Source of the DNA: Bacillus tuaregi
GTDB taxonomy: Bacteria; Bacillota; Bacilli; Bacillales; Cytobacillaceae
NCBI RefSeq assembly: GCF_900104575.1
Contig: NZ_LT629731.1
Location: 4,102,712-4,166,711 of the forward strand
Length of the DNA: 64,000 nucleotides
Direction: 5' to 3'
Shown: positions 1 through 64,000 of the stretch, in pieces
How positions within the stretch are numbered: position 1 is the first letter of the stretch
Layout of the letters: each line of letters begins with the position of its first letter
Translations under genes and position numbers: made by a program
Notes under the pieces: model-generated
Database searches by the model: none
What the model was told of the DNA's origin: nothing
The model's input: only the letters and a program-made list of their open reading frames with translations

Positions 1-22
1 TAATAAGTAAGTTTGAATAATT

Positions 23-265
23 TTATTCTTTTATAACTTCTTCCACCATTTGTTTTAATTTTTTTGACTTATGGCTTCTACTTCCATATAACCGACTACT
101 AAATACCGTTAAAATGGATAATATATCTTCTACCATTTCTTGTTCATATGTTTTGTCTTCTGTTTGATTAATGACTTCTATTTTCACATCGTGAAACTCG
201 CAAATTTGTTCGATTAATTCCATACCAAATCGAATCAACCGATCTCGATAATTTGCCGTTTTTTC
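23..265 (-). pseudogene. 3' fragment of IS607-type serine recombinase (tnpA)
   Basis: The reading frame contains DRLIRFG followed by a VVEDI/LSILTVFSSRLYG-like tail ending in KSKKLKQMVEEV. This matches the C-terminal part of the catalytic domain of IS607-family TnpA serine recombinases, where the DRLxRFG segment precedes a VEDLxxIxxxFSxxLYG segment. The N-terminal HTH and the catalytic serine region are missing: upstream sequence belongs to a tyrosine recombinase in another frame. The fragment runs to a stop near the window edge, so any tnpB would lie outside. It cannot be active as it stands. Family assignment comes from motif recognition only. Confidence 0.65.
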
Positions 266-1007
266 CTTTTATGTACACAGTATTTTGTTTGTTGACAAAT
301 TTATCTTTTTCTGTATATGCTAAATCGTTACTTTCCAATGTAATGTGTTCTTTCTTAATGCCAGCCAACTCATGTACTCTCGCACCTAAATATGCCATAG
401 TCAAAATTGGATTTTTATATATACCCTTGACATTGGATAAAATCCTTTCTATCTGGTTATCTGTATAAAAACGTCTTGTGACTTGTCTAGCGTTTTTAGT
501 ATCTCCGTTCCGTTCGCCTTCCTTTTTTATATTAAAGTTTCTTACTTTGTCAGTGTAGAATGATTTATTTCCGAACTTGACATTTGCAGAATGAGATAAT
601 TTCATTAAGGCATTTTTATAACTTAATAGAGTCCGTTCTTTGCAAGACTCTTTCTTTTCTGTCAGGAACTCAATGCAATGATTTTCATTTATTTGACGAA
701 GTTTTTTAACTTCTGGATAATTTACTTTTAGCCAACTTACAAAATGATTGCAACGTTCTAAAGTATCTTTTGCCGAGCGAATGGAAAAAATATATTTTTC
801 CGATAGTTTTCGCTGCAATGTTTCCCCTTTTTTTGACTTAAATTCACTATCAATCTTGACATTTTTAAAATCTTTTTTTGAGGTGTCACTAAGCACTGCG
901 CCGGTCATTTCTTCAAACTTTTCATCTCTATAATCCTTGTTAATTAATATAATTTCATCTAAGCAACTTTTTACTTGGTATTTCATGCTTGTATTTCTTT
1001 TCCCCAT
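168..1007 (-). pseudogene. Truncated tyrosine recombinase (phage-type integrase)
   Basis: The start is well set by GGGAGGTGA upstream of ATG. Residues about 85-170 look like a SAM-like core-binding domain (CNHFVSWLK, LSYKNALMKLS). The segment YLGARVHELAGIKKEH near residue 206 matches the first catalytic box, with the box I Arg at about 210. The HxxR box and the nucleophilic Tyr are absent because the homologous sequence stops at about base 260, where an IS607 serine-recombinase tail begins in another frame. The last 25 or so residues are therefore junk. This is a broken integrase at the edge of a mobile region. Confidence 0.6.
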
Positions 1008-1129
1008 TTTTCGTCACCTCCCTTCATAAAGCCGAAAAATTCATAAAAAATATTCATTTCCCTATTAATTTCTTATTTTTCCTTTCATTATCTTTTTTTT
1101 CGCCCCTACATTATTTTTTTCATTCTTTC

Positions 1130-1166
1130 GCAGCCTAACCGTTAAAGCGTTTAGGCTGCCCTTTTA
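1130..1166 (+). terminator. Hairpin, possible terminator
   Basis: GCAGCCTAA at 1130-1138 pairs with TTAGGCTGC at 1151-1159, followed by CCTTTTAT. It may terminate plus-strand transcription or be part of the hairpin cluster around it. Confidence 0.35.
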
Positions 1167-1193
1167 TAACCGTCTCGCTTCGCTGCGGTTAGG

Positions 1194-1249
1194 AGTGCAA
1201 AAGAAAGTACAAAGTTTAAAAAGCAAAACTTTGTACTTTCTTTTGCACT
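1194..1249. repeat. Perfect 24-bp inverted repeat with 8-base loop
   Basis: Arms lie at 1194-1217 and 1226-1249 with no mismatch, starting AGTGCAAAAG and ending CTTTTGCACT. No U-run follows, so an intrinsic terminator is unlikely. A cruciform or single-strand hairpin of a plasmid origin or transfer region is plausible. Confidence 0.8.
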
Positions 1250-1270
1250 ACAATGTAGGTCTTGCTTTTT

Positions 1271-1290
1271 ACTCATAAGTGTGTTATGTT
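1271..1290 (+). other. Candidate MOBV-type oriT/RSA core
   Basis: CATAA-GTGTG-TTATG forms short inverted arms around GTGTG. The core AGTGTGTTAT equals the nick region of the pMV158/pUB110 class of oriT (RSA), where the relaxase cuts in GTGTG/TTA. No mob/pre gene is present in the window, so this would be a relic or a trans-mobilizable site. The motif is short and chance occurrence is possible. Confidence 0.35.
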
Positions 1291-1686
1291 GAGACCGTTT
1301 TTAAACGGTAGAGAGCCTGTCAATTTGGCTCAAAAAGTTATTAAAGTTTTTACGTGTTTTTACTAATTTTTCATTTGTCAATACCTACTTTTTCGTCTGT
1401 TTTCCCACCTTTCATTAGTTTAGTTTTTTTTAAAAAGTTGAGTCTCACCATTACTTTCTATTGTATTTTTCTAGAGTTTGAGACTCAGCCATTCTTTCAA
1501 GAGTGAACTTGAGGAAGTTGTCCTTTCTATCTTGATGGTGTACTAACATGTTATTGGGTAAGTGTCAAGAGATTCCTTCTTTTTAAAAAAGATTTTAATA
1601 TATTGTTTTTATTTAACTCTATTAACAGTTTGCTTGTTCATATATACTTGATAATATTCTATGTAGATTATAGGAAGTGTTTAATA

Positions 1687-2511
1687 ATGATTAATGATTT
1701 AAAATCAGATTGTAAAAATTGCTTTGGGTTGTGCTGTGTAGCATTGCCCTATGGTAAATCGTCAGATTTTCCTTTCAACAAAGCCGGAGGAGAACCTTGC
1801 CGAAATCTATGTTCTAATAATTTGTGTTCTATACATGATAAATTAAGGGATAAAGGTTTTCGTGGTTGTGTATCTTACGAGTGCTTTGGTGCTGGTCAGC
1901 ATGTTTCACAGTCTATTTATAATGGCAAAGACTGGCGTGAGGATTTTGAACACGCTGAAGAAATGTTTGCTGTATTCCCCCTTGTGCAACAACTGCATGA
2001 AATGCTTTGGTATCTCAAACAAGCACTGGCTTTGAAGGAAACCCAATCATTTCAATCAAGCCTGCAAAAGATTTATGATGAAACCTTTGAACTAACTGTA
2101 AAAAAGCCTAAAGAGATTTTAGAGATAGATATTCCATCACATAGAAGCAAGGTCAACGCTCTACTAATAGAGACTAGCAGAGTGTATAGAGCCGCCATGA
2201 ATAAAAAAGGTAAAAAGCACAGGATAAAGAAAGATTTAGACTACCTAGGAGCAAATCTAAAAGGGTTAAACTTGCAAGGCGAAGATTTTCGTGGAAAACT
2301 AATGATAGCAACAAATTTAAGCCAAAGTGATTTGAGAAGGGCTGATTTTATTGGGGCTGACCTTAGAGACGCAGATTTAAGTGGTGCTAACTTGACAGAG
2401 GCTCTCTTTCTTACACAGTCACAAATCAATTCAGCGATTGGGGATATTCATACTAAAATTCCAAGTTATTTAGATAAACCAAGCCATTGGTGTAACCGAA
2501 ACGTTTCTTAA
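1687..2511 (+). CDS. Cys-cluster / pentapeptide-repeat protein
   Basis: I start at ATG 1687, behind AGGAAG, rather than at an in-frame ATG 28 codons upstream. The 274-residue product begins with a CxxCxxxCC cluster (Cys 9, 12, 16, 17), further Cys at about 40-60 and a CVSYECFG motif; together these look like a metal or Fe-S binding head of the YkgJ kind. A mid region of alpha-helical character follows. Residues about 188-245 hold pentapeptide repeats (GANLKGLNLQGEDF, SDLRRADFIGADL, DLSGANL), which fold as a right-handed beta helix. Function is unknown. It sits alone, with its own terminator, in a stretch of mobile-element debris, so acquisition by transfer is likely. Confidence 0.8.
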   Translation: MINDLKSDCKNCFGLCCVALPYGKSSDFPFNKAGGEPCRNLCSNNLCSIHDKLRDKGFRGCVSYECFGAGQHVSQSIYNGKDWREDFEHAEEMFAVFPLVQQLHEMLWYLKQALALKETQSFQSSLQKIYDETFELTVKKPKEILEIDIPSHRSKVNALLIETSRVYRAAMNKKGKKHRIKKDLDYLGANLKGLNLQGEDFRGKLMIATNLSQSDLRRADFIGADLRDADLSGANLTEALFLTQSQINSAIGDIHTKIPSYLDKPSHWCNRNVS

Positions 2512-2541
2512 TCTTTCCAATAAAGAGATGCATTAGTTATC

Positions 2542-2571
2542 AAAAGACCGTCCTATGACGGTCTTTTTTTG
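2542..2571 (+). terminator. Intrinsic terminator of the pentapeptide gene
   Basis: AAAAGACCGTC, a 4-base loop and GACGGTCTTTTTTT form a strong stem with a T run, 30 bases after the stop codon. Confidence 0.9.
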
Positions 2572-2647
2572 GTACTTAAAAATTTTCCTATTATCCTTTT
2601 TGTATTTTAAAAATGATATTGTTAAAACTATTTTTGTGTATTTGTAT

Positions 2648-3141
2648 ATGAACCCTTGCCCATGTGGATATTTTGGTCAAAGTCTCTGTCGTTGCACAGA
2701 TTACGAGATACTATCCTACCGCAAAAAGATTTCTGGACCTATCCTTGATCGAATGGATATTCAAAAATATGTGATTGTAGTTGATATTTTCAACCATAAA
2801 AATAACGGAAAAAGTTCTTTAGAGATTCAAGCAGAAATTGAACGGGCGCGAATCATCCAAGCAGAGCGTTACAAAAATTATCGAGAGATTACCTGCAATG
2901 GTCAGCTTCCTGCCTCCTTACTTGATGAGTTTTGCTCACTTGATGAAGAGTCAGAAAAGCTACTCTCTAAAGCCGCTAAACACTTTGAATACAGCGGGAG
3001 AACCATACACAAATATATAAAAATGCTCGCACCATCGCTGACCTTGAAGGGGAGCCTACTATACAAAGCCACCATATGAAGAAAAGTCTATTCAGCAGAG
3101 ATGTAGAAAAAGATAATTATATTTTTCAAAAAAGGGGATAG
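2648..3141 (+). pseudogene. C-terminal remnant of ComM/YifB-family Mg-chelatase-like ATPase
   Basis: The segment starts at MNPCPCGYFG, an internal motif of the ComM/YifB family, and continues with ISGPILDRMDI, QLPASLLDEFC and the SGRTIHKY motif near the family's C-terminus. The N-terminal two thirds, including Walker A, are missing. Near base 3022 a single base is lost: the original frame ends early at 3079, while the other frame continues with ARTIADLEGEPTIQSHH up to 3141, as expected for the family's end. It is thus truncated and frameshifted. In clostridia and related bacteria this gene often lies directly upstream of dprA, as here. Confidence 0.8.
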
Positions 3142-3146
3142 TTTAT

Positions 3147-4199
3147 ATGGATACTTACTGGATATGGTTCAGTTTACTTTCATACATAGGTCCAGTATTA
3201 CAAAAGAGAATATTAAAGGAATTTGAATCACCTAAGGACATCTATCATGCGTCACGTGCTAAGCTGGAAAGTATCCCGAAGTTGAACAAACGTGCAGTTC
3301 ACTCTATAATAAACAACCGAGATTTAGAAGTTGCCAAAAGAATACTTGAGAAGTGTGATCAAAAGGGCATAAAACTACTATCATTTTCTAATCATCTTTA
3401 TCCTACATTTGCAAAGTCTGCTAAAGAATCACCTATTTTGCTTTACTACAGAGGGCATTTAAAGGAAATCACACACTCGATTGGCGTTGTTGGTTCAAGA
3501 CGATGTACAGCATATGGCAGAAAAACTGCTGAGGAAATAGGGATTCATTTGGCTTCACAAGGCATTCCCCTTATAAGTGGATTTGCAAAAGGAATTGACA
3601 GCTATACTCAATCCTCCTGTATTAATCATGGAGGTTATACAATCCTTTTCCTTGCCGGCGGTGTCGATATTTGTTATCCGAGAGAGCAGGAAAAGCTCTA
3701 TCATAAAACAATTGAAAATGGAGGAGTATTCCTCTCCCAATATCCTCCTGGAACAACGCCAAGTCCCAAACAATTCTTGCAAAGAAATGCTCTCATTAGC
3801 GCTTGGTCTGAAGAGTTGATTGTTGTGGAAGCCAGTCAAAAAAGCGGTGCCCTCTGGACTGCTGATTTCGCTAATAAGCAAGGAAAAACCATTTATGCTG
3901 TTCCACATTCTATCTATTCACCTGAAGGAAAGGGCTGTAATTTACTTCTTTCTCAAGGAGCAGTGCCCTATTTAGGGGTTGATGGCATTACGCTATCCCA
4001 TTCCGTAAAACCCACTTTTACTCCTCAACTATTTCAAGAAGAAGACTTTATTCTAAATTGCCTTACTGAATGTCCAACTGAAATTTCTACTCTCGCAAAA
4101 AAGCTCCATACCACTGAATCCGAGGTAATAGATAAACTCCTTCTGCTAGAGCTAGAAGCCAAAGTAATTATTCGAGGCGAAATGGTCAGTCGTTACTAG
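3147..4199 (+). CDS. dprA: DNA-processing protein DprA (DprA/Smf)
   Basis: The 350-residue protein has an N-terminal SAM-like region, then the Rossmann-type DprA core (about 95-300) with VGSRRCTAYG, ISGFAKGID, FLAGGVDICYP and the P(G)TTPSPKQFLQRNALIS segment, then a small winged-helix-like C-terminus. DprA binds single-stranded DNA and loads RecA during natural transformation. The start has a GGGGATAG ribosome site. In Bacillus the housekeeping dprA is normally near topA; this copy sits beside a comM remnant and recombinase debris, so it is probably an acquired second copy. That can be tested by looking for another dprA in the genome. Confidence 0.9.
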   Translation: MDTYWIWFSLLSYIGPVLQKRILKEFESPKDIYHASRAKLESIPKLNKRAVHSIINNRDLEVAKRILEKCDQKGIKLLSFSNHLYPTFAKSAKESPILLYYRGHLKEITHSIGVVGSRRCTAYGRKTAEEIGIHLASQGIPLISGFAKGIDSYTQSSCINHGGYTILFLAGGVDICYPREQEKLYHKTIENGGVFLSQYPPGTTPSPKQFLQRNALISAWSEELIVVEASQKSGALWTADFANKQGKTIYAVPHSIYSPEGKGCNLLLSQGAVPYLGVDGITLSHSVKPTFTPQLFQEEDFILNCLTECPTEISTLAKKLHTTESEVIDKLLLLELEAKVIIRGEMVSRY

Positions 4200-4288
4200 A
4201 AAACCCAAAAATATAGCACCACTTCGGTGTCTCTTTCAGGAGTGCAAAATTAAGCATATTGTCCATTTTCTGTGCCTGACACCGAATT

Positions 4289-4340
4289 ATTATGGATTTA
4301 TATATTAAACTATTTTATGATAATAATAGTAATCCATATT
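4289..4340. promoter_or_regulatory. Putative PdxR operator half-sites before the regulator gene
   Basis: ATTATGGATT (4289-4298) and its near inverse AATCCATATT (4331-4340) are 42 bp apart, start to start. The same half-site, with nearly the same spacing, occurs before pdxS (8514-8564). This suggests autoregulation by the adjacent MocR-type protein. Confidence 0.55.
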
Positions 4341-4365
4341 CATAGATTAGGGGTTTTGAATCATT

Positions 4366-5796
4366 ATGTATATTAAGCTTGATAAAAATGATAAGAGGAC
4401 ACTATGGCTGCAGATTGTTGATCAAGTGATTGAATATATTACAAATGGACAGCTTTCACCTGGGGATCCATTGGTTCCAAGCCGACAGCTGGCACAGGAG
4501 CTTTCGATTTCAAGGTCTACGGTGCAAATTGCTTATGAGGAGCTGCAGTCACGCGGATACGTGATTACTTCAAGAAGAGGCGGGACCCGTGTTTGTGATA
4601 TTATGCCAGATAATGATACCTTCCCAATAGAGCAGGCGGTTCCTACAATTCCACCCAACCCGTTTCTTGAAGAAAAAAAGGAAGGTGTGGAGCACTGGCC
4701 TGAAGTGAATCATAAGGAGATAGCAGAAATTGATTTTCGCCTCCATGTACCCTATATTGATCCCATTTTCCAAAAGTCCTGGCGGCGTGCATCCAATGTA
4801 GCGATGAAAGAAGAGAATGTATTTGACTGGGGCTATAGCTCCCCCTATGGCTTATTTTCTGTTCGTGAACAAATCAGCCGCTATTTAGCGATTGAAAGAG
4901 GTATCCATGTGCAGCCTAATCAAATCCTTCTTACCCTAGGGGCAAGACAAACAATGGATATCATCGCCCAAGCACTGCTTCAGGAAGGGGATCAAGTGTC
5001 TGTTGAGGATCCAGGATTTCCAGTAGCCTGGTCATCGATGCGTTACCGTAATATGAAAATTGAACCGATTCCGGTTGATAATCAGGGCATTTGTGTTGAC
5101 CAAATTTCTCCACATACAAAAATGATTTTTACAACTCCATCCCATCAATTCCCTAGCGGCGTACTGATGACGGCGAACCGCAGGCAAGAATTAATTCAGT
5201 TTGCCAAGCAAAATCAAACCTGGATTATTGAAGATGACTATGACGGAGAATTCCGTTATCGCGGTGGTCCAATGCCAAGCTTATATTCTCAATTGCCGAC
5301 CAATATTTTATACCTATTAAGCTTCACAAAGCTGTTAGCTCCCGGCATCCGCTTAGCAGCTGTCATTGGACCAGAAGAGGCCATCAGCAGGATGGCAAAG
5401 GTTCAAGAGTTTGTCTGCCGTCACCTGCCAATTATGGAGCAGCTTGCACTTGGACAATTCTTCGAAACAGGCGACCTTCTTAGACATGTCAGAAGAATGC
5501 GCTCGATTTATCATAAGCGCCATCGTGATGTCATAAACACTTTAACATTATCCGGGTTAGCAGAGCGATTTCATATAAGCGGAACTGAATCAGGACTCCA
5601 TGTACTATTGGAGGGCGACGAACACTTTGATGAATACAAAGCAGTTAACGAGGCATTAAAAACAGGTGTTGGGGTCTTCCCGCTCAGTCCTTATTGTTTA
5701 GAAAGCCCACGCAAAGGTTTGCTGCTTGGCTTCGCCCATCTTGAATCCGCTAAGATTATTGAAGGAATTAAGCGACTAGCCTGTGTACTGATTTAA
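4366..5796 (+). CDS. pdxR: MocR-type regulator, probably PdxR (GntR HTH + aminotransferase-like)
   Basis: Residues 1-75 form a GntR winged helix (PSRQLAQELSISRSTV, ELQSRGYVITSRRGGTRV). After a linker, residues about 115-470 form a fold-type I aminotransferase domain with the PLP-lysine motif SFTKLLAPGIRLA and the EDDYDGEFRY segment. The length, 476 residues, is normal for MocR proteins. PdxR proteins of this class sense PLP and control pdxST. The assignment to PdxR rests on the shared operator half-sites before this gene and before pdxS 3 kb away; the family alone would also allow GabR- or TauR-like roles. The ribosome site is weak (AGGGG, long spacing). Confidence 0.75.
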   Translation: MYIKLDKNDKRTLWLQIVDQVIEYITNGQLSPGDPLVPSRQLAQELSISRSTVQIAYEELQSRGYVITSRRGGTRVCDIMPDNDTFPIEQAVPTIPPNPFLEEKKEGVEHWPEVNHKEIAEIDFRLHVPYIDPIFQKSWRRASNVAMKEENVFDWGYSSPYGLFSVREQISRYLAIERGIHVQPNQILLTLGARQTMDIIAQALLQEGDQVSVEDPGFPVAWSSMRYRNMKIEPIPVDNQGICVDQISPHTKMIFTTPSHQFPSGVLMTANRRQELIQFAKQNQTWIIEDDYDGEFRYRGGPMPSLYSQLPTNILYLLSFTKLLAPGIRLAAVIGPEEAISRMAKVQEFVCRHLPIMEQLALGQFFETGDLLRHVRRMRSIYHKRHRDVINTLTLSGLAERFHISGTESGLHVLLEGDEHFDEYKAVNEALKTGVGVFPLSPYCLESPRKGLLLGFAHLESAKIIEGIKRLACVLI

Positions 5797-5854
5797 CCTT
5801 ATTTAAAAAATGAATTCATCACCTAGTTTCAAACAGGTGATGAATTTCTAAATA

Positions 5855-6817
5855 TTATTTAGCTAAGCTATAGAATAATATCCCATCTCTAATTTGAGAC
5901 TTCACTTTTCCAATTGACTCAAGATAAATAAATCGTGTAATCGTAGCCATTAATTGGGGAGCAGATTTATGCGTCTTTCCCTTTCCATATATTTCCCCTG
6001 CAACTTTAAATGAAGTCTTTGCCTCATCTTTTATGGCTGTAATCATTTCCTCTAGACGGTGCTCGTGCCCTAAGCGAATTTCCTCCATCCGCTTATTTAC
6101 ATTTTCAATCACCTTCCCATGGCCAGGTAGTGCAATGGATACATTTAGCTTCTCGACCTTTTCAAATGATATGAAGTATTCCTTAAGAGGATTTATATCT
6201 TGAGGAGATTCAATTAATACGACAGGGGAGATTTTATCTAATACAAGATCACCAACAATCATAATCTGTTGCTTCTGCTGATAAAAACAGAAATGATCTG
6301 CAGAGTGGCCAGGTGTCCAGATCGCTTCATACATTTCATTACCTAACCTAATAGGCTGACCTTCATCGAATAATCCATTCGGTATAAAGTCATAAATATA
6401 CTGATCATATTCTGATCCCCTTGGTGAATAATGGTCTGAGTTTCCATGCTGATTAAACAAGCGTATAACATATTCTCGATAATCCTTCTTTTGCCTTCTT
6501 TTAATTTCCCTGTAACCGATATTCGAAATATAAACTGGCACCCCATGCTTTTCCTGAAACCATTTGGCGAGCCCTAAATGATCCACATGATAATGGGTCA
6601 AAACAACCTTCTCAATGGCGACACCCATATCCATAATTCTGCTCCATATATCCATTCCCTCTATTGAATACACACCCGTATCAATTACCGTAAATCCACT
6701 TTCTCCTCGCAGTAAATAACAATTCATCTGCTTCATTCCAAATGGAACGGGTATAGATAATAAATAGATATCCTCTGTAACCTTTTTCACCATTGATAAC
6801 TGATTTAATTTATTCAT
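5855..6817 (-). CDS. MBL-fold metallo-hydrolase
   Basis: The 320-residue protein has the metallo-beta-lactamase metal motif THYHVDH at residues 74-80, then TPGHSADHFCFY, VGDLVLD and PGHGKVI, which supply the other metal ligands. This glyoxalase II-like fold covers hydrolases of thioesters, lactones and phosphodiesters; the substrate cannot be told here. A second ATG (residue 9) is an alternative start. It lies between pdxR and the pdxST terminator and appears monocistronic. Nothing ties it to vitamin B6. Confidence 0.85.
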   Translation of the reverse strand: MNKLNQLSMVKKVTEDIYLLSIPVPFGMKQMNCYLLRGESGFTVIDTGVYSIEGMDIWSRIMDMGVAIEKVVLTHYHVDHLGLAKWFQEKHGVPVYISNIGYREIKRRQKKDYREYVIRLFNQHGNSDHYSPRGSEYDQYIYDFIPNGLFDEGQPIRLGNEMYEAIWTPGHSADHFCFYQQKQQIMIVGDLVLDKISPVVLIESPQDINPLKEYFISFEKVEKLNVSIALPGHGKVIENVNKRMEEIRLGHEHRLEEMITAIKDEAKTSFKVAGEIYGKGKTHKSAPQLMATITRFIYLESIGKVKSQIRDGILFYSLAK

Positions 6818-6935
6818 TGGACACTAATTCCTTTTATTATATTTTATGAATGTTCTGAATATTATTTTATCATAAACTAGATGGTGATTCTATGAACTTT
6901 CATAGAACTGGATATTATAGAATCCTATTTGTCCA

Positions 6936-6967
6936 TAGAAAAAGGCCTGCGATGATAGCAAGCCTCT
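6936..6967 (-). terminator. Terminator of pdxST
   Basis: On the minus strand AGGCTTGC and GCAGGCCT pair (one G-U) over a 7-base loop, followed by TTTTTC. Confidence 0.8.
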
Positions 6968-6979
6968 TCATAAACTTCC

Positions 6980-7570
6980 TTATCCCTCATGAATGGTAAT
7001 AGATTCTCGAACCATTTCCATAAACAATTCTGTCATTCGATGATCCTCTGTCAGCTCTGGATGAAAGGAACAGCCAAGAATCTGTCCTTCACGAGCCGCC
7101 ACAATCCTACCCTCATGCTTGGCAAGAATTTCAACATTTTCCCCTGCCATTACAATATGTGGTGCACGAATGAACACACCAACAAAGGGCTCGTCCAAGC
7201 CTCGAATGTGCAACTCTGCCTCAAAGCTATCCTTTTGGCGTCCAAAGGAGTTACGTTCAACAGCTACATCGAATATGCCAAGGTGGGACTCAGTATTTCC
7301 CACAAGTTCCTTAGCAAGCAGAATCAAACCGGCACAGGTTCCAAACATTGGTTTTCCCTTTGCCGCAAACACCTTTAATGGTTCCATAAAACCATACTGA
7401 TCAATTAGTTTCCTCATTGTTGTGCTTTCACCACCAGGGATAATCAATCCATCGATCCCTTCTAATTCCTCTACTCGTTTTACAACGACAGCTTCGGCAC
7501 CACAGGCTTGGACAGAGCGTACATGCTCTCGAACAGCCCCCTGCAAGCCTAATATTCCTATACTTATCAT
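6980..7570 (-). CDS. pdxT: Pyridoxal 5'-phosphate synthase glutaminase subunit PdxT
   Basis: This class I glutaminase has 196 residues, the family length. It shows IPGGESTT for substrate binding, the nucleophile in [11 protein letters not shown] (Cys 79) and the HPELTED segment with the catalytic His and Glu. PdxT frees ammonia from glutamine and channels it to PdxS in the 24-mer PLP synthase. It lies 12 bases after pdxS and is surely cotranscribed. In B. subtilis pdxST lies in a dacA-serS neighbourhood; this separate placement near a MocR gene fits the PdxR-controlled type. Confidence 0.97.
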
Positions 7571-7582
7571 TTCAAAAACCCC

Positions 7583-8464
7583 TTACCAGCCGCGTTCCTG
7601 CATCCGATTTTCAGGAGCAAGCGTCGAGATTTCTATTCCTTTCATAGCAGCACCAAGTCCTTTTGATAACTCAGCAATTAACTTATAATCCTGATAATGA
7701 GTCGTAGCTTCTACAATGGCTCTCGCAAATTTAGCAGGATTTTCAGATTTAAAAATCCCTGAGCCAACAAATACCCCGTCTGCGCCTAATTCCATCATTA
7801 AAGCTGCATCAGCTGGTGTTGCTACACCCCCGGCAGCAAAATTGACAACTGGTAGCTTGCCATGCTCTTTAATTTGTAGCAGTATTTCATATGGTGCACC
7901 AAGAAACTTCGCCTCTGTCATTAACTCATCCTCACTCATATGAACAATCTTGCGAACCTGCGCATTAACCTTGCGTATATGACGGACAGCTTCAACGATA
8001 TTCCCTGTTCCTGGCTCACCTTTTGTCCGGAGCATTGAAGCACCTTCACCAATACGACGGGCCGCTTCACCTAAATCTCGACAACCGCATACAAATGGAA
8101 CGGTATACTCTTTTTTATTTAAATGGTATTCTTCATCCGCCGGTGTTAAAACTTCACTTTCATCTATGTAATCAACACCAAGAGATTCTAGTACTCTAGC
8201 TTCCACAATATGACCAATTCTAGCTTTGGCCATTACAGGGATACTAACCGCATTCATAACCTCTTCAACAATTGAAATATCAGCCATTCTTGCTACGCCG
8301 CCAGCAGCACGAATATCAGAAGGAACACGCTCCAATGCCATAACTGCAACGGCACCGGCTTCCTCCGCAATTTTTGCCTGCTCTGCATTTACAACATCCA
8401 TTATGACGCCGCCCTTTTGCATTTCCGCCATACCTCTTTTTACTCGATCTGTACCTGTAATCAT
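7583..8464 (-). CDS. pdxS: Pyridoxal 5'-phosphate synthase lyase subunit PdxS
   Basis: The 293-residue TIM barrel is nearly invariant in the family. Asp 23 (in VVNAEQ context), Lys 80 (VMAKARIGH) and Lys 148 ([11 protein letters not shown]) match the catalytic residues. PdxS builds PLP from ribose 5-phosphate, glyceraldehyde 3-phosphate and ammonia supplied by PdxT. The start has GGAGG seven bases before ATG. Half-sites shared with pdxR lie 50-100 bases upstream. Confidence 0.98.
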
Positions 8465-8513
8465 TGTTTTACCTCCATTTTTTCACTTTTCGCGATAAAC
8501 AGAATATATCAGG

Positions 8514-8564
8514 ATTATGGATTTTCTACTACATCCATATTTGCAAAATATTTCAATCCATAAT
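8514..8564 (-). promoter_or_regulatory. Putative PdxR operator of pdxST
   Basis: Read toward pdxS there are ATTATGGATT (8564-8555), ATATGGATGT (8540-8531) and the inverse AATCCATAAT (8523-8514): two direct half-sites and one inverted. The outer pair is identical to the half-site before pdxR and its spacing (41 bp) is almost the same. A TTGAAA and a TGTAGT 17 bases apart (about 8557-8529) could be the promoter inside the site. Confidence 0.6.
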
Positions 8565-8844
8565 TTCGCTATTATAGGAGGGGGGCTAACTTTCAAATCG
8601 TCATCAGGATTTATAGCAGCTAATGAATGAAAAAACTGGTTTCTATTAATTCATATTCCAAACCTTTGGATGATATTCTTTTGTCTTTTTAAAAAAGACG
8701 AAAATTAAAGATATGAACAGATATTTAGAGAAAATTAGGTATGATGTTCGTTTTCATTACTGTTGTTTCCGTTTTCATGTACTTTGCCAATATTTCCCCT
8801 ATATAAGATAATAAAACCATCAACTAGAGAAAGGGTGTCACATA

Positions 8845-8937
8845 GTGAAAAAATTAATAAGAGATTTATTAAATGATATGAAAAAATCAATCAACGATTA
8901 TGGAAAAAAACGTTTAGCCTTATACGAAAAACTGTAA
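8845..8937 (+). CDS. Small basic peptide, 30 residues
   Basis: A GTG start lies behind AGAAAGGGTG. The product has many Lys and Leu residues (KKLIRDLLND, YGKKRLALYEKL), could form an amphipathic helix and has no signal peptide. TATATAAGATAATA at about 8800-8813 could hold its -10 box. A strong terminator follows at 9030-9066. I do not recognise a family. A small regulatory or membrane-associated peptide is possible, as is chance. Confidence 0.35.
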   Translation: MKKLIRDLLNDMKKSINDYGKKRLALYEKL

Positions 8938-9029
8938 AATTGTATAATAATAACCCTAATGATATAAATCAATGAAAAGTTAGGATGATTATTCTTGAAT
9001 AACTATATTGAATATCAACATGGTTCAGA

Positions 9030-9066
9030 AACCAATTCTCCCCTATAGAAAGAGAATTGGTTTTTT
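9030..9066 (+). terminator. Intrinsic terminator
   Basis: AACCAATTCTC (9030-9040) pairs with GAGAATTGGTT (9052-9062), followed by TTTT. It defines a transcript that would end here, most likely that of the small frame at 8845. Confidence 0.85.
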
Positions 9067-9326
9067 GTCTTAATTTCCCCCTAGAACACTCCTCTCCTAA
9101 CGTTAAAACAGTCCCTACTTACATAGTGATATAATTAATTAATATTCAACTATCTATAAACAATTAATATATATGTCTTGAACATTTATGTTTTCACTTG
9201 CATTTTCAAAATAGTTATTCTACTATTTAAACAAGTTGATATTCTTAAACAACCACTTATTTTGGCTAGTATCTCTGCAGAAATCTGCTAGGATATTAGC
9301 CTTTTTTTCTTTATTTTTATAATAAT

Positions 9327-9514
9327 CAAATTCGCCCGTCGAATTTGCGTCCGGATTACCTGAGCTCGCCCGATAAATTACCCCTAAAAAATCCGTGACA
9401 TCCGCCGGAGGCTTAACTTCATTCAGCCGGGATTTGAACCCCCACTGAATCGAAGTACAGTTTGCATTCATCCCCCACTTGTAGAAGTGGAGGACTTCTG
9501 TTGAATGAAGTTAA
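9327..9514 (+). repeat. Dispersed structured repeat, copy A
   Basis: This copy begins CAAATTCGCCCGTCGAATTTG and ends GAATGAAGTTAA. It shows four hairpins: the 5' CAAATTCG/CGAATTTG pair, the TTACC...GATAA region (imperfect here), the short GGG/CCC hairpin near 9427-9440 and CCACTTGTAGAAGTGG near 9474-9490. An outer pair, TTAACTTCATTCA/TTGAATGAAGTTAA, encloses the 3' half. It is of the short type, about 188 bp. Confidence 0.9.
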
Positions 9515-9580
9515 AAGCAACAGAAATCTCGAATGAACATTTCGGATAACAGGTGGTATAATAAGACCCGAGGTGAGCAA

Positions 9581-10156
9581 ATGGCACGCGAGCGAAAGTT
9601 TTCTAAAGATGAATTATACCAATTAACAAAAGAGCTTCTTCTACATCATGGTTATGAAGGCTTCTCCTTTAGTCTTCTGGCAGATCATTTAGATGTATCA
9701 AGAGGAGCGATTTATAAATACTACAAGAATAAGGATGAATTAATCACTGACTTTATGCTTCATGAAATGAATCAGTTCTTGGTTGAATTAAGAAAAATTG
9801 AACAATATTCAGGCTTTGATGCTCAATTTGATTATCTTTTAGAGATTATTTTAAGAAAAACTGAAATACATCAATTGATTGGGATGAGTGCTCAAATTCC
9901 AACTGAAGTAAACGAAAATGTTAAAAGGAATAAATTGGAATTAGACAAACTACATCTGGATATGTATAGATACCTGCAAAGCTTTATTCAGCTAGGTAAG
10001 GATGAATCCAGGTTAAAGCCTCATATTGCCAATGGATTAATGCTGGGTTTTATCTTTCAATCTGTCGCAATCCCAAATCATTTCGGTATCCCGCACTCAG
10101 AATGGGTACAATCAATAAAGGAAATTATTAGTCATGGAATGTTTGTTTCTAAATAA
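9581..10156 (+). CDS. TetR-family regulator of the MMPL transporter
   Basis: I start at ATG 9581 behind GAGGTGA; an ATG 16 codons upstream lacks a ribosome site. Residues about 10-55 are the TetR HTH (LLADHLDVSRGAIYKYYKNKDEL). The remaining helical domain would bind an unknown ligand. The next gene is an MMPL transporter in the same direction, and two palindromes in the gap look like operators, one overlapping a -35 box. So it probably represses the transporter. Confidence 0.9.
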   Translation: MARERKFSKDELYQLTKELLLHHGYEGFSFSLLADHLDVSRGAIYKYYKNKDELITDFMLHEMNQFLVELRKIEQYSGFDAQFDYLLEIILRKTEIHQLIGMSAQIPTEVNENVKRNKLELDKLHLDMYRYLQSFIQLGKDESRLKPHIANGLMLGFIFQSVAIPNHFGIPHSEWVQSIKEIISHGMFVSK

Positions 10157-10185
10157 TTGACACTAGTGTCACCTTTGTTGATAAT
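10157..10185 (+). promoter_or_regulatory. Promoter of mmpL with operator over the -35 box
   Basis: TTGACA (10157-10162), 17 bases, GATAAT (10180-10185) is a near-consensus sigma-A promoter. The perfect palindrome TGACACTAGTGTCA (10158-10171) covers the -35 box, fitting TetR repression. Confidence 0.7.
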
Positions 10186-10218
10186 AATAACTGATACTTT
10201 AGCCCATGACCTTTTTCA

Positions 10219-10240
10219 AAAGTGACACAATCGTCACTTT
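10219..10240. promoter_or_regulatory. Second palindrome, possible TetR operator
   Basis: AAAGTGAC, 6 bases, GTCACTTT. It shares the GTGAC/GTCAC core with the palindrome over the -35 box (GACAC/GTGTC) and lies downstream of the promoter. Confidence 0.5.
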
Positions 10241-10296
10241 AATGTCCTATTCTCATGAAGGGTGAAGCTAGAAACCAAGATAAGGGGATTTGATAA

Positions 10297-12486
10297 ATGA
10301 AAAACATCATTCATTTTATTACTGATCGTGTAACAACCAAAAGGGGAATGTGGCTAACACTGATGATTTGGCTGGTAGCCACCTTATTGTTAGCCATCTT
10401 TGCACCAAGCGCAAAGGATTATGAAGTCTCAAGCATTAATTCTATCCCTGAAGATGCACCATCTGTTATTGCACAAAATAAAGTGGATCAATACTTTTCC
10501 GAAAATGATGGAACTCCTGGAATACTGGTGTTTCACTCTGACAAAGGAGAAATTGAACTCGCGGAGCTCATTCCTTTCTTTACAGAAATTGAAGAAGTCG
10601 AAGGTGTTGAACAGGTTGTACCATTTACAGCCCTTCCTCCTCAAGCAATGGATGGTTTTCTTTCAGAAGACAAACAGACAGCAGCGATCCCACTGACCTT
10701 TGACTCCGCTTTAGAGTCGAAGGAATTAAGAACGAGATTAGAGCAGATTGAGATTATAGCAAAGGATGCCACAAGCTTGGATTTATACGTAACCGGTCCT
10801 GCAGGAATTGCCGTTGATTCCCTAAATCTTTTTTCACGGGCTGATGTTGTTCTTATTCTATCAACCGTTGGTTTAATCTTGATATTATTAATTGTCATTT
10901 ACCGTTCACCATTATTAGCGTTAATTCCCCTGCTAGGGACAGCCTTCGTATACGAAGTGGTTTATCAAATTCTTGGTTTAATGGGGAAAGCTGGACTCCT
11001 GATGAGTAACCAGACATTATCGATCATGACCATCCTGCTATTTGCAGCTGTGATTGATTACTCCTTGTTTGTTTTCTCGCGTTTCCGTGAAGAATTGAAG
11101 GCGCACGAAAACAAGTATGAAGCAATGAAATTTGCAATGCGGGAAACCGGAATGCCTGTTTTCTTTTCGGGAGGAACGGTATTAGCGGCGATGCTCGTTC
11201 TGTTCTTTGCTGAATTTGGCGATTATCGTAATTTTGCACCAACCTTTGCCACAACGATGGCTATCATTATGCTAGCATCCATTACGCTGATTCCAGCACT
11301 CTTTACACTTTTTGGAAGAAAATCCTTTTGGCCTAAGGTTCCTTATGTGGGCGACCAGCATGTTAATAGCCATTCAATCTGGAGTAAAATCGGCCGGTTT
11401 GTCACAGTGAAGCCAGGTATTGCTGCAGCCGTTATCGGTATCATTTTACTGCTATCAGCCAGCAACCTATTCAGTCTAAATTATGAATTCGATACGATGA
11501 AGTCATTTCCTGATGATATGCCATCTCGAATGGGATATGAAATTTTAGAAACCGAGTTTGATAAAGGTGATTTAGCTCCGACCACTGTTCTTTTTGAAGG
11601 AAAAGACATCCTGACGAAGGAGGACCAGGACCAATTAATCTCTGTGCTGTCAGACCAGGACCAAGTCAACAGCGTCCGATTAAGCGGTCTGACTGAGGAT
11701 CAAAAGGTTCTCAATCTAAGCCTAACATTTAAGGAAAGTCCTTATGCAGTTGAAACAATGGATGCCTTGGAAAAGATGAGAGACAACGTAGATAAGTTGG
11801 TAACTGACAGTAGTTTGAACGGAAAAATCTACTTTGCTGGTGAAACAGCGAAAAAGGTGGATGACCGTTCCGCAAATAACCGAGACCTTATCGTGATTGT
11901 CCTGTTGGAAACCGTGTTAATTTTCCTATTACTGATTGTGTTAACAAAATCCTTTAGGATGCCGATTTACATGATGGGTACCATCTTAGTCTCCTTCCTT
12001 GCCGCCTTGGGCTTAGGTATGTTTTTAACTGATTTATTCTTTGATATCGCGACTATTTCAAACAGGGTTCCACTGTATTCCTTTGTATTCTTAGTGGCGC
12101 TTGGAATCGATTATAATATTATTTTAATATCACGGTTCCAGGAGGAAAGACTTAAGCACTCTGTCAAGAAGGCAGTCGAAATTGCCGTTTCTCACACAGG
12201 CGGTGTGATTTCTTCAGCCGGAATTATCTTAGCTGCAACCTTTGCTGTCCTTATGACACAGCCGGTTGAATTATTGTTTGTGTTCGGCTTTATTGTTGCA
12301 GTAGGGATTCTTTTAGATACCTTCTTAATTAGAGGCATTTTATTACCCGCCCTTCTCGTTTTACTCGAAAAGGATAAAATTAAGGAAACCAAATCAAATT
12401 TGCCCGTCGAATTTGCGTCCGGATTTTTATCGAGCTCGCTCGATAAACAACCTTTAAAAAATCCGAGACATCCGCCGGAGGCTTAA
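10297..12486 (+). CDS. MMPL-family (RND superfamily) transporter, C-terminus altered by a repeat
   Basis: The 729-residue protein has the RND pattern: one N-terminal membrane segment, an extracytoplasmic domain (about 40-180), a block of membrane helices (about 185-380), a second outer domain and a second helical block to about 690. IDYSLFVFSRFREE and IDYNIILISRFQEE are the paired family motifs. It resembles YdgH/YdfJ-type exporters of drugs or lipids. The natural protein seems to end at about residue 699; codons 700-729 and the stop lie inside dispersed repeat copy B. The charged tail is cytosolic and probably tolerated. Confidence 0.9.
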   Translation: MKNIIHFITDRVTTKRGMWLTLMIWLVATLLLAIFAPSAKDYEVSSINSIPEDAPSVIAQNKVDQYFSENDGTPGILVFHSDKGEIELAELIPFFTEIEEVEGVEQVVPFTALPPQAMDGFLSEDKQTAAIPLTFDSALESKELRTRLEQIEIIAKDATSLDLYVTGPAGIAVDSLNLFSRADVVLILSTVGLILILLIVIYRSPLLALIPLLGTAFVYEVVYQILGLMGKAGLLMSNQTLSIMTILLFAAVIDYSLFVFSRFREELKAHENKYEAMKFAMRETGMPVFFSGGTVLAAMLVLFFAEFGDYRNFAPTFATTMAIIMLASITLIPALFTLFGRKSFWPKVPYVGDQHVNSHSIWSKIGRFVTVKPGIAAAVIGIILLLSASNLFSLNYEFDTMKSFPDDMPSRMGYEILETEFDKGDLAPTTVLFEGKDILTKEDQDQLISVLSDQDQVNSVRLSGLTEDQKVLNLSLTFKESPYAVETMDALEKMRDNVDKLVTDSSLNGKIYFAGETAKKVDDRSANNRDLIVIVLLETVLIFLLLIVLTKSFRMPIYMMGTILVSFLAALGLGMFLTDLFFDIATISNRVPLYSFVFLVALGIDYNIILISRFQEERLKHSVKKAVEIAVSHTGGVISSAGIILAATFAVLMTQPVELLFVFGFIVAVGILLDTFLIRGILLPALLVLLEKDKIKETKSNLPVEFASGFLSSSLDKQPLKNPRHPPEA

Positions 12487-12584
12487 CTTCATTCTGCCAG
12501 GGTTTGTATCCCCACTGAATCGAAGTACCATTTTCATTTATCCCCCACTTATAGAAGTGGAGGACTTCTGCTGAATGAAGTTAA
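12395..12584 (+). repeat. Dispersed structured repeat, copy B
   Basis: The short type, about 190 bp, inserted into the 3' end of mmpL, between its coding end and its terminator. Its second hairpin reads TTATCGAGC/GCTCGATAA, where other copies have TTACC/GGTAA: compensatory change at the same pairs. Confidence 0.92.
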
Positions 12585-12590
12585 AAATTC

Positions 12591-12632
12591 GCCCATCCAG
12601 GTATGCTAATGCAGACCTGGATGGGCTTTTAT
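12591..12632 (+). terminator. Terminator of mmpL
   Basis: GCCCATCCAGGT (12591-12602) pairs perfectly with ACCTGGATGGGC (12615-12626), followed by TTTTATTTTT. The repeat now separates it from the gene. Confidence 0.92.
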
Positions 12633-12741
12633 TTTTCACATGCAACATAGGACTTGCTTACAATTAATAAGCATATATATGAAATAGTAAGCAGAATTTC
12701 ACTGATATGACAACAGCAGTAAAAAGACGGAGGTTATCACC

Positions 12742-14028
12742 CTGAAATCAAGAAAGACTTTTTCCTACAGCAGGATATTCGTAATTGGCAGTGGTTTCTT
12801 GACATTAATGCTTGTATGGACCTTTTATAATGCCTATATGCCACTTATTCTAGGGGGATTTGTTGAAAGTAGAGCGATCCGAGGGATGATAATGGGACTG
12901 GATAATTTACTAGCCGTTCTATTGATTCCAATGATTGGCGCTTGGTCAGATAATGTGGATACAAAGCTAGGGAAACGTCTTCCTTTCATTGCGGTTGGAA
13001 TGCCGATTGCAGCTCTTTTTTTTATTTTAATTCCCTATGGTGCCTCCATATCCTTTTGGACGTTAATCACGATTGATATTATTTTCCTACTTGCCATGAC
13101 GATTTTCCGGGCACCTGTAATAGCCCTCATGCCTGATCACACCCCTACAGAAAAAAGGTCATCCGCTAATGGTGTCATTAATTTTATGGGCGGCATCGGT
13201 GCGATTATTTCCCTGTTTGGGTTATCACTTTTATATGACTGGGACCGTTCATACCCCTTTCTGGCTGCAGGTCTTTTACTGCTATTAACCTTTTTACTCC
13301 TCTTTTTCACCGTAGACCGGAATCCGCCATTTGGCGGGCAGATTGCCTCTGAATCGGAGGAAGCAAAAATCTCTCATTCCTTTCTTTCTGATGTCCAGCA
13401 CCTCATAAAGCCACAATATAGAGGGCAACTTTTTATTTTACTGGCTATATTTGTCTATTTTATCGGGTATACCGGTGTTGAAGCATTATTTACGGTCTAT
13501 GCTGTCGAATATCTAAATATGAAGGAAAGCGCAGCCGGTTTGACTCTTGGCTTTTTCAGCCTCGCCTTCTTACTATTTGCCATTCCCGCAGGACTGATGG
13601 GAAATAAATGGGGGAAACTGCCGCTTATGAGCATTGGACTCATCCTTCAGCCGCTCTTCTTTCTAAGCATTCCGCTGCTTCCCATCCTCATGACCCATTT
13701 CCCAGCTCTAAACGAGGCTCTATTATTGCAAATCATCCTTTTTATCGGCGGTATCACATGGGCACTGGTCAACGTTCAGGCTTATCCGCTCGTTGCTGAT
13801 TTAGGTGGAAAAGATAAAATTGGCTTTTTCACCGGCCTGTATTACTTATTTTCCATGGCCGCCGCCATCGTTGCCCCAAGCATATTAGGACTCATGATGG
13901 ACTTATTCACCCATCCCGCTCTCTTCTACAGCTCAGCTATCAGCTTTGTCATCGCCTATTACTTACTAAAGAAAGGTAGCCGTTTTTTGCAGCAGGAGGA
14001 TGCAGCTTCCCGACCTCCTTCCGTATAA
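12742..14028 (+). CDS. MFS transporter, SLC45-like, with apparent CTG start
   Basis: The first in-frame ATG (12799) would remove half of the first membrane helix and has no ribosome site. GGAGG at 12729-12733 is eight bases before an in-frame CTG (12742), which gives KSRKTFSYSRIFVIGSG and a full first helix. The 428-residue product then has 12 helices, GAWSDNVDTKLGKRLPF in loop 2-3 (the MFS motif A region) and a related loop in the second half. This family is annotated as sugar/proton symporters of the SLC45 kind. Substrate unknown. CTG initiation is rare; an ATG-to-CTG mutation that lowers expression is an alternative reading. Confidence 0.82.
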   Translation: MKSRKTFSYSRIFVIGSGFLTLMLVWTFYNAYMPLILGGFVESRAIRGMIMGLDNLLAVLLIPMIGAWSDNVDTKLGKRLPFIAVGMPIAALFFILIPYGASISFWTLITIDIIFLLAMTIFRAPVIALMPDHTPTEKRSSANGVINFMGGIGAIISLFGLSLLYDWDRSYPFLAAGLLLLLTFLLLFFTVDRNPPFGGQIASESEEAKISHSFLSDVQHLIKPQYRGQLFILLAIFVYFIGYTGVEALFTVYAVEYLNMKESAAGLTLGFFSLAFLLFAIPAGLMGNKWGKLPLMSIGLILQPLFFLSIPLLPILMTHFPALNEALLLQIILFIGGITWALVNVQAYPLVADLGGKDKIGFFTGLYYLFSMAAAIVAPSILGLMMDLFTHPALFYSSAISFVIAYYLLKKGSRFLQQEDAASRPPSV

Positions 14029-14036
14029 AATCGCAA

Positions 14037-14079
14037 AAAAGCGACGGTGAAGTGGAATCCCCTTTAACCGTCGCTTTTT
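14037..14079 (+). terminator. Terminator of the MFS gene
   Basis: AAAGCGACGGT and ACCGTCGCTTTTT pair over an 18-base loop; the T run ends three bases before repeat copy C. Confidence 0.88.
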
Positions 14080-14082
14080 AAT

Positions 14083-14269
14083 CAAATTCGCCCGTCGAAT
14101 TTGCGTCCGGATTACCTGAGCTCGCTCGGGTAATCTACCTTTAAAAAATCGCAAGACTCGCCGGTGGCTTAACTCCATTCCGCCGGGGTTTGCACCCCCA
14201 CTGAATCGAAGGACCATTTGCCTTCATCCCCCACTTGTAGAAGTGGAGGACTTCTGCTGAATGAAGTTA
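14083..14269 (+). repeat. Dispersed structured repeat, copy C
   Basis: The short type, about 187 bp. Its second hairpin reads TTACCTGAGC/GCTCGGGTAA, with compensating changes against copy B. The final GTTA supplies the TAA stop codon of the squalene/phytoene synthase-like gene on the other strand. Confidence 0.92.
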
Positions 14270-15088
14270 GATATTTCCAACTACTTTACCAACTGTTTTA
14301 ATTACTTCTAATCTGCTCATTTTTTCTTTGCCTTCTATTAAAGCCTGTAATGTTCCATGAGCAAGTGCCAATGGGATTTTACAGAATCTAAGAATCGATT
14401 CATTTTTGATATCCTTTACATATTGGTCAGCCAGCTCAAGATTACGGCGTGCATAAGCAAACATATCCTCCAGCTTCCAGCCTTCCGGAAAGAAGCTAAC
14501 ACCTCGGTCCTTATCCTCATTGTGATTACGAAGAATATTAACCGCCTGTAAACCGCGACCGAATGCAATCGCTAAATGTTCGTCCGCTTCTGTCTGGTCA
14601 TACCACTTCCATATATCAGTAAGCATAACGCCCACAAGACCCGCTACATAATAAGTATAGTCATCTAAATCCTCTTCATTTTCAATTTGCCAGTCTTTTT
14701 CTACCCACTCAGCCATTCCTTTGGCCATTATTGAGGTTGCTTCTAAAACCTTTTCGATAATCGTATCTGGACAAAGCTTAATCCACTCGCTAAGCTTCAC
14801 AGTAACCTTTGGCAGCTGTGATCGGTACGGTTGGAAAAGGACTGTTAACTCTTTCTCATGAGAAGATTTCTGGAGAATTTGACTAATGGAAAATAACAGA
14901 TGGCTTTTATCTTTTGAATCGAGATCGGGGTGATCTTCTATCTCATCAATTGCTCTCATACATAAGTAAGCAGATGCAACAGCCTCCTGTAAGCCTTTCG
15001 CCAGATGACTAATCGGAATATAGAATGTCCGGCTTGTCGCCTTCAGCGTTTCTCTAGCATTTTTATCTAAATACTTCGTTTCGCTCAC
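14267..15088 (-). CDS. Squalene/phytoene synthase-family protein
   Basis: AGGAGG nine bases before a GTG sets the start at 15088, 273 residues; an upstream ATG lacks a ribosome site. The two Asp-rich prenyl-diphosphate motifs are present: CMRAIDEIED (about residue 45) and NILRNHNEDKDRGVSFFP (about 185-200). The family joins two farnesyl or geranylgeranyl diphosphates head to head, giving squalene or (dehydro)squalene/phytoene precursors; some Bacillus members act as farnesyl diphosphate phosphatases. No carotenoid desaturase is nearby. The stop codon lies in repeat copy C, so the natural C-terminus may have been shortened. Confidence 0.88.
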   Translation of the reverse strand: MSETKYLDKNARETLKATSRTFYIPISHLAKGLQEAVASAYLCMRAIDEIEDHPDLDSKDKSHLLFSISQILQKSSHEKELTVLFQPYRSQLPKVTVKLSEWIKLCPDTIIEKVLEATSIMAKGMAEWVEKDWQIENEEDLDDYTYYVAGLVGVMLTDIWKWYDQTEADEHLAIAFGRGLQAVNILRNHNEDKDRGVSFFPEGWKLEDMFAYARRNLELADQYVKDIKNESILRFCKIPLALAHGTLQALIEGKEKMSRLEVIKTVGKVVGNI

Positions 15089-15288
15089 CCTGTATGACCT
15101 CCTGTTTTCCTTATGATTATTTGTCTCTATCGACAAATTTTTTTCTCGTCAGAATCCAATTTAGAGAAAAATAATCTTTACAAGAATAGCGCAAATTAAA
15201 ATATAGACTAATCTAGTATAGATTATACGATTATAAAAGCCAATAAACAACTAAGAGCCAATGAAAACCTTGTTTTTCCAAAATCAAT

Positions 15289-15318
15289 TTGACTAATAAA
15301 AAAATTAAGACCTATAAT
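15289..15318 (+). promoter_or_regulatory. Sigma-A promoter of the deacetylase-ABC operon
   Basis: TTGACT (15289-15294), 18 bases, TATAAT (15313-15318), 30 bases before the start codon. Confidence 0.7.
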
Positions 15319-15347
15319 ATATTGAAATAATTAACAAGGAGGTCTAT

Positions 15348-16085
15348 ATGTCTTTCTCTACCCTTATGTATCATGAAATAAGAAAAGAACAGGATTTTAA
15401 TCCGGAAACCCCGTCGCATATTGACGTTAAGCAGGATTATGATGATGTTCTACCAGCACCACTCTTTGTCACTCTTGAGCATTTCGAAGAGCAGATGGCT
15501 TATTTACATGATCAAAACTATCACACATTATCATTATCCGAAGTAAAAGAATATTATTCCGGAAAAGAAATTCCAGAAAAGTCTGTGCTGCTGACCTTTG
15601 ACGATTGCTTTCAATCAATTAAGGAGTACGCTTACCCCATTTTAAAAAGATATGGCTTTCATGCAGTCGCATTTGTTGTAACCAGTTGGCTTCAGGACAC
15701 ACCGAAAGAGTTTAGTCCTGAAAAATCAGTCTGCCTAACGAAGGATGATTTAGCGGACATCTCAGATGTTTTTGAATACGCCAATCATACACACGCTTTT
15801 CACCAAAGATCAAACGCAACGACGAGCATGATGATGGAAGCGAGTGATGAGGAGCTAGCACTGGACCTTGATATCTGTAATCAATTTGTAGGTGTGAAGG
15901 ATGTATTCGCCTATCCATTTGGATTATTTAATGAACGAAATGTATCCCTTTTAAGGAAAAAAGGCTTTGTATTAGCTTTTACATCTGAAAGTGGTTCAAA
16001 TGACCGACAGACCGACCCGCTTCTACTTAAGCGAAACGTTGTTCCGTATTTCATTCATTTAGATGCTTTCCAGAAAATAATTTAG
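15348..16085 (+). CDS. Polysaccharide deacetylase-family protein
   Basis: The 245-residue protein has the NodB fold: MYHEI near the N-terminus, LLTFDDCFQS (the catalytic and metal Asp pair), ANHTHAFH with the metal His residues, and YPFGLFN. The family removes N- or O-acetyl groups from chitin, peptidoglycan or exopolysaccharide. No signal peptide is seen, so it may act inside the cell or on a small substrate. AAGGAGG precedes the start. The following lipoprotein gene is 22 bases away, so the two are cotranscribed; the reason for the pairing is unclear. Confidence 0.85.
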   Translation: MSFSTLMYHEIRKEQDFNPETPSHIDVKQDYDDVLPAPLFVTLEHFEEQMAYLHDQNYHTLSLSEVKEYYSGKEIPEKSVLLTFDDCFQSIKEYAYPILKRYGFHAVAFVVTSWLQDTPKEFSPEKSVCLTKDDLADISDVFEYANHTHAFHQRSNATTSMMMEASDEELALDLDICNQFVGVKDVFAYPFGLFNERNVSLLRKKGFVLAFTSESGSNDRQTDPLLLKRNVVPYFIHLDAFQKII

Positions 16086-16107
16086 TAAATGATAGGAGAA
16101 ATATAGC

Positions 16108-17100
16108 ATGAAAAAACGATTAAGAGCTTTACTGTTGCTTGTTTTTTTATTCCTTTTAACAGCATGTGGGAACGGAAATGAAAATGAAGCAGCCGATAAA
16201 ACCGAAACTAAACAGGATGAAACCATTGAAGCAGAGGCTGCCGAGCCAAGTGGTGAGGAAATGACGATTGGTGTTCTGCCAGCTGAATCAGCTATCCCTA
16301 TTATCCTTGCGAAGGAAAAAGGTTTTTTTGAAGAAGAGGGCGTTAACGTCTCAATTAAAACCTTCTCTTCTCCAAATGATCGGAACGTTGCCGTTCAAGC
16401 CAAGGAACTGGATGCCACGATTGGTGATGTGATGACAGAAGCAACTTTTAAGGATAATGGAATTAACATGAAAATCACCTCAGATATTAGTGAGGATTTC
16501 AAAATTCTCTCTTCTCCAGATTCGGGCATCACTGAGATGAGTGGATTAAGTGATAAGAAGGTTTCTCTTGTTCCAAACTTTATACTAGAGTACATAATGG
16601 ATGAATTCGCCAATAAGGATAGCTTTGACTATGAGGTGGTTGAGATTCCTTCCTTCTCCGGAAGAGCTGAAGCCCTATTGTCTAACCAAATTGATGGTGT
16701 TGTTTTTACGGAGCCACAGGCAGGTATGCTAGTAAAACAAGGCGCCCACCTGCTAGGGAGCTCCAAGGAAGCCGGGATCAAGGGTGGTACGCTACAATTT
16801 ACAGATGAGATGATTGACTCAAAACCAGGCGATATTAAAGCCTTCTATTCAGCCTATAATAAAGCAGTTGATTATATGAATGAGACAGAAGCAGCGGAAT
16901 ACAGTGATATCCTATCAAAGTATCAATTCCCTGAACAAATGAGCGCTTATTTATCCAGCATGAAGGATGATTTTGCCTATGCAGGAAAGATTGATAAAGA
17001 ACAATTTGATAACATCATCAAATGGACAAAAGAAAAAGGACAGATTAAGAAAGAATACTCTTACGAGGAATTAACCGACTTCCGTTTTATAGAAGAATAG
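16108..17100 (+). CDS. ABC transporter substrate-binding lipoprotein (SsuA/ThiY/NMT1 type)
   Basis: A lipoprotein signal peptide ends in LLTACG, then an acidic linker. From residue about 50 the NMT1/ThiY-like fold begins (IGVLPAESAIPIILAKEKGFFEEEGVNV, split here as the hallmark GFFEEEG). This class binds sulfonates, nitrate, bicarbonate or thiamin precursors. The partner permease and ATPase are convergent on the other strand just beyond a shared terminator. The set resembles the B. subtilis ytlACD type, whose substrate is not firmly known. Confidence 0.85.
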   Translation: MKKRLRALLLLVFLFLLTACGNGNENEAADKTETKQDETIEAEAAEPSGEEMTIGVLPAESAIPIILAKEKGFFEEEGVNVSIKTFSSPNDRNVAVQAKELDATIGDVMTEATFKDNGINMKITSDISEDFKILSSPDSGITEMSGLSDKKVSLVPNFILEYIMDEFANKDSFDYEVVEIPSFSGRAEALLSNQIDGVVFTEPQAGMLVKQGAHLLGSSKEAGIKGGTLQFTDEMIDSKPGDIKAFYSAYNKAVDYMNETEAAEYSDILSKYQFPEQMSAYLSSMKDDFAYAGKIDKEQFDNIIKWTKEKGQIKKEYSYEELTDFRFIEE

Positions 17101-17121
17101 AACATGGTATCAGGTACCAAA

Positions 17122-17150
17122 AAAAGACAAATGGATTCCATTTGTCTTTT
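17122..17150. terminator. Bidirectional terminator
   Basis: AAAAGACAAATGG and CCATTTGTCTTTT form a perfect stem over a 3-base loop and serve both convergent ABC operons. Confidence 0.9.
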
Positions 17151-17151
17151 C

Positions 17152-17901
17152 TTATTTTGTTATCCATGGGGTATAATGTGTTTCTAATAAATCTAATAGC
17201 TTAAAGAAAAGAAGGCCAATAAAACCTAATACGATGATTCCGCAGAACATTTCCTCATAATTCATTTTCGTCCATGCGCTCATGATAAAGTATCCGACCC
17301 CATATGTCGTCGCATAGTTCTCAGCAAAGAATAATGATGCTAATGAAATACCGATACTGATTCGCAAACCTGAAAATACCTGCGGCAGAATAGCCGGGAT
17401 GATCAGAAAGCGGTATTGTTGTCTGATAGACGCAGAAAAGCTGTTCATGACTTTGAAATGAGATGCAGGTATGTGCATGACTCCATCCCGAACAGACAGG
17501 ATCATCTGAAAAATAATGATCCAAATAATTAACATGATTTTTGATACATTTCCTAGACCAAATAACAGCATAAATACTGGCAGGAAGGCAACCTTTGGTA
17601 TCGGATAGATATAGTATAAAAACGGAGAAAATAGACGATTGATTTTTTTATTAACACCAAGATAAATACCGGCTGGAATTCCAAGCATTAAGGAAATGCT
17701 CATGGCTACTAATACCCGTAGAATACTACCGAGGGAATGAAGTCCAAGGTCCCCTATGATAGTCAATAAATAGGTAAATGTCGCAATCGGCGAAGGAATC
17801 GTATGTGTATCGACTAAAAGATAGATGACTTCCCAAAAAATAATAAAGCTAAAAAACCCGACAATCAACTGGTTGCTAGCTATTTTCCGTATGATGTTCA
17901 T
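17152..17901 (-). CDS. ABC transporter permease (SsuC/TauC/ThiX type)
   Basis: The 249-residue protein has about six membrane helices and the EAA-like loop around FKVMNSFSASIRQQYRFLIIP, where the ATPase docks. It belongs to the BPD permease family of nitrate/sulfonate/taurine importers. Its start overlaps the end of the ATPase gene by 26 bases, so translation is coupled. Its binding protein is most likely the lipoprotein on the opposite strand. Confidence 0.9.
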   Translation of the reverse strand: MNIIRKIASNQLIVGFFSFIIFWEVIYLLVDTHTIPSPIATFTYLLTIIGDLGLHSLGSILRVLVAMSISLMLGIPAGIYLGVNKKINRLFSPFLYYIYPIPKVAFLPVFMLLFGLGNVSKIMLIIWIIIFQMILSVRDGVMHIPASHFKVMNSFSASIRQQYRFLIIPAILPQVFSGLRISIGISLASLFFAENYATTYGVGYFIMSAWTKMNYEEMFCGIIVLGFIGLLFFKLLDLLETHYTPWITK

Positions 17902-18652
17902 TAACCACTGTCTCCATATTCATTAATTTTCGAATTTCGATACAGGCTTCGTAAAATCCAAGCTGCTCCTTTGCGTTCTTTTGCGCAAAATATGGATTCT
18001 TCACCTCTTGAATATTTCCATTTTTATTTAATATCAAAATGACTTCACCTAAGAAAACCGCCTCTTCAATATCATGTGAGACAAAAAGCAGGGTCGTTTT
18101 TAATTTCTGCTGTTGGGCTAAGATTAATCGCTGAATCTGTTCCTTTGTCATCGCATCCAAGGAAGATGTCGGCTCATCCATTAACAGAAGCTCTGGTTTT
18201 CCGATTAATGTTCGTGCAATCGCTACCCTTTGCCTTTGACCGCCGCTTAATTGATGAGGGTATTTATCCTTTAGGCTCTCAAGCTCCATTTCCTTTAGTA
18301 ATGCTAAAACCTGGGCGAATGCCTTATCTTGATTTTTCTCACCCTTTAGTACTAAGGGCATCATAATAGCTTCCGTAACAGTCTGCCACGGGAAAAGACC
18401 TAAATTCTGAAAGAGGAAGGCTATTTGCCCTTTAGATTTTTTGACTGTCTCGCCTCCGATAGTGAGGCTTCCCTGACTTGGTTGTATGAAGCCGGCAATT
18501 AAATTCAACAGCGTGCTTTTTCCTACACCGGACTTTCCAATCAAAGCATATGATTTCCCCTTCTTCAAGGATAAACCGACATGATGTAATATCATTTGCT
18601 CTCCAAACTGAAACGTAACATCACGTAAAACCACAAAATCTTCATTACTCAT
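17876..18652 (-). CDS. ABC transporter ATP-binding protein (SsuB/TauB/ThiZ type)
   Basis: I start at ATG 18652 (MSNEDFVVL), preceded by AAAGGATGGG; an in-frame ATG 29 codons upstream has no support. Walker A is GKSGVGKST, the signature LSGGQRQR, Walker B LLLMDEPTSSLD and the H-loop SHDIEEAV. The Q-loop is FQNLGLFPW, typical of the nitrate/taurine group. It is first of a two-gene operon with the permease. Confidence 0.92.
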   Translation of the reverse strand: MSNEDFVVLRDVTFQFGEQMILHHVGLSLKKGKSYALIGKSGVGKSTLLNLIAGFIQPSQGSLTIGGETVKKSKGQIAFLFQNLGLFPWQTVTEAIMMPLVLKGEKNQDKAFAQVLALLKEMELESLKDKYPHQLSGGQRQRVAIARTLIGKPELLLMDEPTSSLDAMTKEQIQRLILAQQQKLKTTLLFVSHDIEEAVFLGEVILILNKNGNIQEVKNPYFAQKNAKEQLGFYEACIEIRKLMNMETVVNEHHTENS

Positions 18653-18691
18653 AAAGTCCCATCCTTTAATCAGAGATATGAACATAATATC

Positions 18692-18720
18692 ACAAAAAAA
18701 AGAACCACTGTAATGGTTCC
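18692..18720 (-). terminator. Terminator of the pilin-like operon
   Basis: On the minus strand GAACCA and TGGTTC pair over a 6-base loop, followed by an eight-T run. It separates the pilin-like operon from the ABC operon downstream. Confidence 0.8.
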
Positions 18721-18774
18721 TTCGTGTATAAGAGAGCACTTGGCTCTTACTCTCTATAATGAAAAAGTTTCAGC

Positions 18775-19101
18775 TCACTCTGTATCAAACCTCCAGCTGT
18801 CTATTTCAAGTTGACCGTTAAGTCCAGCATTGGGATTCCCTTTATTTTCGGGTAGAGTGATATCTCCATCAAACTCTTTATTAATATCCTTCTCAGGGTC
18901 TTTTTCAACCGGATTGGTTGGATTCTCTTTTTGTGGGCATGTTTTTTGAACATCCTTTTCTGTCACCCACCACAGCACCTTCTTCTTTACCTTTACAACC
19001 GTACAGCCTTCACTATCTACATAATTCGAAATTTCGGAGCATCCACTAAGACTGAAAAGCACGGCCATCGATAATAGCAAAACGAGCAACCTTTTTTTCA
19101 T
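18775..19101 (-). CDS. Small lipoprotein of the minor-pilin operon
   Basis: The 108-residue product has a lipoprotein signal (LFSLSGCS), then a short Lys-rich segment and a Pro/Asp/Glu-rich tail likely to be disordered. Two further Cys (in EGCTVV and KTCPQK) might form a disulfide. It starts in the stop region of the preceding pilin-like gene (overlap of one base). The family is not recognised. By position it may anchor or chaperone the pilin-like proteins at the membrane surface. Confidence 0.75.
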   Translation of the reverse strand: MKKRLLVLLLSMAVLFSLSGCSEISNYVDSEGCTVVKVKKKVLWWVTEKDVQKTCPQKENPTNPVEKDPEKDINKEFDGDITLPENKGNPNAGLNGQLEIDSWRFDTE

Positions 19102-20285
19102 TATTTATCACTCTCAATAATAATTTTCTTCTTATTTTTTTCATTAACATAAAATAATTTTAATTCTTCTAGTTGAATTCCATTTGCTTTAAGGTCCATA
19201 CCATTCTTTGAGATCACATATTTAGCTTGTAAATTCATATTCCTTTCGATATCTTTCCCAGTGTAAATGTTTATCTCCATATTTCCATTCGAAATAATAC
19301 TTCCATCAACAATCACTTCATTTACATTTGAAATGGACAGCTTAGGGTCCTTTCCATAGGTCACTAAATCTCCCTTAATATGAACTTTATTAAAATTTGA
19401 AATGGCCAAGCTTCCGTTTGAATAGAGTGAGCCATTAATCGTTAAGGTTCCACTTTGTCTACTAGGTCCAATGATTTGGTTTCCTTTATTAGCATTACGG
19501 TTGCCAGCAATCCAAAGACTTTTAAATTTTATGTCATTAAAGCCTGGCTTAACTCCAAAAATAATATATTCGTCAATATATAAATTTTTATCCTGATAAT
19601 TCGCTAATATATTTCTAAACTCTTGATCAGGAACTTGATCTAAATATTGAATTAAATCATCCATATCAACGTAGGACATGAATGAATTATCTGGATTCTC
19701 TCTTGCCTTAGGAAAGGAGCTGCTATACCAATATAATTTATAATCCATTATTTGGTTAAATACAAATGCATCTCCGATTGAATCAATATTCTTTATAAAG
19801 CCTGTACAATCTGTTGCAGCATTAGAAATTAAAATCTTTATAGAATTACTACATTTTGAGCCTGATTGCATGACAAATGAATTGGACTCAAAAAGATTAT
19901 GGAAGGTTTTATAAGTAAAAATTAACTTGCTGTCATCCCGTTTCGTATCATTATTATTTTTTGCAGTAATCGTTACCTTGTTTAATCCTTCATCCAGCTG
20001 AATGTTAATATTTTTATGACGATAATAAGCATTTAAATTAGTTATTAACTCTTTAAACATCGCATTTTCATTAATACTATTCGCTTCAACAAAGCCTTTG
20101 GTAATTTCCATTACACTTTCTGCAGTATAATTATTCGTATCTCTATTCACTTCTGTTGTTATTTCCCTCGAACCCATTAATACCTTGCTAATCATTGGGA
20201 TGACTAGGATAAAAACAATCGTAACCATTAGTAGGACATAGATTAGTGTATAACCTCTGTCATTATGATAAAATCTACTAAGCAA
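19101..20285 (-). CDS. Pilin-like protein with bactofilin-like beta-helical C-terminus
   Basis: The N-terminus has a prepilin-type hydrophobic helix after Gly (DRGYTLIYVLLMVTIVFILV), without the Glu at +5, as in PilX/GspK minor pilins. Residues about 60-260 are mixed. Residues about 265-360 show short repeats of the kind TINGSLYSNGSLAI, KVHIKGDLVTYG and EVIVDGSIISNGNM, which suggest a stacked beta-helix like bactofilins or polymer-forming proteins. At 394 residues it is much larger than a normal minor pilin. It lies five bases after the preceding pilin gene. Confidence 0.75.
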   Translation of the reverse strand: MLSRFYHNDRGYTLIYVLLMVTIVFILVIPMISKVLMGSREITTEVNRDTNNYTAESVMEITKGFVEANSINENAMFKELITNLNAYYRHKNINIQLDEGLNKVTITAKNNNDTKRDDSKLIFTYKTFHNLFESNSFVMQSGSKCSNSIKILISNAATDCTGFIKNIDSIGDAFVFNQIMDYKLYWYSSSFPKARENPDNSFMSYVDMDDLIQYLDQVPDQEFRNILANYQDKNLYIDEYIIFGVKPGFNDIKFKSLWIAGNRNANKGNQIIGPSRQSGTLTINGSLYSNGSLAISNFNKVHIKGDLVTYGKDPKLSISNVNEVIVDGSIISNGNMEINIYTGKDIERNMNLQAKYVISKNGMDLKANGIQLEELKLFYVNEKNKKKIIIESDK

Positions 20286-20290
20286 AGTCT

Positions 20291-20788
20291 TTACCTCCAG
20301 TCAGGCAACAGTATCGATTGATTAATAATCGAGACTTCAACATTTCGGTTTTTAACACCATCTTCAAGAATGACACTGTATAAGACCTCATTACTTAGAA
20401 GAGAATTATTTGTTTGTTTTGTGATGACCTCGAATTTTTTTATTTTAGATGAAAGCTCCATTGTATTGGTTATCCCATTCTCTGTTTTAGTGAAATTAAG
20501 CTTTTTTCCTACTACTTGATAATAGGATTTCTCATTCCTGTTTGTGTATGCCAATGTCAGAACATATCTTGAATTAACTGAATCAAAATCTATCGCTCTG
20601 GAATTCTTAATATTATCTTTCAAGTGGGATTCAATAAATTGTAATTCATTGTGCAGCCCTGATTTAACTTGGCTTTCATTGTAATGATTTAACCCGCTAA
20701 TTAAGAAGCTAACGATAGCCGTTCCAATAATGGATGAGATCGTTAATGTCAGTAACAACTCGATAAGTGTCAAGCCCCTGTTATTCAT
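20291..20788 (-). CDS. Minor pilin-like protein (PilW/ComGF type)
   Basis: NNRGLTLIELLLTLTISS is a type IV prepilin N-terminus with the Gly cleavage site and Glu at +5. The 165-residue protein has a helical spine and a small globular end. It overlaps the upstream gene by one base. Export and assembly would need a prepilin peptidase and an ATPase that are not in the window (perhaps the ComG machinery). Confidence 0.85.
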   Translation of the reverse strand: MNNRGLTLIELLLTLTISSIIGTAIVSFLISGLNHYNESQVKSGLHNELQFIESHLKDNIKNSRAIDFDSVNSRYVLTLAYTNRNEKSYYQVVGKKLNFTKTENGITNTMELSSKIKKFEVITKQTNNSLLSNEVLYSVILEDGVKNRNVEVSIINQSILLPDWR

Positions 20789-21315
20789 TACGTACCACCA
20801 CAGCCATTGGCAGAAAGTTTAATAACAGAAAGCTTCTCAGGTTGTAGTTTGTGATTTTCGGGCGTTAATGTAAGATCAATCTTAAATAGATTCTTGGGTT
20901 TTTCTTTTCCAACGACGGCGTTTAACTGTTCAAGCTCCGTCGAGTTACTATAATTTGTAACGTTTACGGTTAAATTAAACCGATAATTCGTTTCTGATAA
21001 TGTAATGGTTGTTTTCTGTGGCCCTGTTCTAAAGCCATTTGGATAAACAGCTCCACATGGCTTCGCCGGAATCATAATCGTATAGTTACCGAGACGTGTT
21101 TCAAGCGGCGTACCCTCTGCCACTGCCGACTTTATCTTTTCAAAGGCAGTAATCGCCTGCGTATGAAGGGCTAATTGCAATTCATTTCTGTGATTCGCTT
21201 TATAGGTTTGCGCGTAGAAATTCATAATAGGGACTATAACAATGCCCAGAATGGTAATAGAAACAAGAACCTCAACCAACGATAATCCTTTCTCGTTATA
21301 GAGGAAACGCGTCAT
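20788..21315 (-). CDS. Minor pilin-like protein (PilV type)
   Basis: NEKGLSLVEVLVSITILGIV is a prepilin N-terminus with Gly site and Glu at +5. The globular part is about 130 residues, with two Cys (KPCGAV and NGCGGT) that may pair. It is the first gene of the four-gene operon and has a weak ribosome site (GAAGGG). Confidence 0.85.
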   Translation of the reverse strand: MTRFLYNEKGLSLVEVLVSITILGIVIVPIMNFYAQTYKANHRNELQLALHTQAITAFEKIKSAVAEGTPLETRLGNYTIMIPAKPCGAVYPNGFRTGPQKTTITLSETNYRFNLTVNVTNYSNSTELEQLNAVVGKEKPKNLFKIDLTLTPENHKLQPEKLSVIKLSANGCGGT

Positions 21316-21351
21316 GGAATTCCCAACCCTTCATACCTCATGATATCTTTA

Positions 21352-21398
21352 AAAAGAGAATATCAGCTTCTTAAAAAGAAGCAAAATTCTCTTTTTCA
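21352..21398 (-). terminator. Long hairpin before the pilin-like operon
   Basis: AAAGAGAAT...GCTTCTT pairs with AAGAAGC...ATTCTCTTTTT. On the minus strand a T run follows, so it may act as a second terminator for the operon upstream or as a leader structure. Confidence 0.6.
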
Positions 21399-21483
21399 AT
21401 ATAATATTTTTGTCATTCTCTCACATCATAATCATTCTTATACTGTTTGTATATAAATATTTATTTCCACAAACAAAAATAAA

Positions 21484-21511
21484 AAAAGCAGCCAAGAGAC
21501 CTGCTGCTTTT
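21484..21511 (-). terminator. Terminator of the ydj/ynj-like operon
   Basis: AAAAGCAGC and GCTGCTTTT pair over a 10-base loop; on the minus strand seven T follow. Confidence 0.82.
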
Positions 21512-21581
21512 CTTAAACAAATGTTTGATTGAATGATCCATTGCTACATGTAAACATACAAAATGACCAACACCCGGGCTT

Positions 21582-22181
21582 TTATTCCTTCAAAATCCGT
21601 CTAGCCTCCAGCAGCCTCTGCATCCCCGTGAACAATTCGATGAAGATATAGAGAATAGTGGTGTAGACCAGATAGGACTGGAATAATACCATTAAGGAAA
21701 ATAGGATAAAGCCCTCTGTTCGTTCGGCAAGCCCCGGCTGATAGTAGAAGGATTTTTCACTTTGCTTATCTGAGACGGCACCAACAGTTAGAAAAATAGT
21801 CATCACGATAATAATGGAGCTAGCCAAAAGCATGAGTAAAAAGAGAATTTTAGGTTCTGGGTGGCGCAGCGCCAAGGCGATAATGATGCCTACTTCTACA
21901 ACCCGGTCAAAGGTTACATCCAGTACGGTCCCCCAGCCTGAGGAGGTACGGCTTAGTCTCGCCATACTTCCATCTACAGCATCAAGAAACCCCGAGATCC
22001 AAAGCACCGCCACACCTAAATATGGCTGATCAAAATAGATGATGACACTCGCTGCCACTCCTACTAGAAAAGCCGTAACTGTAATTTGATTTGCAGATAA
22101 TCCGAGCCGAAGCAGACCTTTTGCTGTTCTTTCTATCAAAGGCTGCACATATATACGTCCATGTGTATCAAGCACATTCAT
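21582..22181 (-). CDS. CDP-alcohol phosphatidyltransferase-family protein (YnjF-like)
   Basis: The signature D-x2-DG-x2-AR-x8-G-x3-D-x3-D is complete: LDAVDGSMARLSR ... GWGTVLDVTFD at about residues 68-95. The 199-residue protein has about six membrane helices. The family moves a phospho-alcohol from CDP-linked donors to make phospholipids or related lipids. In E. coli ynjF is the last gene of ydjXYZ-ynjABCDEF, as here it ends the operon. Substrate unknown. Confidence 0.88.
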   Translation of the reverse strand: MNVLDTHGRIYVQPLIERTAKGLLRLGLSANQITVTAFLVGVAASVIIYFDQPYLGVAVLWISGFLDAVDGSMARLSRTSSGWGTVLDVTFDRVVEVGIIIALALRHPEPKILFLLMLLASSIIIVMTIFLTVGAVSDKQSEKSFYYQPGLAERTEGFILFSLMVLFQSYLVYTTILYIFIELFTGMQRLLEARRILKE

Positions 22182-22230
22182 CTTCCTCTCAACAATCTAT
22201 TTCTCGCCTTGCACATAGCAAAACTCTATG

Positions 22231-23253
22231 TCAAATCCCCTTAGGATACCAAACGATCTTCTCTACTGGAATACAAAGCTTCACGCTAGTGCCCATCTCT
22301 GGCGCTGTACCCCAAATCGGATGCTGAACCTCTATTTCATGGTCCTGGATCTCCACTAACACCATTTGCATCTTCGGTTCATACTTCACTCTTTTAACCC
22401 TGCCGTCCAGTACTACTTTATCCTTTTCACTATCCCAGCTTGAACCGTGGACAGTCAGCTGCACAGACTCTGCAGGCAGCCAGCCCATATTATATTCGGT
22501 AGGTACAGACGGAAAACACTCTCCTAACCATTCCTGCCATTGTTCACGCGAGAAACGATTTTTTAATGAGAAGAAGGTGGCGACTTTTTCACTGCGGGGT
22601 CGTTGATAAAAATCAAGTGGCTTTCCTTCCTGAAGAATTCTTCCGTTCATTAACAATCCCACTCGATCAGCAACAGAAAAAGCCTCATCCATGTAATGGG
22701 TAATCCATAAAATTGAAAACCCATGTTGCTTTTGCAGATTATAGAGCCATTCAGTAAGCTGCACTCGAAGCGGGGCATCAAGCGAGGCAAAAGGCTCGTC
22801 CAATAAAAGCAAATCGGGCTTCAGCACAAGGACCCTGCCAAGCGACACACGCTGCTGCTGTCCGCCGGAGAGCTGGTGTGGATAACGATTCTCCAGCCCT
22901 TCAAGCTGTAAAATACTTAAATATTGCTTCACCTGTTCATAGCGTTTCTTAGCTGGAATAGCGCGGGCACGTAAACCAAACGCTAAATTATCCAGCACCG
23001 TCATATGGGGAAATAGCCTCGGCTCCTGAAACACCAATCCTGTTTGCCCGCGTCTATCCTCCTTCCAGAGAATAGTACCTTCTGAGAAAGAAGAAAGGCC
23101 GGCAATTCCTCTTAATAAGGTTGTTTTCCCGCTTCCAGACGGTCCCATCAATACATAGATTTCAGACTCATCTATTTCGAGTGTAATGGAGGAAAGAATT
23201 TGTTGATTTCCATAACGAATGCCAGCATCTTTTATTTTCAACATTTGACTCAC
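22231..23253 (-). CDS. ynjD: ABC transporter ATPase (YnjD-like)
   Basis: Walker A is GPSGSGKTT, the signature LSGGQQQR, Walker B LLLLDEPFASLD. The Q-loop is FQEPRLFPHM. After residue about 215 a C-terminal extension of TOBE type (VKRVKYEPKMQMVLVE) follows, so the 340-residue protein is longer than E. coli YnjD. It overlaps the permease gene by four bases and is followed by ynjF after 49 bases. Confidence 0.9.
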   Translation of the reverse strand: MSQMLKIKDAGIRYGNQQILSSITLEIDESEIYVLMGPSGSGKTTLLRGIAGLSSFSEGTILWKEDRRGQTGLVFQEPRLFPHMTVLDNLAFGLRARAIPAKKRYEQVKQYLSILQLEGLENRYPHQLSGGQQQRVSLGRVLVLKPDLLLLDEPFASLDAPLRVQLTEWLYNLQKQHGFSILWITHYMDEAFSVADRVGLLMNGRILQEGKPLDFYQRPRSEKVATFFSLKNRFSREQWQEWLGECFPSVPTEYNMGWLPAESVQLTVHGSSWDSEKDKVVLDGRVKRVKYEPKMQMVLVEIQDHEIEVQHPIWGTAPEMGTSVKLCIPVEKIVWYPKGI

Positions 23254-24071
23254 CCCCTAAGCCCTAATATCTTTTTATTACACCATTTTAAAAGAATATA
23301 ATAAACCAGCACTAACAAAATGACCGGCACAAAAAACCATAATGAGTAAACAGCGACAATTGATGCATTTCCACTTGAGGCAAAAGGAAAAATAATTAAA
23401 GGCAGCGTCATTAAGGTCCCCCCGCTCATAATCCAGGTTGGTAAATATTGACTCATTGATATGACCACTACCAGTAGACAGGAAAGCAGCAGTGCAGGAA
23501 GTAATAATGGAAGCTCAATCCAAATAAATATTTTCCACCCGCCTGCTCCAAGACTTAAGGCAGCCTCCTGGAGTTTCCCGCCCAGCTGATTAAATTGATA
23601 CCAAAGCATTACAATAAAATAAGGCATCGTGATAAGTGAGTGCACAAGCGCCACGCTTATATAATCAGATAAAAAATCAAAGTGAAGGGACAGATGGTGC
23701 AGCCCCATCACCGATACGGTCAACGGGATGAATAATGGTGAAAGGAGAACAATAAATACGCCCCCTTTTCCTGTGAAGCTTTTTTGGCTCAGTGCTTTTG
23801 CAGCAGGAAAACCTAATAAAATATTAAGCAATACCGTAATCCCCGCAACAAGAAGACTGTTTGTCAGTGCTTCCAAGGCTCTGCCAGAGGGTGAGAATAG
23901 ATAATGCCAAGAATCAAGATTCCATTGCTTTGGAAAGAGCTCCGGCCATGGCCACAGCTTAGTAAAGCTCCAAATGATTACAGATATAAATGGAAGAATA
24001 ATAAATAAGCTCATTCCAATTAAACAAAGTGCAATAAGTATTCTATTTACCACTATACTTATCCTTTCCAT
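23250..24071 (-). CDS. ABC transporter permease, second half of YnjC-type pair
   Basis: GGGAGGAG precedes ATG 24071; an ATG eight codons upstream is possible. The 273-residue protein has six membrane helices and an EAA loop near LQEAALSLGAGGWKIFIWIELPLLLP (core LGAGGWKIF). E. coli YnjC is one protein of two fused permease halves; here the halves are separate genes overlapping by 13 bases. Confidence 0.88.
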   Translation of the reverse strand: MERISIVVNRILIALCLIGMSLFIILPFISVIIWSFTKLWPWPELFPKQWNLDSWHYLFSPSGRALEALTNSLLVAGITVLLNILLGFPAAKALSQKSFTGKGGVFIVLLSPLFIPLTVSVMGLHHLSLHFDFLSDYISVALVHSLITMPYFIVMLWYQFNQLGGKLQEAALSLGAGGWKIFIWIELPLLLPALLLSCLLVVVISMSQYLPTWIMSGGTLMTLPLIIFPFASSGNASIVAVYSLWFFVPVILLVLVYYILLKWCNKKILGLRG

Positions 24072-24961
24072 ACACTCCTCCCACTGGCCAACCATTTCCT
24101 TTGGCAGATTAATAAAACGATTCCGATGAGAAGAGCAACCAAAGCAAGCACGATATTCATGGCCATCGCGAGCGGCTGTCTGCTTAAACCGAACTGGGTA
24201 TATTCCTGCCAGGCCAGCACAGGAATAAAGCCGAATGACGTTTTGGCCATCAAGGCTGGAATTTCATATGAGCCTAATACAAAGGAAAACACAACCCACA
24301 TACCACCAACCCAAATCGGTAACAGAATCGGAATAAAGACCCAGCGAATCATTTGCGATTGATTCGCTCCCAGCATTTTGACTGTGTCCTTCCATTCCAA
24401 GAAAAGCTTTATCACAAAGGGATAAAGCAGCAGAACAATAAAAGGAATCTCCTTCCATGAATAGGCAAGGATTACTCCTATCCCCCATTGATCATGAATT
24501 AAAACTGGAAAGGCTTCAAACGAGTCAATCCAGCCCAGATGATAGGCAATACGGGAATACCAGCCGGTTTGCATAAAGGTCTGGGTCAGCATATAAGCCG
24601 CTAATAAATGCGGAACCCCAAAGGGAAGCTGGAAAATCAGATGGGACCATGTCCGGTTATACGTATACGATGCTAAAAGCAATGCAATGAACAGCCCAAT
24701 CATGCCGGCAAGAAGTGAAACCGCCCCTGCTATTCCAACCGTTACACCAAGGGATTCAAAAAAGGAAATATCAAACAGCTCTTTATAGGCCCAGCCTGCC
24801 TCACCTGCTCCGTATATTTCCTCATAATCCCCCAGACTAATTCGAAAGGAATGAATAAACCCTCCAATAAAAAAGAAAATCACAAACAAAAGGGCCGGGA
24901 GAACCCCTAACAGCCCTTTATGCTTATGAATAAATGTCGTGATATTATTGATTTGCCACAT
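24059..24961 (-). CDS. ABC transporter permease, first half of YnjC-type pair
   Basis: I choose ATG 24961 (MWQINNITTFI), inside the end of the substrate-binding protein gene; an in-frame ATG 14 codons upstream would extend the overlap. About six or seven membrane helices and the loop TVKMLGANQSQMIRWVFIP (EAA type) are seen. With the next gene it forms the membrane channel of the YnjBCD-type importer. Confidence 0.88.
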   Translation of the reverse strand: MWQINNITTFIHKHKGLLGVLPALLFVIFFFIGGFIHSFRISLGDYEEIYGAGEAGWAYKELFDISFFESLGVTVGIAGAVSLLAGMIGLFIALLLASYTYNRTWSHLIFQLPFGVPHLLAAYMLTQTFMQTGWYSRIAYHLGWIDSFEAFPVLIHDQWGIGVILAYSWKEIPFIVLLLYPFVIKLFLEWKDTVKMLGANQSQMIRWVFIPILLPIWVGGMWVVFSFVLGSYEIPALMAKTSFGFIPVLAWQEYTQFGLSRQPLAMAMNIVLALVALLIGIVLLICQRKWLASGRSVWKG

Positions 24962-26216
24962 TGTCAATCCAGCCTCGTTCAAGCCATTCAACATATTGTG
25001 CACTCATCTCTGGAAGCCGGTGCTCCGACAGCTCTTGCTCTGGTAAAGTTGCCGGACCCCTATCTATCTCTTCTAACCTCTGCTTCATATCTTCTGGCAA
25101 ACGGTTAACTGCTAGGGCCGTATTTTCTCCCCAATATTCGAGCTCCATCTTCTTCAACTGGGCATCAGGTGATAGTAAATGGTTGATAACGACCATTGCT
25201 GCATCCTGATGTGGTGCATTATAAGGTATGGCTAAAAAGTGTGTATTGGTGAGAGTTCCTTTATCAAGGACAAAAGTCTTTGAGCTTTTTGGAAACTCTC
25301 CGCTCGTCATATAATTTGAAGTACCTGCTTCATCATACCCCATTGTCATCCACACTTCACCATTTTTATATAGCTGGTCAAGCTGGGCAAGGGATTGTGG
25401 GTATGAGCTCCCTTCTCTCCATAGATACGGCTTCATGCGATTTAAAGCCTTCCATACTTCCTCTGCTTCTTGTTCAATTAAATCCTGATCAAAAACATCT
25501 AGGAAAGCGGAGTAATCCTCACTTGTTTCATTTAAGATATGACGTATAAATGCACTACCTGTAAAATCGGGCGGAGCCGGATACGTAAATTTGCCCGGGT
25601 TAGCCTTTACCCATTTCTCAAGCTCTGCTAATGATGAAGGAGGATTCTTTACTTTACTTGAATCATATGTAAATACAAATTGCACTTTCCCCCATGGAGC
25701 TTCATATCCTTCTGTTGGATAACCAAAATCATATTGTACATCAGGACTATCCTTATCAACATATTGCTGATAGTTAGGTAAAGCCGCTGTAATCGGTCCT
25801 AATAATAGATCCTTTTCTTTGGCTGTTTTAAAGTTTTCGCCATTAATCCAAAGGACATCCATGACTCCGTCTTCTTTGCCAGACTGTTTCTCAACCACGA
25901 GCTTGTTAATAAATTCGACGGCGTCCATCGGCTGTCTTTTCAGCGTAATATTATATTCTTCCTTCAATTGCGGGGCAATATACTCATCAATATAGCGATT
26001 GACGCCCTCATCACCGCCCCATAAGTAGAAATGAACGGTACTTCCTTTTGCATCTTCTACAATGGTTTCCCAATCCTTATCTAATACAGATACTACCGCT
26101 TGATTATCGTTACCCTTCTCATCCTTCTTCTTGCTTTCTTCGTTATTCGAACATCCAGACAGGATAAGAAAAAACACCATGAGTAGTGCAACAGATTGTT
26201 TCTTCCAGTTATTCAA
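24945..26216 (-). CDS. ynjB: ABC transporter substrate-binding lipoprotein (YnjB-like)
   Basis: The signal peptide ends FFLILSGCSNN, a lipobox. The 423-residue protein has the extended YnjB features: VHFYLWGGDEGVNRYID early in the mature part, DVLWINGENF, and PPDFTGSAFIRH. The ligand is not known for the family. The gene follows the small membrane protein by 17 bases and overlaps the first permease gene by 17. Confidence 0.88.
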   Translation of the reverse strand: MNNWKKQSVALLMVFFLILSGCSNNEESKKKDEKGNDNQAVVSVLDKDWETIVEDAKGSTVHFYLWGGDEGVNRYIDEYIAPQLKEEYNITLKRQPMDAVEFINKLVVEKQSGKEDGVMDVLWINGENFKTAKEKDLLLGPITAALPNYQQYVDKDSPDVQYDFGYPTEGYEAPWGKVQFVFTYDSSKVKNPPSSLAELEKWVKANPGKFTYPAPPDFTGSAFIRHILNETSEDYSAFLDVFDQDLIEQEAEEVWKALNRMKPYLWREGSSYPQSLAQLDQLYKNGEVWMTMGYDEAGTSNYMTSGEFPKSSKTFVLDKGTLTNTHFLAIPYNAPHQDAAMVVINHLLSPDAQLKKMELEYWGENTALAVNRLPEDMKQRLEEIDRGPATLPEQELSEHRLPEMSAQYVEWLERGWIDNVANQ

Positions 26217-26233
26217 TCTTCATTACCTCCAGG

Positions 26234-26446
26234 TTAGATACTACAGTTAGATTTGCAATCCAAATAGCCATCCAACTGACTAAGCAGAAAATAGAGACAA
26301 AAACTCATACTATCAATTGTAATCACTACTTGCAGCTTCAGGTAAAAAAGTAAACTGAGGCCATTAAATAGGATTAACATAAGCAACAGAATCCAGCGTA
26401 TATGCCAAATAATCCTCTGATACATTTTCGTTCTATCTCTAGTCAT
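26234..26446 (-). CDS. Small membrane protein coupled to the selenoprotein-like gene
   Basis: The 70-residue product has one or two hydrophobic segments (IIWHIRWILLLMLILFNGL and a Phe/Leu-rich stretch) and three Cys near the end (SFC, DCKSNC). Its ATG overlaps the final stop of the GrdB-like gene as ATGA, so translation would be coupled to ribosomes that have passed the internal UGA. No family is recognised. Confidence 0.65.
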   Translation of the reverse strand: MTRDRTKMYQRIIWHIRWILLLMLILFNGLSLLFYLKLQVVITIDSMSFCLYFLLSQLDGYLDCKSNCSI

Positions 26447-27195
26447 TTGTTACGTCCTTTCCATTTATAAGGAAGCTTCACGATCGTTTCAGGCTCTTTC
26501 ATGTCCTTTAAATACTCAAGGCAATCTACTAGTATTTGTCTTTGCATCATGACCTCACCTGCTTTCCCAAAGCTGCGCCCGAGTGGGAATTTTATTTGTA
26601 ATGCCCTTGGAACTCTAACCTTTCTAGTTAAATGGCCGAGATGTGAAATGGAAATGGTCGGAATCCCTGCTTCCTCAATTGCATATTGAATCAATCCCAC
26701 GGATTGATGACATATATATCAGCCTGGGTTTAAAATAACCGCATCCACCTTTTCTTCCTTAAGCCGCTTGATAATCATGGGTATGCTTTCTTCAATCAAT
26801 GGGTTCGTGTCTGGTATATACCCCATCAATCCATAATTTGTTGGTGCCACATTACCAATGATTCCTTCAGCTACTAATTCTTTTAATCGTGTTAATGGAA
26901 AAACACAATTAATATCCTGATCAGCATCTGTTCGGTCATAATGGGTGTGACTAATCATCAAATCTTCCTCACTAAGGTCTGCCGGGAGAAATCTAATGGT
27001 ATGGTCCCCAGCATCGACATCGAATACCTCTTGTGTTTTTAGATGAACACCTGATGTTGTCACAAGCGCAATAACCGATTCGTTCGCAGGCTTTTTATAT
27101 ACGGTAAAAGGAATATCACCTTCAATTGTTTGCACCATATTCTGAGCCTTTAATCCAACCACAGACTCAATCAGCTTATTGCCTGATAGCTTCAT
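26443..27195 (-). CDS. GrdB-family redox protein with in-frame UGA: candidate selenoprotein
   Basis: Two open segments in the same frame are joined by a single TGA at 26721-26719. With the UGA read as Sec the product is 250 residues; Sec is residue 159 in DAVILNPG-U-YIC-HQSVGLIQ, a UxxC motif at the place where glycine/sarcosine/betaine/proline reductase B-type proteins carry Sec or Cys. The part beyond the UGA (AIEEAGIPTISIS, PRALQIKFPLGRSFGKAGE) is family sequence. A perfect 8-bp stem with GTG loop starts 10 bases after the UGA. The start is ATG 27195 behind AGGAGA, overlapping the upstream gene by 20 bases. The next gene overlaps the true end. A nonsense mutation of a Cys codon is the alternative. 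Confidence 0.8.
26690..26721 (-). promoter_or_regulatory. Sec UGA codon with bacterial SECIS-like hairpin
   Basis: UGA is at 26721-26719. ATCAATCC (26708-26701) pairs perfectly with GGATTGAT (26697-26690) over the loop GTG. The loop begins 18 bases after the UGA and has G first, in line with the known bacterial SECIS pattern (short apical loop with G early, roughly 16-37 bases from the UGA). Confidence 0.65.
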
Positions 27196-28195
27196 GACGT
27201 GCTTCTCTCCTTTCAATAAGCCAAAATAATCCACCTATCGCACTTGATATCGTAACAAGAAAGAAAAATAATAGCGAAACGGACAATGCGATTCCTTGTG
27301 GTACCCCAAGACCTTGGAAGAAAAAAACATAACCAGCCTCCCTGACTCCAAGACCATTAAGAGACACAGGCAGCATTGTGATGACTGAAATTAGGGTAAT
27401 AATGACTAATAAGTGAAGAAACGGAATATCGATTCCAAAACTTAAGAATAATAAATCATTGATCCACGCCATTCCTATTTGAAAAAGCAGAGATAGTAGA
27501 AGTATCATTCCCCACCATTTCCAGCTCTCGGTTCGATAATCCATAGCCTTTTCTCCAACACCTCTTATAGCCTGTTTTCCTTTTATAAGGGAGCTGTTTA
27601 TTTTTCCGAGGATCGTTGTTGTTTTAGGCTGAATGGAATGATGAATATCCTTTTTCAGCCAATGCTTGATTAGCAAATAACCTATTATACTTACTGCAAG
27701 CAGAATGCATAATGAGATGATATAGGGTCTTGATTGATCCATGAATAAAGCAGATATGAGAACGATTCCAACTAGAGCCAGGCCGCTTGTTAATCGTTCG
27801 AATAAAACAGATGCAGTCGCTGTCGATACAGTTGTATTTTTACCTAAATAATAGATCCTGACCACATCTCCGCCTACACTCCCCGGCATAAAATTGTTAA
27901 AGAATAATCCAATATAATATAGCTGTCCTAATTTTGCCATTGATGTATATTTATTCGAACTCTGTTTACTTGAACTATCTACAAGCATTTTCCACTTCCA
28001 AATACTCGTCAGTACGGTTATTTGTATCGCAATAAACGCTGCACATAGAAAAAGGGGAGAGCCCTCCTTCATTACACGAAGGGCCTCTTCCCACTCAATC
28101 ATTAGCATTAACCAAACCATTAATCCTGCGCTTACTGCCATTCTTAAGATTAATTGGATTCGAGATTTTGCTTTTTCTATTTTTTCGTGACTCAT
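27176..28195 (-). CDS. YbhN/UPF0104-type membrane protein (MprF flippase-like domain)
   Basis: The 339-residue protein has about eight membrane helices and the family motifs FFNNFMPGSVGGDVVRIYYL and LPVSLNGLGVREAGYVFFF (cores NNFMPGSVGGD and NGLGVREAG). This is the lysylphosphatidylglycerol synthase transmembrane domain family, thought to flip or translocate lipids. It overlaps the upstream gene by four bases and the GrdB-like gene by 20. Confidence 0.88.
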   Translation of the reverse strand: MSHEKIEKAKSRIQLILRMAVSAGLMVWLMLMIEWEEALRVMKEGSPLFLCAAFIAIQITVLTSIWKWKMLVDSSSKQSSNKYTSMAKLGQLYYIGLFFNNFMPGSVGGDVVRIYYLGKNTTVSTATASVLFERLTSGLALVGIVLISALFMDQSRPYIISLCILLAVSIIGYLLIKHWLKKDIHHSIQPKTTTILGKINSSLIKGKQAIRGVGEKAMDYRTESWKWWGMILLLSLLFQIGMAWINDLLFLSFGIDIPFLHLLVIITLISVITMLPVSLNGLGVREAGYVFFFQGLGVPQGIALSVSLLFFFLVTISSAIGGLFWLIERREARHEAIRQ

Positions 28196-29367
28196 TGGAC
28201 CTTAGCCCCCTTTTTACCCTTCAAAAATGCATCCAGTTTTGGTTTGAAGATTATGCCCAATACAGCTAAAGCAATGACAACTGTAAACAGGGTAAATAAT
28301 ATTTGTACCGTTCCTGTGGCCGTTTCACCAAGATAGGAATATAGAATCGTAGCCGGCAACTGCCCAAGACCTGTTGCCCAGAAAAAGGACCAAAAGCGTA
28401 TGGACGTAACCCCTGCAGCATAGCTGACCATATCAAAGGATACAATCGGCAGAATTCTTGCTAAAAACACGGAATGTTTACCATACTTATCAAAGAAAAG
28501 ATCCCACCACTGCAGCGCCTTTTTTGAAACGATTTTTTCTACAACAGGGCGTCCTAAAAATTTAGCAAGATAGAAGCAAATGATGGCTCCCAGCATGGCA
28601 CTGCTCCAAGACAGAATAGCACCATAGAACCAGCCGAATAAAAGTCCATTTGCAAATGTAATGACAAATGCCGGAAGAGGTGCCATAACGGATTGAAACA
28701 CCATTAATAATCCTGAAATAACCGCCGCTAAAGGTCCAAATGAAAGCAAGAAATCACGAAAGCCCTCCACATCAGCATTCTTTAAGTAAACAACAGAGCT
28801 ATTGACAAGGTCATTAATTGAACCTTGGCCCAAGTAGAAAATTAAAAATACCCCCAGCAACCCGAAAAATGCCATCATTCCATATCTGCTAGACGACGAA
28901 AGCCTGTTCCAGTCCATATTTGGGTTACTTTTAATGGTCAGCGGGGTTTTCCGTGCTACCAAAAGCGAAACAACACCGACTAGTAAAGCTATTACTAAAG
29001 CAATATTCATTCCACCTAAAGATACCGCATTCTCAAGAAACAATCCCTTACGCACCATAAAGGCTGGCATGATAGATAAACTTCCATTCATTATATGAAT
29101 GATTATGATAATAGCAAAACTAACACTAGTTGCAATAGGACCGACTACCTTTTTCTCCCATAATGATAGATTCTTCGCATTCATAAACAACCTTGCAAAG
29201 TAAAACCACAGCCCGGCCAAGAGGCTAAACGTAATCATAACCTCGCTGTCAAAACGCATATCAATAAATTTACTTTGCATGATTAAGGTTGTAACCGCAA
29301 CCCCCATGATTAGATAAAGAAAAACAGCTGCTAGCAAATGAATGATTGTTTGAAAGAAAAATTTCAT
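28192..29367 (-). CDS. TVP38/TMEM64 (VTT-domain) membrane protein, YdjX/YdjZ-like
   Basis: The C-terminal half (about 215-375) has the VTT pattern: FANGLLFGWFYGAILSW, FYLAKFLGRPVVEK, FLARILPIVSFDMVSYAAG and WATGLGQLPATILYSYLG. The N-terminal 200 residues add about six membrane helices not present in YdjX/YdjZ. The family is linked to lipid handling and membrane homeostasis. In E. coli ydjX and ydjZ flank ydjY; here the gene follows the YdjY-like gene by 15 bases. Confidence 0.85.
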   Translation of the reverse strand: MKFFFQTIIHLLAAVFLYLIMGVAVTTLIMQSKFIDMRFDSEVMITFSLLAGLWFYFARLFMNAKNLSLWEKKVVGPIATSVSFAIIIIIHIMNGSLSIMPAFMVRKGLFLENAVSLGGMNIALVIALLVGVVSLLVARKTPLTIKSNPNMDWNRLSSSSRYGMMAFFGLLGVFLIFYLGQGSINDLVNSSVVYLKNADVEGFRDFLLSFGPLAAVISGLLMVFQSVMAPLPAFVITFANGLLFGWFYGAILSWSSAMLGAIICFYLAKFLGRPVVEKIVSKKALQWWDLFFDKYGKHSVFLARILPIVSFDMVSYAAGVTSIRFWSFFWATGLGQLPATILYSYLGETATGTVQILFTLFTVVIALAVLGIIFKPKLDAFLKGKKGAKVQ

Positions 29368-29382
29368 TTTATCACCCGATTT

Positions 29383-30073
29383 CTAGAAATTGTAAGTCAA
29401 GATAACAGCCGTTCCGTCCTCAGGAAGTACATCAGGATCACCGTGGAATTCTGCTGCTCCGCTTTCAAATGCTCCTACTGGCTGGTTAGCATTACTAATA
29501 ATTCCAACAGGACAGCTGTCAAAGCACATGAAGCAGCCAGTTACCTTATCAGCTGCTGCATCATAGTTACCGCCAAAATGATACTCAAGCTTCTTTCCTG
29601 TGCTATCAACCTACCTCATTGATATCATACTCTTTGCCAGCGCCTTCCCATGTAATGCTGACATTTACCTTGTCACCCTTAATGAATTTTCCTTCTGCAG
29701 TTTCTTCAAATTCCTTGCTCGCATCTCCGCCTTTATCAACCGCTGGAGTACCGCCAAGCTTCATTAAAGCCTCATTGAATAATAGAGGATCTGCATATGT
29801 TTTGAATACGGATTGGTCGCCATATTTTCCTTCCACCCAGTTCGCTCCATGACGTGTTGGTGTGACAAGATATTTTCCGTTGACTGTTGCATAAATCTGC
29901 ACCATTTTCTCTTCTTCGTTGATAACGATAGGATTTTCCTTACTTACTTCAACGCCTTCTTCTGCAGAAACCAGTGTAAGCTTCTCCGCTGCCTCGTTAT
30001 TCGAGCATGCTGCTAAAACATTCATTGCCAGTAATCCTGTTAATAGGACAATAGATAATTTTGTGAGTTTCAT
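29383..30073 (-). pseudogene. YdjY-like lipoprotein, frameshifted near its C-terminus
   Basis: A lipoprotein signal (MNVLAACSNN) leads to a domain with KMVQIYATVNGKYLVTPTRHG, VFKTYADP and KVNVSITWEG. The frame stops at 29606 after DINEVG. In the next frame the sequence continues as VDSTGKKLEYHFGGNYD, TGCFMCFDSCPVGI, FHGDPDVLPEDGTAV to a stop at 29383, 15 bases before the next start. The Cys segment CxxCxxxC is ferredoxin-like, as in YdjY. One extra G near 29610 explains it. The protein may be truncated and inactive, or the base may be a sequencing error. Confidence 0.75.
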
Positions 30074-30144
30074 ATATTGGACCTCTTTTACAAATTTAAT
30101 TGACCCAAAGTGTTGCTAGAAAAGCTTTTTTTCAAGGCAGTGAT

Positions 30145-30334
30145 CAAATTCGCTCGTAGAATTTGCGTCCGGATTTTTATAGAGCTTGCTCGATAAACTA
30201 CCTTAAAAAAATCCGTGACATCCGCCGGAGGCTTAACTTCATTCAGCCGGGGTTTGTACCCCCACTGAATCGAAGTACTATTTGCATTCATCCCCCACTT
30301 GTAGAAGTGGAGGACTTCTGCTGAATGTAGTTAA
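30145..30334 (+). repeat. Dispersed structured repeat, copy D
   Basis: The short type, about 190 bp, just upstream of the ydj/ynj-like operon. Its second hairpin reads TTATAGAGC/GCTCGATAA. The 3' arm has GAATGTAGTTAA, one change from the others. The first hairpin is CAAATTCG/AGAATTTG. Confidence 0.92.
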
Positions 30335-30341
30335 AGTACAA

Positions 30342-30490
30342 TGTTGATTTTCCAGCAGGTTGATTGTAGTGGATGGCAAGAAGACTCCCGCGGGAGAAGC
30401 GAGGCAGTCGAGACCCCTCAAGACACGTAGTACCGAAGAGGATCGGCGGTCACCCGCAGGAAAGCGAAGTGCCTGGAACGAAAATCAACA
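30342..30490. repeat. MITE-like 149-bp repeat with terminal inverted repeats
   Basis: The ends TGTTGATTTTCCAG and GAACGAAAATCAACA are imperfect inverted repeats. Inside is CTCCCGCGGGAGAAGCGAGGCAG and CCGCAGGAAAGCGAAGTGCCTGG, GC-rich and hairpin-prone. I recognise this type as a common dispersed element of Bacillaceae genomes. It lies next to repeat copy D, before the ydj/ynj-like operon. Confidence 0.75.
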
Positions 30491-30703
30491 CTCCTGTTTA
30501 ACAGAGCCTTTTTCAAAAAAATAATTTTGTGACATATATCACAATTATATACATGTTCTTATTTATACTATTAGTAGAATAGCATTAGGCTTATTGCTTG
30601 GTTCACCTTCATTATATAGAACCAATATATTTATTAAAACATGATTTTATAGATGAAACATTTATTAATCTATCGATTTTATAGATATTACTTTACAAAC
30701 ATA
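30491..30703. other. AT-rich spacer between two minus-strand operons
   Basis: No gene is seen. It lies upstream of the two repeats and may contain the original promoter of the ydj/ynj-like operon; I cannot place one with confidence. Confidence 0.4.
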
Positions 30704-30738
30704 AAAACACAGCATATCGTTAAATATGCTGTGTTTTT
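30704..30738 (-). terminator. Terminator of the FAD oxidoreductase gene
   Basis: AACACAGCATAT and ATATGCTGTGTT form a perfect stem over six bases with A/T runs on both sides, so it works in both directions. Confidence 0.9.
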
Positions 30739-30745
30739 ATAATTT

Positions 30746-32089
30746 CTATAGGACCATATGGACTTCCATTAGTTGTTTTTGTAATTCTTTTACATCTACT
30801 CCCGCAGGGGTCACACCCGTTGAAAGAGCAAGTGCTGCTGCTGTTCCGGCAGCCTGTCCAGTTGCCATTGCACTTGGTGTTAATCGAGTGGTTGCGATTG
30901 CTTCATGAGTGGCGGACATGCAGCGTCCGGCGACTAAAAGGTTATCTATCCCCTTTGGTACTAGACTGCCGTACGGAATATCAAACGCACCATCCCCTTC
31001 TACCCATGCCACCTGCATCCCGTTTCCACTAGGGGCATGAATATCAATAGGGTAGCCACTTTTTGCAATCACATCGTCAAACTTCCGTCCTGCGATGACA
31101 TCCTCTTTTGTTAAAATATATTTCCCTTCAATGCGCCGAGACTCACGAACCCCGATTTGTGCTCCTGTACTTGAAATCGTAGCCATCTCAAAGCCCGGTA
31201 TCCACTTTCTCAAAAAGTCCGCTACCATCAGAACCTGCTTACGGCCCTCATACTCTGCCTTCGTTAAGTCTTCTATTTTTGTGGCATCAAGTCCCTGCAC
31301 TCTTGTCATATTCACAAGTACCTCATCCTCTGCCGGCCCCGCAAAGAATAGGACTTGATCACGGTTGATTGGAAGATTCGCTTCCTTCCATTCCTTATAA
31401 AATCCCTGTACAGCTGTCAATGGGAGTTCTTTTAGCTCTGCAAACGGAGTTTTTGGGAAAAAATTGTCCGGATTCTGAAGCATCGCCTCTTTCACCTGCT
31501 CTAAATCCACCCCCCGCATTCTAAACTTCATCGTTAGCGGCTGTGTCATCTGATCCTCATCTCGACCCATCAGCGTCTTTGCACCAGATAAAAACGCGAC
31601 GTCCGCATCACCCGTTGTATCAATAAACATTCCAGCATGGATATGCTTCCGCCCTGATTTTGTCGTAATCTCTATCGATTGAATTTGCCCATTTTCAACC
31701 ACCACCTGGTCGACAAAGCTATGAACCATTAAATCTACGCCCGCCTCCTCCAGCATTTCAACTGCAAGCACCTTATATACCTCCGGGTCATATGGTGTCA
31801 CACTATACGTAAAGCCGCATGTATCACGAAGATGACCTGGTGAAGCACCGCGCTCCTTTAAGCGTTGGACGATTTCCTCTGCAATCCCCTTAATCACTTG
31901 TGTTCCGTCTTCAGTATGAAACGTCATCCATGGATAAACACCTGCAATGGTAGACATACCACCAAGGAAACCATGTCTTTCTATTAATAATGTTTTTTTA
32001 TCTTTACGTCCTGCGGCAATGGCTGCATTGATACCAGCAGGTCCCCCGCCTACAACGACAATATCGTACTTATGATGTGTCATATTCAT
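30746..32089 (-). CDS. FAD-dependent oxidoreductase (FAD_oxidored family)
   Basis: An N-terminal Rossmann motif VVVGGGPAGINAAIAAG binds FAD, followed by LIERHGFLGGMST. The FIDTTGDADVA and GRCMSATHEAIATTR segments are the second and third FAD signatures. The 447-residue length is normal. Substrate unknown. It is divergent from the maltose-type PTS operon across a region with three palindromes, so a shared regulator and a role in the same sugar pathway (for example a glucoside oxidation step) are possible. Confidence 0.85.
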   Translation of the reverse strand: MNMTHHKYDIVVVGGGPAGINAAIAAGRKDKKTLLIERHGFLGGMSTIAGVYPWMTFHTEDGTQVIKGIAEEIVQRLKERGASPGHLRDTCGFTYSVTPYDPEVYKVLAVEMLEEAGVDLMVHSFVDQVVVENGQIQSIEITTKSGRKHIHAGMFIDTTGDADVAFLSGAKTLMGRDEDQMTQPLTMKFRMRGVDLEQVKEAMLQNPDNFFPKTPFAELKELPLTAVQGFYKEWKEANLPINRDQVLFFAGPAEDEVLVNMTRVQGLDATKIEDLTKAEYEGRKQVLMVADFLRKWIPGFEMATISSTGAQIGVRESRRIEGKYILTKEDVIAGRKFDDVIAKSGYPIDIHAPSGNGMQVAWVEGDGAFDIPYGSLVPKGIDNLLVAGRCMSATHEAIATTRLTPSAMATGQAAGTAAALALSTGVTPAGVDVKELQKQLMEVHMVL

Positions 32090-32184
32090 TTGCCTCCTAT
32101 AGAAAAAATCGTTACTAATTATGTTTCATTTACCTTTATAGTAGCCGATACTAACCGACTGTTTCTATAGATGAGGGCAAGCTT

Positions 32185-32226
32185 AAAACATGTTTCAAAC
32201 GTTTTCATAAATGAAAAACATGTTTT
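32185..32226. promoter_or_regulatory. Operator-like palindromes between divergent genes
   Basis: AAAACATGTTT (32185-32195) and AAAACATGTTTT (32215-32226) are exactly 30 bp apart, three helical turns, with AAACGTTT (about 32197-32204) between. They lie in the gap between the FAD oxidoreductase and the PTS gene. RpiR regulator sites are a fair guess. Confidence 0.5.
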
Positions 32227-32270
32227 AATAACCCGCCTTTACCAAAACTATTATGCTATAGTGACAGTGT

Positions 32271-32284
32271 TGAAAGCGTACGCA
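32271..32284 (+). promoter_or_regulatory. Putative cre site before the PTS gene
   Basis: TGAAAGCGTACGCA matches the cre consensus at all but two positions and lies about 40 bases before the start, in the usual place for CcpA repression. Confidence 0.45.
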
Positions 32285-32322
32285 ACATATACACGAAGGA
32301 GTTCTTTAACGGAGGTTCTTAT

Positions 32323-33948
32323 ATGAAAAAGAAATTGCAAAGTTATTTCTCGCTACTAGGTCGTTCCTTTCTAATGGCAGTTGCAGTCATGTCATTTTTC
32401 GTTTTGCTGCTATCCTTGGGGGCTGTTCTAAAAAACCCACATTTTATTGAAGCCGCTCCATTTCTAGGAAACACAGCAATCCAATTTATTGCCAATGCTT
32501 TAAGTGAATCCGGACTTGTTGTCATCCGATTTATGCCGCTTGTATTCGCGGTTTCTATCGCTATCGGCATGTCGGAAAAAGGTACAAAAGAGCTCGCTGC
32601 TTTTTCAGCCTTAGTCGGTTACCTATTTATGATTACCTTCTCAGGCTTGACGATGTCCGCCTTTAATATGACGCTGCCGCCAACGGTTGCTGTTGGGGAC
32701 AACAATCTTGTCAGCATTTCTCAAACACTTGAAATGAGAAAAGCGATGCAAACGATGATTCTCGGTGTTCAAACGATTGATACCGGAGTTCTTGGAGGGG
32801 TTATTGTTGGTACGGTTGCCGCTTGGGCAACGAAGCGTTATAAAACGAAAACATTACCGATGATTTTTAGCTTTTATCAAGGTAAGCATTTCCCCCCCAT
32901 TGCAACAGGCTTTATCTTTATGCTCGTTGGAATTGCGATTCCGTTTGTTTGGCCGTTTATCGGTGGCGGCATATATAACACAGCAGAGCTTGTAACAGGT
33001 GCTGGTGTGGTCGGGTCCTTCCTATTTGGTTTTATTGAAAGAATTTTAATTCCAACCGGCCTTCACCATGTTTGGTACTCATTAGCCCACTTTACACCTG
33101 TCGGCGGAACGGTCGAAATCTGTGGGGAAGTCTTTACCGGAACAAAAGCTATTACGACCGGAGCACTTGGCTGCGGTGATTACACTGGCGATTTATCCGA
33201 TATCACACGCGTTTGGCTTGGCCAAGGTGCAACACCAATCAAGGTATTTGGTGTTCCAGGAGCCCTACTCGGCATTTACCTAGCTGCCAAAAACAAAAAT
33301 CGAGCAAAGGTAATTGCAATTTCAGCTGCAAGTGCCAGCTTCTTCGCTGGTGTGACTGAGCCGTTTGAATTCTTATTCATGTTCTTAGCTCCTGGATTAT
33401 TTGTCATCCATGCAGCACTAACCGGTTTATCCTTTGCCGTACTTGATCTATTAAATGCCTCTTATTTAGGAGGAAACAATATCATCGAGCTTCTATTCAA
33501 CGGGGTCTTCCAAGGACATAAGTCCACATGGATTCCGGTCGTTTTAGTCGGTATAGCGATGTTCTTCATCTACTTACTTACCTTTAAGTGGTACATTGAA
33601 AAGTTCAATGTTATGACACCAGGTCGTGAGCCTGATGAGGATACAGAAGAAGTTTTACAAGCTGAATTAGAAGCATCAAAGCTGATTCGCTCTAAAGTGG
33701 ACAAGAAAGAAGTCGCTCTTAGCTTAATTAAGCATCTTGGCGGCAAGGACAATATTAAAGAATATACCAACTGTATTTCACGCTTGCGTGTCTTTGTCCA
33801 TGATCCATCATTGGTTGATTCCGAAGCACTGAGGAAAGTTCCTGATTCGCTTGGAATGTCCCAACCTTCAGATGAAGAATTTCATATTGTGTTCGGAATG
33901 AAGGTTTCTGAATACCGTGATGCAGTTGATTTGCAATTTGAACAATAA
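32323..33948 (+). CDS. malP: PTS alpha-glucoside transporter EIICB (MalP/GlvC-like)
   Basis: The first 430 residues are an EIIC channel with ILIPTGLHHVWYSLAHF and AGVTEPFEFLF, hallmarks of the glucose/maltose superfamily. A linker (TPGREPDEDTEE) leads to an EIIB domain with the phosphorylated Cys in YTNCISRLRVFV. It lacks EIIA, so it would borrow one. It imports and phosphorylates maltose or a related alpha-glucoside. GGAGG precedes the start. The next gene encodes the matching 6-phospho-alpha-glucosidase. Confidence 0.85.
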   Translation: MKKKLQSYFSLLGRSFLMAVAVMSFFVLLLSLGAVLKNPHFIEAAPFLGNTAIQFIANALSESGLVVIRFMPLVFAVSIAIGMSEKGTKELAAFSALVGYLFMITFSGLTMSAFNMTLPPTVAVGDNNLVSISQTLEMRKAMQTMILGVQTIDTGVLGGVIVGTVAAWATKRYKTKTLPMIFSFYQGKHFPPIATGFIFMLVGIAIPFVWPFIGGGIYNTAELVTGAGVVGSFLFGFIERILIPTGLHHVWYSLAHFTPVGGTVEICGEVFTGTKAITTGALGCGDYTGDLSDITRVWLGQGATPIKVFGVPGALLGIYLAAKNKNRAKVIAISAASASFFAGVTEPFEFLFMFLAPGLFVIHAALTGLSFAVLDLLNASYLGGNNIIELLFNGVFQGHKSTWIPVVLVGIAMFFIYLLTFKWYIEKFNVMTPGREPDEDTEEVLQAELEASKLIRSKVDKKEVALSLIKHLGGKDNIKEYTNCISRLRVFVHDPSLVDSEALRKVPDSLGMSQPSDEEFHIVFGMKVSEYRDAVDLQFEQ

Positions 33949-33983
33949 TCGAACGAAAAAAATAGAAGAGGTGCATATACATC

Positions 33984-35306
33984 ATGAAAACATTTAAAAT
34001 TGCTGTAGCCGGTGGAGGCTCTACTTATACACCAGGGATTGCCAAGGCGTTAATGCTAAAAAAAGATGAGTTTCCTATCAGTGAAATTCGATTATATGAT
34101 GTTGATGCTGAGCGTCAACGCAAGGTCGCTTTAATGACAGAGAAAGTGGTAGCAGAATTTGATGACAACGTAAAAGTTAGTCACACAACCAATCCAAAAG
34201 AGGCGTTTGAAGGAGCAGACTTTATCTTTGCCCAGCTGCGTGTCGGAGGAAATGCGATGCGTGAAAAGGATGAAAAAATCCCATTCAGTCACGGTGTTGT
34301 TGGCCAGGAAACATGCGGGCCTGGCGGTATGGCATATGGCTTGCGTACAATTGCGCCAATGATTGAGCTATGTGATTTCGCAGCAGAGCACGCTCCGGAA
34401 GCATGGATTATCAATTACTCCAATCCGGCTGCAATCGTTGCCGAAGCCCTTCGCAAAGAACGTCCGAATGCAAGAATTCTTAACATTTGTGACATGCCAA
34501 TTGGGATGATGCTGCGTATGGCAGAGATTTTGGGAGTAGAAAAGGATGAAATTGAAGTTGATTATTTTGGCTTAAATCACTTTGGCTGGTTTACAGATGT
34601 TTACGTAAAAGGCGAAAGCAGAATGGAGGAGCTGCGCGAGTATATGAGTGTCAATGGACTCGTTACTCCAGCACAATCAAAGGATTTACAGCACTCGGAT
34701 GTGGACTGGATTAAAGCACATACAAATGTAGCTAAAATGCTTCAACTTTTCCCTGAGTATATTCCAAGCTCTTATCTTCAATACTATTTGATTCCTAAAA
34801 CAGTTGTTGAGCAAACAAATCTAGACTATACAAGAGCGAACCGTGTAATGGATAATCGCGAGAAGAACTTATTTGATTCGATTGCACAGTTGGAAGAAAC
34901 CGGAGAACTAAAGGAAGGCTTCAATGTCGGAGTACATGGTACTTTTATTGTTGATGTAGCTATGGCTATTGCCTATGATAAACGCGAACGCTTCCTGTTG
35001 ATTGTCGAAAACAATGGCGCGATTCCAAATTTACCGGATGATGCTATGGTTGAGATTCCAGCGTATGTAACAAACAGAGGACCTGAACCAATCCGCTTAA
35101 ACCCTATCAGCCTATTCTATAAAGGCTTAATTGAGCAGCAGCTAGCATCAGAGAAGCTCCTTGTTGAAGCAGCCATTGAAGGGTCTTACCAAAAGGCATT
35201 ACAGGCTTTTGCCCTAAATAAAACCTTTCCTTCCGCAGAGGTTGCGAAAATCGTCCTTGATGACTTAATTGAAGCAAACAAAGAGTTTTGGCCTGTATTA
35301 AACTAA
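33984..35306 (+). CDS. malA: 6-phospho-alpha-glucosidase (GH4, MalA/GlvA-like)
   Basis: The 440-residue protein starts with the NAD-binding VAGGGSTYTPG. VVGQETCGPGGMAYG, NYSNPAAIVAEA, ILNICDMPIG and YFGLNHFGW are GH4 signatures; the Cys and His bind the divalent metal. The ends (LLEANK-like EANKEFWPVLN) match B. subtilis MalA closely from memory. GH4 enzymes cleave by transient oxidation with NAD. It follows malP by 35 bases. Confidence 0.92.
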   Translation: MKTFKIAVAGGGSTYTPGIAKALMLKKDEFPISEIRLYDVDAERQRKVALMTEKVVAEFDDNVKVSHTTNPKEAFEGADFIFAQLRVGGNAMREKDEKIPFSHGVVGQETCGPGGMAYGLRTIAPMIELCDFAAEHAPEAWIINYSNPAAIVAEALRKERPNARILNICDMPIGMMLRMAEILGVEKDEIEVDYFGLNHFGWFTDVYVKGESRMEELREYMSVNGLVTPAQSKDLQHSDVDWIKAHTNVAKMLQLFPEYIPSSYLQYYLIPKTVVEQTNLDYTRANRVMDNREKNLFDSIAQLEETGELKEGFNVGVHGTFIVDVAMAIAYDKRERFLLIVENNGAIPNLPDDAMVEIPAYVTNRGPEPIRLNPISLFYKGLIEQQLASEKLLVEAAIEGSYQKALQAFALNKTFPSAEVAKIVLDDLIEANKEFWPVLN

Positions 35307-35320
35307 CTATTTTAATAGAC

Positions 35321-35354
35321 GAAAAGAGTGCTTCTATAGGAGGCACTCTTTTCA
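35321..35354 (+). terminator. Terminator after malA
   Basis: GAAAAGAGTGC pairs with GCACTCTTTTC over 11 bases, before the rpiR-type gene, which has its own -10-like TATAAT near 35388. Confidence 0.85.
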
Positions 35355-35422
35355 TCTTCTCCATGATTTCCCTTAAAACCATTACTATTTTATAATAGTG
35401 GATAGATAAAGGAGAATGAGCT

Positions 35423-36226
35423 ATGAAACGTTTATTGTTAAAGAGGATTATCGCCACTGTCGGCGAATCGATCAATGATACTGAATATACCATCCTACAC
35501 GATTTAATTGAACGAATGGATGAGCTGCAAACCTACAGCATTCGAGAAGCAGCCAAAAACAACTTTGTTTCTACATCAAGTATTTCGAGACTTTGTGCCA
35601 AGCTTGGATTAAGCGGCTACAGTGAGCTGAAATTCTACTTGAAAAATCAGTACGAGTTCCTACATGAAAATCAGGAAAGCCCTCACTCTTCCATGAAGAA
35701 ATCGGCATTGCTCTTATCGGATTCACTTCAGCAAAATTATACTAAGACAATCGAGCAGATAAATGAAGGAGATTTAGAGGATTTAATCAAATTAATTGTT
35801 GATTCCTCCAAAATTGCAGTATGCGGGTCGGGCATTTCTGAAATTGCAGCTACTTATTTCTCACAAAGGTTCCAAATTATCGGCAAGGATAGTTGGCTTG
35901 TTGACTTAAGTGCAGCTGGAGGTATTTTCATAAACCAGCTCATCAAGACGCAGCTTATGGTTGTATTTTCGAGGTCCGGCGAGTCCTACTTTGTCCTTTC
36001 AAAAGCAAAAATTGCGAAACGAAAGGGGATTACCATCGTTGCCATTACCAGTGGGCAAAACAGCCCTTTAGCTGAAATTGCTGATTTCATTCTACCTATC
36101 TACGGATCCCCGGAGCCATTTGATGTATCGTATAATGTTACATCCTATAACTCTATTGTCGTTCTGCTCATTGACCTATTGCTGCAATTATATATGGAAA
36201 CAGTTCCAGAAAATTGGAAGAACTAA
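35423..36226 (+). CDS. RpiR-family regulator (GlvR/MalR-like)
   Basis: Residues 1-80 form the RpiR HTH (SIREAAKNNFVSTSSISRLCAKLGLSGYSELKFYL). Residues about 110-240 form a SIS sugar-phosphate domain (VCGSGISEIAATYFSQRF, VVFSRSGESY, VAITSGQNSPLAEIAD). In B. subtilis an RpiR-type activator controls the glvA-glvC genes; here it follows the PTS and hydrolase genes in the same direction. AAAGGAGA precedes the start. Confidence 0.9.
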   Translation: MKRLLLKRIIATVGESINDTEYTILHDLIERMDELQTYSIREAAKNNFVSTSSISRLCAKLGLSGYSELKFYLKNQYEFLHENQESPHSSMKKSALLLSDSLQQNYTKTIEQINEGDLEDLIKLIVDSSKIAVCGSGISEIAATYFSQRFQIIGKDSWLVDLSAAGGIFINQLIKTQLMVVFSRSGESYFVLSKAKIAKRKGITIVAITSGQNSPLAEIADFILPIYGSPEPFDVSYNVTSYNSIVVLLIDLLLQLYMETVPENWKN

Positions 36227-36237
36227 AGCAGGCACGC

Positions 36238-36807
36238 CTAGATAAGGTTTGCTCCATCCAGGGGTGCCTTCTCAGCAATGATTCCAGTCAATTTCTCATT
36301 CATATCACTTGTCGTCACAATACAGCTAATCGAGCGGCCTCTTGTCTTGATCCTTATTTCATACCCCTCATTTACGTCCTTTTCATAGCCATAGTATTTA
36401 TGGTTAGGTTCAATCGGGACCACCTGAAATGATTTCATTTGCTTCCAAGCAATAAATCGATCACCACAAAGAATACCATCCTCCACTAACGCAAATAAAT
36501 TAAAGGAATTCCTTGAATTAATCAACGGAAGAAAGAGCAGTATTTGGTAGGACCAATTTAAATCAAATCCGATGATAAACATCGTTAAGACAAAGAGTAG
36601 CATGAAGGAATAGATGATGATCCCCCATTTCTGCTTAGCATAGGAAGGAGATGCGACTGGTTTCTGAGGAAATATTCTTAGCACATTCCTTTCACTTTCA
36701 TTTATTGGCACGATAACTGGCTGCTTCATTTTTATTAATAACTGTATAAATTTATAGAAATAATATCCTAGTGCAATAAGAAATAAAATATTGATGACCA
36801 GCTTCAT
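36238..36807 (-). CDS. Membrane protein of unknown function (DUF5673-like)
   Basis: I start at ATG 36807 behind GGTGGAGG; an in-frame ATG 11 codons upstream has no site. The 189-residue product has an N-terminal membrane helix, two more at about 60-100, then a soluble domain of about 90 residues (LFALVEDGILCGDRFIAWKQMKSF, YEIRIKTRGRSI) of the pleckstrin-like kind seen in DUF5673 proteins. Role unknown. Confidence 0.75.
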   Translation of the reverse strand: MKLVINILFLIALGYYFYKFIQLLIKMKQPVIVPINESERNVLRIFPQKPVASPSYAKQKWGIIIYSFMLLFVLTMFIIGFDLNWSYQILLFLPLINSRNSFNLFALVEDGILCGDRFIAWKQMKSFQVVPIEPNHKYYGYEKDVNEGYEIRIKTRGRSISCIVTTSDMNEKLTGIIAEKAPLDGANLI

Positions 36808-36998
36808 GAAACCTCCACCTTTTTCATTCAATTTCTGCATCGATAAAGATCAACTTATAATATTCTACGAAAAAGGAGTAAATAAAGTTTCAATTTCCCT
36901 TACTATTCTAATTATTGATAAAGTAGAACTTGCTGTCGTTAAACGTATGTCTGATTGATCTTTAATGGAAAAAGAAGCAAGAGAATGACCCCCTGCCT

Positions 36999-37304
36999 CT
37001 AATGGTTATACCATCTTTTTCTATTTAAAATAAACAAGCTTCCTCCAAGTGTGAGCACCGAAATAAATTTGCTTGCCAAAAGCAGATAGGAGGTAGTTTG
37101 AGAATCAATCGTGATATGTGGGAGCAGGACTAAAAAGTAAACGATGACAAGTCCGAATACCAGAATGATATAGGCATGGTCAAATGACTTATTGATGATC
37201 TCCTGTCCCTTTTGATCCTCTTGATTTTTCAGAATAGATACCGCATAGGTAAAAACTAAAAGGATGAAATAGGCAATAGCGACTACTACAACCTCGATGT
37301 TCAT
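36999..37304 (-). CDS. Small membrane protein, three helices
   Basis: The 101-residue product has three hydrophobic segments (about 3-22, 44-62, 72-92) and a basic end (NRKRWYNH). GGAGGCACTC lies before the ATG. The family is not recognised; nothing in the neighbourhood suggests a role. Confidence 0.65.
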   Translation of the reverse strand: MNIEVVVVAIAYFILLVFTYAVSILKNQEDQKGQEIINKSFDHAYIILVFGLVIVYFLVLLPHITIDSQTTSYLLLASKFISVLTLGGSLFILNRKRWYNH

Positions 37305-37379
37305 GTTATGAGTGCCTCCTTTGTTATTCCTAATCGGCCTTATGATAATCTAAATAGGATGGCAGCATACACATTCATA

Positions 37380-38048
37380 TCATTTATATATTCCGTACGT
37401 CTGATTTACATCTTGAATAAAGATGATTCCGTTACCCGGCTCATCTATCTTAATTTTTTTCCTGATGGAATTGATGATAGCATCTGTGCTTTCCTGTTCT
37501 GATAGAATCAGCACAATCTCCTTCTCCGGTTCTATCGCCATGGCAAAAACTTTACTTGTTTCATGGATACCCGAACCACGAGCATTAATGATGGTGCCCC
37601 CTTTTGACCCTGCCTCAGCTGCTGCCTCAATCACATACTCTGCATTCCCTTTTTCGACAATAACCGTAATGGCATGATACATGATAGTTTCCGCACCTCT
37701 TTCTTCTTTAATATTATCTCTTTTGCAGCTCCTGGCCCCTATAATATGACCAACAGAAGTAGTAAAGGCAATGCCATGATTTGGCTTTGAGAATTTAAAT
37801 TTCTCATTAAGCCTTTCAAGGGACTGACTGACTCTTTCTTTATCACTAACCATCAATACGATCTCTTTTCTAACATCATTTAATGCTAAAAATTCTAAGA
37901 GGCGGTTCTTGATGGTGCCTTTCCCCAGCAGTACCGTTCCGCCGGGCATACCGCATTTCTTAGCTGTTTGCATGACCTTGCTTCCTAAACCGAAGTCAAC
38001 GATAATACATAGCAATTCAAAATCAGCTGCTTCAGAATGACTCAACAT
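37380..38048 (-). CDS. P-II-like protein with two tandem domains
   Basis: Two repeats of a P-II/ferredoxin-like fold are seen: residues 10-100 (ELLCIIVDFGLGSKVMQTAKKCGMPGGTVLLGKG) and 120-220 (HAITVIVEKGNAEYVIEAAAEAGSKGGTIINARG); the GGT(V/I)xxxxG motif recurs in both. Such proteins bind nucleotides and gate partner membrane proteins. It overlaps the DUF1538 gene by 17 bases, so the two surely work together. Confidence 0.85.
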   Translation of the reverse strand: MLSHSEAADFELLCIIVDFGLGSKVMQTAKKCGMPGGTVLLGKGTIKNRLLEFLALNDVRKEIVLMVSDKERVSQSLERLNEKFKFSKPNHGIAFTTSVGHIIGARSCKRDNIKEERGAETIMYHAITVIVEKGNAEYVIEAAAEAGSKGGTIINARGSGIHETSKVFAMAIEPEKEIVLILSEQESTDAIINSIRKKIKIDEPGNGIIFIQDVNQTYGIYK

Positions 38049-39531
38049 CCTTAACCATTCCTCCCTTTTTCGATTTCAATTTAAAGACAAGCCCCAAAAT
38101 CTGTAAGGCAATGAGCGGCGTTAATGCAACCATTGCAATCATACCAAATCCATCTACTAATACATTAGCACCTTCAATTGATTCCGCTGCACCCTGTACA
38201 AATGCAAGGATAAAAGTGGCCGTCATCGGTCCCGACGCCACACCACCGGAGTCAAAGGCAATCCCGACAAATAACTTTGGTACAATATAAGTCATAGCAA
38301 TGGCGATTATATATCCAGGCAAAAGATAATGCCATAATTGAAGCTCGGGAATAATAATTCTCAGCATAGATAAAGCTACCGCAAGTCCTACGCCAATCGC
38401 AAGTGTTCCTATCACTACTTTTCTCTGTACATAGCCGCTTGTTACATCCTCAATCTGATGGGTTAATACATGAACAGCCGGCTCAGCAAGTATGGTAACA
38501 ATCCCTAAAATAAAAGCTACAATTACAACATATGCTTTATTCTCTAAAGATGCAATACTATGTCCAATCGCAGTTCCTACGTCCATAAATCCGGCATTCA
38601 CTCCTACTAAAAACAAGACAAGTCCAATAAAGGTAAATAAAAGACCCATTAGTATCTTTCTTACCGAATTCCTTGTCATTTTAAATGATATTTTCTGAAA
38701 GACAAGAAAGAGAATAATTATTGGCAGCAGGGCAACAATAATTTCCTGTGCGATAATAGGTATCTCATGTATAAACGGACTGATAAGAGAACCAGCTCCT
38801 ATATCGTGGTGCTCTAGGCTCCCTGATATCTTATCTGTTTTGGAAATAATATTCATAATCATAACAGATATTATAGCTCCGGTAGAAGCAATGGCTACAA
38901 GCCCAAAGCTGTCCTTTTCGGAGGCTTTACTATCCTTTTTTAGTGCTGAAACACCTAGAGCAAGCGCAAGAACAAAAGGTACCGTCAGCGCACCAGTTGT
39001 CGCTCCCGAAGCATCAAACGAGATGGCTAAAAACTCAGGTGAGGTAAATATGGCGAGAACTAAGATGATTAGATACAAAATGGTTAATAATTTATAAAGA
39101 GGAAAGTTAAAAACAATTCGAACGAGGCCTACACTAATTAAAGCACCAATACCGATGGATACGACAAGGACTATACTTGCTTTTGAAATCAAGCCTGCCG
39201 TTACTAAATCAACCTGCCTTGCAAGAATATGCAAATCAGGCTCTGCAATAGAGATAAAAAAGCCCAGCATTAAGCCTGCAATAATCACAATCCAAATTTT
39301 ATTTGATTTTGCGATCGTCCCGCCCATTGACCTTCCGATGGGTGTGATTCCAAGGTCAACACCAAATAAGAATATCGCCAATCCAATAATGATGAGAATC
39401 GCTCCAATAATAAATCGGAAAAATAACGCGGAATCAAGCGGGGCAAGAGTAAAGTGTAAAATTAATACGATTACTGTAATCGGTAAAACCGCGTACAGCA
39501 CTTCCTTGAATTTTGATACTAGTACATTCAA
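38032..39531 (-). CDS. DUF1538 membrane protein, two-domain
   Basis: The 499-residue protein is a tandem duplication: each half has a segment like GLAIFLFGVDLGITPIGRSMG or GLVLFLVGVNAGFMDVGTAIG followed by EPDLHILARQVDLVT or EPAVHVLTHQIEDVT. Each half has about six membrane helices; the duplication suggests a channel or transporter with pseudo-twofold symmetry. The substrate is unknown. It is paired with a P-II-like regulator, which suggests a transport activity controlled by nitrogen, carbon or nucleotide state. Confidence 0.88.
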   Translation of the reverse strand: MNVLVSKFKEVLYAVLPITVIVLILHFTLAPLDSALFFRFIIGAILIIIGLAIFLFGVDLGITPIGRSMGGTIAKSNKIWIVIIAGLMLGFFISIAEPDLHILARQVDLVTAGLISKASIVLVVSIGIGALISVGLVRIVFNFPLYKLLTILYLIILVLAIFTSPEFLAISFDASGATTGALTVPFVLALALGVSALKKDSKASEKDSFGLVAIASTGAIISVMIMNIISKTDKISGSLEHHDIGAGSLISPFIHEIPIIAQEIIVALLPIIILFLVFQKISFKMTRNSVRKILMGLLFTFIGLVLFLVGVNAGFMDVGTAIGHSIASLENKAYVVIVAFILGIVTILAEPAVHVLTHQIEDVTSGYVQRKVVIGTLAIGVGLAVALSMLRIIIPELQLWHYLLPGYIIAIAMTYIVPKLFVGIAFDSGGVASGPMTATFILAFVQGAAESIEGANVLVDGFGMIAMVALTPLIALQILGLVFKLKSKKGGMVKDVESF

Positions 39532-39604
39532 CGGTAATCATTCCTTTCAATTCTATTTCGAACGGGAAGAAACAGTCAGAACCACCCCTTTTTTATAAAT
39601 TAGA

Positions 39605-39665
39605 AGGATATAAATAAAAGAGTCTGACACAAAAGGACATACTTATCCCATTGCGACAGACTCCA
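39605..39665 (-). terminator. Hairpin, possible terminator
   Basis: On the minus strand AGTCTG...CAGACT pair around a 30-base loop, followed by CTTTTATTTA. It lies upstream of the DUF1538 gene and downstream of nothing evident on that strand, so its role is unclear. Confidence 0.35.
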
Positions 39666-39672
39666 CCTATAT

Positions 39673-39897
39673 CAAATTCGCCCGTCGAATTTGCGTCCGG
39701 ATTTTTATCGAGCTCGCTCGATAAACTACCTTTTAAAAAATCCATGACATCCGCCGGAGGCTTAACTTCATTCATCTGGGGGTTGAACCCCCACTGAATC
39801 GAAATACCTTTTACATTCATCCCCCACTTGTAGAAGTGGAGGCCCCTGTACCTGTCGCAAGCTTTCGGTACAAAAGGCATTTGCTGAATGAAGTTAA
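39673..39897 (+). repeat. Dispersed structured repeat, copy E (long type)
   Basis: About 225 bp. It is like copies A-D but has an extra 35-bp hairpin module, TGTACC...GGTACA at about 39847-39872, before the 3' arm TGCTGAATGAAGTTAA. Confidence 0.92.
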
Positions 39898-40017
39898 ATA
39901 CATATAAAATTATAATTTTTTTGCATAAAAGAATAATTTTAATTATTCCTATATCTATAGTAACATACATTTTCCCATTTTTTCTAGCAATATGACATTG
40001 CAAACTTTTGGTATAAC

Positions 40018-40057
40018 AAAGGGATTGAAAGTTAATCAATAAACTCTCAATCCCTTT
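40018..40057 (-). terminator. Terminator of the PstS-like gene
   Basis: AAAGGGATTGA pairs with TCAATCCCTTT; T/A runs on both sides. Confidence 0.85.
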
Positions 40058-40083
40058 TACTATGAATCTATTTTCTATCTATA

Positions 40084-41229
40084 CTATTCCACAGGAACAT
40101 AACCAGTACGTTCGACGAGCTCCTGACCTTGTTCAGATAGCATCCAATTTATGAATGGCTCAATATTAGGATTTTCACTGCCAGCTGTAATGGCGTAAAA
40201 TTGATCAACAAGTGGATAGGTTTTATTTTGAATATTTTCTTTCGTTGGTTGGATTCCTTCTATAGCAATATTTTTTATCTTCCCATTACTAACCATATTC
40301 TGCGAAAAATGCCTAAAGGAGTAACCAATTGCATTTGTACGATTTTGATAATTCGTGGTTTCTGTAATAATCCCACCCATTGCCGAAACAATGTCCTTTG
40401 AAGGAGGATTCATCAGTGGAACACCATCCATTACCTTTATAAGGGCAGACTGGCTCCCGCTACCCTCAGGACGTTGAAAGGCACGGATTTCTTCATCCTT
40501 TCCGCTCACCTCATGCCAATTCGTTATTTTTCCCGAATAGATTCCTTGAATCTGTTCCACTGTCAGTTTTTCTACTGGATTTTCCGAATGAACAAAGAAC
40601 ACAAAGGCCTCTCTTCCGATCGGTGTTAGATTTAAATCAATGCCTTGTTGTTCCGCACTCTTCATCTGCTCTTCAGAAGGATGAGCGATAAAGATGATAT
40701 CCACCTCACCCTTTAATAGACGATCAAAGGCATATCCTGTTTGACTAGAAACAACCTCACTTTCTCCTAACGGATAGTCCTTTTCGGGATATACTGCTTG
40801 AACAAAGGCTGAATAAACCGGATATAAAGCCGTTGCTCCATCTAATAATGGAAGGTTGTCCTGGAATTTTAAAGTTGATGCTTCATCTAAAGCGACGGCT
40901 TTCGTCCCTTCTACAAATGGCTGATATTCTGATAAATTAACATCTTGGGTGCTGACTACTTCCAGGGATTTAACGTATGCCTGATACCCCTCATAAATAC
41001 CCACTGATACGATACATAATAAAATGAAAACAATCGTACTTATCCTTGGTACTTTCCTTCTCAATTTATGATTGATTGCTAGAATGATTATAACGATCAT
41101 ACCAATTGTAACAATAGGTATTAAGATTGTATAAAATTCTGCGTCTCTTGTTAGTGATGCAATGACTGTTGCAATAAACCCGATGAATCCTAGTACAATT
41201 ACGGTAAGAATAGAGCCAAATATTTTCAT
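40084..41229 (-). CDS. PstS-like substrate-binding domain on a membrane anchor
   Basis: The first 90 residues hold three membrane helices in place of a signal peptide. Residues about 115-381 form a phosphate-binding-protein-like domain (LDGATALYPVYSAFVQ, YSGKITNWHEVSGKDEEI, QRPEGSGSQSALIKVM). The GSGS phosphate loop is present. No pstCAB genes are adjacent, so it may sense or capture phosphate rather than feed a transporter. It is monocistronic. Confidence 0.82.
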   Translation of the reverse strand: MKIFGSILTVIVLGFIGFIATVIASLTRDAEFYTILIPIVTIGMIVIIILAINHKLRRKVPRISTIVFILLCIVSVGIYEGYQAYVKSLEVVSTQDVNLSEYQPFVEGTKAVALDEASTLKFQDNLPLLDGATALYPVYSAFVQAVYPEKDYPLGESEVVSSQTGYAFDRLLKGEVDIIFIAHPSEEQMKSAEQQGIDLNLTPIGREAFVFFVHSENPVEKLTVEQIQGIYSGKITNWHEVSGKDEEIRAFQRPEGSGSQSALIKVMDGVPLMNPPSKDIVSAMGGIITETTNYQNRTNAIGYSFRHFSQNMVSNGKIKNIAIEGIQPTKENIQNKTYPLVDQFYAITAGSENPNIEPFINWMLSEQGQELVERTGYVPVE

Positions 41230-41346
41230 CGTATCCTCCTAGACATTGACTGATATTTATCTATAATAAGTCATTCTCTTTATCTATACATTAACATATT
41301 TATCCAGCAACCTTTGCTATGTAGGTCGAATAATTAGAGGAATACT

Positions 41347-41377
41347 AAAAAGATGCCCTCGAGGAAGGCATCTTTTT
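41347..41377 (-). terminator. Terminator of the MFS gene
   Basis: AAAAAGATGCC pairs with GGCATCTTTTT over nine bases. Confidence 0.9.
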
Positions 41378-41394
41378 GTTGTAGATTGACTTAT

Positions 41395-42636
41395 TTAGTT
41401 CTCTTTCAATGCAGGCTTTCCAGCTTCAATCAACACTTTATTCCGACCAAGAAAAATCGCTAATATGATAATAAAGATTCCAGTTCCTAGCAGCATCCAT
41501 TCTATTTTGATGAAATCTGCTATTGGTCCGAATATTAGCATGCCAAGTGGCATCATTGAGGTTGAAATCATCCCCATAACGCCAAACACTCTTCCTAAGT
41601 ATTCTTCCTCTACTTTTTCCTGCAGCAGTACAGTGGCTGGCGTATTGAAAATGGGCATCGCCACACCGAAAATACCCATAAAGGCTAAATAAACCCAGAA
41701 GATAGGTACAATTCCGAGTGCAAATGTGCAAATACCCATAATAACACTCGCAAAACCTAATGTTTTTATTTTATTCTGGAAGCCGCCCCAGGATGCGATG
41801 ATTCCTCCACCTGCCATCATCCCAACGGAGAAGGCAATTTCAATAGCTGATAGCCGCCACACATCATCACCAAAGCTACGCGTTACCTGCAGTGGTGTCA
41901 AAAATGCTGCTGGTGCCATTAACACAAAGAATACCGCAAAGAATAGGAAAAACTTCTTCAGAAAATCATGAGTATTTACATATTGAAGCCCTTGTTTAAA
42001 GTCACTAAAATAGCTTGTGGTTTGTTTGTCTGCTGCCTTCTCATGAACAGATACTTTTAAGGCAAGAAGTGAAACTATCGCAATCGCTGCTGTAATCACA
42101 TCAATAAAGAATATCATTTCAAGCGAGGTCACCCCTAAAAGGGCTGCACTAATCATGGGAGAAATGAACATGATAATCGCTTGAATACTTCCATTGGCTC
42201 CGTTCACCTGTGTCAGTCTTTCTTTTGGAACAATTTGCGGTAAAATGGCCCCTACTGCCGGCATTTGTACACCTGTCCCAAAGGCACGGACCGCTGCTAT
42301 GGCAAACAATAGCCAGATAGAATCAAATCCCATTAAAAAAAGAATAGCGAGGATCAAAGTGGCCGTTGCAATAGCACCGTCTGCTAATATAATCAACAGC
42401 TTCCGGTTATAACGATCGGCCCAAACCCCTGCTACTGGAGATAAAATAAACGTTGGAATAAAACCACATATAATATATAACGTCATCATTAAACCTGATT
42501 CCGTCGTTAGAGTTATATGCCACATGATTGCGTATTGAACCACTGACGATCCAAAAAGCGAAATCGTCTGGCTGCTTAAAAAGAGGATAATATTCTTAAA
42601 CCAATTCTCTTTGAGATTATGATTTAGTTTGTTCAT
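41395..42636 (-). CDS. MFS efflux transporter (MFS_3, macrolide-type)
   Basis: The 413-residue protein has 12 helices. Motif A is VAGVWADRYNRKLLII and FGTGVQMPAVGAILPQIVPKERLTQVNG is the MFS_3 region (core LPQIVPKERLTQVN). The family exports macrolides, siderophores or other small molecules. No regulator is beside it. Copy F of the repeat is upstream, 88 bases before the start. Confidence 0.9.
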   Translation of the reverse strand: MNKLNHNLKENWFKNIILFLSSQTISLFGSSVVQYAIMWHITLTTESGLMMTLYIICGFIPTFILSPVAGVWADRYNRKLLIILADGAIATATLILAILFLMGFDSIWLLFAIAAVRAFGTGVQMPAVGAILPQIVPKERLTQVNGANGSIQAIIMFISPMISAALLGVTSLEMIFFIDVITAAIAIVSLLALKVSVHEKAADKQTTSYFSDFKQGLQYVNTHDFLKKFFLFFAVFFVLMAPAAFLTPLQVTRSFGDDVWRLSAIEIAFSVGMMAGGGIIASWGGFQNKIKTLGFASVIMGICTFALGIVPIFWVYLAFMGIFGVAMPIFNTPATVLLQEKVEEEYLGRVFGVMGMISTSMMPLGMLIFGPIADFIKIEWMLLGTGIFIIILAIFLGRNKVLIEAGKPALKEN

Positions 42637-42724
42637 TGATTAACAACCCATTTCTATTTAATTTTCAAATTTTACCTAAAATACTTTCAAAGGATTGTTC
42701 CACTCTATTCTCACACTTAGTTAT

Positions 42725-42947
42725 CAAATTCGCCCGTCGAATTTGCGTCCGGATTACCTGAGCTCGCTCGGGTAAACTACCTTAAAAAAATCCGTGACAT
42801 CCGCCATAGGCTTAACTTCATTCAGCCGGGGTTTGTACCCCACTGGATCGAAGGACCATTTGCATTCATCCCCCACTTATAGAAGTGGAGGACTTCTGTA
42901 CCTGTCGCAAGCTTTCGGTACAGAAAGCATTTGCTGAATGAAGTTAA
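42725..42947 (+). repeat. Dispersed structured repeat, copy F (long type)
   Basis: About 223 bp, with the same extra module as copy E (TGTACC...GGTACA at about 42897-42922). Its second hairpin is TTACCTGAGC/GCTCGGGTAA, as in copy C, whereas copy E has the TTATC/GATAA form, so hairpin type and size class vary independently. Confidence 0.92.
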
Positions 42948-42956
42948 AGACAACAA

Positions 42957-42986
42957 AAAAGAGGGAATACTAGTCCCCTCTTTTAA
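42957..42986. terminator. Bidirectional terminator-like hairpin
   Basis: AAAAGAGGG and CCCTCTTTT pair over 10 bases. Confidence 0.75.
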
Positions 42987-43190
42987 TTAACCGTCAAATA
43001 TAGGTTTTCTTAAAAAAATAGACAGACCAATCCCATTGCTCTGAACATAGGCAGAGCTCCAAACATATTTAATTTGGGTATCGTAATCTCATTGACGCTG
43101 TCACAAAGAAAACCTCCATTTCTCAATAGCTTCTAATATCATAGCAAAACTATCGTTTGGACACAATTACTTTTAATTGTCAATAGATGT
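42987..43190. other. Spacer with a possible gene remnant
   Basis: The minus strand has about 31 open codons ending VWSSAYVQSNGIGLSIFLRK, without a start and preceded by a stop. This looks like the end of a decayed gene, but no family is recognised. Confidence 0.3.
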
Positions 43191-43760
43191 TTACTCCTCA
43201 TTTAAACGGTAATGTAACTGAACAACGCCGGAGGAGAATGTTCTTGAATCTACCAGCTTCAGATTGATCCTCTGCCCTATATCAATAAATAATGGTTTTC
43301 CTTCACCTAGAATAACTGGGTGAACAGATAATCGAAATTCATCTACTAATCCCAAATGGATAAAGCTAGTAATAAGACTTGCCCCACCATATAACCAAAT
43401 ATCCTTACCAGGCATATTCTTTAATTTATTTACTTCTTCGAGGATATCACCATTTATAAAGTTTGCTTTATTATCCATTCCTTGTTTCGTTTTGGAAAAT
43501 ACATATTTTTCCTTACTATGTACTAATCTCCAGATTTCTTGTTCGTCCTCATTCGTTTCACTTTCCGGAGTATATTGCCCCCATAAATCATAGCTTTTAC
43601 GCCCATATAAAATCGTATCAATTTGATTCAGGAAGTCAGTGAAACACATATCAGGGTCCATAATGCACCAATCTACTTCACCTCTTGGTCCTTCAATAAA
43701 ACCATCTAAAGTAACGGCTAAATCTAAAATAATTCTTCTGGGGGTTACATTATTCGACAT
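43191..43760 (-). CDS. Dihydrofolate reductase-family protein (RibD C-terminal-like)
   Basis: AGGAGG lies seven bases before ATG 43760. The 189-residue protein has the family pattern IILDLAVTLDGFIEGPRGEVDW, ILYGRKSYDLWG, IWLYGGASLI and HPVILGEGKPLF. These YyaP/YwjB-type reductases share the DHFR fold and may reduce a pteridine or pyrimidine; real substrates are unknown. It is monocistronic. Confidence 0.87.
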   Translation of the reverse strand: MSNNVTPRRIILDLAVTLDGFIEGPRGEVDWCIMDPDMCFTDFLNQIDTILYGRKSYDLWGQYTPESETNEDEQEIWRLVHSKEKYVFSKTKQGMDNKANFINGDILEEVNKLKNMPGKDIWLYGGASLITSFIHLGLVDEFRLSVHPVILGEGKPLFIDIGQRINLKLVDSRTFSSGVVQLHYRLNEE

Positions 43761-43906
43761 CATTTTTCCTCCTAGTTTGAAAGTGAACACCTTCTAAATG
43801 AGCATTCTACTTAATTTCTTTTAAGCTGATTATCATGATACTATTGGAAAGAGAGAGTTAATTTACGTAAGATAAGAGTAAAAGAATGTAAGGGCATGAT
43901 GTAAAC

Positions 43907-44221
43907 ATGAATAAAGAGATGTTAAAAGGGACGATTGATTTATTGATTCTATCCACCCTCTCTTTGGCTGATAATTATGGCTATGAAATCTCAAAGAAAA
44001 TAAAGGATCGTACGGAAGGGATGTTTGAGATCCAGGAGGCAACTCTTTACTTAGCACTCAAAAGGCTTGAAAAAAATAATTTTATTGAAGCCTATTGCGG
44101 GAGTGAAAGCCAGGGAGGGAAACGGAAATATTACCATTTAACTGAATTAGGAATCAAGCAGCTGGAACAGATGAAAAAGGACTGGATGAATATCTCGGAA
44201 ATGGTGCATCGCTTTTTATAA
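43907..44221 (+). CDS. PadR-family regulator
   Basis: The 104-residue winged-helix protein fits the PadR type (LKGTIDLLILSTLSLADNYGYEI, EATLYLALKRLEKNNFIEAY, GGKRKYYHLTELG). The short form without a large C-terminal domain usually regulates a neighbouring membrane or DUF1048 gene; none is adjacent, so the target is unclear. Its own promoter is a likely site. Confidence 0.9.
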   Translation: MNKEMLKGTIDLLILSTLSLADNYGYEISKKIKDRTEGMFEIQEATLYLALKRLEKNNFIEAYCGSESQGGKRKYYHLTELGIKQLEQMKKDWMNISEMVHRFL

Positions 44222-44328
44222 AGTAGTGAGTGAGGTCTTGGTTATTTCCCTTACTAAAGTCAATGACAAAATGGTATTAATATTATCTATTATCATTTTT
44301 GGTAAGTTATTATAGCGAAAATGATGAA

Positions 44329-44367
44329 GAACAAATACTCAGAATCCGTTCTGAGTATTTGTTCTTT
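44329..44367. terminator. Bidirectional terminator
   Basis: A 16-bp perfect stem, GAACAAATAC... at 44329-44344 against 44349-44364, with a 4-base loop. It serves padR and the convergent DUF4256 gene. Confidence 0.92.
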
Positions 44368-44395
44368 CCCAAACTAATCACCCTACTGAACAGTA

Positions 44396-44983
44396 CTAGA
44401 CCCTTAAAGAACCACGGAATCCTCTGGCACCATAGTAGGAGTCAGCACCGTTATGATACAAGAAGACACGACCATAGCGGCAATCACAAAAGACGGCACC
44501 GCCACGTTCTCTAATATCAGGAGGAGTTTGCACCCAACTCGATGTTTTTAAGTCGAAGCTTTCTAGCTTCTGCAAGTCTCGATATTGCTCCTCTGTTAAA
44601 AGCTCAATCCCCATGGCTGCTGCCATATCCATCGCATTATTTTCTGGTTTATTTTTTTTCCTTGACTCCAGCGCTTCACGGTCGTAACAAACACTCCTGC
44701 GCCCTTTAGGACTTTCCGCTGAGCAATCGTAAAAGATGTACTCATCGTTCTCTTTATCATATCCGACAACATCCGGTTCTCCGCCGGTTCTTTCCATTTC
44801 ATGGAGCGACCATAGCTTATCAGGATGGGCATCAAGCTTTGCTTGGACTTGATCCCATTCAAGCCCATTATGACGATGACTATTTTTCTCAAAACGTGCT
44901 TTCAATTCTTCAAGTAGCTCATCTCGTTGTTCTAGAGACAGGTCCTTGTTATGTCCACCATTCTCATTCTCTGTCATATTCAA
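44396..44983 (-). CDS. DUF4256 protein
   Basis: The 195-residue soluble protein has the features I associate with DUF4256: LLEELKARFEKN, MERTGGEPDVVGYD, DCSAESPKGRRSVCYDREAL and DIRERGGAVFCDCRYGRVF. Several conserved Cys and His residues suggest metal binding. Function unknown. AGGAGGATT precedes the start. Confidence 0.85.
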   Translation of the reverse strand: MNMTENENGGHNKDLSLEQRDELLEELKARFEKNSHRHNGLEWDQVQAKLDAHPDKLWSLHEMERTGGEPDVVGYDKENDEYIFYDCSAESPKGRRSVCYDREALESRKKNKPENNAMDMAAAMGIELLTEEQYRDLQKLESFDLKTSSWVQTPPDIRERGGAVFCDCRYGRVFLYHNGADSYYGARGFRGSLRV

Positions 44984-45032
44984 TCCTCCTCGGTTTAAGT
45001 ATAGGTAAAGATTTGTTTTATACTTATTTAAA

Positions 45033-45068
45033 AAAATCCGAAGGAATATTGAAAAACCCTCGGATTGG
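45033..45068 (-). terminator. Terminator of rsgA
   Basis: AATCCGA and TCGGATT pair, with a long T run on the minus strand. Confidence 0.75.
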
Positions 45069-45131
45069 AAATTTTATTTTATAAGTACTGCTAGGGAATG
45101 TCAATTTATGCCTTCAATTGAAACGAACCTT

Positions 45132-46214
45132 TTATCTTCGTTTTTTCTTTTGCTGTTCTTTTAGGAACTTCTTGGCATTTTTTATTCCGCCCATTTCACT
45201 AAATAGACTATTTAGCTTTTCTTTTTCAATCATTTTTGAATTCAAGCCTTCATACTTGGTTTCTTTTATGAGTTTCCGATAGCTTTCTAGCCTTTCAGCT
45301 GACAACATACCGTCCTTAATGGCCTTTTGCACAGCACAGTTAGGTTCATTTTTGTGAGTACAGTCATTAAATTTACACGTAGCTGCCAAATCATCAATAT
45401 CCGCGAAGGATTTGGTCAGATCAGCACTCATGATACCAAGTTCACGCATTCCTGGAGTATCAATTACTACGCCAGTACCCTCTATCATGATTAATTCACG
45501 TCTTGTCGTTGTATGTCTACCTTTATCGTCGTTTCTGATTCCACTCGTATCCATTACTGTTTGGCCAAGCAGACAGTTAATTAAGGTTGATTTTCCCACA
45601 CCAGATGAACCGATAAAAGCAGCTGTTTGTCCATTCGTCAGATAGCTTTTTAATGCTTGATAGCCATCATCAGAGGTACTTGTCGTAACGTATACGTCTA
45701 CACCGATGGCAACGGAAGCGACTTCGTTAAGCCGTTGCTCAATTTCCGTACAGAGATCGGATTTTGTCAGGACCACGACCGGTATCGCACCACTGTCCCA
45801 AGCAATAGAAAGGTAGCGTTCCAGCCTGCGCAGATTAAAATCGTTATTCAGTGACATGCAAATAAAAACGGTATCGATATTTGCCGCAACAACCTGCAGC
45901 TCTTCCTTTTTACCTGCTGCCTTTCTTGTAAAAACACTTTTACGCGTCAGTACATGATGAATAATTCCAATTCCTTTGGTACTATCATTCCGATCAACCA
46001 TTACAAAATCACCAACAGCCGGGAATTCAGAAGGGTCCTTGACGCTATAGAGAAACTTACCAGATATCTCTGCTGTCATTTCACCGTGTTCCGTCAACAC
46101 CTTATAAATATTTTTAGATTGTGAAGAAACTCGGCCAATAAAAAGATTACTATATTGTGTAGACTCCTGAATAAATCGATCAGTAAGTCCTAAATTTTTC
46201 ATATTCATGTTCAA
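45132..46214 (-). CDS. rsgA: Ribosome small-subunit GTPase RsgA (paralog)
   Basis: The order is OB-fold (about 20-100), circularly permuted GTPase with TKSD (G4) before GSSGVGKSTLINCLLG (G1) and DTPGMRELG (G3), then the zinc knuckle CKFNDCTHKNEPNCAV. RsgA checks 30S subunit maturation. At 360 residues it is longer than B. subtilis RsgA (about 300) and the gene stands alone, so it may be a second, divergent RsgA-like GTPase rather than the housekeeping one. Confidence 0.9.
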   Translation of the reverse strand: MNMNMKNLGLTDRFIQESTQYSNLFIGRVSSQSKNIYKVLTEHGEMTAEISGKFLYSVKDPSEFPAVGDFVMVDRNDSTKGIGIIHHVLTRKSVFTRKAAGKKEELQVVAANIDTVFICMSLNNDFNLRRLERYLSIAWDSGAIPVVVLTKSDLCTEIEQRLNEVASVAIGVDVYVTTSTSDDGYQALKSYLTNGQTAAFIGSSGVGKSTLINCLLGQTVMDTSGIRNDDKGRHTTTRRELIMIEGTGVVIDTPGMRELGIMSADLTKSFADIDDLAATCKFNDCTHKNEPNCAVQKAIKDGMLSAERLESYRKLIKETKYEGLNSKMIEKEKLNSLFSEMGGIKNAKKFLKEQQKKKRR

Positions 46215-46423
46215 TTCTATTTCCTCCTAAGGTTTGGATTGCAGCCTTTGGGAGGTTCTATGCCTACTTTATTTTGCACATACCTCCCCGTTACTTACAA
46301 TCTCATTGCTTTGGTTGTTAAACATAAAACAACAACTCCTTTCGATCATTATATGCTTCACTATATCACAATCCTCAACGAAATTGAATGAAGGGGTGCG
46401 TGCTCCATTAAGGTAAGAAAAAA

Positions 46424-46576
46424 ATGAAATCATTACGCTCAGATAAAATCTATCGTGAAATTTTACAAGCTCCAGAAGCGGAAAAGGTAGAGCTATTCAG
46501 ACATCAAATGCTGGCTCCATGGAACTATTCGAAGAATGGAAGGGCTATCCCTGTCTCTTTTCAATATTACTCTTAA
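46424..46576 (+). CDS. Small frame of 50 residues, perhaps a truncated gene
   Basis: AAGGTAAG precedes an ATG; the product begins MKSLRSDKIYREILQAPEAEK and ends AIPVSFQYYS. The regular helix and the codon use look like real coding sequence, as in the N-terminus of a longer protein whose remainder is lost. No family is recognised with confidence. Confidence 0.4.
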   Translation: MKSLRSDKIYREILQAPEAEKVELFRHQMLAPWNYSKNGRAIPVSFQYYS

Positions 46577-46584
46577 CCATTATT

Positions 46585-47271
46585 CTAATTCTTCGCATTC
46601 AAGCCTTGACCCATGATCAGCTCTGTTTCATTTTCTCTTTCAATGATTTCAGCTGCAACCTCAGCAGCTGATTTTAATCTCGAACGGTCGGTTATATAGT
46701 TATTTTCATCCCAAAAAGGAGTATCCATGCCACCCATATAGACACCCGTAACAGATATAGACGTATTCTCTAATTCCTTTACTAATGCTTCAGTGAAGCC
46801 CCGAATAGCAAACTTGCTCGCACAATACGCGGTTTCATGAACCTTTCCATATAATCCGGCTGTTGAAATAATGTTCATGATTTTTCCGGCATTCCGTTCT
46901 AAAAAGGAAGGTAAAATGGCTTTAGTCACATAAATTGTTCCTTTTACATTGGTATCAATCATGGAACTAATCTCACCGACTTTGATTTCCTGGAGAGGGC
47001 CGAAGTAACCGACCCCTGCATTATTAATCACCTGATCTATCTTTTCCGTCTCATTTAAATCAGAGAGCATTTGTTTAACCCTACTTGCATTTGTTATGTC
47101 ACAAGAAATGGTTCTTGCACTCCCCTTTGTTTTTACTATCATTTGACGTACTTCATCTAGACGAGTACTTGTTCTTCCAACCAACAAAATTCGATTTCCC
47201 TTTTCAGCATATGCAAGAGCAAGTTCTTTACCCAGCCCTGTACCTGATCCGGTAATTAAGATGGTTTTCAT
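46585..47271 (-). CDS. Short-chain dehydrogenase/reductase
   Basis: TGSGTGLGKELA is the NAD(P)-binding Gly motif; NNAGVG and the catalytic YCASK (with Ser in IISTAG) are present. The 228-residue length is normal for classical SDRs. Substrate unknown. It ends the minus-strand block below the deo operon, with a 57-base gap to deoB, and may or may not be part of it. Confidence 0.9.
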   Translation of the reverse strand: MKTILITGSGTGLGKELALAYAEKGNRILLVGRTSTRLDEVRQMIVKTKGSARTISCDITNASRVKQMLSDLNETEKIDQVINNAGVGYFGPLQEIKVGEISSMIDTNVKGTIYVTKAILPSFLERNAGKIMNIISTAGLYGKVHETAYCASKFAIRGFTEALVKELENTSISVTGVYMGGMDTPFWDENNYITDRSRLKSAAEVAAEIIERENETELIMGQGLNAKN

Positions 47272-47328
47272 ACACTACACCTCTGTATTTGGGGTTGTGT
47301 TAAACAAAAATCTTGATGCATCCTTGGT

Positions 47329-48522
47329 CTATAGCTTGCTTTTCAAATCGGTTAAAAAGCTTGTGCCATATTGAGGCATGTTTACTTGGAAGTTTTCAGC
47401 AACAGTTGCCCCTACATCAGCAAAGGTTTTTCGAACCGGAAGCTCAAAGCCTTCCTTCATGCGCTGCGAATAAACAAGAAGCGGAACATATTCCCGCGTA
47501 TGATCAGTACCCGGGTGAACCGGATCATTCCCATGGTCAGCTGTAATAATGAGAAGATCATCTTCATTCATATTAGGAAGCACTTCTGACAATCTTACGT
47601 CAAATTCTTCTAATGCCTTTCCATAGCCAATGGGGTCACGGCGATGGCCATATAAGGCATCAAAATCAACAAGATTTAAAAAGCTTAAACCAGTAAAGTC
47701 CATTGATAAAGTATCCATTAGTTTATTCATTCCATCTTGATTGGAAATCGTCCGAAGTGACTTCGTTACACCCTCGCCATCAAAAATATCTGAAATTTTC
47801 CCAATGGAAATCACATCGAATCCTGAATCCTTTAACTCATTCATCACTGTGCGGTCAAATGGTTTTAATGCATAATCATGGCGGTTCGAAGTTCGTTTAA
47901 ACTCCCCTGGCTGTCCGATAAAAGGTCTGGCAATTACGCGCCCTACCATATACTTTTCATCAAGCGTTAATTCACGGGCTATTTTACAAATTTCATATAA
48001 CTCATCAAGTGGAACCATTTCCTCATGGGCGGCAATTTGAAGAACAGAGTCAGCTGAAGTGTAGACGATTAATGCCCCTGACTTCATATGCTCTTCCCCT
48101 AATTCATCAAGAATGGCCGTTCCGCTGGCAGGGATATTTCCAATAACCTTCCTGCCGCTTCTTGTTTCTAATTCATGAATCAGTTCATCGGGAAAACCAT
48201 TCGGGAAAACTTGAAATGGTGTTTGAATATTTAAACCCATCATCTCCCAATGTCCTGTCATCGTATCTTTCCCAACGGAGGCTTCCTCCATTTTGGTGTA
48301 AACAGCCAAAGGCTTTTCATCCTTAGCAATTCCCTTTATTGGCTTAATATGACTTAAGCCAAGCTTTGCCATATTCGGCATATGAAGCCCGTTCATTTTT
48401 TCAGCAATATGTCCAAGTGTGTCAGAGCCTTTATCACCAAATGCTTCCGCATCAGGAGCTTCTCCAATTCCCACTGAATCCATTACAACTAGAAAAATTC
48501 GTTTAAACATATTCTTTTCCAC
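47329..48522 (-). CDS. deoB: Phosphopentomutase DeoB
   Basis: GGAGG lies eight bases before a GTG (48522); an ATG four codons later is an alternative. [33 protein letters not shown] and HTREYVP are the alkaline phosphatase-like metal and phosphate motifs of DeoB. It turns deoxyribose/ribose 1-phosphate into the 5-phosphate, linking the phosphorylases (pdp, deoD) to deoC. It is the last gene of the deo-type operon. Confidence 0.97.
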
Positions 48523-48544
48523 CTTTGTTACCTCCCATAAATCA

Positions 48545-49174
48545 TTAGACTTTACGTTTATCGACTTGCGGCAGTACCACTGAAATCTTTAGCCTCGACA
48601 AACCGATAGCAAAATAGACAATCGAGCCGATCATGACGACGTACCATATTTGATTGACAATCGGTGTATTCCATATGCCCATAAAATATAAAAGGGACGG
48701 AATGGTTAATGTGACCCATGACTGTATAAAAGCAACTTTACCAAGAAAATGGTCAATTTTCATTTCCAAAGTATTAGATAAAAAGAACAATAGCCAAAGA
48801 AACGCCCACATTCCCCATGTTAAGGCACTAATCCCATCATGGAAGTGAACAATGGCTGTAACTGTATACACAATCGCAACAACCACTACCCATAAACAAA
48901 ACCAGCCAAGCCCTTTACTATCCATTCCCATTAAGGCGGTGATGCCAAAATATAAATACGTCAATCCAAATAAAAAGATAGAGGCAAAGTTGTACAGCTC
49001 CCAATTGCTTTGATCTGAGCTGATGATTAAATAAAATGGAATAATGATTTGAATCATTCCCACAAATAGGTTAAATATGCCGACACTTTTCGCTTCAGCT
49101 TTTCCAAGAATCAACAAGCTATTCAGAAACAACACTGCACCCGAAAGAAACAAACCTACAAAGCTCATATTCAT
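48545..49174 (-). CDS. AmiS/UreI-family channel
   Basis: The 209-residue protein has six or seven membrane helices with the family pattern [39 protein letters not shown]. AmiS/UreI proteins are hexameric channels for urea or short amides. It sits inside a nucleoside operon, between nupC and deoB, which is unusual. A 7-codon frame (49194-49171) with an AAGGAGG site overlaps its ATG as ATGA, so translation may be coupled to that leader. Confidence 0.85.
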
Positions 49175-49194
49175 AGATTATGGGGAATTCCCAC
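49171..49194 (-). CDS. Possible 7-residue leader peptide before the AmiS-like gene
   Basis: GTG GGA ATT CCC CAT AAT CTA TGA (MGIPHNL) lies 12 bases after GGAGG; the TGA overlaps the ATG of the channel gene. Without it the ribosome site would be 32 bases from the ATG. An imperfect hairpin (GATTGTGGG/CCCCATAATC) covers the same place. Confidence 0.35.
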   Translation of the reverse strand: MGIPHNL

Positions 49195-49224
49195 AATCTT
49201 TCTTCACCTCCTTAAAATAAGGAA

Positions 49225-49266
49225 AAGCAATTTTTCACCCCTATAATAGGAATGAAAAAATGCTTT
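49225..49266 (-). terminator. Hairpin between nupC and the AmiS-like gene
   Basis: AAAAGCAtTTTTTCA pairs with TGAAAAAtTGCTTTT on the minus strand, followed by a T-rich stretch. It may reduce expression of the downstream genes amiS-like and deoB. Confidence 0.6.
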
Positions 49267-49275
49267 TTCAATTTA

Positions 49276-50457
49276 TTATAAAACCATACTTACAATGATA
49301 GATGTTAATACACTTACCAATGATGCACCATATAATAGCTTTAATCCAAACTTGGCAACAACATTTCCTTTTTTCTCATTTAACCCTTTTACAGCACCTG
49401 CGATAATCCCAATAGAAGAGAAGTTCGCAAAGGAAACTAGGAACACTGAAATAATTCCTAATGTTCGCGGGCTAAAGGATTCTTTCATACTTACCAAATC
49501 CATCATCGCAACAAACTCATTCGTGACAAGCTTCGTGGCCATAATACCACCTGCTTTCACTGCTTCTGAGAACGGAATACCCATAATAAAAGCAAAAGGT
49601 GCAAAAAGATAGCCTAACATACCTTGGAACGAAATACCGAAAATCATCTGAAAAACGCTATTAATCGCAGCAACCAAGGCAACAAATCCAATTAACATCG
49701 CACCAACAATGACCGCTACTTTAAAGCCGTCAAGGATATATTCCCCTAGCATTTCAAAGAAGCTTTGCTTTTCTGTGTCTTGGATTTCTAAAATATCCTC
49801 TTCTGGTGTAACTGTATAGGGATTAATAATGGAGGCGATAATAAATCCGCCAAATAAGTTCAGGACAAGTGCTGTTACTACATATCTAGGTTCAATCATT
49901 GTCATATAAGCACCGACAATCGACATGGATACCGTTGACATCGCCGACGCACATAGGGTATATAAACGGTTTGCTGGCAATAGACCTAACTGCTTTTTCA
50001 CCGTAATAAATACTTCAGATTGACCAATCATCGCTGATGCCACTGCATTATATGATTCCAATTTCCCCATGCCGTTTACTTTACTAAGCAACAAGCCAAT
50101 CGCCTTCATAACAACCGGTAATATTTTCGTGTACTGCAGAATTCCAATTAAAACAGAAATAAATACAATTGGCAATAAAACATTAAGGAAGAAAGGGGCT
50201 TGTCCATCATTGGCAATGCCGCCAAATACAAAGGCTACCCCTTCACCTGCATATTCTAATAATTTACCAAACACGCCTGCAATCACTTTAATTAGTCCCA
50301 AACCAAGTGAAGTATTCAGTAATAAGACACATAACATTAATTGTATAATAACCATAAGAATAACCGGTTTTATTTTGATATCTTTTCGATTGCTACTTGC
50401 CAGATAAGCTAATCCAAAAACGACAAGTAAACCGATGATTGCAATGATGTACTTCAT
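49276..50457 (-). CDS. nupC: Nucleoside transporter NupC
   Basis: The 393-residue CNT-family protein has the usual pattern: [59 protein letters not shown] (cores GQSEVF and [10 protein letters not shown]). It imports pyrimidine and other nucleosides with protons or sodium. It follows cdd in the pdp-deoC-cdd-nupC order. Confidence 0.95.
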
Positions 50458-50526
50458 TTTTATTCCCCCACATGGTGTATATATCTCATGTTGATGTATC
50501 CGCTTCCATCTTGTGTAAATTTATCG

Positions 50527-51662
<1,136 letters not shown>

Positions 51663-51680
51663 GCTTTCCATCCCTTTCAA

Positions 51681-52982
51681 CTATTGGATTTCTGTATAAA
51701 TCAACGTAGGTTTTTCTACTTTTTCATCGACTATACGATAAGCTGAGTATATCTTCTCCATTGCCTCTTTGACATTTTCGTTGTTGCTATGAATGGTTAC
51801 TAAAGCGTCTCCTGCTTGGACAGAATCTCCTACTTTTTTATGAAGCACTATACCTACTGCCAAATCTATAACAGATTCCTTTGTAGCGCGCCCTGCCCCA
51901 AGTACCATCGCAGCAACTCCGATTGTTTCAGCACTAATTTCCGCCACGTATCCAGACTGTTTAGCTGGAACAGCGATAGTATAAGAAGCTGTTGGCAGCT
52001 TAGCAGGCTCATCAACAACAGATGAATCTCCGCCTTGGGCAGCAAGGAAGGTTTTAAAGCTTTCTAATGCTTTTCCATTTCGAATCGACTCCTCCAGCAT
52101 TTCACGGGCCTGCTCGTAATCTGCTGCCTTTTCTGCAGATACAACCATATGACTGCCAAGTGTCAAACAAAGTTCATGTAAATCTTCTGGTCCTTGACCA
52201 TTCAGGGTGTCAATCGCTTCTTTCACTTCAAGAGCATTTCCAACTGCAAACCCAAGCGGCTGGCTCATATCTGAAATGATTGCTTTTGTTTTACGACCGA
52301 CTCCATTTCCAATGTCAACCATAGTCTTAGCTAATTCCTTTGCCTCCTCAAGGCTCTTCATAAATGCCCCGCTGCCTGTTTTAACATCAAGAACGATTGC
52401 ATCAGCCCCTGCTGCGATTTTCTTACTCATAATTGAACTCGCAATCAGAGGAATAGAGTCCACTGTTGCCGTAACATCTCTTAGTGCATATAATTTTTTA
52501 TCGGCTGGTGTTAAGTTGCCACTTTGACCGATGACAGCCACTTTATTTTTATTCACTAAATCAATAAATTCTTCATTTGTAATTTCCACATGAAATCCTT
52601 TAATCGATTCCAATTTATCTATTGTACCGCCAGTATGACCTAGGCCTCGGCCTGACATTTTAGCAACTGGTACGCCAACGGAAGCAACAAGTGGAGCCAA
52701 TACAAGTGTAGTCGTATCGCCAACTCCGCCGGTGCTGTGCTTATCTACCTTTATTCCTTCAATTCCAGATAGATCAATCTGATCACCGGATTGAACCATT
52801 GCTTCTGTTAAATGGACGCGTTCTTCCTTTGTCATTCCTTTGAAGAAAACGGCCATGGAGAAAGCCGACATTTGATAATCTGGAATTTCCCCATTTGTAA
52901 AGCCATTTATTAAAAATTGAATTTCCTCTTTCGTTAATTCAAAGCCATCACGTTTTTTCTCAATCAAGTCAACCATTCTCAT
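51681..52982 (-). CDS. pdp: Pyrimidine-nucleoside phosphorylase
   Basis: AGGAGG lies seven bases before ATG 52982 ([10 protein letters not shown]). [21 protein letters not shown] (core HSTGGVGD) and [14 protein letters not shown] are the phosphate- and nucleoside-binding motifs; the C-terminal biotinyl-like domain ([21 protein letters not shown]) is present. It is first in the deo operon; a cre site and two palindromes lie upstream. Confidence 0.97.
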
Positions 52983-53012
52983 ATGATTTCCTCCTAACAA
53001 CTGTGAAAAGAT

Positions 53013-53030
53013 ATTCAGTATTTACTGAAT
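53013..53030. promoter_or_regulatory. 18-bp palindrome upstream of pdp
   Basis: ATTCAGTATTTACTGAAT is perfect, 30 bases before pdp. It could be an operator in the 5' leader or promoter region. Confidence 0.5.
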
Positions 53031-53040
53031 AAAATTTAAA

Positions 53041-53054
53041 TGCGAACGTTTTCA
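53041..53054 (-). promoter_or_regulatory. Putative cre site of the deo operon
   Basis: TGCGAACGTTTTCA matches the cre consensus at all but one position. Catabolite repression of the deo genes by CcpA is known in B. subtilis. Confidence 0.65.
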
Positions 53055-53128
53055 TTTAATGAAATTTTAAAGCACTTTTCCTTGTTAGACTTTACACTAA
53101 GCAAGTATTTATGCATCTTTTACACTGA

Positions 53129-53146
53129 TTACTATAACAGTAGTAA
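53129..53146. promoter_or_regulatory. Putative operator TTACTA-N6-TAGTAA, copy 1
   Basis: The site lies in the divergent gap between pdp and the TrmB-type gene. The same palindrome with the same 6-base gap is at 56101-56120 before the pbuE-like gene. Confidence 0.55.
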
Positions 53147-53313
53147 CCTAATTAGTAAATAGGTTTTTTTTCAAAAAAACGTTGAATGATTTGTGTCAGC
53201 TTTAGGTCATTATTTATATGCGACACGAGGAATCGTTTTACAAAACAATCATCATCACCTATGATAGATTGTAAATCATTGGGTTATTTGAAATTCTAAA
53301 AGAGGTTGGGCCT

Positions 53314-54078
53314 ATGTTGCAAAAATTCGGATTTTCACAATATGAAAGTAAAGTGTATGAAGTATTGTCTTCAAGTGATGAACCACTCGATGCCACTATG
53401 ATTGTAAAGTTTTCAGGTGTTCCAAAGGCAAAGGTCTATGAAGTCATATCCAGGATGATTGGAAAAGGGCTGGTACTCGATTCAGTATCCGAAAAGAAAA
53501 AGCTGTATACTGCTCTACCATTACAACTTGTCATTGAAAAGCTGACTAGTGAATTCCAGTCCAATATCAAACAATTAAAACTCAATACACCAAAAAAAAT
53601 AGTAACCGATGACCGTGTATGGAGCTTAAAGGTTGAATCATCCATCCAGCTGCAAATCAAACAGCTCTTGAAAGAGGCACAGCGCTCTATTCAGATTTCT
53701 ATTTGGACAGATGAGCTCCCTGAATACTTGCCATTACTCATTGAAAAAGAACAATCAGGGGTAAAGGTTGAAGCTCTTTTCGTCGGAGAGACAAAGGAAG
53801 AAATCCCATTGTCCACCTATTACAGGCTATCAGTTATAGAAGAACATCGAGCATTGGAAAGAAACCGCCTCATCATTATTGATGAAGAGACGACATTATT
53901 CGCCGGTGTTGAAAATAATGCATGGCAAGCGATGGTTACAAAATCAAAGCCATTTGTTAAGTTTTTCGTCGAGTTTTTCTATCATGATGTGGCACTGACA
54001 AAGATTACAAAGAAATATGAAGATACCTTGATGGAGGATGAAGAAATTAAACATCTTCTGCTGCGTCTGCGTTATTAG
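53314..54078 (+). CDS. TrmB-family regulator of the nucleoside genes
   Basis: Residues 1-75 form the TrmB HTH (FGFSQYESKVYEVLSSSDEPLDA, MIVKFSGVPKAKVYEVISRMIGKGLV). Residues about 105-250 are the PLD-like ligand domain (RSIQISIWTDELPEYL, RNRLIIIDEETTLFAG). TrmB proteins bind sugars or nucleosides. It is divergent from the deo operon and precedes convergent deoD; shared palindromes before both nucleoside operons point to it as their regulator. Confidence 0.85.
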   Translation: MLQKFGFSQYESKVYEVLSSSDEPLDATMIVKFSGVPKAKVYEVISRMIGKGLVLDSVSEKKKLYTALPLQLVIEKLTSEFQSNIKQLKLNTPKKIVTDDRVWSLKVESSIQLQIKQLLKEAQRSIQISIWTDELPEYLPLLIEKEQSGVKVEALFVGETKEEIPLSTYYRLSVIEEHRALERNRLIIIDEETTLFAGVENNAWQAMVTKSKPFVKFFVEFFYHDVALTKITKKYEDTLMEDEEIKHLLLRLRY

Positions 54079-54105
54079 GTATACCTATTTCGAAAGCAAC
54101 TTAAA

Positions 54106-54135
54106 AACAGGCAGGGAATACCCTTGCCTGTTCTT
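54106..54135. terminator. Bidirectional terminator between trmB-type gene and deoD
   Basis: AACAGGCA and TGCCTGTT pair, with A/T runs around. Confidence 0.85.
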
Positions 54136-54137
54136 TG

Positions 54138-54842
54138 TTATTTGTTTAACGTTTCAAGAGCTATAACAACCATGTCATCAAAGGTTGTCTGTCTTTCCTC
54201 TGCAGTCGTATCTTCTCCGGTAAAAATATGATCACTAACCGTTAGAATAGATAATGCCTGTGCACCGTACTTAGCAGCGAGTGTATACAATGCAGTGGTT
54301 TCCATCTCTACCGCTAGTACACCATAATCACCTAGCTTTTTCACAAGATCCATACTGTCACGATAGAAGACATCTGCCGACAATACATTTCCGGTCTTCA
54401 TGTTAATCCCGTGCTCCGTTCCAATTTGATAGGCATGATGGAGCAAATCAAAGCTTGCACAAGGTGCATAATCAATTCCTGGAAATGTCAAACGGTTGAT
54501 ATTCGAATCCGTCGAAGCTGTCATCGCAAGGACTACATCACGAACATGCATATCCTTTTGAATCGCACCGCAAGAGCCCACGCGAATTAGATTTTTCACA
54601 CCATACTCACGAATCAGTTCATTCACATAGATAGAAATCGATGGAAGACCCATGCCTGTACCTTGAACCGATACCCTTTTCCCTTTGTATGTCCCTGTAA
54701 AACCAAGCATTCCACGGACTTCATTGTAACAGGATACGTCCTCTAAAAAGGTCTCAGCGATATACTTGGCCCGTAATGGATCTCCAGGCAATAAAATACT
54801 ATCGGCAATTTCTCCCTGTTTCGCATTAATATGAACACTCAT
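54138..54842 (-). CDS. deoD: Purine-nucleoside phosphorylase DeoD
   Basis: The 234-residue protein has [48 protein letters not shown] and SDHIFTGE, all signatures of the hexameric DeoD type. It cleaves purine nucleosides with phosphate. It follows the pbuE-like gene by 57 bases that fold into a long hairpin. Confidence 0.97.
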
Positions 54843-54848
54843 TTATTC

Positions 54849-54886
54849 AAGATTTATAAAAAGCAGTAGCTCTTTTATAAATCTTG
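54849..54886 (-). other. Intercistronic hairpin between the pbuE-like gene and deoD
   Basis: GATTTATAAAA and TTTTATAAATC pair perfectly around GAGCTACTGC. No T run follows, so processing or mRNA stabilisation is more likely than termination. Confidence 0.55.
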
Positions 54887-54899
54887 TTCACCTCCTTGT

Positions 54900-56078
54900 T
54901 TATAATTCATGAATCTCTTTAGTTGAAGTTTGTGATCGTGTTATCGAAAAAACAGCACTGATTAATGCCAGAAGGACAAAAACCCCTCCGATGGATGCAT
55001 TGTGGAGCACAGATGAAGACTGGTTAATCACCATTCCCCCAATAACAGAACCAGCTGCGATTCCTAGATGCGAGGCCGTATTATTCAGACTTTGTTGTAT
55101 ATCCGCTGTCTCTGGAGTGGTCTCAATTAAATAATTTTGTTGTGCTGGTGTAATCGCCCAGCTTAACATGCTCCAAATCATCATGATTATCACAAAGAGA
55201 ATGGTTGAAAAAGTAACCTTTGGTAGGATAAACAGAACAAGGCAAAAGACAGAGATAATCCCCAAAATGCTCTTTTCTGAGCCCCACTTATCCGCCATAA
55301 ATCCACCGAATCCGCCGCCAATGACAGCCGCCACACCAAAGATGAAATAGAAAATACTTACCCATGTCGCATTCAGGTTTAGTGCTGTTTGCAGGAATGG
55401 TGTAAGGTATGCGTATAGTGTTAAATGACCGGTTAAGAATAGCAGCGATGTTAGCTGTGCAGTCAATATTTTTGGTCTCTTTAATGTCTCTAACTGCTTT
55501 CTTAAAGAGATGACAGGCTTCGGCTCCATTTTATCAAAAAACAGCATGATTCCTAGCATTGAGACAAGGGAAAGAATCGCAATGAATAGAAACGGCGAGC
55601 GCCATCCGAAATGCTGCCCAATAACAAGACCTATCGGCACGCCAATAACTAATGACCCGCTGACCCCCATCATGATAACTCCAATGGCCCTTGCTCGATA
55701 TTCTCCCCTTACAATACTGGATGAAATCGTGATAGCTAAAACAACTAAAAGAGAGCCAGTAGCAGCTGAGATGATTCTTGTGATAAATAGAATGAGGAAA
55801 TTAGGACTGAAATAGGCTAGCAGATTGCCGCCAAAAAATATTAATAAAGTCCAAAGAAATAACTTTTTTCTTTCGACCTTGGCTGTTACTGTTAGCAATA
55901 CGGGAGAAGCAAGTGCAAAAACAAGAGAATATATTGTAATTAGCTCCCCGGCTTTACTAACAGACACCCCAAGGCCATCTGACACAATATCCAGGATTCC
56001 ACCAACAATCAATTCCGCCATCCCTACTACAAACGAAACAACAGATAATAGATAAACCTTATAATTCAAACGCCCCAC
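54900..56078 (-). CDS. pbuE: Purine efflux MFS transporter (PbuE-like)
   Basis: The 392-residue protein has 12 helices and strong likeness, from memory, to B. subtilis PbuE: MAELIVGGILDIVSD, YRARAIGVIMMGVSGS, LTGHLTLYAYLTPFLQ, LSWAITPAQQNYLIE. It would export purine bases or nucleosides. It is first of a two-gene operon with deoD; the operator-like palindrome at 56101-56120 lies just upstream. No purine riboswitch is seen. Confidence 0.82.
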   Translation of the reverse strand: MGRLNYKVYLLSVVSFVVGMAELIVGGILDIVSDGLGVSVSKAGELITIYSLVFALASPVLLTVTAKVERKKLFLWTLLIFFGGNLLAYFSPNFLILFITRIISAATGSLLVVLAITISSSIVRGEYRARAIGVIMMGVSGSLVIGVPIGLVIGQHFGWRSPFLFIAILSLVSMLGIMLFFDKMEPKPVISLRKQLETLKRPKILTAQLTSLLFLTGHLTLYAYLTPFLQTALNLNATWVSIFYFIFGVAAVIGGGFGGFMADKWGSEKSILGIISVFCLVLFILPKVTFSTILFVIIMMIWSMLSWAITPAQQNYLIETTPETADIQQSLNNTASHLGIAAGSVIGGMVINQSSSVLHNASIGGVFVLLALISAVFSITRSQTSTKEIHEL

Positions 56079-56100
56079 CCTTACTTAGATAGTTAATAAA

Positions 56101-56120
56101 GTTACTACCATAATAGTAAC
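56101..56120. promoter_or_regulatory. Putative operator TTACTA-N6-TAGTAA, copy 2
   Basis: GTTACTA-CCATAA-TAGTAAC lies 22 bases before the pbuE-like start. It matches the site at 53129-53146 in both arms and gap length. Confidence 0.55.
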
Positions 56121-56200
56121 CTTGTTAGATTGGTGATTGCAAGCTATATTTTCATTTATCCACTCTATTGTTTTGAAATTGGGATGATTACTGAAAAGGG

Positions 56201-56229
56201 AAAGAGGCAGGACTATCCCTGCCTCTTTT
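56201..56229 (-). terminator. Terminator of the ABC-F gene
   Basis: AAAGAGGCAGG pairs with CCTGCCTCTTT; the stem starts right at the stop codon, with CCCTTTT after it. Confidence 0.8.
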
Positions 56230-57691
56230 ACCTCCTTAACTCTAACTTATGATTTTCTATCACGTATACGTAATCAGCTACACATTCGATAAAAGTTTGG
56301 TCATGTGATACAAGCAGGATTGTTCCCTCATAACCCTTGATAAACCGTTCTAATGCCTCAATACAAAAAACATCCAAAAAGTTTGTTGGTTCATCTAAAA
56401 CTAAAATATTATATCTACCTAAGAATAGCTGACACAATACAAGACGAATGGCCTCCCCACCGCTTAAATGACGAACATTCTTTTTTAAATCATTCCCGGT
56501 AAAGCTCATAGAGTGCAATACGGATCGAATCTTACTTTCATCGTATTCACTTCTATCTTTCATATAGTCGAGAACACTTTCATCTTTCTTAAATTGATAA
56601 TCCATCTGTTCATAAGTACCCATGACAGCCTTTGGAGAAATCGTTATTCCTTTACCACATTGTATGATATGACGAAGAAGCGTTGTTTTTCCCGAACCAT
56701 TTTTACCTGTAATCGCAATGGTTTTACCTAATGGGAATTGAAAGCTTGCTTCCTTAAGAAGTGTCTTCTCTCCCATTTTTAGTGTTAAGCGATCTGCCAT
56801 TATCGGAAATTTATTGTGTAATTGCAGGGCATTGGACTGATGAAATCGAATGATTTGCTCCTCTTTAGGTGCCTCTACCGCTTCCAGCTGTTCCACTCTT
56901 TGCTCCATCGCCTTTGCCGCTCGTTGAACAGCCTTTTGACTTGTATCCTTCGATTTCGTCATAAACATTTTATTTGCCTTTGCTTTTGTTTCCTTTTTAG
57001 ACATACGTCCATTTTCCTGCGTAATCTTATCTGCCTTTTTCATTTTTTCCTCTGCAGCCTTCATAAGACGTGATTTTTCTTTTACATACCTTTCGTGCTG
57101 TTCCTGCTGCTGTCTTTTCTGTAGCTTCTTTTGTGCCACATAATCTGAATAGTTTCCTGTATACTCTTTGACCTTTCCATCTTCCACTTCCCAAATTTTC
57201 GTCACAAGTTTATCTAATACATATCGGTCATGACTCACAAGGATTAGGGCGCCATAATAGTAAGTCAATTCCTCAATGAAAAATTGTATACCATCTGCAT
57301 CAAGATGAGTGGTTGGCTCATCAATTAATAGACCTTCATGATAGTTGGAGAAAATTTGCGCTAATTTCAGTCTTGTCTGTTCACCACCGCTGAAGTTTTC
57401 GACTTCGGTTTCCGGAATCGACAGTTTTCCTTTTAGCTCATAATCTACCTCCGTTTTATCAGGTGTTGTTAGTTGATCAAAATAAGCAAAGTCCACATAT
57501 TTTTTCACATTTCCACTGGACGGTTGAACTATACCCGCAAGTAGCTTTAATAACGTACTTTTTCCTGCACCATTTTTCCCAACGATTCCGATACGGTCAA
57601 ACTGATGTACAGCTAAACGTTCAATTTCTAATACTTTTCTATCTAAATAATTTATTTCAATATTTTCTAATTTAAAACATACTTTTTCCAT
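56228..57691 (-). CDS. ABC-F ribosomal-protection ATPase (Msr/Vga-like)
   Basis: Two ABC domains without membrane parts: GKNGAGKST, FSGGEQTRL, LLIDEPTTHLD, then GKNGSGKTT, LSGGEAIRL, LVLDEPTNFLD. The linker between them (about 185-285) is rich in Lys, Glu and Gln, and would reach toward the peptidyl-transferase centre. At 487 residues it fits the antibiotic-resistance ABC-F group (Msr, Vga, Lsa, VmlR). Which drugs it protects against cannot be read here. A 7-residue leader peptide and alternative hairpins upstream suggest induction by ribosome stalling. Confidence 0.88.
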   Translation of the reverse strand: MEKVCFKLENIEINYLDRKVLEIERLAVHQFDRIGIVGKNGAGKSTLLKLLAGIVQPSSGNVKKYVDFAYFDQLTTPDKTEVDYELKGKLSIPETEVENFSGGEQTRLKLAQIFSNYHEGLLIDEPTTHLDADGIQFFIEELTYYYGALILVSHDRYVLDKLVTKIWEVEDGKVKEYTGNYSDYVAQKKLQKRQQQEQHERYVKEKSRLMKAAEEKMKKADKITQENGRMSKKETKAKANKMFMTKSKDTSQKAVQRAAKAMEQRVEQLEAVEAPKEEQIIRFHQSNALQLHNKFPIMADRLTLKMGEKTLLKEASFQFPLGKTIAITGKNGSGKTTLLRHIIQCGKGITISPKAVMGTYEQMDYQFKKDESVLDYMKDRSEYDESKIRSVLHSMSFTGNDLKKNVRHLSGGEAIRLVLCQLFLGRYNILVLDEPTNFLDVFCIEALERFIKGYEGTILLVSHDQTFIECVADYVYVIENHKLELRR

Positions 57692-57721
57692 TTTGCTACC
57701 TCCCGAAATTTAATGATTTCA

Positions 57722-57769
57722 TATCGATAGCTAGGATATCGATACGAGCTTCTACATCAAGCTCGTATC
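57722..57769 (-). promoter_or_regulatory. Alternative hairpins in the ABC-F leader
   Basis: GATACGAGCTT/AAGCTCGTATC (57741-57751 and 57759-57769) follows the leader stop. TATCGATA (57722-57729) can pair with TATCGATA (57737-57744), which overlaps the first stem; the two folds exclude each other, as in attenuators. Confidence 0.6.
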
Positions 57770-57791
57770 AAAAGAATAGTAAGAAATGCAT
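57768..57791 (-). CDS. Leader peptide MHFLLFF of the ABC-F gene
   Basis: AGGAGGAGAT lies before ATG; the product is seven residues and ends in TGA at the base of a strong stem-loop, 77 bases before the ABC-F start. Short hydrophobic leaders of this kind stall ribosomes in the presence of MLS- or pleuromutilin-type drugs and switch on resistance genes. Confidence 0.6.
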   Translation of the reverse strand: MHFLLFF

Positions 57792-57896
57792 GGATATCTC
57801 CTCCTACTTCGCATTTAAAACAATTAAAATCTCTGTTATTGAAAATAGCGCGGCAACAGTTGTTTCGTTAATCAAGTGACCCAACGACAATAAAAA

Positions 57897-57920
57897 AATC
57901 ACAGGCATCTGCCTGTGATT
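57897..57920 (-). terminator. Intrinsic terminator upstream of the ABC-F leader
   Basis: AATCACAGGC and GCCTGTGATT pair over four bases; on the minus strand seven T follow. It may end an upstream transcript, or be a first attenuator of the ABC-F gene if the promoter lies above it. Confidence 0.8.
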
Positions 57921-57998
57921 TGAGTAAAGGGAAAGAGACCCGTCCTTATTGCTGGGGCTATCTGGAGCCGTCAACAAGTAAACCTGCCTAGTAAATCA

Positions 57999-58050
57999 CA
58001 TTCACCCATCCCCCGCTTATCGAAGTGGATGGCTTCTGCTGAATGAAGTT
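57999..58050 (+). repeat. Dispersed structured repeat, partial copy G
   Basis: Only the 3' part is present: CATTCACCCATCCCCCGCTT, loop, AAGTGGATGGCTTCTGCTGAATGAAGTT. It is diverged, in the same orientation as copies A-F. Confidence 0.75.
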
Positions 58051-58388
58051 GAATAGGCAAGAAAATTAGACATAAATAAAGAAGGGTAGAAAAATCGCCC
58101 TTCCTAAACATTACATATATGCATCCTACCAAGATTCCTAGTACCTCGATAGGATAAGAAAACATCCCTGTCATTCTCATGTTTTCTTATATGAAATGAA
58201 GATTATTAAAAAAGGACAGACTTATCCCGTTTACTCTGTATACACAAACAGAGCCTTTGAACGTATTCAATTACTAGTTCAAAGTTGGGAATCGAAGTCT
58301 CATTGCATGTGTCATTTTTTGATAATCCTCCTGAACATTTTTATATTACATAATAAATTATACTGTGAGTGTTTGAGAGTGTCAAAGA
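58051..58388. other. Spacer without a credible gene
   Basis: Short frames on both strands are low-complexity or lack ribosome sites. A GAAGGG/CCCTTC hairpin at about 58081-58105 is the only structure noted. Confidence 0.4.
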
Positions 58389-59836
58389 GTGAACTACCCC
58401 CACTTAATTTTCTAGCGAAAATTTGAAGTGGGGGCTTCCAAAGAATTGTAATCGTCTAAGCGATTCTTATTCTTTGAGGCGTAGCCACTTCGCCGCTAGA
58501 ACATAAGACAGTGATGTCTACAGCTTTACTTTTAGCTAAGATATTTAAAGCGCCGTTGATGTCAGCATTAACTAGCTTGCCAGATTTCGTTTTATACAAA
58601 CCACGCTTCACTCGTTTGCCGCTGAACTGATAATCTTTAGGATTGTCGGCATTATATTTAGGTATTTCGTCGTTATCGAAGAAGCTAGCTTTGGAGGTGT
58701 AAGATTCTTCTTGTTTAAAGAATTTAATCCCGTAAAGCTTACAAAGATATTCTAGTTTTTCTTTGATATTGCCGACAGGAATATTAACGAAATTTTGATT
58801 TGTTATTCTACCTAAATTGATGTTTCTTTGCAGAGTTTCAGCATAACCAATAACAAGATTACCTATTTGGTTTTCAAGGCAATAGTTAATAATATATCGA
58901 CAAGTTTTGTTGATATAATCATTTACTTTATTGTTGCGGTTATAAGTAAGAAACGATTGTTTGCGAGTCGTGCCTTTGATTTTTTGCTTATCTTTTATGC
59001 TTTGAAGTCTGGCATTTTCTTTATTAAACCATTGGTTAATGCTTTTTAATTTACGACCATCTACAATGAAAGATTGACGTTCTGTTGTTACACAAGTAGC
59101 TAAATTATTTAGTCCTAAGTCAATTGCTAGTGCTTTTTGGTAATTTAAATCTCTTTGCTCTTCAGCCACTTCGTACGTGTACTGGATTTCAAAGAACCTA
59201 GCATTGTTTTTAGGAACAATTCGAATTTCTTTAATCTTCTTGTCTAACAAAATAGGAGGAATATTAATTATAATAGGTGCGTGATGCTTTTTGTATAAGT
59301 TTGAATACGGAATCGTTAATTGATTTCCGTTTAAGCGAACAAAGCCAATCACTAAAGGATAGTAGCCATCTTTCTTAAGGTATCTTGGAAGATTGATAGA
59401 TTTAAAGTCGTACTTGCCCTGCTTGGCTAGTTTGATTAAACCAAAAAAGGACTTAAATACTCCGTCTACTTCTTTCAAAATTTGCTGAGCCATATTGCTA
59501 TTTAATAACTTATAATTCTCGTTGGTTTTTGCGAGATGATAATTACTTTCGTATTTAAGATATTCTTTATGTTCAAAGTAATACTGTCTAACATTGTATA
59601 GTCCAACGTTATATAGGTTTTTAGCAATATGACAAAGCTCTTTAAGATTTGAATACTCGTCTTTAGTTAAATGATTGAGCTGTTGTTTAACACATAAGTA
59701 CATTTACGTCACCTCCTATCTATAATATATTATACTATATTTTACTGAAAATATGATGAATTCAGTAAAATTAAACAGTGGCGATTCATCTCCCACTTAC
59801 TCCGCTTCGCTACGTTGAAGTGGGAGTCTTCTCGCC
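58389..59836 (-). mobile_element. IS605-family element with tnpB only (IS1341-type)
   Basis: On the minus strand the left end has the hairpin CTCCCACTT/AAGTGGGAG (59826-59818 and 59798-59790) inside GGCGA/TCGCC; the right end has CCCCCACTT/AAGTGGGGG (58434-58426 and 58405-58397) and ends GTAGTTCAC at 58389. Subterminal hairpins without terminal inverted repeats mark IS200/IS605 elements. No tnpA is present, so movement would need one in trans. Confidence 0.75.
58456..59703 (-). CDS. tnpB: RNA-guided nuclease TnpB (IS605/IS1341)
   Basis: The 415-residue protein has all three RuvC acidic positions: AIDLGLNNLATC (Asp about 192), KQEESYTSKASFFD (Glu) and NADINGALNI (Asp near 382), and the LVIGYAETLQRNINLG segment. 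The zinc-finger Cys pairs of many TnpBs are missing: between the Glu and the last Asp are no CxxC motifs, as in some IS1341-type members. TnpB cuts DNA with an omega RNA from the element's right end; that RNA would overlap the 3' end of this gene and the RE hairpin, with its guide starting at 58388 downward. Confidence 0.9.
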   Translation of the reverse strand: MYLCVKQQLNHLTKDEYSNLKELCHIAKNLYNVGLYNVRQYYFEHKEYLKYESNYHLAKTNENYKLLNSNMAQQILKEVDGVFKSFFGLIKLAKQGKYDFKSINLPRYLKKDGYYPLVIGFVRLNGNQLTIPYSNLYKKHHAPIIINIPPILLDKKIKEIRIVPKNNARFFEIQYTYEVAEEQRDLNYQKALAIDLGLNNLATCVTTERQSFIVDGRKLKSINQWFNKENARLQSIKDKQKIKGTTRKQSFLTYNRNNKVNDYINKTCRYIINYCLENQIGNLVIGYAETLQRNINLGRITNQNFVNIPVGNIKEKLEYLCKLYGIKFFKQEESYTSKASFFDNDEIPKYNADNPKDYQFSGKRVKRGLYKTKSGKLVNADINGALNILAKSKAVDITVLCSSGEVATPQRIRIA

Positions 59837-60151
59837 AAAGCCAATAAATATCAACATGGATCACCAGCCATTTCTGCTCGATAAAAAGGGAATTGGCTGT
59901 TTTTTATATACTTTTTTTGTTTGCGAAAAAAGCGTTTTTTTCGAATGAGTTTGCCCTCACTTCACTTCTACCCCAAAAAATGATCAACACGTAATCTTCA
60001 TGTATTCGGTTAATACAGCGTTCAATGGTGCTTATTTTATTAAGGATGATATCACTTTTCATACATTCTTCCACTTTCGTTTAATTTTAGATATTTAAAA
60101 TCTATCTACCTTAACTTATTTCACATATGTAATAGATCTATTGTGAACAAA
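59704..60151. other. Spacer with tnpB upstream region and a terminator-like hairpin
   Basis: It holds TTTTACTGAA/TTCAGTAAAA (59740-59749 and 59761-59770), a possible operator before tnpB, the element's left end, and AGCCA...TGGCT with TTTTTT at about 59868-59906. The last resembles the 9030-9066 terminator and follows the same ATATCAACATGG word. No gene is seen. Confidence 0.5.
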
Positions 60152-60541
60152 TTATATGACCTCATCAGGATAATAAAGTGATTTACGTAATGTCACATCA
60201 CGATGCTTCAATGTTTCACCCTTAAAACGCAACCAAATCTCATCATCAGCCATAACACCATGTGTTTTACGAATAATTGCCCATCGATTATAGCTTTTTA
60301 AACCGAGTCCAGCGAGTAATTCCTCAGCATTCACTCGTGTTTCGGGGAATACACGCCACTTTAACCATCTTTCTATCTCATCTTTTGTAATATAGCCCTC
60401 TGGACTAGGTGAAAATTGCTTATTAAAACCTTTAATATAGTTGATAACGTATGGTTTGTCGATTCCATTTGGTTTTAAATCCACACTTGCGATTACATCA
60501 TCAAACAGCATCACATCAAATTTAAAATAATCAATCATCAA
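60152..60541 (-). CDS. Partner protein of the HipA-like kinase, 129 residues
   Basis: The soluble product starts MMIDYFKFDVMLFDD and has a basic, aromatic-rich middle (WLKWRVFPETRVNAEELL, GLKSYNRWAIIRKTHGV, DEIWLRFKGE). It overlaps the kinase gene by four bases, so the pair is translated together. No family name comes to mind. By analogy with HipBA-like pairs it could be an antitoxin, a substrate or a regulatory partner; no HTH is evident. Confidence 0.7.
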   Translation of the reverse strand: MMIDYFKFDVMLFDDVIASVDLKPNGIDKPYVINYIKGFNKQFSPSPEGYITKDEIERWLKWRVFPETRVNAEELLAGLGLKSYNRWAIIRKTHGVMADDEIWLRFKGETLKHRDVTLRKSLYYPDEVI

Positions 60542-61335
60542 TTTTCACCTCGAATAAGCAATTTTTCATAAACTGGATCGTTTAACTGTGCTTTAATTAC
60601 ATCCAATGCTCGACCAAGTGGGTATGGAGAAGAGGCTAAGCGTTTTTGTAACGTGGCCACATTAATAAAGGGTGGTCCATCGTATAAGGATAGTTGTTTC
60701 TTAAAACTATTATTAAACGGTTTTGCTTTTACTTTACGTTTTAAAACTTGAAGATCAACACCCAGTGGATAATCCTTGACATCCGATAACAAGCTTAAAC
60801 CATGATCAAAAATTGGAGCCAGCTGCCAGGCTTCTGTTTTGGGATCAAAAAGAAACAGAATGTTATTGGTATGGCGATCTTCATTCAAAATGAACGCATC
60901 AAATGCTAGCATTTGTGCAATTTGGTGAGAAACATCTAAGCCTGTGAACTGGTATACCTTTTCCATAATTAATCGAAATCTATCTTCTGTGGAGTAGCGG
61001 GTATTATTTAAAATGTCATCTGTTGTTTCAAAGTTCGCTTCAAACAAGCGCTCAAGCGTTACTTCCTGTAAATGACCACGAAAATCTATAGAATAACACC
61101 CTTCTACAACCGTTTCATCGTGCTTATTAATTAAACAGGGTACATAAGGAACAAAGGAAGTCTTCGGTAAGGTGGAACTATCTAAAACGATAGAAGCAAC
61201 ATATTCCGCTATATTTTCGTAACCACGAGTATTCTCCTTAATCCATTTATCTCCTACTAGCCATTTCGATTGATCACCTTTACTGGATGTACTGACAATC
61301 GTTTCAGCATCTTGTGGGATCTGAACTCTTTCCAT
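60538..61335 (-). CDS. HipA/CtkA-like kinase
   Basis: GAGG lies eight bases before ATG 61335; a GTG three codons upstream is possible. The 265-residue protein shows the HipA-type kinase core: LAFDAFILNEDRHTNN (catalytic loop with Asp and Asn) and LAPIFDHGLSLLSD (the DFG-like metal Asp). SSKGDQSKWLVGDKWIKE near the N-terminus would be the nucleotide loop and Lys. It lacks the HipA N-terminal domain, as in CtkA-type stand-alone kinases. Role unknown; toxin or signalling kinase are both possible. Confidence 0.78.
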   Translation of the reverse strand: MERVQIPQDAETIVSTSSKGDQSKWLVGDKWIKENTRGYENIAEYVASIVLDSSTLPKTSFVPYVPCLINKHDETVVEGCYSIDFRGHLQEVTLERLFEANFETTDDILNNTRYSTEDRFRLIMEKVYQFTGLDVSHQIAQMLAFDAFILNEDRHTNNILFLFDPKTEAWQLAPIFDHGLSLLSDVKDYPLGVDLQVLKRKVKAKPFNNSFKKQLSLYDGPPFINVATLQKRLASSPYPLGRALDVIKAQLNDPVYEKLLIRGEN

Positions 61336-61344
61336 TCCATACAC

Positions 61345-61839
61345 CTCTGTTCAAAAGTTTATAAAATATGATGTATAACATTCGTTAGTTTAATAATTAA
61401 TTCCTGTTATTAATGAAGGTGGAATATATTTCTATTTCCACTATATCAAACATACATTCTTATTGTCTAATTATTATTCGTAAAATAAGGATTATACGAA
61501 TAGTTAGACAAACTCTCCCCCTTTTTAATAAACTGTGATTTCTAATAGCGTAATCTCGGTTATAAAAATAAGCGTACCTTTGGTACGCTCAGAATTTCGA
61601 GAAAGGAGTATTTTTCCCGACATTTTCTAATATATGAAGGTATGAAACATTAAATTGCCTACATATTTATATGATTTTAAAAAGGATTGCTCACCTCACC
61701 TAGCTTTGCTAGGTGTGTGGCAATCTTTTTCATGTTTTGGCAAGCTGCAGTTAGGAGAACCTGCTCGCTTGCCTTCTTTAGTCCCCGTAACCGGCAGTAG
61801 CGAAGCCCCTGCAGCTCTTTTGAGTCTGCGAAGCTTAAA
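61345..61839. other. Spacer with decayed sequence
   Basis: AGCGTACC/GGTACGCT (61571-61589) is a hairpin without a T run. From 61680 to 61840 the sequence is GC-richer than its surroundings, with CACCTAGC/GCTAGGTG at about 61696-61716. It appears to be foreign debris that joins the transposase remnant. No intact gene is seen. Confidence 0.4.
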
Positions 61840-61975
61840 TAAGATTAAAGGTTCAGTTGGACGACCATTATCTTCACTATACAAAGGTTTGGTTTTTTCA
61901 AGAATAAAGGAAAAATCAATATATTTATCGATTAAACAGAGAAGGTGATCTTCAAGGACTAGTACATCAATTGAA
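61840..61975 (-). pseudogene. N-terminal fragment of IS1182-type transposase
   Basis: The minus strand reads ISIDVLVLEDHLLCLIDKYI, then FSFILEKTKPLYSEDNGRPT and EPLILFK before switching to unrelated sequence ([14 protein letters not shown]). LVPEDHLLRxIDKYIDF and LYSEDNGRPSIDP are N-terminal signatures of IS1182-family transposases; here one or two residues are lost after GRPT. The catalytic domain is gone. Confidence 0.6.
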
Positions 61976-62107
61976 ATAAATCAAATTCATTTTGGGAGTT
62001 TTTCTCTTGACTTCAACATGATATTAATTCACCACCATGGATTTATTAATATATCTAACTGAATTACATAAAATTAACGCGGTGAATAATTAAAGAAAGT
62101 AAATAAA

Positions 62108-62135
62108 AGCTGTCGAGGGTTTCTCGACAGCCTGA
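62108..62135 (-). terminator. Terminator of the secreted-protein gene
   Basis: GCTGTCGAG and CTCGACAGC pair over five bases, followed by TTTTATTTAC on the minus strand. Confidence 0.88.
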
Positions 62136-62161
62136 GAGGATAAAAACCCTCATTTGGTTGT

Positions 62162-62836
62162 TCAATTATAATAAACTGTTCCAGCATTAAGATAAATAGT
62201 CGCTCCATTTGTATTAGCATTTACCAGCTGGATCTTATAATTACCAGCATATTGATATAAATTGCTAAGAGGAACAGCGACACCGCCTATGAATCCACCA
62301 ATTTTTACATTACCTGCTGGAGTAGAACTTGTATCCTTTTGAACTTTAATGTTTAATCCTTCAAATTTACTGCGTGGATTGATTGTGATAGTTGTCGGGT
62401 TAGGAAAATAGTTTCCGCCTTTAACCCAAATATTATTAATAATTGAAGTTGTGCCATAATTATAAGTAAGCCTTTGAGCTTGAAAATCGTCTAAAACAGA
62501 TTTTTGTTTTTGAACAGCTCCCTCTACTGAGGAATCAATTAAATGGTTATTCTCATCGAAAATATGTACATACGGTGAATTTACAGGAGCTTCTGCTGCT
62601 TCGTGTACTTTATTAAATTGTTCCGCCTGTACCATAAGCTCTTGAATTTCTTCGTCTGAATATTCTTTAACTAGTTTTCCTTTTGCATCGTAAACTTCGA
62701 TATAAGGTTTTAAGTTTTCAACTTCGTCCTGAACGCTAGTTTTCACTTTAGCTTCTGGTGTTCCTTGTGCGAAACTTGATGGAGCTACTAACAAAAAGGA
62801 TGTGGCAACTGCTAGTGAAGCAATTTTTAATATCAT
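62162..62836 (-). CDS. Secreted protein of unknown function
   Basis: A signal peptide (MILKIASLAVATSFLLVAPS, cut after SFA) is followed by two similar short units, YIEVYDAKGKLVKEYSDEE and YVHIFDENNHLIDSSVEG, and then a Ser/Thr/Asn-rich domain of about 95 residues with beta-strand pattern (ITINPRSKFEGLNI, NYKIQLVNANTNGATIYL). The paired units hint at a small repeat. GGGAGATTATC lies before the ATG. No family is recognised. Confidence 0.75.
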   Translation of the reverse strand: MILKIASLAVATSFLLVAPSSFAQGTPEAKVKTSVQDEVENLKPYIEVYDAKGKLVKEYSDEEIQELMVQAEQFNKVHEAAEAPVNSPYVHIFDENNHLIDSSVEGAVQKQKSVLDDFQAQRLTYNYGTTSIINNIWVKGGNYFPNPTTITINPRSKFEGLNIKVQKDTSSTPAGNVKIGGFIGGVAVPLSNLYQYAGNYKIQLVNANTNGATIYLNAGTVYYN

Positions 62837-63063
62837 TATGATAATCTCCCTTTTTGAATTTTCTTTACAAATCTATAATAACATTAAAAATAGTAAAGTA
62901 GAGTATATGTTTCCAATATTTAACAAAGTGGTAAAAAGGTCACCAAAAACTCTCTTTCTTATATATACATCCAGAAGTCTTTTTCGACATACTATGGATT
63001 TAAAATATCCTCCCCTTTTGGAATCTGGATATGAACGTAGTCTTTATAATCTAGTGTATCTTT

Positions 63064-63843
63064 ATGGATATCATAGCAAGGTTCCAACCCATACTTTTCA
63101 CGGGATTTAATGATGTGTCAGATGGATATACATTTTATAATGAGGTGGGGTATCTCTCATCTGAACAGATTATTACAGGCTTTAAAGATGGAACCTTCAA
63201 ACCTGATAATACAGTTACACGTTCTCATGCTGCTATTATGATTGGCCGTTCTTTAGGACTGAATGGAGACCCTATTAACACAAAATTTAATGATGTTACT
63301 GCAAATGTAACTGGATCAGGCTATATTGCCTCAGCTGTTAGAAAAGGAATCATTACCGGATTTCCAGATAACACATATCGACCTAATGAGCTGGTCGCCC
63401 GAGGACAAATGGCGATTTTCCTAAACAGAGCCTTCACATTAACGACAGGACAAGCCAATAGTTTTCACGATGTTTCTTCCAATACGGCAGCCTATCAATC
63501 CATTTTGGATGCAGTAGCAACTGGAATTGCGGATGGCTATCCTGATGGATCCTATCGACCAGATACATCTGTAACACGTGGACAATTCTCTGCATTTATG
63601 GCACGCGCATTAAATCCTGTGTATCGTGAAAAAGGAAGAATAGTCATTCGTGTGGATAAAAACAGTTTCTTGGTAGTTGATACTTATCCTCTTCATTTAC
63701 AGGCTGGAAATAAATACGGTGCAACATCATTTGAATATCCTAATGCTTCTGAAACATTGAAAATAGGACAAAGAGTAGAAGTTGAATCTACTGGCCCTGT
63801 CTTAGATTCATATCCAAAACAAGGAGTAGCAAAAACTATTTAA
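63064..63843 (+). CDS. SLH-domain protein with DUF3221 end; N-terminus lost
   Basis: Three SLH domains are seen at about residues 14-60, 72-125 and 135-190 (GFKDGTFKPDNTVTRSHAA, GFPDNTYRPNELVARGQMA, GYPDGSYRPDTSVTRGQFS). The last 65 residues look like DUF3221 (FLVVDTYPLHL, LKIGQRVEVESTGPVLDSYP). SLH domains tie proteins to cell-wall polymers, so the protein should be exported; yet no signal peptide is present, an in-frame stop lies just upstream and no ribosome site is evident. A 5' truncation is likely. Confidence 0.75.
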   Translation: MDIIARFQPILFTGFNDVSDGYTFYNEVGYLSSEQIITGFKDGTFKPDNTVTRSHAAIMIGRSLGLNGDPINTKFNDVTANVTGSGYIASAVRKGIITGFPDNTYRPNELVARGQMAIFLNRAFTLTTGQANSFHDVSSNTAAYQSILDAVATGIADGYPDGSYRPDTSVTRGQFSAFMARALNPVYREKGRIVIRVDKNSFLVVDTYPLHLQAGNKYGATSFEYPNASETLKIGQRVEVESTGPVLDSYPKQGVAKTI

Positions 63844-63854
63844 ATACTGCCAGA

Positions 63855-64000
63855 TTATAAACCTGCGGACGCAACGTTAACTGAGTCTATTCCGATGATT
63901 GCTAACAGTAGATTTTGCCAATATTTCTTCACCACACCAAAAGAATGAGCTAAAGCTAATATCCATAAAACAAAAGGGAAAACAAGCAAGTAAAGACCTA
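63855..64000 (-). CDS. C-terminal part of a membrane protein (runs off the window)
   Basis: The minus strand is open from the window edge to a TAA at 63857-63855, giving 47 residues with a strongly hydrophobic start (LYLLVFPFVLWILALAHSF) and then GVVKKYWQNLLLAIIGIDSV. It reads like the last helices of an integral membrane protein. It is convergent with the SLH gene. Confidence 0.5.
   Translation of the reverse strand, partial: GLYLLVFPFVLWILALAHSFGVVKKYWQNLLLAIIGIDSVNVASAGL

Follow-up and report, generated by a model that had tools for sequence, protein, structure and literature searches.

Selenoproteins of the PrdB type, with a UxxC redox site, were already listed in 2005 and 2008 (PMC1088965, PMC2398784), and a count of Bacillales selenoproteins made in 2006 gave three proteins in three families (PMC1794560). 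For this superfamily, Table 1 of a 2026 inventory contains only 'D-proline reductase TIGR04483' and 'Glycine reductase complex selenoprotein B PF07355' (PMC13188914). In D-proline reductase, the Sec-Cys pair has been proposed to form a selenide-sulphide during catalysis, with the pyruvoyl group of PrdA holding the substrate (PMC3091704). A precedent outside amino-acid reduction has been proposed for FarB, a GrdB-like selenoprotein of a fluoroacetate operon, which differs from the protein described here in having a GrdE-like partner and in belonging to another operon (PMC10838667). The SAO and Tso operons of Haft and co-workers (PMC13188914) likewise place selenoproteins in ABC-transport or specialised operons, but their protein families differ, and the ABC ATPase of the present locus matches SaoA no better than ABC ATPases do in general (150 against 360 bits).

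In Escherichia coli K-12, the genes ydjX-ydjY-ydjZ-ynjA-ynjB-ynjC-ynjD-ynjE-ynjF include those for an AhpD-like protein, YnjA, and a sulfurtransferase, YnjE. To our knowledge, this ydjXYZ-ynjABCDEF system has no assigned function. The operon has been listed among those activated by FNR (PMC3688515).

The locus reported here lies in a 64,000-nucleotide stretch of Bacillus tuaregi DNA (the window) and brings these two themes together. With a probability of roughly 0.87, the best overall explanation is that its PrdB-like selenoprotein is the selenocysteine (Sec) redox component of a Firmicute ydjXYZ-ynjABCDEF system. The features on which this reading draws are as follows.

21582..22181, reverse strand: CDP-alcohol phosphatidyltransferase, YnjF-like (PF01066, 53.6 bits; E. 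coli YnjF, 26% identity, E 3e-13)
22231..23253, reverse strand: ABC ATPase, YnjD-like (PF00005; E. coli YnjD, 34%, E 2e-29)
23250..24095, reverse strand: ABC permease, second half YnjC-like (E. coli YnjC, 27%, E 1e-11)
24059..25003, reverse strand: ABC permease, first half YnjC-like (in 16/16 relatives' loci; weak match to E. coli ynjC, E 0.008)
24945..26216, reverse strand: YnjB-type ABC substrate-binding protein (NF008633, 497 against a cut-off of 203; E. coli YnjB, 39%, E 2e-75)
26234..26446, reverse strand: 70-aa open reading frame (homolog in 15/16 relatives' loci; no Pfam or NCBIfam match)
26443..27195, reverse strand: PrdB-like selenoprotein gene (250 aa with UGA159 read as Sec; NPG-U-YIC-HQSVGLIQ)
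26690..26708, reverse strand: bacterial SECIS hairpin within the coding sequence (from synonymous-site conservation, covariation and folds)
26719..26721, reverse strand: Sec codon 159, an in-frame UGA (from reading frame and alignment)
27176..28195, reverse strand: LPG_synthase_TM or flippase-like membrane protein (PF03706, 138.6 bits; TIGR00374, 99.8 against 43.2)
28192..29367, reverse strand: VTT/DedA-type membrane protein, YdjZ-like (PF09335; E. coli YdjZ, 54% over 191 aa, E 2e-58)
29383..30073, reverse strand: ydjY-like lipoprotein gene, frameshifted (NF040466, 63.4 against 50; E. coli YdjY, 34%, E 1e-19)
30527..30544, forward strand: perfect 18-base palindrome of FNR/CRP type, TTGTGACATATATCACAA, upstream of the operon

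The selenoprotein frame starts with ATG at 27195, is interrupted by a single TGA at 26721-26719, and ends with TGA at 26445-26443. Reading it from 27195 to 26443 agrees with an earlier note on this DNA, made from the sequence alone, which had described two same-frame halves separated by one TGA, the second of them intact; the frame is open from UGA159 to the terminator. The same note had placed the UGA at the redox position of a U-x-x-C site, and codon 159 does fall there, in NPG-U-YICHQ. General reassignment of UGA was considered and rejected, because the gene's own terminator is a TGA and the codon is therefore not simply reassigned. A PDB sequence search with the selenoprotein gave no matches, and the fold and active site proposed here are read from its sequence alone.

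Homologs were found in 45 of the 193 genomes of the window's family, in 52 rows, of which 50 have one internal TGA, one has two TGA, and one has two TAA. A homolog fragment with two TAA stops (G046 C81 141181-141558) is probably a decayed copy. In all 20 of the closest rows, which share 67-100% identity and include the window's own, a TGA occupies column 159. A scan of species genomes with the patterns LNPGCYIC (Cys at the site) and HQSVGLIQ found a TGA at the site in 78/78 loci; TGA loci entered through HQSVGLIQ, the scan could miss distant Cys forms with other motifs, and its loci overlap partly with the family set (e.g., L085 and L017). The subfamily extends to Aerococcaceae, Tissierellaceae, Paenibacillaceae, and other phyla. 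In a sample of the phylum, one of 34 rows (L199) lacked an internal stop, and this was a Cys-containing PrdB next to PrdA with the motif CGTCH, so the site is a Sec/Cys column, as the alignment proposed in the earlier note was meant to reveal. Close homologs with Cys here and a lost hairpin, which that note would have taken as a sign of a nonsense mutation, were not seen among the 20 closest rows, all of which, the window's own included, keep both the TGA and the hairpin.

The hairpin itself has the form that had been described, a perfect 8-bp stem with a G-first loop at SECIS distance. Running from 26708 to 26690, it consists of a 5′ arm, ATCAATCC, a loop, GTG, that begins 18 nt past the UGA, and a 3′ arm, GGATTGAT. 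Its folding energy in the single sequence is unremarkable (z = +0.24 for 66 nt and -0.88 for 42 nt), and the sole Rfam match is at chance level (E 0.95). Comparison among homologs is more informative. Across 92 columns with invariant residues and degenerate codons in 20 sequences, a single codon is used in six of the seven columns of the hairpin (codons 163-169) versus two of the other 85, namely residues 158 and 160 on either side of the UGA. In 44 diverse hairpins, thinned from 87 distinct ones, 95.7% of cells pair, a percentage that leans upward because the structure was taken from one of the sequences, a bias that leaves the codon test unaffected. Changes on both sides occur in four of the eight pairs, 0 of 500 shuffles reached any of five measures, and shifting the partner by one to three columns lowers pairing to 9-53%. 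These comparisons indicate that the hairpin is under selection as an RNA structure, beyond selection at the protein level.

All four components of the decoding machinery whose presence the earlier note had asked about were found in the genome: tRNA-Sec (56.9 bits against an Rfam cut-off of 47, also called as tRNA-SeC by ARAGORN), SelB (350 bits, cut-off 242), SelA (560.7 bits, cut-off 267.9), and SelD (406 bits, cut-off 125), the last itself with one internal TGA. As SelB occurs in 170 of the 193 family genomes at a threshold of E<=1e-75, its presence is necessary but hardly discriminating; the only one of the 20 carrier genomes without SelB at that threshold is G145, a 720-contig assembly. 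Taken with the codon and hairpin comparisons, this makes it nearly certain that the gene encodes a real selenoprotein and is not a nonsense mutant. SelA, SelB, tRNA-Sec, and SelD would decode UGA159 as Sec under the guidance of the downstream hairpin, and we infer selenium insertion on these grounds.

Around the selenoprotein gene, homologs of YnjB, YnjC, YnjD, YnjF, YdjY, and YdjX/Z occur together and in an order similar to that of the E. coli operon. The difference lies in the redox and membrane components, in that E. coli has the AhpD-like YnjA and the sulfurtransferase YnjE and the window has instead the selenoprotein and the flippase-like protein. The selenoprotein occupies the operon place of ynjA, it has no counterpart in the K-12 locus (best E 1.3), and neither AhpD-like YnjA nor sulfurtransferase YnjE domains were found among the ten neighbours scanned. 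Among curated families, the YnjF-like protein comes closest to archaetidylinositol phosphate and phosphatidylinositol phosphate synthases, without reaching either cut-off (NF040950, 91.8 against 180). The ydjY-like gene is split between two frames, with pieces at 29606-30073 and about 29383-29601; most relatives in which both pieces were found have them in a single frame, and the frameshift may be a sequencing error or recent decay. The second piece carries a cysteine motif, CFMCFDSCP. Arsenosugar, organomercury, and selenite roles for the operon were considered and dropped for want of a specific marker.

The FNR/CRP-type palindrome is flanked by the ydjY-like gene and a gene for an FAD-dependent oxidoreductase. 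Even when one mismatch is allowed, the site is lacking from 15 of the 16 relatives' stretches, the exception being a one-mismatch site in L079, from the same genus, and the role of the palindrome is therefore doubtful. An FNR link to the operon is attractive, but on account of the 15 relatives that lack the site it is not used as evidence here.

Conservation of the gene group among relatives is close. All 16 relatives' loci that were read (L067-L082) group the selenoprotein with YnjB, both permeases, and the ATPase, as the window does; the CDP-alcohol enzyme is present in 15 (not seen in L079), the VTT protein in 15 (the contig of L068 begins just upstream), and the flippase in 14 (not in L072 or L081). 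The remaining three of the 20 carrier genomes were covered by coordinates and as L097-L099. Across the family, ynjB is present in 20/20 genomes with the selenoprotein clade versus 2/173 without it (Fisher p 3e-25, a value that takes related genomes as independent, which they are not). Farther out, YnjB lies within the flanks of 26 of the 78 scan loci, and gene order is altered in Facklamia, Tissierella, Ammoniphilus, and others. Where ynjB is not near the gene, it is found elsewhere in 13/14 Firmicute genomes, compared with 30/398 in the phylum sample (p 3e-13). In 24 further genomes, of which one is a Clostridiales assembly and the other 23 carry no Firmicute name, ynjB is present in five, with L148 having it already in its locus and many of the assemblies being fragmentary. 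The link between the selenoprotein and ynjB is thus strong in the Firmicute clade and weak elsewhere.

Loci that have the ynj genes and lack the selenoprotein bear on the same question from the other side. The natural REPLACEMENTS, G121 (locus L083) and G066 (locus L084), are the only family genomes with ynjB but without the clade. In both, a pyridine nucleotide-disulphide oxidoreductase is encoded in the gene group, scoring 203 and 208 bits against PF07992 and falling below the cut-off of its nearest curated model, NF004991; in L083 its gene lies directly between ynjB and the DedA-type gene, and neither locus has a selenoprotein or flippase-like match. G066 has no SelB at E<=1e-75; G121 has SelB, and elsewhere a more distant PrdB-like TGA gene (40%). 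Besides the window, 29 further Firmicute ynjB loci were found. With one at a contig end set aside, none of the remaining 28 has the selenoprotein, PrdB, or PrdA, and none a YnjA-like protein. A YnjE-like sulfurtransferase is present at 15 of them and matches to a flavin disulphide oxidoreductase at seven. Two of these matches are clear (L184, 53%; L178, 36%), and the other five (25-32%) could be paralogs matched by chance. The proposal that a flavin oxidoreductase replaces the selenoprotein is therefore limited to the two loci with checked domains, L083 and L084.

Together with the E. coli locus, these 28 selenoprotein-free loci count against the link. The variety of redox proteins at ynjB loci means that the system accepts alternatives to the Sec protein; the ynj system tolerates different redox proteins, and Sec is one solution. 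For the clade that carries the gene, operon structure and co-occurrence make a functional link of the selenoprotein to the ynj system highly probable.

The Firmicute system would then consist of a binding protein and ABC importer, DedA-type and LPG_synthase-type membrane proteins, a CDP-alcohol phosphatidyltransferase, a YdjY lipoprotein, and a selenoprotein with a U-x-x-C redox centre. On the model of PrdB, the selenol would attack a substrate and the neighbouring Cys would resolve the resulting selenide-sulphide. As no PrdA-type partner is encoded nearby, the substrate would be presented differently or would be a simple electrophile, a peroxide, or a disulphide. Most likely, the selenoprotein reduces, through selenol and thiol chemistry, either a compound handled by YnjBCD or a redox partner of the system; both the oxidoreductase role and the placing of its substrate within the ynj pathway are inferred, and any specific chemistry assigned to it can be offered only tentatively. 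One such proposal is that a Sec-dependent reductase acts on a compound imported by YnjBCD and that the CDP-alcohol phosphatidyltransferase attaches the product to a lipid, with the flippase-like and DedA-type proteins moving it. This proposal is speculative and on balance unlikely; if it were true, membrane lipid metabolism would have a selenium-dependent branch that has gone unrecognised, with a homologous operon in E. coli.

Even at the level of a general redox step, the assignment provides a chemical foothold on the ydjXYZ-ynjABCDEF system, which is spread from E. coli K-12 to many Firmicutes. In the Firmicutes described here it comes with a strong Sec-x-x-Cys redox centre, and in some relatives a flavin disulphide oxidoreductase accompanies it; the Sec form should link the system to selenium supply.

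A redox step in the ynj pathway ranks first among the readings considered, followed in order by a protective peroxidase or reductase, a selenium switch, a true proline reductase, and a nonsense mutation. The protective reading, which is a narrower form of the first, takes the protein to be a stand-alone seleno-peroxidase or selenol-disulphide reductase guarding against oxidative or electrophile stress in the ynj pathway or the membrane. In its favour are the position of the gene where E. coli has an AhpD-like protein and the flavin disulphide oxidoreductase carried instead by two relatives. Peroxidase activity has reportedly been found for GrdB, to go by the title of a 2007 paper by Grobe. Proteins of the DedA group COG0398 also occur as fusions to pyridine nucleotide-disulphide oxidoreductase domains and are tied to aerobic metabolism (PMC10127716), an association that fits awkwardly with an anaerobic reductase and speaks for protection. 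On the other hand, a binding protein and a CDP-alcohol transferase encoded in so tight an operon suggest a dedicated metabolite. A purely protective role is rated as a serious possibility that is less likely than not.

The arrangement of overlapping genes suggests a regulatory reading as well. As the earlier note observed, the selenoprotein gene stops within the start codon region of the following open reading frame (the 70-aa frame, 26446-26234), the two overlapping as ATGA. At its other end, the selenoprotein gene starts within the 3′ end of the upstream flippase-like frame (27176-28195). Termination at the UGA when selenium is low could thus cut translation of the coupled downstream genes and so regulate the importer. 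Such a switch would not be exclusive of the other readings. In some relatives, however, the gene is apart from ynjB or the order differs, so coupling is not a general property, and a switch as the explanation of the locus is improbable.

Family placement bears on whether the protein is a D-proline reductase subunit. The closest curated family is PrdB (TIGR04483), for which the protein scores 197.2 bits against a cut-off of 300; as a positive control, a true PrdB from the same genome scores 402.8 bits against that cut-off. The protein resembles PrdB in family, length, U-x-x-C site, and UGA, with 40-41% identity to the genome's two PrdB copies, and differs in its motif (NPG-U-YICHQ versus TAG-U-GTCH), in its neighbours, and in being tied to ynjB. 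With the protein B of glycine, sarcosine, and betaine reductase (GrdB/GrdF/GrdH), it shares a C-terminal region with the UxxC site, but the N-terminal half of those profiles is absent, the scores are 48-53 bits, and no Grd partner lies among the ten neighbours scanned. The GrdB-family label first given to the gene stands to the extent that PF07355 (GRDB) passes its cut-off (36.7 against 22, over residues 37-155 only); it does not hold at the level of curated families, where PrdB is nearest and TIGR01917 (47.9 bits against 602.2) and TIGR01918 (53 bits against 65.45) both fall below cut-off.

The genome holds two prd clusters, each with PrdA and an adjoining PrdB with the motif TAG-U-GTCH. The two clusters adjoin each other (L066; G000 C16 3935000-3952000). 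In the cluster that was scanned, PrdA scores 981 bits (cut-off 700), PrdC 605.5 (490), and PrdD 363 (320), and PrdB and PrdC have one TGA inside each. Around the selenoprotein, neither prd genes nor a Grd partner were found among the ten neighbours scanned in the window, and PrdA, PrdC, PrdD, PrdE, and proline racemase were found at E<=1e-5 at none of the 78 subfamily loci, whose flanks extended up to 10 kb per side and less at contig ends. A quick tree, used as support only since it flags long branches, sets the two PrdB copies apart and groups 37 Firmicute rows (SH-aLRT 95). The selenoprotein belongs to a separate PrdB-like subfamily, outside any linked glycine or proline reductase, and is probably not a proline reductase subunit.

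That the protein is nevertheless a genuine PrdB whose PrdA partner is encoded elsewhere would accord with its best family match, at 197 bits, and with a genome that encodes PrdA in two clusters. Each PrdA already has its own adjoining PrdB, however, no prd genes were found in the flanks of any of the 78 loci, the score lies below the equivalog cut-off, the tree separates the gene from both copies, and the gene tracks ynjB. With context, score, and tree all against it, this reading was rejected and is considered very unlikely. Least probable of all, with hardly any chance of being correct, is that the TGA is a true stop inactivating a PrdB-like gene: the standard code does stop here and two separate open reading frames are listed, but a random nonsense mutation, which the earlier note judged unable to explain the position and the hairpin together, does not account for a TGA kept in all 20 close rows and all 78 scan loci, a downstream half that is still intact, and nucleotide-level conservation of the hairpin.

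The proposal that this is a new Bacillaceae selenoprotein holds in part. It is new at the level of the subfamily, as far as the tabulated families of the sources extend, but PrdB-type UxxC selenoproteins have long been known (PMC1088965, PMC2398784, PMC13188914) and the subfamily is found in other families and phyla too. An association of the subfamily with ynj genes was not found in the literature searched, and an earlier account may exist in Haft and Gwadz 2023 or Haft and Tolstoy 2025. What is likely to surprise specialists is a selenoprotein so tightly tied to the ynj system and, equally, look-alikes of 'proline reductase' with no proline reductase alongside. Since the labels 'PrdB' and 'proline reductase' can cover proteins that are probably not proline reductases, annotation of selenoproteomes and of Stickland fermentation may be partly wrong.

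Two further kinds of PrdB-like TGA gene were encountered. One, in L041, L043, and L044, belongs to the same family, has the motif TAG-U-PLCHRTVVTVQRG and a different hairpin register, and lacks a PrdA match in the flanks examined. The other, more distant and with the motif VPV-U-PVCHVSVGH, is a second gene in two Clostridia assemblies (L111 475-525 and L117 1048-1098), where it precedes the subfamily member by about 2 kb and has its own hairpin in the same place.
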